NCBI GenBank assembly: GCA_016202875.1 | Contig: JACQNX010000047.1 | Span: forward strand, 1 to 37,602 | Direction: 5' to 3' | Source: Candidatus Aenigmatarchaeota archaeon | GTDB lineage: Archaea > Aenigmatarchaeota > Aenigmatarchaeia > GW2011-AR5 | Length of the DNA stretch: 37,602 nucleotides | Part shown: positions 1-37,602 of the stretch, piece after piece | How positions within the stretch are numbered: position 1 is the stretch's first letter | Layout: every line of letters begins with the position of its first letter | Notes under the pieces: generated by a model | The model's database searches: none | Told to the model about the DNA's origin: nothing | The model's input: only the letters and a program-made list of their open reading frames with translations | Program-made: the position numbers and the translations under genes

Positions 1-1
1 G

Positions 2-58
2 CTCTACAGGTCCGAGATCGAGGTGCAGGCTGATAAGATAATAAAGAACGACGAATAG
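2..58 (+). CDS. C-terminal fragment of a CDS truncated by the window edge (…LYRSEIEVQADKIIKNDE*)
   Basis: Open frame from the window edge to TAG at 56-58; the next gene ends convergently at 59. Confidence 0.35.
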   Translation, partial: LYRSEIEVQADKIIKNDE

Positions 59-475
59 TTATTTGCGAAGTATAAGAAGATGAGTTGCATCTTCACTGAA
101 ATGATATCTTCCGTTCAACAAGCTCCCTCTAAATTCTAAACTATCAGATTCTGTTAACTTGTAGGTACCTGAGTCGACCCTTTTTACGAATCCTCTGTTT
201 CCTGACATAGGGCCTTCGTATGTTAAGTAACGCCGTCTTATTAGTTCCTTAGGATCTATGACTATGGCTGCCTGAAGACTTCTCAACACTTCAGTGGTTT
301 CTATTTTGTCTAATGCCAATTGTTCTGAGCCCTCTCCTTCTACGATTTCTAAAAGTATGTCATAGTGATTTGGTTTTCCTAGATAGTCGTAATGAAAAAG
401 AATAGCATATCGCAGCCAGACATCTACTAGTGGAAAGGGGTTAACTGCCATGTTATATGGATTCCTATAAAGCAT
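59..475 (-). CDS. Small protein resembling the LigD 3'-phosphoesterase (DNA polymerase ligase N-terminal) domain
   Basis: 138 aa; contains NHYDILLE (compare HYDLRLE in the LigD PE domain) and YLTYEGPMSGNRGFVKRVDSGTYKL (compare YEGPVSGGRGxVxRxDxGTYE in small LigD-like proteins). Confidence 0.6.
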   Translation of the reverse strand: MLYRNPYNMAVNPFPLVDVWLRYAILFHYDYLGKPNHYDILLEIVEGEGSEQLALDKIETTEVLRSLQAAIVIDPKELIRRRYLTYEGPMSGNRGFVKRVDSGTYKLTESDSLEFRGSLLNGRYHFSEDATHLLILRK

Positions 476-501
476 AAAAACATATTCTCCAAGAACATGC
501 T

Positions 502-1242
502 ATGAAAGCGATTATACTTGCCGGCGGCTATGCGAAGCGCCTGTGGCCGCTGACAAAAGAGCAGGCCAAGCCGCTGGTAGATATAAATGGCAGGCCTATT
601 ATTTCTTTCATACTCGATAAGCTAGACAAATCAAATATAACAGAGATCATTATTTCAACCAATTCCAAATTTCAGCACGATTTTGAAAAATGGCTTCGCA
701 CTCAGAAATACGCAAAACCAGTAAAAATAGTTGTTGAGAACAGCAACCACGAAGGCGAAAAGCTGGGAGCTATTGGCGGAATACGATATGTACTTGAGGC
801 TTGCAACATCGATGACGATTGTCTGATCATATCAGGGGATAATTTTTTTGATTTTGATATATTGACATTCATTTCTTACTACGAGAAAAAGCGCACTGTA
901 GTGAATGCTGTATTCGATGTCGGGGATGCAAAGGAAGCAAAACGCCTTGGCGTTGTTGTTCTGGAAGGCGAACGTATTGCGGATTTTGTCGAGAAGCCGG
1001 AGAAGCCGCCTACGACACTTGCAAGCACGGGCTGCTACTTATTCCCAAAAGAAACACTTCGACTGTTTGCCAGCTATCTCAACGAGGGCAACAACAGCGA
1101 CGCGCCTGGATTTTTCCTGCAGTGGCTGCACAAGCGCCAGCCAGTCCACGCATTTATATTCAGCACCGCATGGTTTGATATCGGAACTCCGGAAAGCCTG
1201 GAAAGGGTGAGGAGATTTGTCGAGAGGGGCGTGACACTATGA
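502..1242 (+). CDS. Sugar-phosphate nucleotidyltransferase (NTP_transferase family)
   Basis: N-terminal MKAIILAGGYAKRLWPLTKEQAKPLVDINGRPII signature; 246 aa. Confidence 0.9.
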   Translation: MKAIILAGGYAKRLWPLTKEQAKPLVDINGRPIISFILDKLDKSNITEIIISTNSKFQHDFEKWLRTQKYAKPVKIVVENSNHEGEKLGAIGGIRYVLEACNIDDDCLIISGDNFFDFDILTFISYYEKKRTVVNAVFDVGDAKEAKRLGVVVLEGERIADFVEKPEKPPTTLASTGCYLFPKETLRLFASYLNEGNNSDAPGFFLQWLHKRQPVHAFIFSTAWFDIGTPESLERVRRFVERGVTL

Positions 1243-2333
1243 CGAACAAAAAAATATTATTCCTCTACAATGGCGGCACTATAGGACAAGTCCCAGAGAA
1301 TCGCGACGGGCAGATAGTTCTCGTTCCTCCGCGAGACAGCGAAATATTTAGGGTCGCTTGCGAGCCGACTATTGAAAAGCTGAAGAAGGACATGGACGTG
1401 ACATTCGAGTTTGTAACTGCCAAAGACAGCACCAACATGACACCCAATGACTGGGAAAAGCTGATATTCAGGATCAAGAAAGCACAAGATGAAGAAGGGT
1501 ATGATGGCGTCGCAATCGCTCACGGAACTGACACGCTGGCATATACTGCAACTGCACTTGCACTCGCGCTGCACGGAAGAGATCCAGAGAAAAGCGGGCT
1601 AAGGATACCTGTCTGCATTACAGGTGCCCAGAATCCTATTTATCAGGCTGGAGGAGACGGCAGGTTTAATCTGGAAAACTTGTTCCGGACGCTTGATGCA
1701 GCAATTGATGATGGCATTGCAGATGTACTAGTCAATTTCTGGAACAGGGTCTTATTGGGCTGCAGAACGCTAAAGCTAAGCGAGCGAAATTTTGATGCAT
1801 TCCAAAGCCCATCCTATCCGAACATCGGCTTTATTGATGCGCAGGGAGTCCACATGGAAAGCTCGCTGGCACGAAAAAAAGAAAACGCAGCGGACAAGCT
1901 TAATCTGGCGCCGAAATTTGGCAGGGGTGTTATAAGCTTCGAGCTAACGCCGGGTATTGACCCTAACGTGGTGCTGGGATTTATTACTAACGGCGGCATA
2001 TCTGCTATGATTCTAAAATCTCTGGGTGAGGGAAATGTCTGCAACGAAGGGCAGTACAATCTTCTCCCTGTTATCAAGCAGGCAACTGAAGACTACATGA
2101 TCCCTATATTTATTACAACCAAGTTTGCAGGAGGTAGCGCTGTGGCAGCGCATTATGAGGTCGGGATCGCGGCTATAAAAGCCGGAGGCATCGCATGCTT
2201 TGACCACACTGACGTGGCTGTTGACGTGAAAGTGAGGTGGCTGATAGGCAATGGCATCTGCCAGAATATCGGAGATTTCAGAAATGCGATGAGAATTAGT
2301 TTTGCAGGCGAGGTCAAGCTGCCTAAAGCATAA
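1239..2333 (+). CDS. L-asparaginase family protein (GatD-like catalytic domain)
   Basis: ILFLYNGGTIG and AHGTDTLAYTATALAL motifs; ATGA overlap with the upstream gene. Lacks an obvious GatD N-terminal domain. Confidence 0.85.
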   Translation: MTNKKILFLYNGGTIGQVPENRDGQIVLVPPRDSEIFRVACEPTIEKLKKDMDVTFEFVTAKDSTNMTPNDWEKLIFRIKKAQDEEGYDGVAIAHGTDTLAYTATALALALHGRDPEKSGLRIPVCITGAQNPIYQAGGDGRFNLENLFRTLDAAIDDGIADVLVNFWNRVLLGCRTLKLSERNFDAFQSPSYPNIGFIDAQGVHMESSLARKKENAADKLNLAPKFGRGVISFELTPGIDPNVVLGFITNGGISAMILKSLGEGNVCNEGQYNLLPVIKQATEDYMIPIFITTKFAGGSAVAAHYEVGIAAIKAGGIACFDHTDVAVDVKVRWLIGNGICQNIGDFRNAMRISFAGEVKLPKA

Positions 2334-3722
2334 TTACTTGTGCTCCGGGACCAGCTCCAAACCGTGCTTTTCCATCTCTTCTTTCAGGTAATCGAGAAAC
2401 ATCTTCTGAATGTCATTTTTGTCTTTTTCTGTAACGCCCTCTACTGTCAGGCGGATGTAAGGAGACGTGTTAGACGCCCGCAAAAGTGCCCATCCGTTTT
2501 CGAGGTCGACTCGCAGGCCATCCATTGTATTCACATTCTTGAATTCTTTGGCAGCTTTGCCAGCAATGGTTTTTATAATTCCGAATTTTATCCTGTCGGG
2601 GCACTCAAAACTGACGCGCGCAAACGGGTATTTTGGCACCTGTTTCTTGAATTCCGAGAGCTTTTCGCCGCGCTCGGAAAGAATATACGCTGCATAGAGC
2701 CCTACTATTGTGGCATCGTCAAACGGTATAAAATGCGGGAGGCAGTAGTGCGCTGCTGACTCGACTCCAAAAACAGCATTGTGCCTGTGCACAGCATCCA
2801 TAAGAAATGTATGCCCCACAGGAACCCTGATAACTTTACGGCCGAATTTTCCGGCTATCAAGTCTATTGCCTTCGTGCATTCAACATTTGCCACGATATC
2901 GCCTTTCTGCGTCTTTAGCAGTTCTGAGAGGATAAGATATGAAGTCTCCTCCGGCGAAGTAAAACTGCCCTTGTCGTCCACTAATGCTGTCCTGTCGCCG
3001 TCTCCGTCATACGCAATGCCAAGGTCGAAACCGCCCTCAACAACATTTTTTTTCAACTCTGCGAGGGCGAAATCCTGGGGGTCGGGCAGGCGGTTCGGAA
3101 AAGTCCCGTCAATTTCCCCGAAAACTACCCGGGTCTCTAATCCAGCTTCCCGGAACAGCTCGGGCACAATCAATCCTGCGCAGCCGTTTCCGCAGTCTAA
3201 AACAACTGAAGTCGCCCTGTGAAAACGCACCTTAGACAGAAGGAAATTTTTATAGTCTGCAACTATTTCTTTAGGGTTTTTAACTGCACATTTTCCGCTG
3301 CCTGCTATAAATTTCCCCTTAAAAAATGTGTCCCGTATTTCCCTGTTTGTTTCGTCTATGAACCCTATGCCATTCGCATGAAAGAACTTGATGCCATTCC
3401 ATTCCTTGGGCAGATGGGAACCGGTGATGTACGCATATGTCTTTTTTTCTTGCCATGCATGGTACATTCCTGCGCCAAGCGGCAACATCCCCGCATCCTC
3501 AATGCTGAAACCGGATGACAAAAATCCTTTTACAAAGGCCTCTTTGAGCTTCTGGCTGTGCAAACGGACATCGCGCCCCAAGACTATATCTTGATGGATA
3601 TACGAACCAAATGCCTGGCCTATTCTGTGCATGATCTCCGGCGTCAGGTCCTGCCCCACAACTCCGCGGATATCATAACTCCTGAATATGCTGGATACAT
3701 TTTTTAGTGAATCGTTACCCAT
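2334..3722 (-). CDS. Phosphomannomutase/phosphoglucomutase
   Basis: FRSYDIRG, phosphoserine loop TGSHLPKEWNGIKF, metal loop DGDGDR; start taken at MGNDSLKN (the track ORF begins at 3764). Confidence 0.9.
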   Translation of the reverse strand: MGNDSLKNVSSIFRSYDIRGVVGQDLTPEIMHRIGQAFGSYIHQDIVLGRDVRLHSQKLKEAFVKGFLSSGFSIEDAGMLPLGAGMYHAWQEKKTYAYITGSHLPKEWNGIKFFHANGIGFIDETNREIRDTFFKGKFIAGSGKCAVKNPKEIVADYKNFLLSKVRFHRATSVVLDCGNGCAGLIVPELFREAGLETRVVFGEIDGTFPNRLPDPQDFALAELKKNVVEGGFDLGIAYDGDGDRTALVDDKGSFTSPEETSYLILSELLKTQKGDIVANVECTKAIDLIAGKFGRKVIRVPVGHTFLMDAVHRHNAVFGVESAAHYCLPHFIPFDDATIVGLYAAYILSERGEKLSEFKKQVPKYPFARVSFECPDRIKFGIIKTIAGKAAKEFKNVNTMDGLRVDLENGWALLRASNTSPYIRLTVEGVTEKDKNDIQKMFLDYLKEEMEKHGLELVPEHK

Positions 3723-3750
3723 AGCAATCCCTTGTTTTATTTTGTAATAG

Positions 3751-3853
3751 CTGTTTTGGTGCAAAAATCAAAATATCTGGCTGAAACGTTGGCAAAATAG
3801 TATTAAAAGATTTCACATGGCTTTTTTGGTGCAAAAGTTAAAATCTCTGCCTT
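3751..3853. repeat. Imperfect direct repeat (about 33 bp, period 70 bp) in a divergent promoter region
   Basis: ctgttttggtgcaaaaatcaaaatatctggctg (3751-3783) versus cttttttggtgcaaaagttaaaatctctgcctt (3821-3853). Confidence 0.6.
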
Positions 3854-3926
3854 TACGATATGTCGCAATAAAACGATACTAATAAAAAGTTCATAAAAAG
3901 AATAAAGCACAATGAGGTGTTAAAAG

Positions 3927-6434
3927 ATGTGCAGGTTTTCTGACAGGTTAATTTTCGGGAATATGGTACCGGATCCGCGCTTTGCCCTCCCTGGTGCAAC
4001 GCCGCAGTATGCACCGCACCGTGACTTCAAGACAGAACACATAAAGCTGGAATTCTCTTTTGACATAGCAAAGAAGACCGTGTTTGGCAAGAGCGCAACG
4101 ACGGTAAAAATGCTTGTGGATGCACACAAGCTCGTTTTTGATGTAGTAAATATGAAAATCAATTCTGTAAAAGACCGTGCTGGAAGGGACTATAGGTATG
4201 ACTATGATGATGCAAAGATTATTATTTATCTGGACAGGACAGCAACTGCAGGGGAAATATTTGACATCATGATTGACTATAAAATCATTAAGCCAAAGCT
4301 GGGTGTTTACTTCATTGAACCTGACAGACCTTATCCCAAGAAGCCTGTGCAGATATATACACACAGCGAAGCAGAAGAGGCACGATACTGGTTTCCATGT
4401 CATGACAGTCCGCATGAAAAATGCACTACAGAGATGCTTATCACTGTGGCTTCTGACTTCTTTGCGCTTTCCAATGGCGCTTTGGTAAATGTTTTAGAGG
4501 ACAGGAAAGGCGGCAAGAAAACATACCACTGGAAAATGCGGCACCCTCATTCTTCTTACCTTGTTATGTTTGCTGTGGGCAGGTTTATAGAAATCAAGGA
4601 GGAATGGGATGGCATACCAATAACATATTATTGTGAAAAGGGGCGAGAGGCTGATACAAGAAGGGCGTTTGGAAAGACGCCGAAGATAATGGAGTTCTTT
4701 TCAAAGAAGATAGGTGTGCGATACCCATATGAAAAATATGCGCAGGTTGCTGTGGCAGATTTTATATTTGGCGGCATGGAGCACACAACAGCGACGACCC
4801 AGACTGACTTAATTCTCCATGATGAAAGGGCACATGAGGAGACGTGGCATGACAACCTTGTTGCTCATGAGCTTGCGCACCAGTGGTTTGGCGACTTACT
4901 GACGTGCAGGGACTGGGCGCATGCATGGCTTAATGAAAGCTTTGCATGGTACTTTGATGCATTGTTTGTAGAGCATGACAAAGGAGAAGAAGAATTCTTG
5001 TATCATATGTACGAAGATGCAAAAGTTTATTTTGCTGAAGACAAAGATCGATACAGAAGGCCTATTGTGACAAACATCTTCTTTGAGCCCAGCGACATAT
5101 TTGACAGGCATCTCTACGAAAAAGGCTCTTTGGTCCTCAATATGCTAAGACATATATTGGGCACTGCGATGTGGTGGAAGTGCATAAATCACTATGTTGA
5201 AAAGAACAAGAACAAGACAGTGGAAACAGAAAACCTTATTGAGGCAATAGAAGAAGTTTCTGGCAGGAACATGAAGAGGTTCTTTGACCAGTGGATTTAC
5301 GGAGCAGGGCACCCTGAACTTCAGGCCCAGTACTACTGGGATGACAAAACAAAAGAAGCTGTGATCAGGATAGCGCAGGTGCAGAAAACAGACGACCAGA
5401 CTCCACTATTTGCATTGCCCTTGACAATAGAAATAATAACAAAGGAGGGCAGAAAGAAGTTCACAGAAATTCTGGAAGAAAAACAAAAACAGTTCAGGTA
5501 CAAAATAAATTCTATTCCTTTTGATGTGAGAATTGATCCAGACAATGCCATTTTGAAGAAGATGGATTTCATCAAACCAAAATCCATGTGGCTGTATCAA
5601 CTGGAAAATGATTCTAATATTTTAGGAAGAATCGCAGCTGCTCAGGAAATTGCGAAACTGGGTAATAGAGAGGCCGTAGAGGCCTTGGCAAAGCACTTTG
5701 AGAGGGAAAGATCCTGGGGTGTGCAGGCTGAGACTGCTCTTGCTCTTGGGACTATAAAAACCGATGCTGCCTTAAAGGCGCTGCAGAAGATGATGGGGGT
5801 GAAACATCCGAAAGCGAGAAGGGCTGTTGCTGCAGCATTGGGCGAATTCAAAACAGACAGGGTCATGGATGCTTTGAAAACACTTGTTTCTGACAAGAAC
5901 AGCTATTTTGTCCCTGCGGAAGCTGTGAAAAGTATAGGAAAAACCAACCACGACTCATCGTTGCAGCTGCTGAAGAGATACCTGCCCTTGGAATCATGGA
6001 ATGACGTTATTAAAGCAGGGGTTCTGGAAGGAATAGCACAACTACAGACAGATGAATCTATACAATTACTGAAAGCGCATGCAAAATACGGTTATCATTA
6101 CAGGTCCCGAATGGCTGCAATAAGAAACCTCGGGCTTATAGGAAAGGGCAGAAAGGATGTTCTGGACTTGCTCATTGAATTTACAAAAGAAGATTTTGCC
6201 CTTGTCCAGCTGGTGTCTGTCATTGCTCTGGGGGATCTGGGAGATGAGCGTGCTATACCTTTGCTGGAGGATATGACAAAAGGGCACAGAGATGGCCGCG
6301 TAAAGAGACAGGCGCATGAGGCAATAAGAAAGATATACACATGGCTTGATACTGACCTCGAAACTGCTGAAATAAAGGAACGGTATGAAAAATTGAAGAA
6401 GGATTTTGAGGCGCAGAAGAAACGTGCAAGTTGA
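3927..6434 (+). CDS. M1 family aminopeptidase with C-terminal HEAT-like repeats
   Basis: GGMEHTTAT exopeptidase motif, HELAHQWFGD…NESFA zinc site; C-terminal alpha-helical repeats (AAQEIAKLGNREAVEALAKH, AVAAALGEFKTDRVMDALKTL). Possible alternative start at 3963. Confidence 0.95.
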   Translation: MCRFSDRLIFGNMVPDPRFALPGATPQYAPHRDFKTEHIKLEFSFDIAKKTVFGKSATTVKMLVDAHKLVFDVVNMKINSVKDRAGRDYRYDYDDAKIIIYLDRTATAGEIFDIMIDYKIIKPKLGVYFIEPDRPYPKKPVQIYTHSEAEEARYWFPCHDSPHEKCTTEMLITVASDFFALSNGALVNVLEDRKGGKKTYHWKMRHPHSSYLVMFAVGRFIEIKEEWDGIPITYYCEKGREADTRRAFGKTPKIMEFFSKKIGVRYPYEKYAQVAVADFIFGGMEHTTATTQTDLILHDERAHEETWHDNLVAHELAHQWFGDLLTCRDWAHAWLNESFAWYFDALFVEHDKGEEEFLYHMYEDAKVYFAEDKDRYRRPIVTNIFFEPSDIFDRHLYEKGSLVLNMLRHILGTAMWWKCINHYVEKNKNKTVETENLIEAIEEVSGRNMKRFFDQWIYGAGHPELQAQYYWDDKTKEAVIRIAQVQKTDDQTPLFALPLTIEIITKEGRKKFTEILEEKQKQFRYKINSIPFDVRIDPDNAILKKMDFIKPKSMWLYQLENDSNILGRIAAAQEIAKLGNREAVEALAKHFERERSWGVQAETALALGTIKTDAALKALQKMMGVKHPKARRAVAAALGEFKTDRVMDALKTLVSDKNSYFVPAEAVKSIGKTNHDSSLQLLKRYLPLESWNDVIKAGVLEGIAQLQTDESIQLLKAHAKYGYHYRSRMAAIRNLGLIGKGRKDVLDLLIEFTKEDFALVQLVSVIALGDLGDERAIPLLEDMTKGHRDGRVKRQAHEAIRKIYTWLDTDLETAEIKERYEKLKKDFEAQKKRAS

Positions 6435-6617
6435 TATTGCTTTTAGAACAGCAAAAGGCATTTAAAGTGTCAAATTAATAACTATCACAGGTGTAAGGTG
6501 TGCGGATAGGAAAAAATACAGCCCATTCATGGAATTTTAATAGGCTTGTCTGCACATTGCTAGGCCTGAAGTGTTCTAATCTCAAATCTGAAATTATCAC
6601 ATACTGATTTGGGATGA

Positions 6618-6641
6618 TTCTGTTTCTGGCGGCTAACAGAA
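6618..6641. other. Perfect 7-bp inverted repeat/hairpin in an intergenic region
   Basis: TTCTGTT-tctggcggct-AACAGAA. Confidence 0.4.
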
Positions 6642-6742
6642 GACCATGTTGCGCCTCGGGTAAGACCAATGGCTTTGGATTGTTTGTTTGTGTTCAGTGA
6701 GAAAGCTCGTAGTAAAAATTAACAAAAAGAGAGGCGATAACG

Positions 6743-6886
6743 ATGTCGGTGCCAAAATGCTGTGGTGTTGAAATGGGGGTAAATGTGGAAACTGGCAAAT
6801 TTGTAGAGGTCCAGTGCAAAATGTGCGGAGATGTAGTATTCGTCAAGAAGGGCGAAACAAACAAACCGCAGATGCTGGATGATTAA
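6743..6886 (+). CDS. 47-aa zinc-ribbon-like microprotein
   Basis: MSVPKCCGVEMGVNVETGKFVEVQCKMCGDVVFVKKGETNKPQMLDD*; paired CC…CxxC; below the length cut-off of the ORF track. Confidence 0.6.
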   Translation: MSVPKCCGVEMGVNVETGKFVEVQCKMCGDVVFVKKGETNKPQMLDD

Positions 6887-6987
6887 GCTAGGATATGCTT
6901 CGTTGGCTAATGCTATTGTTAATGCCTGCCAACCGTCTTTTTCCCTGTCATGAGATATTTATTAAATCTAAAATCCAGTTAGTTATC

Positions 6988-8046
6988 ATGCTGTCTTTTC
7001 GCGGTTTATTGAAAGGCGTTGATGCCGTTGTATTGCGCAATGACGAATCACACATGGATGAAAATGTTTTCTATTTACTGGAGGAAAAGCCCAGCACTGC
7101 CACGATGTTTCTTATTTTAAAGAAAAACAGCATACCTGTGCTTTTTGTTTCGGAGCTTGAACTAGGCAATTACACGCATAAAAAACATGTCCGTGTAGAA
7201 AAGCTTGACAAAGAGTCGTTGGCTAAAGAACTGGGAAATATAAAAGGGAAAATCGGCCTGAACTTTGAAACGCAAACTGCGAACCAACTGAAAAGACTAA
7301 AGAAATTCATAAAAGCACAGCAGGTTGATATTTCTTCATATTTTGAGAAAGCGCGGGAAGTCAAAACGCAGGCTGAAATCAAAAAAATCAAGACCGCATG
7401 CAGGATTACTGCAGAGATTTTTGACAGGGTGCAGGATTTGATGAAAATATGCAGAACTGAAAAAAACCTTGCCCTTAAGTTAGAGTTTGAAGCAAGAAAT
7501 AATGGGGCTGATGCTGCCGCATTTCCTCCCATAATTGCTTCTGGGATTTCATCGGCTATACCACACTACGCCACAGCAGACAAAAAAATTTCTGAGGGGT
7601 TTCTTGTTGTTGATTTTGGCGTTGTTTACGATGGCTACTGTTCTGATATAACAAGGACTTTTTTTGTCGGGATGCCAAATGCCTATCACAAACATATGTT
7701 TGCTGCTGTGTACAACGCAAAAGAGGCTGCAACAAAAATGTGTTTTGCAGGCACAGAAGCAAGGAAGGTCCATAATGCTGCTGATTCTGTTCTAGAAAAG
7801 AATTTTGGTGAAAAGATGATTCACGCTGTTGGCCATGGCCTGGGGTTGAAGGTGCACGATTTCCCGCAGGGGATAAATGCAAATGCACCATTTACATTAA
7901 AGGAAAATATGTGCATCACTGTAGAGCCTGGCTACTACAAAAGAAATTTTGGCGGGGTGCGCATAGAAGATGATGTTATAATAAAAAAGGGAAAATGCAG
8001 GGAGCTGACAAAAGCGGAAAAGGTGCTATTTTCGCTAAAAATTTAA
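6988..8046 (+). CDS. M24 family metallopeptidase (Xaa-Pro dipeptidase/aminopeptidase-like)
   Basis: Metal ligands in VVDFGVVYDGYCSDITRTFF, HAVGHGLGLKVHDFP, ITVEPGYY, GVRIEDDVII. Start at MLSFRGLLKG; the track ORF begins at 6895. Confidence 0.92.
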   Translation: MLSFRGLLKGVDAVVLRNDESHMDENVFYLLEEKPSTATMFLILKKNSIPVLFVSELELGNYTHKKHVRVEKLDKESLAKELGNIKGKIGLNFETQTANQLKRLKKFIKAQQVDISSYFEKAREVKTQAEIKKIKTACRITAEIFDRVQDLMKICRTEKNLALKLEFEARNNGADAAAFPPIIASGISSAIPHYATADKKISEGFLVVDFGVVYDGYCSDITRTFFVGMPNAYHKHMFAAVYNAKEAATKMCFAGTEARKVHNAADSVLEKNFGEKMIHAVGHGLGLKVHDFPQGINANAPFTLKENMCITVEPGYYKRNFGGVRIEDDVIIKKGKCRELTKAEKVLFSLKI

Positions 8047-8056
8047 TTCCTAGCCT

Positions 8057-9232
8057 TTAACCTTCTAATTGTTCGAAGTTTTCGCCTTTCAGCTCTTCCA
8101 AAGTTAAAATCTTCACGCTGCCTGAACGCACGCGTTCGCGGTAGCCCATTCCAACTACGTACTCTACAGTTCTGCGGGATGCGAGATCAACAATGGACTG
8201 GTTAACTTTTCCGTCAAAGATTATTGCATAAACAGTTGTGAACTCCGGCAAAATGTCTGCCAACTCCGAGAGGGGGACTTTTGATATCACCTGCAGCTCC
8301 CTGTCCACGAGACAGGCTGCGCGCGTGCCTATAAGATCTTCAAGGATTTTTACAAATGCCTCTTTTTCTGAGGCGTCTATCTCCTGCACTTCTTCAGAAA
8401 CGTCTTCGATGGGCTTGTTCAATGCCTGATCTACTGGGGCACGCTCGCGCAGGGCTTTGAATATCTGTTTTTTCGTGAGCTCTTCCACTTCCTTGCCCGG
8501 CTCCGCCCATGCTACGTAATCTATCTCTGCAACTGCGAGCAGTTTTTTTAAATCAAGATTGCCACCACGGTCGCCGTCCAAAAATGCTGTTGTTGTTTTT
8601 TCTTTTGTTAGGCCAATTACTGCCTGCGGGATTTTGCTGCCTTCAATGGCGATGACATTCCTGATGCCGTTCTTTAGAAGGTTTATCACATCAGCCCGGC
8701 CTTCAACGATAATAATATCGTCTGATGTGTGGACGTCAGGGCCGCAGCTGAGGCCGTTAAAATTAGAAACCTCCCAGGAGCGCACAGACTCTTTTATCAT
8801 CTCTGATATCTTTTGCGTGTCCGGCATGCCGGTGTCCATCATTGCGCGCAGGATTTCCTTTGCCCTTTCAACAACATAACGCCTCTTCTGGCTGCGGACA
8901 TCCTCAACTTTAACTATGTCTATTTTTGCCTCGCAAGGGCCGACTTTTTCTATTGTTTCCATGGATGCTGCGATGAGGGACGTTTCGCTTGCGTCCAGGC
9001 TGGACGGGATTATGATATCCGCAAAGGCTTTGCCTTTGTTTGATTTCACATTTACCTCTATTCTTCCTATACGGCCTGTGTGCTGCAGCTCGCGCAGATC
9101 GAGATCCGCGCCCAGGAGCCCCTCTGTCTGGCCGAAAATAGCGCCGATTATATCAGGCTTTTCCACTATACTTGTTGCATGCATTCTGGCATGTATCAAA
9201 TACTTTGCAAAATTCTGGGCCAATTTGGCCAT
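8057..9232 (-). CDS. dnaG: Archaeal DnaG-type primase/TOPRIM protein
   Basis: MAKLAQNFAKYLIHARMHATSIVEKPDIIGAIFGQTEGLLG N-terminus; TOPRIM IIIVEGRADV…FLDGDRGG. The track start is 9241. Confidence 0.95.
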   Translation of the reverse strand: MAKLAQNFAKYLIHARMHATSIVEKPDIIGAIFGQTEGLLGADLDLRELQHTGRIGRIEVNVKSNKGKAFADIIIPSSLDASETSLIAASMETIEKVGPCEAKIDIVKVEDVRSQKRRYVVERAKEILRAMMDTGMPDTQKISEMIKESVRSWEVSNFNGLSCGPDVHTSDDIIIVEGRADVINLLKNGIRNVIAIEGSKIPQAVIGLTKEKTTTAFLDGDRGGNLDLKKLLAVAEIDYVAWAEPGKEVEELTKKQIFKALRERAPVDQALNKPIEDVSEEVQEIDASEKEAFVKILEDLIGTRAACLVDRELQVISKVPLSELADILPEFTTVYAIIFDGKVNQSIVDLASRRTVEYVVGMGYRERVRSGSVKILTLEELKGENFEQLEG

Positions 9233-9358
9233 AAATACCACCTCTTTTCTTGGGGATGGCAGAAACAGGCCTACGCAGATGGTGCGAATATAAAATCTGT
9301 TTTCAAATACATCGACACACCGATTAACTATAAAACATCAAGACCTATTCTGTCACCA

Positions 9359-9379
9359 ATGGCTGCCTAAGGCGGCCAT
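9359..9379. other. 9-bp stem hairpin with 3-nt loop
   Basis: ATGGCTGCC-TAA-GGCGGCCAT (one G·U pair), between the 9449-9871 gene and dnaG. Confidence 0.4.
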
Positions 9380-9448
9380 CTATAAAGTAATGGCATGGAA
9401 ATGCTTTTAAGGCTTTTTCAACGCCCTTTTTCGGCCAAAAATAAAAGA

Positions 9449-9871
9449 TCACACTTTCTGTATAATGGTTTCAGAAATGGAGAGCAATGACTTGATCCTG
9501 CTTTCTGCTGTTTTTCTCATTATCGGGAATATGTTCTGCAGATAAAACTCTGTGAATAACTCTGTGAAGAAACCGTGCTCCTGGATGCGCGATATAAATG
9601 AGGCAACGATGTCTGCGCGCAGATGGTTGCGGCTGCTGTTCTCTCCTGCAAGATAAAACGTGATTTTCAGGTACGTGTAGCTGTCGAGATGCTGGACGAG
9701 CTCAAAGACGACGTCGCTCCTGTGGAAAGGGCCGTCTGTGGAATAGGAGTTTTCCTTCTCGATTACTTTTCCCCTGCCGGACATGCGGCGCATGAATTCA
9801 AGCGATGTGTAATAAGGGTCTGTGGAGTTTCTGGTTATGGTCTTTGTTACCAGGTTTTCTTCTATCTGCAT
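9449..9871 (-). CDS. Hypothetical protein
   Basis: 140-aa ORF on the same strand as its neighbours; no family recognised. Confidence 0.6.
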   Translation of the reverse strand: MQIEENLVTKTITRNSTDPYYTSLEFMRRMSGRGKVIEKENSYSTDGPFHRSDVVFELVQHLDSYTYLKITFYLAGENSSRNHLRADIVASFISRIQEHGFFTELFTEFYLQNIFPIMRKTAESRIKSLLSISETIIQKV

Positions 9872-9903
9872 GCATGTTAATTCTAAGAGGCGGGATAAAA
9901 AGG

Positions 9904-10326
9904 TTATTTTGCCTTTGTTTCAAAATATATCAATTTGTAGCCGCCATCCACACAACCTAACTTCTGTACCAACCTTTCAGAGGCTGTGTTTTGGAGTCCT
10001 ATGCCAGCATAAACTATAGGTACACCGAATTCTTCAAATTGCTTCAAACATGCTCTTGTTAGACTTTCACCTATGCCCTGATTTCTATAACCCGGATCTA
10101 CAACCAATCTCCCCATATAACCGTAAAAAATCCCACCGTCATCAAAGCCGCTTATGAATCCCACTACTTTGCCATCTCTTTCTTCGACTAGATGATATCT
10201 TCCGAATCTTTCGAGTCCCCTTTTGAATCGTTCTTCGGTAAAAAATTCTGAAGTAGTCATGTTTTCAGATAGCAAGAGTTCTCTCACTCTTTTAAAATCT
10301 TCTGCTCGTGCATTTCTTATCAACAT
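9904..10326 (-). CDS. GNAT family N-acetyltransferase
   Basis: MLIRNARAEDFKRVRELL…LVVDPGYRNQGIGESLTRACLKQFEEFG; acetyl-CoA loop RNQGIG. The track start is 10392. Confidence 0.9.
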   Translation of the reverse strand: MLIRNARAEDFKRVRELLLSENMTTSEFFTEERFKRGLERFGRYHLVEERDGKVVGFISGFDDGGIFYGYMGRLVVDPGYRNQGIGESLTRACLKQFEEFGVPIVYAGIGLQNTASERLVQKLGCVDGGYKLIYFETKAK

Positions 10327-10357
10327 GCAACAGAAATTAGTAAGTAAATTTAAAAAC

Positions 10358-10882
10358 TTATTCCCTGCACTCGGCGCAGATGTACTCGCCATCCGCTTCT
10401 TCTACGGAATCAGAGTAATTGCCGCAGGACTCGCAGGCGACGAGATTCTCAGGTTCCTCTGGCATGGCTGATGAACCTATTTTCATCCTTTCCAGCAAGA
10501 TCTCGAAGAGCGCCGGCTCTATGCGCAGGATGTCGTTATTTGTTATAATGCCGACAAGCTTGCTGCTGTCGAAAACAAGGATTTTTTCAACCCTCTTGCT
10601 GACCATGAGCTTCGCTGCTTCCTCGATGGTCTTGCCGGGCTCTATTGTGACAAGGTCTGTGGACATAACATCTTTGGCTGTTTCGCCAATTCCGGATGCG
10701 ACGTGTTTGTAAACTATGTCGGATGTTGTGACTATGCCTTTCACATTTTTTTCGCCTGTGACTACTACGGAGCCGATGCGCTCGTCGCGCATGATCTGGG
10801 CTGCTTTTTCTATAGAATCGTCCATGTCCACTTTTTTAATATTCGTTCTCATGACTTCGCCTACAAGAGCTGAAAATCTCAT
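10358..10882 (-). CDS. CBS-domain protein with C-terminal zinc ribbon
   Basis: Two CBS repeats (VGEVMRTNIKKVDMDDSIEKAAQIMRDERIGSVVV; AKDVMSTDLVTIEPGKTIEEAAKLMVSKRVEKILV) and C-terminal CESCGNY…CAEC. Confidence 0.93.
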   Translation of the reverse strand: MRFSALVGEVMRTNIKKVDMDDSIEKAAQIMRDERIGSVVVTGEKNVKGIVTTSDIVYKHVASGIGETAKDVMSTDLVTIEPGKTIEEAAKLMVSKRVEKILVFDSSKLVGIITNNDILRIEPALFEILLERMKIGSSAMPEEPENLVACESCGNYSDSVEEADGEYICAECRE

Positions 10883-10918
10883 AGCAGTTATTTATCTGTC
10901 CAAGGATAAAAAGGTGAT

Positions 10919-11296
10919 ATGCTTCGCAGTTATAGGAAAGGTTATGTTGCCGAACTTAGCTTGGTACATATACTTTCTCAAAATGGTTTTATGGTCATCA
11001 GAACGCCTCGCAGCGGAAGAATCAATCTCGCAAGCCCGGACATCATTGCGGCAAAAAACGGCAAGCTAATCGTCATTGAGTGCAAATCGCGTGCAGAGGC
11101 GTTCACTGTCGAAAAGGGGCAACTGCAAGAACTCAGGGAATGGCAGGATAAGGCAGGGGCACTTCCCTATATCGGATGGAAGATTGCGCGCAAGGGGTGG
11201 ACGTTTCTGCACCTTAAGGACGTGGAAGATAACAGGGGGAATGTCGGGAAGAAATTTGCTCTGGAGAAGGGGATGACACTGGAGAAGATCTTGTGA
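10919..11296 (+). CDS. hjc: Holliday junction resolvase Hjc-type nuclease
   Basis: MLRSYRKGYVAELSLVHILSQNGFMVIRTPRSGRI…PDIIAAKNGKLIVIECKSR nuclease core. Confidence 0.88.
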   Translation: MLRSYRKGYVAELSLVHILSQNGFMVIRTPRSGRINLASPDIIAAKNGKLIVIECKSRAEAFTVEKGQLQELREWQDKAGALPYIGWKIARKGWTFLHLKDVEDNRGNVGKKFALEKGMTLEKIL

Positions 11297-11384
11297 GACG
11301 ATATTGACTTATTGCCATCTCCCACCCAGACGGAAGGCGCGCGAAATACAAATATTAATAAATTACTTTCTCTATAACTATATC

Positions 11385-11681
11385 ATGAAGAAAACATATT
11401 GGATGGTTGGGATTGTTGTTTTTATAATTGCCTCCGCATTAGTATATTTCTATTATTATTCTCAGCAAACTAATAAAACAAAATGTGAATTTATGAATTC
11501 AGAAAATTGTGATAAATCTTGCAAAATTGATGCAGATTGTAAGCCGTCATTTGGTTTTTGTGCCAATATAAACGAAGAGGTTTATCTCCCTACAAATGTA
11601 TTTCCTGCATACGAAATAGTTACTTGTAAATGTGAAAATAATAAATGCGTTGGCATTCCTACTGGAAGGGCAGCAATATAG
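11385..11681 (+). CDS. Membrane-anchored/secreted Cys-rich hypothetical protein
   Basis: MKKTYWMVGIVVFIIASALVYFYYY signal/anchor followed by CEFMNSENCDKSCKIDADCKPSFGFC…CKCENNKC. Confidence 0.6.
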   Translation: MKKTYWMVGIVVFIIASALVYFYYYSQQTNKTKCEFMNSENCDKSCKIDADCKPSFGFCANINEEVYLPTNVFPAYEIVTCKCENNKCVGIPTGRAAI

Positions 11682-11744
11682 ATGCACCCCTTAAACTTAT
11701 CGCAAATGGCAAAATCACGACGCCTTTATAAAGTTTTTTTCTGA

Positions 11745-13025
11745 ATGCAGATTCTAAGAATGATGCATATGAACAGCGCAATACCCAGATTTTATGAGAT
11801 GCCACTGGACCGGAGACTGAAAACTGTCCAAGAATTTTCTGGTCTGGATGATAATGAAATTGCACTGCTGAAACAGGAATGTGCTCTGGACAACAGCATA
11901 GCAGAAATCATGATAGAGAATGTTATAGGAACAACGCATTTGCCTGTTGGCATAGCGACATATTTTCTTATTAATGACAAAGATTATCTCATACCGATGG
12001 CAATTGAAGAGCCTTCTGTGGTAGCGGCGGCGTCGCATGCTGCCAAACTTGCGCGCCTTTCCGGCGGATTCAAGGCAAAGAGCACTACGCCTGTAATGAC
12101 AGGGCAAGTACAGATAAAAAATGTACATGATTTTGATATAGCTGAGGAAACTATTCTGAAAAGCATAGACAGCATTAAAGCTCTGGCAAACAAACAGGAC
12201 TCCACGCTTGTGAAAAGGGGTGGCGGACTTGTTTCTGCGGAATGCCGAAAATTAGAAACGGAAAGGGGCGACATGCTTGTTGTTCATCTTAACATAGATG
12301 TCAGGGATGCGATGGGCGCGAATGCTGTGAATACAATGTGTGAAAGTGTTGCTCCATACCTCGAAGAACTAACAGGCGGCATTGCTTCAATGAAGATCAT
12401 CTCGAACCTTGCGGCACAGAGGCTTGTCACTGCGGAGGCTGTATGGAAAAAGAATGAGCTGGGGGAAGAACTGATAGAGGGCATTTTAGATGCGTATGCA
12501 TTCGCCAAAGCGGACCCTTACAGGGCAGCGACGAACAACAAAGGTATAATGAACGGCATTGATGCTGTGCTCATAGCAGCAGGGAATGACTTCCGCGCTG
12601 TAGAATCAGGCGCACATTCTTATGCCTGCATGTCTGGAAGGTACCAGCCGCTCGCACACTACAGAAAAAACGAAAATGGAGATCTTGTGGGGAGGATAGA
12701 ACTTCCCATGGCTGTTGGTATTGTGGGTGGGGCAACAAAAACAAATCCCATTGCGCGTATTGCCTTGAAAATTCTTGGTGTGAGAAGTGCTAATGAGCTT
12801 GGTGAAATATCTGCGTGCGCCGGGCTGGCAAACAACTTCGCTGCTGTGCGGGCTATTGTGAAAGAAGGAATCCAGCATGGTCACATGAAGTTGCATGCAA
12901 AGAATATTGCGATTATTGCTGGCGCGCAGGGCGATAAGGTACATCAACTTGCAGAAAGGATGATAAGAGAAAAAATGGTCAGTGTGTCACGGGCTGAAGA
13001 GCTGCTGAAAGAGATGGGACACTAG
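11745..13025 (+). CDS. Hydroxymethylglutaryl-CoA reductase, class II-like
   Basis: MAIEEPSVVAAASHAAKLARLSGGF, DAMGANAVNTMCESVAPYLEELTGG; these resemble bacterial-type class II enzymes. Confidence 0.9.
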   Translation: MQILRMMHMNSAIPRFYEMPLDRRLKTVQEFSGLDDNEIALLKQECALDNSIAEIMIENVIGTTHLPVGIATYFLINDKDYLIPMAIEEPSVVAAASHAAKLARLSGGFKAKSTTPVMTGQVQIKNVHDFDIAEETILKSIDSIKALANKQDSTLVKRGGGLVSAECRKLETERGDMLVVHLNIDVRDAMGANAVNTMCESVAPYLEELTGGIASMKIISNLAAQRLVTAEAVWKKNELGEELIEGILDAYAFAKADPYRAATNNKGIMNGIDAVLIAAGNDFRAVESGAHSYACMSGRYQPLAHYRKNENGDLVGRIELPMAVGIVGGATKTNPIARIALKILGVRSANELGEISACAGLANNFAAVRAIVKEGIQHGHMKLHAKNIAIIAGAQGDKVHQLAERMIREKMVSVSRAEELLKEMGH

Positions 13026-13141
13026 TTTACTGCAGGGCTCGTAGCTGTGCTTGGCTGCCTGCTTGGTTGACCCTAAAACAGCCCTAGAACTAGCGTTTTC
13101 TGCAGGAAAAGGCACTTCCAAGCACAATGCCGCACAAATGA

Positions 13142-14089
13142 CTAAGTTCTGTGCAAGGCCAAAAATTCTTTCGTTTGCCTGAAGAATTCTTTTAGCGTGA
13201 ATTCTGCAAGTTTTTTTGGTGCATCTTTCTCAACCGAGTCAATCAAGGACTGAAAATAGCGCTCTTTTTTTGCCGAAATGTTAAGTAACGGAAATCCCTC
13301 ATCCAGCAAAGTCTTATTCAATATCAGTCTGCATATTCGCTTGTTTCCGTCAAGAAATGGATGCGCTTTGTAAAGATTATAATGTGCTAAAGCCGCCTTT
13401 TCAATTGGATTCAGTCTTGTCAATTTATACCACTCAACAAACCCATCAATCAACCTGTTCAGTCTAGTATAATGCGGCGGTCTGTAAGCGATTTCTTTTC
13501 CAAGAGGATTTTTGGTATCCTGCATGTGCAAATAGACTTGTTGCTTCCTTAGTTTACCTGGAGTTTTTTCTTCAAAGCTTGCCATTATTGTCTTATGCAA
13601 ATCGAGCAAATATTTTTTGTCAAGTATATGGTTTTCTTTTATTGATTCGACAGCTTCTAGCATGTTTTTGCTGATCTGTTCGCGCGTGTTTAAATGCCTG
13701 TTTTTTCCAAAAGCGTTCTGGACATCTCTAAGGCTGACACTAACGTCCTCTGTTGTAAGTGTGGTCAGAGTAAAAAGAATTGTACTGTCAACTTCGTACT
13801 TTCGCTTTCGGGCGCCCGAAAGGGAGGCGAATATATTGTTAAAAGCGTCGCGAAAAAGCAACGCTTTTATCAGGTCGTCTTTTGAAATCAATTTGTTGTC
13901 ATAATGCTTTCCTGCTAATTTTGATATTATTTTCGATTTGAATGGATCTTCTATTTTTGCTACTTCACTTTGCAATGGTTTTTTCGTACCTATATATTTG
14001 CTGAATGTCTTTGACTTGTTCGAAACGAAATAGCTTAGGTCGAGGTAGTAGTATTTTTTCCCGCTAATGGTTTTTGTCCTCAGTGCCAT
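13142..14089 (-). CDS. Fic/Doc-type family protein
   Basis: Motif HPFLDGNKRICRLILN; N-terminal KKYYYLDLSYFVSNKSKTFSKYIG domain. Confidence 0.9.
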   Translation of the reverse strand: MALRTKTISGKKYYYLDLSYFVSNKSKTFSKYIGTKKPLQSEVAKIEDPFKSKIISKLAGKHYDNKLISKDDLIKALLFRDAFNNIFASLSGARKRKYEVDSTILFTLTTLTTEDVSVSLRDVQNAFGKNRHLNTREQISKNMLEAVESIKENHILDKKYLLDLHKTIMASFEEKTPGKLRKQQVYLHMQDTKNPLGKEIAYRPPHYTRLNRLIDGFVEWYKLTRLNPIEKAALAHYNLYKAHPFLDGNKRICRLILNKTLLDEGFPLLNISAKKERYFQSLIDSVEKDAPKKLAEFTLKEFFRQTKEFLALHRT

Positions 14090-14095
14090 GCTCTA

Positions 14096-14180
14096 TTTAG
14101 GCTGATAAAAATATTTAAAACTATCAGCCTAAATTTTCTGTTGATTAGGCTGATAAAAGCCTCCAAGGTTATCGGCATAA
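14096..14180. promoter_or_regulatory. Operator-like tandem palindromes overlapping the Fic gene promoter
   Basis: TTTAGGCTGATA (14096-14107) / TATCAGCCTAAA (14122-14133) perfect 12-bp arms flanking TATA-like atatttaaa; second pair TTAGGCTGATAA (from 14145) / TTATCGGCATAA (14169-14180). Confidence 0.7.
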
Positions 14181-14310
14181 ACGTATTCGTTGGATCAGTC
14201 AGTACCTCCGAAAGTGACCCGCAGCTGTGCTTGCTTATGGATTTGGCTCTTTGCAGGATAATCGTGGGCTATTAGTGGTTGAATCATAATTAGCAGAATT
14301 CGGTACCTGA

Positions 14311-14643
14311 TTATTCTTTTATGACCCTGCAAATAGAATTTTCAACTTCCGTTATCTTTTCTTTTTTGATCTTGCCTGCTCTGTATAGAATTAGACCCAG
14401 ATCGGCGGTAAATATCTTTCTTGGCCTTACATAGCTTGTTATTTTTAGTTTGCCTTCTCGAAAGTCTTTATATCTTAGCTCGATGGTTTCTGCGCCTTTT
14501 TTTGCTTTGCTTGTTATCTGGCACAGGATTACGTCTCCATATTCTCCTTTTGCTACAACGGCAGCAGGCCGCCTTTTGCTTGCCGAAAGGTCTGAGAAAG
14601 GAAAAGGCAAGACAACAACATCGCCTTTTACAAATCCTTCCAT
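14311..14643 (-). CDS. PemK/MazF-type toxin
   Basis: MEGFVKGDVVVLPFPFSDLSASKRRPAAVVAKGEYGDVILCQITSK signature. Confidence 0.9.
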   Translation of the reverse strand: MEGFVKGDVVVLPFPFSDLSASKRRPAAVVAKGEYGDVILCQITSKAKKGAETIELRYKDFREGKLKITSYVRPRKIFTADLGLILYRAGKIKKEKITEVENSICRVIKE

Positions 14644-14876
14644 GCTTCATCTTCCTCTTTTGTGCTCCAGCTCTTTGCAAGAGCCTTTTCGCTGAGCAAA
14701 GCAGCGATGCGGCCGCTTTTTATGCTCTTTAGCGGCCTCAATTCTATACGGTCATCAAAAGCCAGCACAGCTATTTTAGAGCCTTCTTTGAACCCCTCTA
14801 GATCTCTTATGTCCTTGGGTATGGCTATCTGTCCCTTTTCTGTTATCTTTGCGGTCTTCACTTCTATGAGTCCCAT
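14628..14876 (-). CDS. AbrB/SpoVT-type antitoxin
   Basis: KITEKGQIAIPKDIRDLEGFKEGSKIAVLAFDDRIELRP; overlaps the MazF-like toxin by 16 nt. The track start is 14885. Confidence 0.88.
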   Translation of the reverse strand: MGLIEVKTAKITEKGQIAIPKDIRDLEGFKEGSKIAVLAFDDRIELRPLKSIKSGRIAALLSEKALAKSWSTKEEDEAWKDL

Positions 14877-14947
14877 CTTATTCACCTTACAAGTAAGATA
14901 TGTAAGAAAGTATATAAAGATTATTGTGTAAAGAAATACAACACATG

Positions 14948-14971
14948 GGGCCCGTCATCTCGTTATGGTGG
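14948..14971. repeat. 24-bp direct repeat, copy 1
   Basis: gggcccgtcatctcgttatggtgg, identical to copy 2 at 15587-15610. Confidence 0.9.
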
Positions 14972-15084
14972 CCAGTTAAGTTAATTACGCATGTAATGGT
15001 TGCGTGCTGTCTATTGTTTTTCAGGCCCGACGCTATCCTTAAATAGTAGCAACTATATAGTAGTAAATAATCTTGGGTGATTGT

Positions 15085-15528
15085 ATGTCTGATGACCAAC
15101 ATTTTGGGCACGTAGTTGTCATGAGAATTGAAAACGACTGGCTTATTCCAGATGTAGTAGGAGATACTTTTGTGAGCGGCGAAATGCCAAAATTTCTTAG
15201 TTCGTATGCACGCATCGGAGAAAGTCGTACCAATTTCTATTACCTTATAAGAGAATTTGGTGCCCCAAATCCGACCGCTAGTAAATTTCTCATTCACGGT
15301 CTGGCAACCCCCTGTAAGATAAGTGACGTCGCGCTTCATGTACCCGAAGGGCAAGAACCCAACTCGCATATAACAGACTCTAGGGGCAGGAAATTTTATC
15401 GAAGAGAACTTGTAAGACTGAGCGACGGAAGTCAATTGGCAGGTGTTTATATTCCAGAAGACTTTATTCAAGAATATGCTACGAAATGTGCTCTACCTCG
15501 TGCTGTCCAAGGTAAAAATTCTGAATAG
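15085..15528 (+). CDS. Orphan hypothetical protein between direct repeats
   Basis: MSDDQHFGHVVVMRIENDWLIPDVV…; TATA-like ccttaaatag upstream. The track start is 15073. Confidence 0.55.
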   Translation: MSDDQHFGHVVVMRIENDWLIPDVVGDTFVSGEMPKFLSSYARIGESRTNFYYLIREFGAPNPTASKFLIHGLATPCKISDVALHVPEGQEPNSHITDSRGRKFYRRELVRLSDGSQLAGVYIPEDFIQEYATKCALPRAVQGKNSE

Positions 15529-15586
15529 TTGGGCATTTGCAAACTTTTTCTTTATAAATTTAATATAGGAATACTTGTTATTTACT

Positions 15587-15610
15587 GGGCCCGTCATCTC
15601 GTTATGGTGG
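15587..15610. repeat. 24-bp direct repeat, copy 2
   Basis: gggcccgtcatctcgttatggtgg, 639 bp from copy 1 and just past the stop of the adjacent gene. Confidence 0.9.
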
Positions 15611-15613
15611 TGT

Positions 15614-16432
15614 CTAGAAAACTGCTTCCGTGTAAGCTGCTGCCACGATCAGCATTTCTGCTGCGAGCAAGAGGACAAGAGAGTCGAAGAGGATCTTGTT
15701 GAACTCTCTGCTGCCTGCTTTTTCACGCAGGATTCCTACAGAGAGGATGCCGCCTGCGAGGCCTGCGATGAAATACGCTACTATCTCAGGGATGCCGTGC
15801 AGCGCGATTGAGCCTAAGCCTACCGGCACGCCGTAGAGATAAGCAATAGGGCTTGAGAGTCCTGATTCTATAAAAGACCTGATCAGAAGGCCCACATAAA
15901 CTGCTATCACAGAGGCGTTCCATGCCAGAATAAACACTGCTCCTGCGCCGAATGCCACGGACAGGACAAACATCAGGACCATGACCTGTGTATTGTTGAG
16001 GAGAAAGCGAACAAAATCTGCATTCTCTGTGGTGCTGGCAGTAATGTAGGAAAAGCTCTTCAGGGTCTCTGTTTGCAGTGAGAAAGCAGGCTCTGCGTCT
16101 GCATAGAAAATAAACAGGAAGCTCATTGCTATTATTATGCCCAGAAAGAATGCGGAAAAAGAATATATGAGTTTCTGATGCCTGGCAAACAAATTGCCTT
16201 GCATTTTTCTTTCTGCTGCCTGGTCTTCCTTTTCCTCCTCAATTTCAAAGAGCTTCTGGAAGAACGGGACGAAAATGATGGTAAGGAATGCGACAGACAA
16301 AATTGAAGACTGTTCTGGGAAAATGCTCACTGAGAAAAGAACAGAAATGAGTGTGTAGATGAATGCCACGAGAAATATTTCCCAGGGCCTGTCTTCTGCC
16401 TGTTTGGGGTTGAGAATAGATTCAAGCACCAT
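15614..16432 (-). CDS. Stage II sporulation protein M (SpoIIM/DUF95)-like membrane protein
   Basis: MVLESILNPKQAEDRPWEIFLVAFIYT; FLLNNTQVMVLMFVLSVAFGAGAVFILAWNASVIAVYVG; multiple TM segments. Confidence 0.85.
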   Translation of the reverse strand: MVLESILNPKQAEDRPWEIFLVAFIYTLISVLFSVSIFPEQSSILSVAFLTIIFVPFFQKLFEIEEEKEDQAAERKMQGNLFARHQKLIYSFSAFFLGIIIAMSFLFIFYADAEPAFSLQTETLKSFSYITASTTENADFVRFLLNNTQVMVLMFVLSVAFGAGAVFILAWNASVIAVYVGLLIRSFIESGLSSPIAYLYGVPVGLGSIALHGIPEIVAYFIAGLAGGILSVGILREKAGSREFNKILFDSLVLLLAAEMLIVAAAYTEAVF

Positions 16433-16547
16433 AGAAAGTTATTGGAAGAAGCGGGCTATAAAGATTACATGCAGAACGATGTTAATTTGAACTTGCCATA
16501 ACCTGAAGAGCGAACCCTTTAAGTTCTTTTCTGCGACATTCTTTCAG

Positions 16548-17585
16548 ATGGCGATAGGCATTGCCGGGTACGGGGCTTACATTCCGCGCTTCAGGATCAA
16601 GGTTGAGGAGATTGCCAAAGTATGGGGCATGGACGCTAACGCAATAAAAGATGGGCTGCTTGTTGAGGAGAAGAGCGTCCCAGATCAGGATGAGGACACG
16701 ATAACAATAAGTGTGGAGGCTGCGCGGAATGCTCTTGCGAGGGCTGGCATAGAGCCGAAACTCATTGGTGCTGTTTTTGTTGGGAGCGAGTCACATCCGT
16801 ATGCCGTAAAGCCTTCTGGAACAGTTGTGGCAGAAGCGCTTGGGATTGGGACAAATTACACTACTGTAGATACAGAGTTTGCGTGCAGGGCTGGGACAAC
16901 TTCCATGTACATCTGCTATGGTTTAGTGAAAGCTGGCGAGATAAAACATGGCTTGGCTATCGGAGCAGACACTGCTCAGGGGCAGCCAGGCGATGCACTT
17001 GAGTACACAGCTGCTGCAGGCGGAGCTGCTTTTATTGTTGGGCAAGAACCGCTGGCAGAGATAGAAGCATATTTTTCATTTACATCGGATACACCAGATT
17101 TCTGGAGACGTGAGGGGCAGGACTATCCTAAACATGGCGCGCGATTCACAGGTGAGCCTGCTTATTTCAGGCATGTCGTAAGCGCGACAAAGGGGTTGAT
17201 GGAAAAGACAGGACTAAGGCAGCAGGATTTCAACCATGTTGTGTTTCATATGCCTAATGGGAAATTCCCGGTGCGGGCTGCAAAGCTGCTTGGGTTTGAT
17301 ACAAGGGCACTAGAACATGGGCTTATTGTTTCAAAAGTAGGCAATACATATTCTGGCTCCTCACTTCTTGGTCTTACCAGTGTCCTGGACAATGCGAAAC
17401 CTGGCGAGCGCATCCTAGTGACATCTTTTGGCAGTGGTGCGGGGTCAGATTCATTTTCTTTTGTTGTGACAGACAAAATTCTGGAAAGGCGTGACAAAGC
17501 ACCAAAAACAGAAGACTATATCAAACAGCGGAGCTATGTTGATTACGGGATTTACGCAAAGCTGAGGGGGAAACTGAAGGTGTGA
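16548..17585 (+). CDS. Hydroxymethylglutaryl-CoA synthase (archaeal)
   Basis: [42 protein letters not shown] catalytic Cys region; [11 protein letters not shown]. Confidence 0.95.
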
Positions 17586-17588
17586 AGA

Positions 17589-17888
17589 ATGGCTGTTAGC
17601 AGAACAAATATATTTGATGAAAAAAGGGTGGCGGTGGCCAGTAAGGGCTACAAAAATATGGAGCGTGCATTATTGTCCGCAGGCATGTCTTATCCAACAA
17701 TAACAAATATCATGTCGGAAGTGCGTGGGCAGACTATGGTAACGTGCACGTTTGAGGAAGATGAAAATCCTGTGATAAGAGAGATAACGTTTGAGAAGAG
17801 AGATCAAATCGGTTCAGCTAACCTGTTCGCTGTCGGCATCAGTTACTATGGTGAAAGGCGGCCTGAAGTTTACGAGGTTGTGATATGA
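17589..17888 (+). CDS. Hypothetical protein, module copy 1 gene A
   Basis: 99 aa; similar to the 18103-18393 product; ATGA overlap with the next ORF. Confidence 0.65.
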   Translation: MAVSRTNIFDEKRVAVASKGYKNMERALLSAGMSYPTITNIMSEVRGQTMVTCTFEEDENPVIREITFEKRDQIGSANLFAVGISYYGERRPEVYEVVI

Positions 17889-18085
17889 CGGCTGAGCTGA
17901 CTGTGCACGAAATTTCGTTTATTGGAAAAATAGTTGAAGGGGGGAAATTCTCTGAACAAGAAATAGGTGAATCGTTGCGGCAGAAAGGGTATGTAGAGCT
18001 GAGAGATGGTTTTTATGCCCTGACAAAAAACGGGCAGGATATTGTAAATCTTATACTGGCTGAAACTCCGGAGTACGTGATGTGA
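17885..18085 (+). CDS. Hypothetical protein, module copy 1 gene B
   Basis: 66 aa; ATGA coupling; homologous DNA at 18390-18476. Confidence 0.6.
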   Translation: MTAELTVHEISFIGKIVEGGKFSEQEIGESLRQKGYVELRDGFYALTKNGQDIVNLILAETPEYVM

Positions 18086-18102
18086 AAATATGAGGTGTAA
18101 CA

Positions 18103-18393
18103 ATGGGAGAGGTAGCCCGCACAAGAAAGTTTGAGGAACGGACACGCAACGCACTTTATGATGAAATGGTAGGGGCATTGCAAGATGGTGGTATTGATTA
18201 TGAAACTATTTACGATATGCTGGAAGAGTTTTATGGGTTGGGTAAACGGGAAGCAGGTTACGCATTTGATGATGAAGATTATTCAGGTACTATAGAAGAG
18301 GTTCGTTTGGAAAGAGTTGAGGAACAGGCTGCAGATGTTACAATTTATTATCGCAATGGAACAAACAGAAAATTTATTGGTGTTAAATTATGA
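18103..18393 (+). CDS. Hypothetical protein, module copy 2 gene A (paralogue of 17589-17888)
   Basis: 96 aa; shared pattern M..AL...G..Y.TI..M..E..G……F.DE…I.E…E. Confidence 0.65.
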   Translation: MGEVARTRKFEERTRNALYDEMVGALQDGGIDYETIYDMLEEFYGLGKREAGYAFDDEDYSGTIEEVRLERVEEQAADVTIYYRNGTNRKFIGVKL

Positions 18394-18476
18394 GAAATGT
18401 AGCTGTTATTGGAAAAATAGTTGGATGGAAGAAACTGCCTGAACAAAAACAGGCAGGAAAATGTATGGATCAGTGA
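18390..18476 (+). pseudogene. Truncated remnant of module gene B
   Basis: MRNVAVIGKIVGWKKLPEQKQAGKCMDQ*; the 18-bp ttattggaaaaatagttg is identical to gene B at 17919-17936; same ATGA coupling. Confidence 0.6.
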
Positions 18477-18512
18477 TAGAATATAGGAAAATAGAAGTTT
18501 AAGGTGCTTAAA

Positions 18513-18965
18513 ATGATTGAGATTTACTTGATTGGAGAAGAAGGAGAAAGACAACAAGCTATGCAAAATGCTACAGGTTTTCTTCCCAGGCCGCTAAATG
18601 AGAATATGCTTAATTATCTTTTTTCTGATAAACACAGATCGGTTTTTCTTGTCTTATGTCGGGGCGTGTATCGAAGAGGTGCGTATCGTATGCATTTAAG
18701 TCCTGATGTTGAGGTCTGCTCTGATGCTGACATTCTTGATCAGTATTTCTATGCAAATGGCTTTAATGATGTTTATTTTCTTGAAAACCCGCGAGAGGCG
18801 CTTTCTATGCTTAGAGACAAGAAATGTAGAACAGATGTCATAATAGCGAGTATGGCGCATTCAGAAATAAACGGCCCTGAACTTGCCGAAGAAATAAGAA
18901 AATGGAAAAATGAAGGAGCAAATGCTATGAAACGTAAAACACAAACTAGGATGCGAATACAATGA
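18513..18965 (+). CDS. Hypothetical protein with degenerate receiver-like C-terminal half
   Basis: SDADILDQYFYANGFNDVYFLENPREALSMLRDKKCRTDVIIASMAHSEINGPELAEEIRKW resembles a REC domain; stop overlaps the thiolase start (ATGA). The track start is 18504. Confidence 0.55.
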   Translation: MIEIYLIGEEGERQQAMQNATGFLPRPLNENMLNYLFSDKHRSVFLVLCRGVYRRGAYRMHLSPDVEVCSDADILDQYFYANGFNDVYFLENPREALSMLRDKKCRTDVIIASMAHSEINGPELAEEIRKWKNEGANAMKRKTQTRMRIQ

Positions 18966-20131
18966 AAAACGCAGCAGTAGTCGGAATCGGGCAAACGAAG
19001 TTCGGCGAGCACTGGGACAAGTCGCTCAAGGATATGATATGCGAGGCATCGCTTGCTGCTGTTGCGGATGCAGGCGTTGAGAAGCAGGAGATAGAGAGCA
19101 TTTACATCGGAAACATGTCTGCAGGACGGTTTGCTGGACAGGAGCATTTGGGCGCGCTTGCTGCTGACTGCATAGGGGTGAGTGTGCCAGCGACGCGGTA
19201 CGAGGCTGCTTGCGCTTCGGGCAGTGTTGCGTTCAGGAATGCCTACAATGCTGTTGCAGCCGGGCAGGAAAAGCTGGTGCTTGTCATAGGCGTGGAAAAG
19301 ATGACTGATGTTGCTGTGCCCTCTGCTGTGCTGAGCTTGGCTGCTGCAGGAGACCAGGAGTGGGAAGCTTCTTCAGGCCTGACATTTGCTGGTGCTTACG
19401 CCCTGATTGCGAGAAGGCATATGCATGAGTTCGGCACGACCAAGGAGCAGCTTGCAGCTGTGGCTGTGCAGAACCACAGTAATGCTGTGGGCAATCCTTA
19501 TGCCCAGTTTCCTGTTGCTGTGAAAATGGAAGATGTCCTGAATGCGAACATGATTGCTGAGCCTCTAGGTCTTCTGGACTGTTCGCCGATAACAGACGGG
19601 GCTGCGGCTGTTGTTATTGCTGAAGAAAGTATAGCTAAAAAGCTGGGCAATGCGCCTGCATGGGTTCTTGGCTCTGGGCAGGGTGCAGACACACTGGCTC
19701 TGCACAGCCGCAAATCGCTCACAGAGATGCTGGCTACAAAACAGGCTGCGAAAAAAGCGTTTGAGCAGGCTGGTGTGCAGAGAAAGGATATGGATGTTGT
19801 GGAAGTTCATGACTGTTTTACAATTAATGAGATTATTGGTTTAGAGGATTTAGGCTTTTGTGAAAAAGGAAAAGGCGGCAAATTTGTTGAGGACGGAAAG
19901 ATAGAAAAAGGTGGTGAAGTTCCTACAAACACGCTCGGCGGACTAAAGGCATGCGGTCATCCTGTGGGCGCGACTGGAGTGAGGCAGATTATTGATATCA
20001 CAAGGCAGCTCAGGGGCAAGGCTTACAATCAGGTTAATGGCGCCCGGTACGGGCTGAACCTGAATATTGGAGGCTCTGGGGCGACGGCGGTTGTGAATAT
20101 TTTCGGAAGTGATGTGCCAGATGGGGGATGA
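18962..20131 (+). CDS. Thiolase (acetyl-CoA acetyltransferase)
   Basis: YEAACASGSVAFRNAYNAV catalytic Cys; EVHDCFTINEI; GGLKACGHPVGATGVRQI. Confidence 0.95.
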   Translation: MKNAAVVGIGQTKFGEHWDKSLKDMICEASLAAVADAGVEKQEIESIYIGNMSAGRFAGQEHLGALAADCIGVSVPATRYEAACASGSVAFRNAYNAVAAGQEKLVLVIGVEKMTDVAVPSAVLSLAAAGDQEWEASSGLTFAGAYALIARRHMHEFGTTKEQLAAVAVQNHSNAVGNPYAQFPVAVKMEDVLNANMIAEPLGLLDCSPITDGAAAVVIAEESIAKKLGNAPAWVLGSGQGADTLALHSRKSLTEMLATKQAAKKAFEQAGVQRKDMDVVEVHDCFTINEIIGLEDLGFCEKGKGGKFVEDGKIEKGGEVPTNTLGGLKACGHPVGATGVRQIIDITRQLRGKAYNQVNGARYGLNLNIGGSGATAVVNIFGSDVPDGG

Positions 20132-20409
20132 AAAAAATGCCGATTACAAAGGAATATGTTGACAGATTAAAACTAAAGCCTTATGAATCTATAGCAGTTA
20201 GAGAGGGGGAAAGAACTTACCTTGGCCATTATATGATGCATTCTGATAGTCATATTCATGTATTTTATGATGCAGTTCCTGATGAACACGTTTCTCATGT
20301 AGGGGCTCCTTATACACATAGATTAAATGAAATCGATGACGTCTATCCTGTAATAAAAGATGTAAGAAGAACTGAGGCAGCATTAGTTTGGCCAGAATTA
20401 GGTGATTAA
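20128..20409 (+). CDS. Hypothetical protein
   Basis: 93 aa, starts within the thiolase stop (ATGA), lies directly before the DUF35 gene. Confidence 0.6.
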   Translation: MKKMPITKEYVDRLKLKPYESIAVREGERTYLGHYMMHSDSHIHVFYDAVPDEHVSHVGAPYTHRLNEIDDVYPVIKDVRRTEAALVWPELGD

Positions 20410-20411
20410 AA

Positions 20412-20813
20412 ATGCCGCACAGATCAAGCGTTGCACAGCCGTGGAGGATGCAGGCAAGCAGGTACAGGCTTGCGGGCAATGAGTGTGTGATCTGCAAGAA
20501 TGTGGATTTCCCTCCCAGAAGGATTTGCAGTAAGTGTGGGGGGCATGATTTGGTGGAAAAGCAGCTGGCAGGAGAAGGGATAATAGAAACGTTTACGATT
20601 CTGCACACTGCGCCGGAGGGGTTTGAGGGGACAACGCCTTATGCTATCGGGCTCATAAGACTGAAAGAGGGGCCTGTTATCACTGCGCGGCTTGTTGGAG
20701 ATTTTGAGAAGATTGGGATTGGGAAGAGTGTAAAGGCTGTTTTCAGAAAAGTTTATGAGCATGGTGAAGGCGGGCTTATACACTACGGATTCAAATTTGA
20801 GATTGTTGAATAA
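20412..20813 (+). CDS. DUF35-type OB-fold/zinc-ribbon protein
   Basis: CVICKNVDFPPRRICSKCGG zinc ribbon then OB-fold (YAIGLIRLKEGPVITARLVG); neighbours thiolase and HMG-CoA synthase. Confidence 0.93.
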   Translation: MPHRSSVAQPWRMQASRYRLAGNECVICKNVDFPPRRICSKCGGHDLVEKQLAGEGIIETFTILHTAPEGFEGTTPYAIGLIRLKEGPVITARLVGDFEKIGIGKSVKAVFRKVYEHGEGGLIHYGFKFEIVE

Positions 20814-20823
20814 CGGTGAAAAC

Positions 20824-21243
20824 TTATAGAAGTGGTCCAAGCAAATGCTGAAATCCTTCTGGCAAGCGGTGTTTGTACTGTTTCAGCACATGTAAACCGA
20901 CTCCACTAATGCCTACAACTACATTATAACCACTTCCATCATCTAAACTAGCTTCTAAACATAAACCACATCCGCCTGCGCAGTAGATTCCACCTTCATT
21001 AGGGTCGCTAAGGGCTCTTCTCATTTCATCAAATCTATAAGACGGCGACAGAGCAGCTTCCCATGGAAAATCGTTTGGTGTACATAAGTTTGCACATGCT
21101 CTATCATCGTATGCAACAAAAAAATAAACCTTATCTATTCCAGCTTTCGTTAATGCTAATCTTGCTTTATCTGTTTTTATACTTTTTACTGGAATAAACC
21201 CTTCAGGCTCTGCAAGAGCCATTTCTGCGATATGCCAGCTCAT
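20824..21243 (-). CDS. Hypothetical protein with Cys motif (CAGGCGLC)
   Basis: 139 aa; CANLC and YCAGGCGLCLE; no family recognised. Confidence 0.5.
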   Translation of the reverse strand: MSWHIAEMALAEPEGFIPVKSIKTDKARLALTKAGIDKVYFFVAYDDRACANLCTPNDFPWEAALSPSYRFDEMRRALSDPNEGGIYCAGGCGLCLEASLDDGSGYNVVVGISGVGLHVLKQYKHRLPEGFQHLLGPLL

Positions 21244-21299
21244 TCTTACAACTTGATAATTAGTTTTATAAAGCCATGTTTAACAAAAATACTTAACTC

Positions 21300-21530
21300 C
21301 AACTAAAACCAAGAAACCCTGCAAATTTTATGGAAACCAGACACCTTGATTTCTTGTGGAGGATGTTATTTGTGTTGGTTGCTTGTGGGCTTTCACGAAA
21401 AACGGACAACCTTCCTTTCTTATAACGATGTTATTTGAGGTATATTTATATGGCAGGTTGCAGGAGAAAGGAAGGGGTGTTGGCGATTTTTGAACATATA
21501 TGTTAAGAAACCTTGGTTTCTGATAGAGAT
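21300..21530. promoter_or_regulatory. Candidate replication origin with ORB-like repeats
   Basis: Several GGTTTCTTGtGG-like elements in both orientations, an AT-rich segment inside an 11-bp inverted repeat, directly upstream of orc1/cdc6. Confidence 0.5.
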
Positions 21531-21612
21531 AAGTTTATATATGCTGGAAGAGAAATAGGGGTGTTAGTGTTTTTATTTTTGTTGAACATTTTCATACAGG
21601 TGTGGGTGTGGA

Positions 21613-22872
21613 ATGGAATCAGTGACTACTACAACGGCAAATAACACATCACATATAGCACCGAGCATATCAGCTAATATCTTTTCTCAATACATACAGA
21701 ACGAAGGCGTATTCAAGGATAAAAAATTCCTTTCCTCTTCATTTATTCCACAAACAATACCACACAGGGAACAGGAAATACAGCACATAAGTTCTATGCT
21801 TGCCCCTGTCCTGAAAGGATACAACCCCAACAATGTCTTCATATACGGGACATGTGGAACAGGGAAAACAATCTGCACAAAATTTGTTCTTGGCCAGCTT
21901 GCGGATATCTCCAAAAACAAGGTCACAACACTTTATGTAAATTGCAAGATGAAAAAGGTTGCTGATACAGAGTACCGGCTGTTTGCACAGATGCTTAAAG
22001 ACCTGAATGAATTTGTGCCGGACACAGGGCTGCCCACCGACGTACTTTACAGGAAGTTCTTTGCCAGGATAGAAGAAAGAAAGATGCCTGTAATCATAGT
22101 CCTGGATGAGATAGACGTGCTGCTGAAAAAAGTAGGAGACGAGTTTCTTTATAACCTCACACGCATTAACACAGAGCTGGTAAGGTCGCATGTCACTGTC
22201 ATAGGCATAACAAACGACCTTGCGTGCAGGGATCGGTTAGATGCGCGGGTAAAGTCATCACTGTCAGAAGAAGAGATCATGTTCAAGCCGTACAATGCTG
22301 TGCAGTTAAAAGATATTCTTGGATTTAGGGCCACGATGGGATTCAGGGAAGGCGCTATTGAAGACGGAGCTCTGAGCAAGTGCGCGGCGCTTGCTGCGCA
22401 GGAACATGGAGATGCGCGCAGGGCTTTGGATCTGATGCGAGTGGCTGGAGAGGTAGCAGACCGTCTTGGTGAAAGGGTGGTCACAGAAAAGCATGTAGAC
22501 ATGGCAGAACAGAAGATAAGTTTAGACCGTATTACTGAGGCTGTGCGCATACAACCTAAACAATCACAGGCTGTCCTGTACTCTGCCCTGTTGCTGGAAA
22601 AAAGGAATAAATCACAGAAGAAGTGGACTGACTCACGTCTGCTTACGGGCGATGTTTATAATTCCTACAAAACTGTATGCGAGAAAGGCGGCATGAAAGC
22701 GCTGACACAGAGAAGGGTGAGCGATCTCATAAGCGAGCTGGACATGCTTGGCATAATAAATGCAAGGATTATTTCAAAAGGCAGACACGGCAGGACGCGG
22801 GAGATATCACTGGACATGGCAGAAACCACACTAGAGAAGGTTGAGAAACTCCTCATGGACAGGTTTGAATGA
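21613..22872 (+). CDS. cdc6: Orc1/Cdc6 origin-recognition AAA+ protein
   Basis: Walker A YGTCGTGKT, Walker B VLDEIDVLL, sensor/winged-helix C-terminus. Confidence 0.95.
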   Translation: MESVTTTTANNTSHIAPSISANIFSQYIQNEGVFKDKKFLSSSFIPQTIPHREQEIQHISSMLAPVLKGYNPNNVFIYGTCGTGKTICTKFVLGQLADISKNKVTTLYVNCKMKKVADTEYRLFAQMLKDLNEFVPDTGLPTDVLYRKFFARIEERKMPVIIVLDEIDVLLKKVGDEFLYNLTRINTELVRSHVTVIGITNDLACRDRLDARVKSSLSEEEIMFKPYNAVQLKDILGFRATMGFREGAIEDGALSKCAALAAQEHGDARRALDLMRVAGEVADRLGERVVTEKHVDMAEQKISLDRITEAVRIQPKQSQAVLYSALLLEKRNKSQKKWTDSRLLTGDVYNSYKTVCEKGGMKALTQRRVSDLISELDMLGIINARIISKGRHGRTREISLDMAETTLEKVEKLLMDRFE

Positions 22873-22935
22873 TGATCCTGCTGGGAAAGAAATAAGAGTT
22901 TTTCCCAAACTTTACAAAAATAAGGCGACATTTTC

Positions 22936-24036
22936 ATGGCAAACGCGGGGGCGGTGGAGATATTTTTCAAAAAAGGCAGGCTCCTTACCCCTGAGGCCCT
23001 TCGCTACCTGGAAAACAAGAATGCCGAGAACTTTTTATCAGAGAGCTCTGATCTTGTTGTGGATGTAGAAGACCTGCTTGCCAGGGAAGACAAGATACAC
23101 ATAATCAGAAACATAACAGGGAAAAAGAGCGAGGTCACCACAGCTGATATTGTTCGCTTTTACAATTCCAAATACGAGAAAATGAAAAACATAATTCTCT
23201 CACGCATGCAGAAGAATTTTATCTCGATAAACAAATTAGATACCCAGAGGAGCGAGGTTTGTGTCATCGGCATAGTCAGAGACATTAAGGGCAACGAAGG
23301 GAAGAAGAATATAGAGCTGGAAGATTCAACAGGGTCTGTAACAGTTGTGTTTGAGCCCAACCTTATAGAAGACCTGGAACTGGATGATGTTGTTGCTGTA
23401 CAGGGCATAGCTGCTGGGAAGGTTATGTTCGGCAAAAAAATACTATTTCCAGATGTTCCGCTACGGCAGCCGACAAAAGGCAGTGGGAAGGCATGCTTTA
23501 TCTCTGACCTGCATTTAGATGAGGCACCAAAGCAGGATCTGGAAAAATTTCTGCGCTGGCTTGAGGGGCAGGATACAAGATACCTTTTCGTAGTCGGCGA
23601 TATCGGCGACATCAATATTTTTGAATACCTGGTTGATGCTTACTGCAGAGATAAAAAGGTATTCGTAGCGATGGGCAAAGACGCAGAGGAGATGCCTGGC
23701 TTTCCATCAGAGCTCAAATCAAAAAATGTAATCGCTCTCAGTAACCCCGCACTGGTTGAAATAAATGGCATCAAAATCCTGGTTATAAACAATTTTGACA
23801 TCAAAATGTTGAGGAAAAGGCACCTCGGCAACATAAAACCCATACTTGAAGAAGACTTCATGGCACTAGAAGAACTGCCTGATATTGTGCATTGCGGGCA
23901 CAGCCATGAGGCGAGCATAAATAATTACAAATCCACGACAATAATTAATGCCGGCTCTTTACTCACAAATTTCAGACCGGTAATAGTGGACTTTGCCACG
24001 CGTGAATGCATGCAGGTCGATGTTGCAGGTTTGTAG
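22936..24036 (+). CDS. DNA polymerase D small subunit (DP1)-like protein with degenerate phosphoesterase site
   Basis: OB-fold plus CFISDLHLDEAP, FVVGDIGD, LRKRHLGN, ELPDIVHCGHSH; located between cdc6 and polB. Confidence 0.8.
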   Translation: MANAGAVEIFFKKGRLLTPEALRYLENKNAENFLSESSDLVVDVEDLLAREDKIHIIRNITGKKSEVTTADIVRFYNSKYEKMKNIILSRMQKNFISINKLDTQRSEVCVIGIVRDIKGNEGKKNIELEDSTGSVTVVFEPNLIEDLELDDVVAVQGIAAGKVMFGKKILFPDVPLRQPTKGSGKACFISDLHLDEAPKQDLEKFLRWLEGQDTRYLFVVGDIGDINIFEYLVDAYCRDKKVFVAMGKDAEEMPGFPSELKSKNVIALSNPALVEINGIKILVINNFDIKMLRKRHLGNIKPILEEDFMALEELPDIVHCGHSHEASINNYKSTTIINAGSLLTNFRPVIVDFATRECMQVDVAGL

Positions 24037-24077
24037 ATTTATAGTGATTTGCGCAGCAAATAAATGAGGGTGATTAT

Positions 24078-27000
24078 ATGAAAATGCAGATAGTTGATGT
24101 GGATTATTTTTTAAACACAAACAAGCCAGTTGTGAGAATTTTTGGCAGGTCGCAGAATGGCAATGCTGTCTGCATCCTGTACGACCAACTGCTTCCCTAT
24201 TTTTATGTCAAATGTTCTGAAGAGCAGGCTGAAAGAATTAAGGGAATAAAAGAGGTGCGCAGCGTAGAAGACGCAGAGATGTACATACCAATAGGATATC
24301 AAGAAAAAAAGACCCTCCTCAAGAAAATCATTTTACTAAACCCGCAGGATGTGCCAGAAACACGGGACAGAATATCTGCTCTTGGTATCAGAGAGGTGTT
24401 TGAGGCGGACATCATGTTTAAATACAGATTTATGATTGACCATGGTCTTTTTGGCATGCAGTGGATAGATGCAGAATGCACAAAAGCCAACACAAAAGTT
24501 GCAAAGGTGCCGGCTTACTGTGCAACCACAATAAAACCAGTAGAACAAACAGGCAACGCAGAACTTAGAATACTCTCTTTTGACATAGAATGCGTTTCAG
24601 ATGATATCAAGAGAGCGCCTGACGCAAAGAAAGACCCTATAGTCATGATATCCATGGCATTCCACCCTGCGTACAAAGGCAAGAAAAATATTGTTTTTGT
24701 GGCCAAGCACGTTCTAGGAGAAAATACCAAGGGATTTGGTTCAGAAAAGAATATGCTAGAAGAATTTGTAAAGCTTATTGATGACTACGACCCTGATATA
24801 ATCACAGGTTATAATATCAACAATTTTGACTTGCCTTATTTAATGGAGAGGCTTAAGCACAATAAAATTCCCCTCAACATAGGACGATCGGACAAGCCTA
24901 TGTTCGGCAGGACAACGGGCATGACTACAGAGTTCGTAATACCTGGCAGGGTTGTTTTTGATCCTTACCAGATATTAAAGCGCGACCCATGGCTGAAATT
25001 CCAGCGCTATGACCTCAACACAGTGGCAAAGAAAATGCTGAATGAAGAGAAACACAATGTTGAATACAGCGAGATGGCAGCTCTTTGGGCGGGTTCGCGA
25101 GAAGGGCTGAGCAGATTTATAGAGTACGCACGAAAGGACGCTGACCTTTCATTAAGGCTGGTTGTAGAGAAAGGCCTGATGGACAAGTTCTACGAACTTT
25201 CAAAGATTTCTGGCGTTCTCCTGCAGGATGTTTTCGGAGGACAGACACGTCGGGTGGACACCATGATACTGCATGAATTCAAGAAAATGGACTTTGTCAT
25301 GCCGCTCAATCCCTCAAAATCAGACCTTATCAGAAGAGCAAAGGAGCGCGATAAAGAAGGGCTCAAGGGCGCAATAGTCATGGAGCCTAAAAAAGGACTG
25401 CACGCAGACGGCTGTGTCATTGTTCTGGATTTCAAGAGCTTGTACCCTTCGATAATGAGAACGTACAACATATCACCCGATACTTTATTACAGCAGGGCA
25501 ATGCACCACATGAGACATCGCCAACAGGGGCAAAATTTGTAGCTGCAGGAATACAGCAGGGCATTTTGCCTTCTCTGCTAACACAGCTTATAGAAACACG
25601 AAGCAAGATTAAAAAAGAAATGAAGGCCGCATCCGGCGAGAAGAAGAGGATTCTTAATGCAAAACAGCTCGCAATAAAGGACATGTCGAACAGCGTGCAT
25701 GCAAGCACAGATATAGTTGTTCAGGAACCTACAGGCAACTTGCACGTGTGTGAGATAGAAACGCTTTTCAACGAACTGGTGAAGGAGCACCCTGTAAAAA
25801 AAATCGGAGATACAGAGGTAATAGAACTTGACAGATGGCAGACATTAAGCGTAGATGGCAATAAATCATGCTTCAAACCTATGTACGCTATATCAAGGCA
25901 TAAGCATGCGGGCGAATTGACAAGGATCAAGACAGCAATGAGCGAAGTTATGATTACAGATGACCACAGCATCATGGCTATGGCAGGGAGGCAATCAAAC
26001 AGACAAAGAGAAAGCCAGTTTGATGGGCTTGTGGAAAAAGGCGGCAAGGAGGTTTCTGAAGAAGATATCATAGCTCAAGTCAGAAAAGTCTGTCTGCCGG
26101 AAAACGACGTTACATTTAACTGGCTTGAATTTTTAAAGACTTTACCAGAAGAAGAAATTTTAGATATATGTTTGTATATCCCTAAAAGCCTGCAGCTGAA
26201 TAAAAAAGGCTGGCTCAAAAACAGAGTAAAGATGCTTTCTGCATTCAATGGACCGGCAGATTCAGCAACTTTGCAGACGATTGTTGAACGACGTATACTG
26301 AGAAGCTCGGAGGGTGTTTTGATAAATAGAACAGGCTTAACAACAGTCGGCAATTGTGGCATTGTACCTGTATATGAGCCCACAGAAGACGGAGAGGCGC
26401 TGATCGATTTCTACGAAGATTTTACATATGCCAAGGAAGAACCACTGTATTACACACTTCCGATTACAGCTGCACAGAAACTGCCCAAATTTATTGAGCG
26501 GCATTCATTCGTGGCTGTCGGCGGAGCGCATCAAGGCCGCAGAAAGGTTCCTATTCACCTGCCTGTTACGGACGAACTTGCAGAACTTATAGGATGGTTT
26601 GTAGCAGAGGGCAGTACGTACAAGCGGGGTAATTCTTTCAGGTCAACAATATCCAATACAAATAAAAGCCATATCAGACGTATAACGTACCTGATCAAAA
26701 AATGTTTTGGTTACGACGCACGTATATTTAATAAAGATATAACAATGAACACAAAGCTGTTATATCTGTTCTTCAGGCATCTGTGCGGCTCATCCTCTTA
26801 TATGAAACAGGTACCGGATTTTATACTTAATTCCAACACGAAGATCCGCGAAGCATTTATGAAAGGTTACTATAGCGGCGATGGCAATGTAAAAGTGCAC
26901 CGTATTAATACAGTGAGTAAAACTCTGGCTGCACAGTTGAACGTCATGCTAAAAGAGTTCGGTGGCGTGCAGTATAATTATTTTGACGGGCTATACCGCA

Positions 27001-28244
27001 TATCAAGAAGACAGACTTCACACGGGAACAAAATAGTTTCCGGCGATCTTTTCGGGCAGAGGCCAAAGATATCACGATGCGCGTCTTCTGAATACGTGTA
27101 CGACCTTTCTGTCCGCGATACAGAAATGTTCGTAACTGCACAGGGCACAGTCTTGCACAATTCATTCTACGGATATTGTGGGTACACACGTGCGCGACTA
27201 TACAACATAGATGTCGCTGCTTCTATCACTGCGTATGGAAGAGAGAATTTGCAGAAAACGAAGAAACTCATAGAAGAAAACTTTGATGTAGAGGTTATTT
27301 ATGCGGACACAGATTCCGCATTTCTCAAAACAAAGACAATAAACTTAGATGAGGCAAAAAAAATAGGCGAAGGTATAGCCCGGTTTGTCACAGATAATCT
27401 GCCAGGCTATTTGGAACTGCAGTTTGAAAAAATATACAGGACGTTTATCATCCTTACAAAGAAAAGATATGCAGGGCTCAAGTACGAACTTGCAGGCGAT
27501 ACATGGACCAATGAAATAGAGATGCGTGGCATAGAGACTGTGAGAAGAGACTGGTGCCCGCTGGTTTCGCAGGTGATGCTAGATGTTCTGGACATTCTGC
27601 TTAAAGAAGGGGATTTGCAAAAAGCCATCGATGTTGTCAAAGATGTATTAGAAAAACTCCGCCATAACCAGATAGACTTGGACAGGCTTACAATAATAAA
27701 AGGCATTACAAAACATGTTGACAGCTATGAGGGACTGCTGCCACACATTGAACTGGCAAGAAAAATGACCATGAGAAACCCTCAGGCAGCACCAAGAATA
27801 GGAGACAGAATAGGATTTGTTATTATAAGGGGCAACCAACTGCTCTCAAAACGAGCTGAGGATCCGGAATATGTCAAGAAAAATAACATAGAAATTGATT
27901 CTGATTATTATATTCATAACCAGTTGCTGCCACCACTGGAAAGGATATTCACGTCGGTTGGCGTGGAGAAGAGCGAGATACTGGGCAGCGGCAGGCAAGT
28001 CAGCCTCGGAGATGTTATGAACGGCACAAAACGAAAAATGAAACATGACATAGACGTTCGGTATGACCATGCAGACAGCACAGATAAAAAAGAACAGCCG
28101 CTGCAGGGCTGGGAAGCGTTTGTGTGCAAAAAATGTGCCAAGAGTTTCAGGTCAATCCCGCTTCAAGGATCATGTGAATGCGGCGGCGAAATACTAATGA
28201 GCTATCATGGATCTGTGAGCAACAGGGCTGTTATTAACCAGTGA
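24078..28244 (+). CDS. polB: Family B DNA polymerase precursor containing an intein
   Basis: Exo motifs SFDIECVSDD, GYNINNFDLPYL, YARKDADLS; Pol motifs DFKSLYPSIM, KQLAIKDMSN|SFYGYCGY, YADTDSAF; C-terminal Cys cluster. Confidence 0.96.
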   Translation: MKMQIVDVDYFLNTNKPVVRIFGRSQNGNAVCILYDQLLPYFYVKCSEEQAERIKGIKEVRSVEDAEMYIPIGYQEKKTLLKKIILLNPQDVPETRDRISALGIREVFEADIMFKYRFMIDHGLFGMQWIDAECTKANTKVAKVPAYCATTIKPVEQTGNAELRILSFDIECVSDDIKRAPDAKKDPIVMISMAFHPAYKGKKNIVFVAKHVLGENTKGFGSEKNMLEEFVKLIDDYDPDIITGYNINNFDLPYLMERLKHNKIPLNIGRSDKPMFGRTTGMTTEFVIPGRVVFDPYQILKRDPWLKFQRYDLNTVAKKMLNEEKHNVEYSEMAALWAGSREGLSRFIEYARKDADLSLRLVVEKGLMDKFYELSKISGVLLQDVFGGQTRRVDTMILHEFKKMDFVMPLNPSKSDLIRRAKERDKEGLKGAIVMEPKKGLHADGCVIVLDFKSLYPSIMRTYNISPDTLLQQGNAPHETSPTGAKFVAAGIQQGILPSLLTQLIETRSKIKKEMKAASGEKKRILNAKQLAIKDMSNSVHASTDIVVQEPTGNLHVCEIETLFNELVKEHPVKKIGDTEVIELDRWQTLSVDGNKSCFKPMYAISRHKHAGELTRIKTAMSEVMITDDHSIMAMAGRQSNRQRESQFDGLVEKGGKEVSEEDIIAQVRKVCLPENDVTFNWLEFLKTLPEEEILDICLYIPKSLQLNKKGWLKNRVKMLSAFNGPADSATLQTIVERRILRSSEGVLINRTGLTTVGNCGIVPVYEPTEDGEALIDFYEDFTYAKEEPLYYTLPITAAQKLPKFIERHSFVAVGGAHQGRRKVPIHLPVTDELAELIGWFVAEGSTYKRGNSFRSTISNTNKSHIRRITYLIKKCFGYDARIFNKDITMNTKLLYLFFRHLCGSSSYMKQVPDFILNSNTKIREAFMKGYYSGDGNVKVHRINTVSKTLAAQLNVMLKEFGGVQYNYFDGLYRISRRQTSHGNKIVSGDLFGQRPKISRCASSEYVYDLSVRDTEMFVTAQGTVLHNSFYGYCGYTRARLYNIDVAASITAYGRENLQKTKKLIEENFDVEVIYADTDSAFLKTKTINLDEAKKIGEGIARFVTDNLPGYLELQFEKIYRTFIILTKKRYAGLKYELAGDTWTNEIEMRGIETVRRDWCPLVSQVMLDVLDILLKEGDLQKAIDVVKDVLEKLRHNQIDLDRLTIIKGITKHVDSYEGLLPHIELARKMTMRNPQAAPRIGDRIGFVIIRGNQLLSKRAEDPEYVKKNNIEIDSDYYIHNQLLPPLERIFTSVGVEKSEILGSGRQVSLGDVMNGTKRKMKHDIDVRYDHADSTDKKEQPLQGWEAFVCKKCAKSFRSIPLQGSCECGGEILMSYHGSVSNRAVINQ
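25692..27161 (+). other. 490-aa intein with LAGLIDADG (DOD) homing endonuclease motifs
   Basis: N-terminal SVHASTDIVV, block B MITDDHSI, endonuclease motifs LIGWFVAEGS and FMKGYYSGDGN, C-terminus YDLSVRDTEMFVTAQGTVLHN|S. Confidence 0.94.
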
Positions 28245-28343
28245 ATAGGCAACCTGTATCGTGTTATTGTTGGTGTCAGTCCCTCTATGGCACTACGTAC
28301 AAGATCAGCAAATCTTAAATACAAGAGCGAATAATGAAAATGT

Positions 28344-28538
28344 ATGGCCAACAGGCACATCAAAGTTATCAACGGAAGAAAATATTACTATGAATCCATA
28401 AGAAAAGGGAAAAAAGTAACCAGCAGATACCTGGGGCCAGTGGGCGAGAGGAAAAGAAAGCTAAGAGAGGCACAGCAGCCGCAGGAACTAGTTCTTGAGG
28501 AACAAGAAATAAGGCCAGAAGAAAATTATATTGGATGA
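28344..28538 (+). CDS. Small basic protein with KYYYESIRKGKKVTSRYLG domain
   Basis: 64 aa; resembles the N-terminus of the Fic protein at 13142-14089. Confidence 0.6.
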   Translation: MANRHIKVINGRKYYYESIRKGKKVTSRYLGPVGERKRKLREAQQPQELVLEEQEIRPEENYIG

Positions 28539-28681
28539 GGTTGGTGTGTTACCAATTAGCAGCTTCTAGAGGAAGTGCATTTTTAAGCTGATCTTGATAT
28601 TCCAACAATTTCTTTGGGCGTTAGTTTTAAAAGGGTTGTGCGCCAAACGAATGCATAAAATACTGTAAAGAGGTGCAAAAC

Positions 28682-28858
28682 ATGGCAGAACTTCTTGTGG
28701 TAAGAAGCAAAGTAAGGGAACTTGCAAAGAAAAAGAAAATGAACATGGGTGCTGATGCTGCTGACGCACTGAGCAAAGAAGTTGCCCGTCTTGTAGAGAG
28801 GGCATCAGAAAGGGCCAAGGCGAACAGAAGGTCAACGATCAAGGGCAGAGACGTGTGA
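28682..28858 (+). CDS. Short histone-fold protein
   Basis: MAELLVVRSKVRELAKKKKMNMGADAADALSKEVARLVERASERAKANRRSTIKGRDV; 58 aa. The track start is 28673. Confidence 0.8.
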   Translation: MAELLVVRSKVRELAKKKKMNMGADAADALSKEVARLVERASERAKANRRSTIKGRDV

Positions 28859-28867
28859 ACTACTTTT

Positions 28868-30055
28868 TCAAAACGGATAGTAAAAAATTATGGTTGGCAC
28901 CAGCAGGACAGCCATCATAACAGACATTTTTATTTTTGAAAGATACGCAAAAATACCCAGGCTTGCACAAACCGCAAAAAGAAGCAGGCCGTAGACGCCT
29001 GTGAACACAATGACCATTGCAAACACAGCAATGAAGACTATTTTAGACACTATGACGTAATTTATCTTTTCGATAATATGCAAAAACACCTTTGCCAGCC
29101 TTAATGCGGCGAGCGCCGAAACAGCGCCTGCAAATAAGGCGACGAAAAGCACCAGGAACACGTCTGGGAGAGAGAGCGAAAGGAAATTATCTATTATCAC
29201 CGCCGCCCCGCTCCTTGTCTTGCCTATAAGCCATAATGAAATAACAGAGATTATTATATTTGATGTTGCCAGGGCGCCCAATGTGAGCAGGAAAGATTTT
29301 TCATTCTTATCAACTGTTGCCAGGGACGCCACCTGACTGGTGCCAACACCGGGCAGAAGACCGGAAAATATACCGCCCAATGAACCGAATATCACAGAAC
29401 GCTTTATCAAACGCCTGGAGATGTATTCTTCAGGCTTCTGCTTTCCTATGATGATGCCCCTCTTCCTGAACTGCATGGCAAGCACGCTCGCGCCAAACAT
29501 ACCAGACAGCACGGGGAACAGCATTACTGTGCTGTCAAGCGGCAGGCGCTGCAGGGACAAGCCTATTACACCGGCGAAAAGAAAACACACACCTGACAGC
29601 AATTTTTTGGCCCCCTCTTCTGTAAGTATCATGTAGAGAGAAATACCCAAAAGCAGGAAAAACAGTGCTGGCTGCAGGAAGCCGTAGATAAGGGGAAAGA
29701 CGATAATAATTACAGGAAACAGCACCGCAAGCACGGCAACAGCGAGCAGACCTCCTGTAACAGCGAGCTTCACTGCCTGATAGCCGCGGCCTTCGAGCAG
29801 CATCCTATGGCCCGGGTTGACAGATAGCTCTGTGCCTTCTTCAGGCGCGCCGAAGAGAATAGAAGGAAGGAAATCTACAATCGCATTGGACACGGCCATA
29901 GCAACGACAAAGCAGATCAGATTCTGGGGCGCTGCAGATACGGAAAACAGCAGCGGCGTAAGAAGTATGAGGAAATTCGGATGCAGCCCAGGCACTAAAC
30001 CGAACACTATGCCAACAAAAATTCCCAATAAAGCAAAAAGCAAGAACTCTAACAT
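28868..30055 (-). CDS. TctA/DUF112-like multi-pass membrane protein
   Basis: GIFVGIVFGLVPGLHPNFLILLTPLLF and repeated GLLPGVGTSQVASLA; multi-TM 395 aa. Confidence 0.8.
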   Translation of the reverse strand: MLEFLLFALLGIFVGIVFGLVPGLHPNFLILLTPLLFSVSAAPQNLICFVVAMAVSNAIVDFLPSILFGAPEEGTELSVNPGHRMLLEGRGYQAVKLAVTGGLLAVAVLAVLFPVIIIVFPLIYGFLQPALFFLLLGISLYMILTEEGAKKLLSGVCFLFAGVIGLSLQRLPLDSTVMLFPVLSGMFGASVLAMQFRKRGIIIGKQKPEEYISRRLIKRSVIFGSLGGIFSGLLPGVGTSQVASLATVDKNEKSFLLTLGALATSNIIISVISLWLIGKTRSGAAVIIDNFLSLSLPDVFLVLFVALFAGAVSALAALRLAKVFLHIIEKINYVIVSKIVFIAVFAMVIVFTGVYGLLLFAVCASLGIFAYLSKIKMSVMMAVLLVPTIIFYYPF

Positions 30056-30092
30056 AAAAAATCTTTAAATCCGAAGGTAATAAAATGATAGC

Positions 30093-30410
30093 ATGTTTGG
30101 CAAAGATCCGAAAAAAATTGAGCAGATGATGAAGAAGCTCAACATCAACACGAGAGAGCTGGATGCGAGCGAAGTCACAATCAGGACAGACTCAGGAGAC
30201 ATAATCATCGAAGCGCCGGAAATAATGATCATGACAATGGGCGGCCGCGACGTGTACCAGATAACAGGCCAAGTGAGGAAAGGCCCGAAAGAAGAGGATG
30301 TCAGGACAGTGATGGAGCACACAGGAAAGGACAGGACAGCAGTCGAGAAGAAGCTGGAAGAGCTGAACAACAATCTTGCAAAGGCGATAATGGAACTGAA
30401 GAAGGAGTAA
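30093..30410 (+). CDS. nac: Nascent polypeptide-associated complex protein (archaeal NAC)
   Basis: NAC domain MFGKDPKKIEQMMKKLNI…IEAPEIMIMTMGGRDVYQITG plus C-terminal UBA-like EEDVRTVMEHTGKDRTAVEKKLEEL. Confidence 0.94.
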   Translation: MFGKDPKKIEQMMKKLNINTRELDASEVTIRTDSGDIIIEAPEIMIMTMGGRDVYQITGQVRKGPKEEDVRTVMEHTGKDRTAVEKKLEELNNNLAKAIMELKKE

Positions 30411-30428
30411 TAGAAAGCAGGTGTTACA

Positions 30429-30665
30429 ATGAAAGACGTTTTGCGAAATAAGATGCTTGCAATTGCGTTGCTGCTGATAGGCATAATTTTCATCGTCGAA
30501 GCTTCTGCTGTCATGTACGTGCTGGGGCTGCTCCCACCCTTTATTTTGCAATCAAACCCACAAGTTGCGCAATTCGTGTCCGTCGGGTGGGGCTATGGGA
30601 TGCTGAAACTTCTTGTCGGGCTTATAGCTGCTGTGTCTGCTGGGGCAATTATTTTTTCACGCTAG
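30429..30665 (+). CDS. Small membrane protein
   Basis: 78 aa with two hydrophobic segments; 18 nt downstream of the NAC stop codon. Confidence 0.55.
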   Translation: MKDVLRNKMLAIALLLIGIIFIVEASAVMYVLGLLPPFILQSNPQVAQFVSVGWGYGMLKLLVGLIAAVSAGAIIFSR

Positions 30666-30752
30666 ATAGGTTTTTATTGATTTCCCAGAAAAGATAATGC
30701 ATGGAACTATTCTAAATATACTTCATTCTGAGAGCGTAGGGAGACTGGTATT

Positions 30753-32219
30753 ATGTGCGGAATTATAGGAATTTACAATTTCACCGGTGAGAATATCGTA
30801 AAAACGGCGGCAATAGGGCTGCTAGGCGTACAAAATCGCGGGCACGAAGGAGCAGGTTTAGCCTTTTTTGATGATCATGCGTTCAGGTCTTTTAAAGAAT
30901 TCGGCTATGCGCACGAATTGTTTAAGGACAAGGAACTTTATAATGGCAACATAAATCTGAAAGATGTTGTCGGTGCAACTAGATATTCAACCCAAGGCGG
31001 TACTGATAAAAACAATTTACAGCCACATACTGTTAGAAATATTGTCCTTGTTCATAACGGCAATCTTATTAATACACATGAATTAAGGCCGCGATATGAT
31101 AAGCGATTTGGTGGCGAATACGATCTGCAAGGCACAACAGATTCCGAGCTTCTTGCCGCTATTTTTGCTGATTCAACAGACCTCATAGAAGGCGCGGAGA
31201 AGTGCGCGCGTGAGGCACTGGGCGGTTACAGTATTATTGTGATGAATGATCGAGGCGAAATGCTCCTTGCAAAAGATCCACAAGGATTTTGGCCTTTAGT
31301 TTATGGTAAACACAATGGAACATTTTACGCAGCTTCTGAAACGAGCACACTGCAGACATGGGGCTTTCGCAATGCTGAAATACATCACATCCAGCAGGGC
31401 GAATATGTCTTTTTGGATTCTAAAGCGCCTTTGGATGCAGAACAAATAAAAACCAATAGAGTTGGCGTAGTCAGAGAAAGCACGCCATGCTATTTCAATG
31501 ATATCTATTTCGGCAGGCCGTCATCAGTCAATGGGTCTAAGAGCAATCACTTTATAAGAAAAGAATTAGGAAGGATACATGCAAGACGTGACAGAGAAGA
31601 AGGCATTCGGGCTGATGCAGTTGTTCCAATAATGCATTCCGGGCTTTCTTATGCTGTAGGCTATGCACAGGAATCCGGATATCCACTAGATACTCTGCTA
31701 GACATCAATCACTCAATAGGGCGTATATACATCTCGCCTGACGGAAAGGGAGAAGACAGTTACTTAGGCTTAACCCTGACACGAGACGAATTAACGAGAA
31801 TCAAGCATGTGCCCATGGAACCAGAGCTTGGAGGAAAACGAATCGTGCTGACAGACGATTCAATAATAAGAAGTGTCGCATGTAACGCATTGGTGGAAGA
31901 GTTATTCAATGCAGGAGTTGCTGAAATTCACCTAAGGATAGGCTCCCCGCCTATACGATACCCATGTGCTTATGGTCAAGATTTTTCTACTAGAAGAGAA
32001 CTGGCAGCTGCCAGCGCAGAAAAAGAAATTGGTTCAGGGGAGCAAGGTCTTATAGAAGAATACCTAGCTAATGCACTGCACGTAACAAGTTTGCGTTACA
32101 GCACTATTGAAGATTTAAAAAAGACTGCAGGGCGTGGCATTTGCACAGCATGTTTAGATGGAAGTTATAAACCGGAATTGCCAGACACAGCCCAATTCAG
32201 AAATGCGCTGGCACTATGA
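30753..32219 (+). CDS. purF: Amidophosphoribosyltransferase
   Basis: MCGIIGIYNF catalytic Cys2; GATRYSTQGGTDKNNLQPH; PRPP motif IVLTDDSIIRS. Confidence 0.93.
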   Translation: MCGIIGIYNFTGENIVKTAAIGLLGVQNRGHEGAGLAFFDDHAFRSFKEFGYAHELFKDKELYNGNINLKDVVGATRYSTQGGTDKNNLQPHTVRNIVLVHNGNLINTHELRPRYDKRFGGEYDLQGTTDSELLAAIFADSTDLIEGAEKCAREALGGYSIIVMNDRGEMLLAKDPQGFWPLVYGKHNGTFYAASETSTLQTWGFRNAEIHHIQQGEYVFLDSKAPLDAEQIKTNRVGVVRESTPCYFNDIYFGRPSSVNGSKSNHFIRKELGRIHARRDREEGIRADAVVPIMHSGLSYAVGYAQESGYPLDTLLDINHSIGRIYISPDGKGEDSYLGLTLTRDELTRIKHVPMEPELGGKRIVLTDDSIIRSVACNALVEELFNAGVAEIHLRIGSPPIRYPCAYGQDFSTRRELAAASAEKEIGSGEQGLIEEYLANALHVTSLRYSTIEDLKKTAGRGICTACLDGSYKPELPDTAQFRNALAL

Positions 32220-32224
32220 TACTT

Positions 32225-33814
32225 CTACTTCTTCAAAAACTTCTCCACGATCACGCTGAATGCCGGCCTTGCGATCAGCACGCCGACGAGTACGCCGATC
32301 ATAGTCACTATCGCAAAGCCGCGGAGCAAACCGAAACCAAAGATTGTCAACGGTATCATGACAGCTATCATAGTCCCTGCAGAGCCGAATATAATAAAGA
32401 AAGCGCGCTTGAATCTTTCCTTCAATGTTTCAACGTGCGCTTCGCCGCCACGGAGGGCCTGGTCTATTATAATGATCTGCGAATTCACACCAGTGCCTAC
32501 TGTGGCGATAATGGCAGCAATGGCTGCCAGGTCTATTGTCCAGCCAATGGCTGTGGCCAAGCCTAAAATAATCAACACTTCACTTAAGAACGTAGCTACC
32601 ATTGGAATTACAAGGCGCAGCCGCCTGTAGCGCAACAGCACTATGACAACTACGCCTATTACTGCACCCAAACCCGCGAGCAACGCGCTCTTTATGAAGC
32701 CGACACCAAGCGTAGGGGATATTGTGTCTATGCTCAAGACTTCTATCGCCGTTGGCAAGGCGCCGGAGCGCAGGATTGCCTGCAATCTTGCTCTTTCACG
32801 CGCCGCTTCCTGAAAAGAGTCTGCACCACCTGAAATGCTTATTTCTGTTTCAGCACGTCCTTTTAGTGTGGAGGCGATGTTAAGCGTGTCAATGATTTCA
32901 CCATCGAGATAGAGCGATATCTGCGCGTCCAGATAGTTCCCGAGAGATGCTGCGTTTTTCGTGACTTTTGCAAAACGCTCTGCGCTCTCTGGGCTTATCT
33001 GTATCCCGAATGACCACTGGAAACCATTGCCCAAGTTTTCTATGCGCGAGCGCTGTGGATCAAAGAATACTGTCCTGATGTCAGAACCGGAAAATATAAT
33101 GGCTGTAAGATTTGCCCTGCTGCCACTACGGTTGTTGTAGACAAATTCTATGTGATCAATAACAAAGGAATCTCCAGGCTTTACCGTTTTATTCCCGATA
33201 GTCGCAACAGAGTCTGAAAATGTTATATTGTACTTCTTATCAAGATTGAGAGACGAAGCAGCAAATGTTATTTTTCCTTCGAACTTCCCCTGGGTCTGCA
33301 ACAAGTCAACAAGCTCCTGCTTATTGCCGCCAGCAATACTGATCTCAATAAAATTTTCCTTGTTTACACTCACAGTGCGAAATGCGGCTTCCCGCAGACC
33401 GAAGACATTTATCCTTGTCTGCAGAGTGGACTTGACCTGTTCTGCGACCTCAGGACTGCTGTCATTCAGTTTTATCAATGCACGGACTCCGCCTTTTATA
33501 TCAAGCCCAAAACGGAGATTGGTTGGCTGGACTTCTTCGATATCAATGCCCAGCGTGCCGTTTGCCCTTACGAATATGGCGCCTTTGTCTGTTTTAAGCT
33601 TCACAATGCCGGAATAAGTTTTGTCAACAAACTGCGGTGTAAACTTTTCGCCGTTAACCTCATAAACAACTATGCCGACTTTCAGCTGTTCTGGCGCATC
33701 TTTGCCGATAAAGGAAATTCTATAGCCAGCGGGATTCAGGTTGGGCCCTATAAGCACAATAGCTATGACAATGAACAGGAGCCACAACAGCACTTTGTAG
33801 TTTTTCAGGATCAT
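32225..33814 (-). CDS. secD: Preprotein translocase subunit SecD
   Basis: LRFGLDIKGGVRALIKL, GALPTAIEVLSIDTISPTLG, six-TM C-terminus. The track start is 33865; ATGA overlap with secF favours 33814. Confidence 0.95.
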   Translation of the reverse strand: MILKNYKVLLWLLFIVIAIVLIGPNLNPAGYRISFIGKDAPEQLKVGIVVYEVNGEKFTPQFVDKTYSGIVKLKTDKGAIFVRANGTLGIDIEEVQPTNLRFGLDIKGGVRALIKLNDSSPEVAEQVKSTLQTRINVFGLREAAFRTVSVNKENFIEISIAGGNKQELVDLLQTQGKFEGKITFAASSLNLDKKYNITFSDSVATIGNKTVKPGDSFVIDHIEFVYNNRSGSRANLTAIIFSGSDIRTVFFDPQRSRIENLGNGFQWSFGIQISPESAERFAKVTKNAASLGNYLDAQISLYLDGEIIDTLNIASTLKGRAETEISISGGADSFQEAARERARLQAILRSGALPTAIEVLSIDTISPTLGVGFIKSALLAGLGAVIGVVVIVLLRYRRLRLVIPMVATFLSEVLIILGLATAIGWTIDLAAIAAIIATVGTGVNSQIIIIDQALRGGEAHVETLKERFKRAFFIIFGSAGTMIAVMIPLTIFGFGLLRGFAIVTMIGVLVGVLIARPAFSVIVEKFLKK

Positions 33815-34656
33815 CTGTTTTTCCTCTCCATGTACAGCCGCAGAATTCCTGCATTGGTAAACCATGTTGCAAATACATCAACAATTAAGCCAATAATAAG
33901 CACCAGTGCGATCCGCTCAAGCACAAAAGAACCGGCGATAAAATACAGTGCAACCAATGCAGCCAGTGTGGTAGCAGTCATGACAAGACCGGTTTTCATG
34001 CCATTTGTAATCCTTTCAAACATCTGCAATTCGCGGGAACGCAGCATGTTAGTTGTCAGCAGAATGTCTGTGTCTACAGAATACCCAATCAATGTCAACA
34101 GGGCGGCGATAACGGGAAGCGAGAGCTCTATATGCAGCACGTTCATGATACCAAGTGTTATGCCGATGTCTACAATCACAGAAAGAATGACAATGCCTGA
34201 CGGCACGGGAGAACGAAATATTGCAAAGACCACAATAGCCATGAGAATAAATGCCACTACGAACGCCAGTACTGCTTGCTGGAAAAATATTGCACCAAGA
34301 ACAGGGCCGATAGTGCGCACAGTAGGTTCGCCTTCAAAATTGACGATTGTTTTAAGCGTTTCAATTGCCTGGGTTTCATTTGCACTATAAGGCAGACTAA
34401 TCTGAAGCGTTTTTGTAATGCCTGATATTAGCTGGACCTTTGCACCAGGAATTGCATTTTCTAGTGCCTGAATATCAGCATCCCTGACAGTTACACTGAT
34501 CTGCTTGCCGCCTGTGAGTTCAACGTCCCTTTCCAGGATAAAGCCTGTTGTCAGTGCTGTGTTGGCCAAGACCATAATGGATATCACTAAAGCAATCAGC
34601 GGCAGCCACATGAGCTTTTTCTGGTGCTTATCAACAATTCCAAATATCGAGAGCAT
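33811..34656 (-). CDS. secF: Preprotein translocase subunit SecF
   Basis: DVELTGGKQISVTV, TLIGYSVDTDILLTTNMLR. Confidence 0.94.
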   Translation of the reverse strand: MLSIFGIVDKHQKKLMWLPLIALVISIMVLANTALTTGFILERDVELTGGKQISVTVRDADIQALENAIPGAKVQLISGITKTLQISLPYSANETQAIETLKTIVNFEGEPTVRTIGPVLGAIFFQQAVLAFVVAFILMAIVVFAIFRSPVPSGIVILSVIVDIGITLGIMNVLHIELSLPVIAALLTLIGYSVDTDILLTTNMLRSRELQMFERITNGMKTGLVMTATTLAALVALYFIAGSFVLERIALVLIIGLIVDVFATWFTNAGILRLYMERKNR

Positions 34657-34715
34657 TTTTGGTCACATTAAAGAACTCTTATCAATTATTTAAGTTTAAA
34701 ACAGTTTTAATTCTA

Positions 34716-35804
34716 ATGCATGATGTTATTTTTGTAGGCGGTGGCGTTGCCGGCTGCTACACAGCAAGCCTGCTTCCAAAGCATTTGGACACGCTGGTGC
34801 TGGAAAAGAACAAAAAAATCCAGCTAAAAGACAGTGGAATCGTTTCTACACATTTTGATTCTTTTATCCAAGAGCCCAGACTCATTAAAAACCGCGTGGA
34901 TGAGATAGAATGCATATCACCTTCAGGGAAAGTGTTCTCGCTGAAGCGCGAAGACCCTTTTATTTACATTCTAAAAAGGAAGAAATTTTCCCGTTATCTG
35001 AGACAGAAAGCAAAAGAACGCAGCACCTTTAAGTGCGAGAATGTCCTAGAAGTTATCCAGAGGAAAGACTGCGTTACTGTGAGAACAAACGAAGGCGAAT
35101 ATGACGCAAGAATAGTTGTAGGGTGCGATGGTGCGAACTCTCTGGTGCGCAGGGGCATGGGCATCAAGCCACCTGTTTTGTCTGTAGGCATGATGGTAAA
35201 GACAAAAGAGAAGATGGCTGAAAAAATACAGGTGTTCTTTAATAAATATTATTCTCCAGACTATTTTGCATGGATCATCCCACAAAACCATGAGTACGGG
35301 CTCATGACAGCCATACGTCCAAGGGAATACATAAATTATTTTGCTGCCAGCCAGCACCTGCCTGAAGGAAAAATGTATGCCTATCTTGTTCCAATGGGCA
35401 TAACAAGAAGCTATGGCAACAGGACTTTATTAGTAGGGGACGCGTGCGGGCAAAACAAGCCACTGACGGGGGGCGGCATCATGTTCTCGCTCACTGCTGC
35501 GCATATTGCTGCAGAGATAATAAAAGATGCATTTCAGACAAAAACATTTTCTGCCGCCTTTCTCTGCCATTATGAAAGAATGTGGAAGTCACAGTTGCAG
35601 AAAGAAATAAACAGGCAAAAAATTGTAAGAAAAATATACAGGAAACTCACAAACAATGACGTAGACAAGCTGTTTGATGACTTTGGCGCGCATATAGAGA
35701 CGCTGACAGGGTTTGATTATGACAGATTCAGTCTTTCTTCGAGCAACTTGCCGAGGTTGAAACTCTTTAAGTTTGCTATTTCACATGCACGGCATTTACT
35801 TTGA
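34716..35804 (+). CDS. Geranylgeranyl reductase family FAD-dependent oxidoreductase
   Basis: DVIFVGGGVAGCYTASLLPKHLDTLVLEKNKKI; VVGCDGANSLVRR; LLVGDACGQNKPLTGGGI. The track start is 34659. Confidence 0.88.
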   Translation: MHDVIFVGGGVAGCYTASLLPKHLDTLVLEKNKKIQLKDSGIVSTHFDSFIQEPRLIKNRVDEIECISPSGKVFSLKREDPFIYILKRKKFSRYLRQKAKERSTFKCENVLEVIQRKDCVTVRTNEGEYDARIVVGCDGANSLVRRGMGIKPPVLSVGMMVKTKEKMAEKIQVFFNKYYSPDYFAWIIPQNHEYGLMTAIRPREYINYFAASQHLPEGKMYAYLVPMGITRSYGNRTLLVGDACGQNKPLTGGGIMFSLTAAHIAAEIIKDAFQTKTFSAAFLCHYERMWKSQLQKEINRQKIVRKIYRKLTNNDVDKLFDDFGAHIETLTGFDYDRFSLSSSNLPRLKLFKFAISHARHLL

Positions 35805-35852
35805 AACTTCTCTACGAATGACAATCTTATAAAGATTTAACATGAATCTCAA

Positions 35853-37028
35853 ATGATGATGAATTTTTCTACTATGCTGAAAAAATACTGGCCTACAATT
35901 ATTATCCTTGCAATAGTAGTGCTCGGGCTTTATGTAAGGATTTTTGACTATAAATTCCCTTACCTGCGCAACATAGACTCGTATGCATTCACAAGGCAGA
36001 TTGAGGATGTTGCCAACAATGGTTACTTGCCGCAGCACGATGACCTTTCTCTTGCGCCGGCAGGACAGGACAGGCCTCTGGGCAGAGACCTCTATGTTTA
36101 CATAATGGCATATGGATTCAGTTTTGTGAGGTTCTTCAGTCCTGGCTACACACTGTTTCAATTCCTGATATGGGCGCCTGCGCTCATGGCGGCGCTCATG
36201 GCCATACCTATGTACTATATAGGCAAAATACTCTATGACAGGCGGGCTGGGATACTGGCTGCGTTTTTTATTGTATTTGACATATCAATACTTTCCAGGA
36301 CACTTGGCGGAGACCCTGACAATGACACATCTGTCCTCCTGTTCCCTCTAATAGCTATTGCCTTATTCTTGCTTGCATACAAATACACCAATGAAAAAGG
36401 CTTCACAAAAAAAGGCATTCTTTATACAATTCTGGCTGGAATAGGACTTGTGGCATGGGGCTATATATGGAGTGGCTTCTGGTTTGTGATATGGCTCATA
36501 GCAGGATTTCTTATTGTCAAGATAATCATGAAGCTAGTTAAGAGCAGAAACATAACAGGGATAAAAGAGATGAAGCGGCCCATATTTGTATTCATTGCGA
36601 TGATTGTAATATTCTTTGTACTCACTGTGCCGTTTTTGGGGCCGAGGGTCATTACAGAAACAGTGCAGGGGCCGTTCTCTTTCGGCGATATTAAAAGCGA
36701 AGAGAACAGAGAATTCCCCAATGTTTACGTTTCTGTGGCTGAGCTACAGACAGGTGGAGGAGTACGCGAGATTGTCCAGAGAACAAACATATACCTATTT
36801 GTTTTCATGATCTTTTCATTGGTATATCTGGCTGTTTCAGCACTTATGAAAAGGAAAGAGCATATTGATACTTTTATACTTCTGCTGATATGGTTTGTGG
36901 GACCACTGATTGCAACTGGTATAGGCATCAGGTTCGCTATTTTGTTTTCAGCACCCATTGCTATAGGGTCAGCGATATTGGTTTCCAAAATATTCAGAAT
37001 AATTGACGGCGAAGGAGTTGCAGAATAA
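35853..37028 (+). CDS. Oligosaccharyltransferase STT3/AglB-like, N-terminal membrane part
   Basis: RNIDSYAFTRQIEDV, LSRTLGGDPDNDTSVL and IRFAILFSAPIAIGSA match STT3 membrane motifs. Confidence 0.85.
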   Translation: MMMNFSTMLKKYWPTIIILAIVVLGLYVRIFDYKFPYLRNIDSYAFTRQIEDVANNGYLPQHDDLSLAPAGQDRPLGRDLYVYIMAYGFSFVRFFSPGYTLFQFLIWAPALMAALMAIPMYYIGKILYDRRAGILAAFFIVFDISILSRTLGGDPDNDTSVLLFPLIAIALFLLAYKYTNEKGFTKKGILYTILAGIGLVAWGYIWSGFWFVIWLIAGFLIVKIIMKLVKSRNITGIKEMKRPIFVFIAMIVIFFVLTVPFLGPRVITETVQGPFSFGDIKSEENREFPNVYVSVAELQTGGGVREIVQRTNIYLFVFMIFSLVYLAVSALMKRKEHIDTFILLLIWFVGPLIATGIGIRFAILFSAPIAIGSAILVSKIFRIIDGEGVAE

Positions 37029-37602
37029 ATGGTTAATAAATATCTGGGAAGCGCTATTGGCAGTATCGTTATTATGACAGCAGTTTTCCTTATACATACT
37101 GTTTTATCGTTTCCATTAAATTATACAATAGGCTTTGCAGCGGCGTTTCTGGTTTATATTCTGGCTTTTTTCTTTGTCACCAAGAAAAAAAGTTTCACAG
37201 AGAAAAATTTCACAGACATAACATTCCTGCACCTCACTGGTGTGGCAATTCTGCTCGCATTTGCCTTCTTTAACATGACATTTCTATTTGTAGTACTTAT
37301 TGTACTTTCAATAGCATTCGTCGTAATGAAGGCGTTTTCTATCAGGGATCTTCTAAAGACACTGTTCATGTTTATCGTTGTCTTTATAGCAGCGACAACA
37401 TCTTTCCAACCTGCTGTTGCAATATCATCTGGCCAGGGGACAGTGCTCAGCGACAACTGGTGGAACTCGCTGAACTGGATAAGGAACAACACAGATACAT
37501 GCGCTGTGGTGGCCACATACTGGGATCCTGGACATTTCATTACAGGCATTGCCAAAAGGGCTGTTGTCTTTGATGGTGCGTCACAGAATGCGCTCTGGAA
37601 TA
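37029..37602 (+). CDS. STT3/AglB-like C-terminal part with WWDYG-equivalent motif (truncated by window end)
   Basis: MVNKYLGSAIGSIVIMTAVF…SDNWWNSLNWIRNNTDTCAVVATYWDPGHFITGIAKRAVVFDGASQNALWN; same frame as 35853-37028 and separated from it by one TAA. Confidence 0.85.
   Translation, partial: MVNKYLGSAIGSIVIMTAVFLIHTVLSFPLNYTIGFAAAFLVYILAFFFVTKKKSFTEKNFTDITFLHLTGVAILLAFAFFNMTFLFVVLIVLSIAFVVMKAFSIRDLLKTLFMFIVVFIAATTSFQPAVAISSGQGTVLSDNWWNSLNWIRNNTDTCAVVATYWDPGHFITGIAKRAVVFDGASQNALWN

Follow-up and report, generated by a model that had tools for sequence, protein, structure and literature searches.

Two adjacent genes at the contig end

The window analyzed here, meaning the whole stretch of 37,602 nucleotides, forms the end of contig C32 in an 815-kb, 85-contig genome of Candidatus Aenigmatarchaeota (DPANN), which NCBI assigns to the archaeal kingdom Nanobdellati. 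Its last two open reading frames (ORFs) correspond to the two halves of an STT3/AglB oligosaccharyltransferase (OST), referred to here as STT3-N and STT3-C. STT3-N (35853..37028, + strand; 391 amino acids) is assigned TM1 to TM12 and the donor- and metal-binding half of the active site; it matches the STT3 N-terminal domain PF02516 in Pfam (E=2.3e-23; 83.8 bits against a cut-off of 24.5) and has stand-alone homologous ORFs in relatives. STT3-C (37029..37602, + strand), which likewise has homologous ORFs in relatives, is truncated by the contig end after the first 191 of its 434 amino acids. Contig C13 of the same genome (G000; minus strand) overlaps the last 141 bp of the window exactly and supplies the remainder of the gene (L032, minus strand, 6229-7098). 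Scores for STT3-C were below threshold in both Pfam and NCBIfam, and its assignment thus depends on evidence from profiles, motifs, and fold. For annotation this is a warning, as genomes in which STT3-C is missed appear to encode a shortened OST alongside a hypothetical protein.

At the junction, which reads GAAGGAGTTGCAGAATAAATGGTT, the TAA stop of STT3-N (37026..37028, + strand) directly abuts the ATG at 37029, with both ORFs in one frame. The gene break marked by this stop is conserved, separating TM12 from TM13, and the N-halves of relatives end at the same place. The Shine-Dalgarno-like AAGGAG (37012..37017, + strand) lies within the end of STT3-N, 11 nt ahead of the second ATG. The first-pass annotation had given the same positions for the TAA, the ATG, and AAGGAG, together with the common frame and a first ORF of 391 amino acids starting at 35853, all of which held upon rereading. 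No comparable Shine-Dalgarno-like motif precedes most of the other window genes inspected, and none is evident ahead of STT3-N by inspection; a TATA-box-like TTATAAAG (35827..35834, + strand), recognized in the sequence by its match to the consensus, precedes the first ATG by about 26 bp. These signals would suit one message carrying a leaderless STT3-N followed by a Shine-Dalgarno-led STT3-C. On such a bicistronic message, the translational coupling suggested earlier is plausible in this genome, but the enzyme in other genomes does not require it.

Upstream of STT3-N are secD, secF, and a GGR-like FAD gene (window 32225-35804), and on C13 STT3-C is followed downstream by a polysaccharide flippase, two NDP-sugar epimerases, and two family-9 glycosyltransferases. 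The order secD-secF, GGR, STT3-N, STT3-C is conserved in families f1 and f2, in several genomes of which secD, secF, and GGR beside the split OST link export genes with glycosylation genes. Scans of the window returned no tRNA and no Rfam match.

Active-site motifs and predicted fold of the two halves

In AfAglB, the metal ligands are Asp47, Asp161, and His163, with Glu360 of the TIXE motif involved indirectly (PMC8342417), and the Ser/Thr pocket of AglB consists of WWDYG with DK/MI (PMC8342417, PMC7226087). The residues of the metal- and donor-binding motifs (Asp42, Asp156, Asp158, and Glu297) all lie in the N-half. Asp42 of RNIDSY (35976..35978, + strand), the first DXD motif in EL1, corresponds to AfAglB Asp47 in the alignment with 3waj and 5gmy, and the second DXD motif, GDPDND in EL2 (36309..36326, + strand), places Asp156 and Asp158 on the AfAglB ligands Asp161 and His163; Asp42, Asp156, and Asp158 are invariant in 19 N-halves. 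SVAE in EL5 (36732..36743, + strand) represents the TIXE/SVSE motif, which is present in every row of the alignment, with Ser294 and Glu297 invariant. RNIDSY and GDPDNDTS, initially described as membrane motifs, are by comparison with AfAglB (PMC8342417) rather catalytic motifs of extracytoplasmic loops.

The C-half carries YWDPG (37518..37532, + strand), which aligns on WWDYG of human STT3A and is invariant in 20 C-halves. It also carries DLIGKS, a DLxxK pattern in the part of the ORF found on C13, whose Asp and Lys are invariant in C-halves and whose putative DK/MI role was assigned by pattern and position. In all cases, invariance was scored over 19 to 20 aligned sequences per half. WWNSLNWI, which the first-pass annotation had mistaken for the catalytic motif, is a conserved stretch preceding YWDPG. 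YWDPG is common to the main split clade described below, its two fused members included, while this position is occupied by WWDPG or WWDFG in fused relatives and by WWDQG in family f9. Elsewhere in the genome of the window, contig C61 encodes a single-chain, 478-amino-acid PMT_2-like GT-C protein (L134:184-1620) whose C-terminal part resembles STT3-C (DWQWGHWIAGIAERR), and matches similar to this protein also occur in G009, G012, and G015.

When the two halves of the L082 pair were modeled as one joined chain with AlphaFold2, using an input alignment of 36 rows, mostly unpaired halves, the model reached a pLDDT of 87 and a pTM of 0.82. The pLDDT fell below 50 at residues 297-299, at the junction (residues 400-405), and at the C terminus. 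The best Foldseek matches of the model were AglB (7e9s) and PglB (5ogl/6gxc), with E values of ~1e-16 to 1e-17, which suggests that the joined pair would fold as one oligosaccharyltransferase.

Hydropathy analysis predicts 8 to 11 TM helices in the N-half, the helices of the L082 model being compatible with 12. TM13 falls to the C-half, where its equivalent, leading into the extracytoplasmic domain, was located at 37350..37400 (+ strand) by hydropathy and PDB profile alignment. Four extra TM helices are predicted by hydropathy ahead of it, at the N terminus of STT3-C (37044..37325, + strand), a block that varies between lineages (0, 2, 4, or more). Since an N-in/C-out subunit in place of TM13 requires an odd number of TM helices, the counts of 1, 3, or 5 predicted by hydropathy before YWDPG in nearly all genomes fit such a topology. 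Exceptions are G017, with a count of 2 that probably reflects the choice of start codon, and family f2, with uncertain counts of 4 to 7. N-half proteins of families f1, f2, and f5 often bear a conserved cytoplasmic C-terminal tail (GEDKxLxD-like; e.g., L043 and L044), which is absent from f9 and f11.

Conservation and arrangement of the break

Profiles of each half were run against all 156 genomes of the class, this one class being the scope of the survey, as a search at the level of the phylum also yielded genomes of this class only. STT3/AglB is split in two genes at one point in 41 genomes: 27 of the 28 with a match in the order of the window (families f1 to f6), 9 of 10 showing both halves in the sister family f11, and all five of family f9. 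The first-pass annotation had proposed to compare orthologues for this break, and its recurrence is far beyond chance. When 59 relatives were searched using the joined protein, the halves came out as adjacent separate ORFs in 16/16 other matching genomes of the family and also in most of the order. In every split genome, the break falls in the cytoplasmic loop that connects TM12 to TM13, with the N-half ending just past TM12 (~3waj residues 448-455 by alignment) and the C-half starting just ahead of TM13. Most other families of the class have a single frame of ~600-870 amino acids, and two genomes within the split clade, G030 and G035, have a fused gene. At three other loci, L048 (G018), L057 (G020), and L119 (G061), the frame is broken within the N-half coding region, likely through assembly frameshifts or decay distinct from the conserved break. 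Genome G152 has an additional, incomplete copy of STT3-C (L097:728-1132, on a contig numbered C13 in that genome).

A tree of 61 proteins unites families f1 to f6 and f11 in a supported clade, 29 of whose members are split and 2 fused, and places f9 elsewhere. Re-fusion is the best reading of the fused genes in G030 and G035, although G035 takes a basal position within f11. For f9, the best tree and the WWDQG motif favor a separate fission, but the alternative of one clade including f9, and hence a single origin, was not rejected by the AU test (p 0.081).

The halves are not always neighbors. Within genus g29 of family f11, they are adjacent in G149, G150, G153, and G154 and lie on separate contigs in G151, G152, G042, and G048. 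Gene names obtained by reading translations place the N-half of G151 beside a UDP-glucose dehydrogenase and an inositol-monophosphatase-like gene, and its C-half beside a YchF-like GTPase and an acetyl-CoA-synthetase-like gene. The neighbors in G048 match those in G151, as do the neighbors of the C-half in G042, with the N-halves of G048 and G042 running to contig ends; binning errors repeated in several genomes are an unlikely cause. These unlinked loci, and the many GT-C enzymes that function without an STT3-type domain, might be taken to indicate that STT3-N and STT3-C act as independent enzymes, or are what is left of a decayed OST, rather than forming one complex. We consider this improbable, given that the essential motifs of one active site are divided between the halves and invariant in both, that every family of the split clade has both halves together, and that the joined pair is predicted to fold as an OST.

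The frame of the second gene bears on another scenario, in which readthrough of the TAA would yield a short STT3-N plus a full-length AglB. The window, G002, and G008 have both ORFs in one frame with a single TAA between them, as readthrough would allow. Readthrough would also imply that relatives keep the common frame, but in 25 of the 31 compared the C-half is in a different reading frame from the N-half, frequently overlapping its stop by a few bases. In G007 and G013 (genus g8), moreover, a whole 220-amino-acid SAM methyltransferase gene stands between the halves (Pfam; L073:2120-2782 and L072). Together with the unlinked loci, these arrangements indicate that two polypeptides are made, contrary to the readthrough option of the first-pass annotation. 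Against readthrough also stand the lack of any Rfam family match in the window and the presence of an ATG and a Shine-Dalgarno-like sequence belonging to the second ORF itself, and we regard it as very unlikely. The same evidence from frames, the intervening gene, and unlinked loci led us to reject pseudogenization. Sequencing error and a recent nonsense mutation were options also raised earlier; that the gene is truly fused and owes its TAA to such a mutation, or to a mistake in sequencing or assembly, is hardly credible: although this genome is a metagenome-assembled one (85 contigs, 78% complete) in which one TAA alone interrupts the frame, so that the window by itself is compatible with an error, the TAA falls exactly at the end point of the N-half genes of relatives, dozens of which have the same break, and the split is kept across family and order.

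Proposed two-subunit enzyme and known systems

Taken together, the conserved break, the out-of-frame and unlinked halves, and the motifs on both halves strongly support the option of a real two-subunit enzyme. A single polypeptide is usual for STT3/AglB, without strictly defining it, and here there are two genes. Very probably, STT3-N and STT3-C constitute an obligate two-subunit catalytic AglB/STT3 that arose by an old gene fission and is encoded as an operon in this genome. We propose that this fission divided AglB/STT3 into STT3-N, which would hold TM1-12 and the motifs for metal and donor binding, and a membrane-anchored STT3-C, which would comprise TM13 and an extracytoplasmic domain for sequon recognition that bears YWDPG and DLxxK. 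Both may be translated from one operon in this genome, with the ribosome stopping at the TAA at 37026 and initiation at the ATG at 37029 being aided by AAGGAG within the end of STT3-N. The two chains would then be inserted separately and assembled in the membrane, generating one active site to which both contribute. Assembly, activity, and translational coupling are features that we infer from sequence.

This natural, deeply conserved division between donor and metal binding on the one side and acceptor recognition on the other offers a ready system for testing the role of each half and lets one ask whether the halves assemble in trans or can be mixed. STT3-C might even be expressed on its own and serve as an exchangeable subunit for acceptor recognition, and its extra TM helices could form a novel module for docking, perhaps to the neighboring SecDF export machinery; we consider this reading as a whole unlikely. 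If STT3-C were exchangeable, cells could regulate or swap sequon recognition apart from the donor-binding core.

To our knowledge, accounts of STT3/AglB/PglB throughout life describe one catalytic chain. Our literature search, to which most subscription papers were inaccessible, found no earlier report of a split STT3/AglB, and the main text of a survey of archaeal gene fusion and fission does not mention one (PMC11237513). The "split pglB2" of Neisseria is a different gene (GATDH). We classify the split AglB as a new two-subunit form of a known enzyme.

With AglB/STT3/PglB (AfAglB 3waj, 5gmy, and 7e9s; bacterial PglB 5ogl and 6gxc; human STT3A 6s7o), the split enzyme shares the predicted fold and the motif set of two DXD motifs, TIXE/SVSE, WWDYG, and, probably, DK. 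Unlike them, it is made as two polypeptides, with the cut falling between TM12 and TM13, and has YWDPG for WWDYG; in some lineages, TM13 is also preceded by as many as four or more additional TM helices. Its closest homologues, the fused AglB proteins of other Aenigmatarchaeota families (f13, f26, f16, f18, and others), also have SVAE and WWDPG-type motifs but, unlike the split pair, occupy one open frame of ~600-870 amino acids. Among other glycosyltransferases, Alg13/Alg14 and EpsE/EpsF (PMC4973528, PMC8993221) represent an enzyme of a related pathway that is divided between an anchor gene and a catalytic gene and later underwent re-fusions, although they are kin of MurG and not of STT3. Split-Doa10 of Kluyveromyces (PMC3464245) is likewise a polytopic membrane enzyme that has undergone natural fission between TM helices, but it is a yeast ubiquitin ligase, and its split is confined to one genus.
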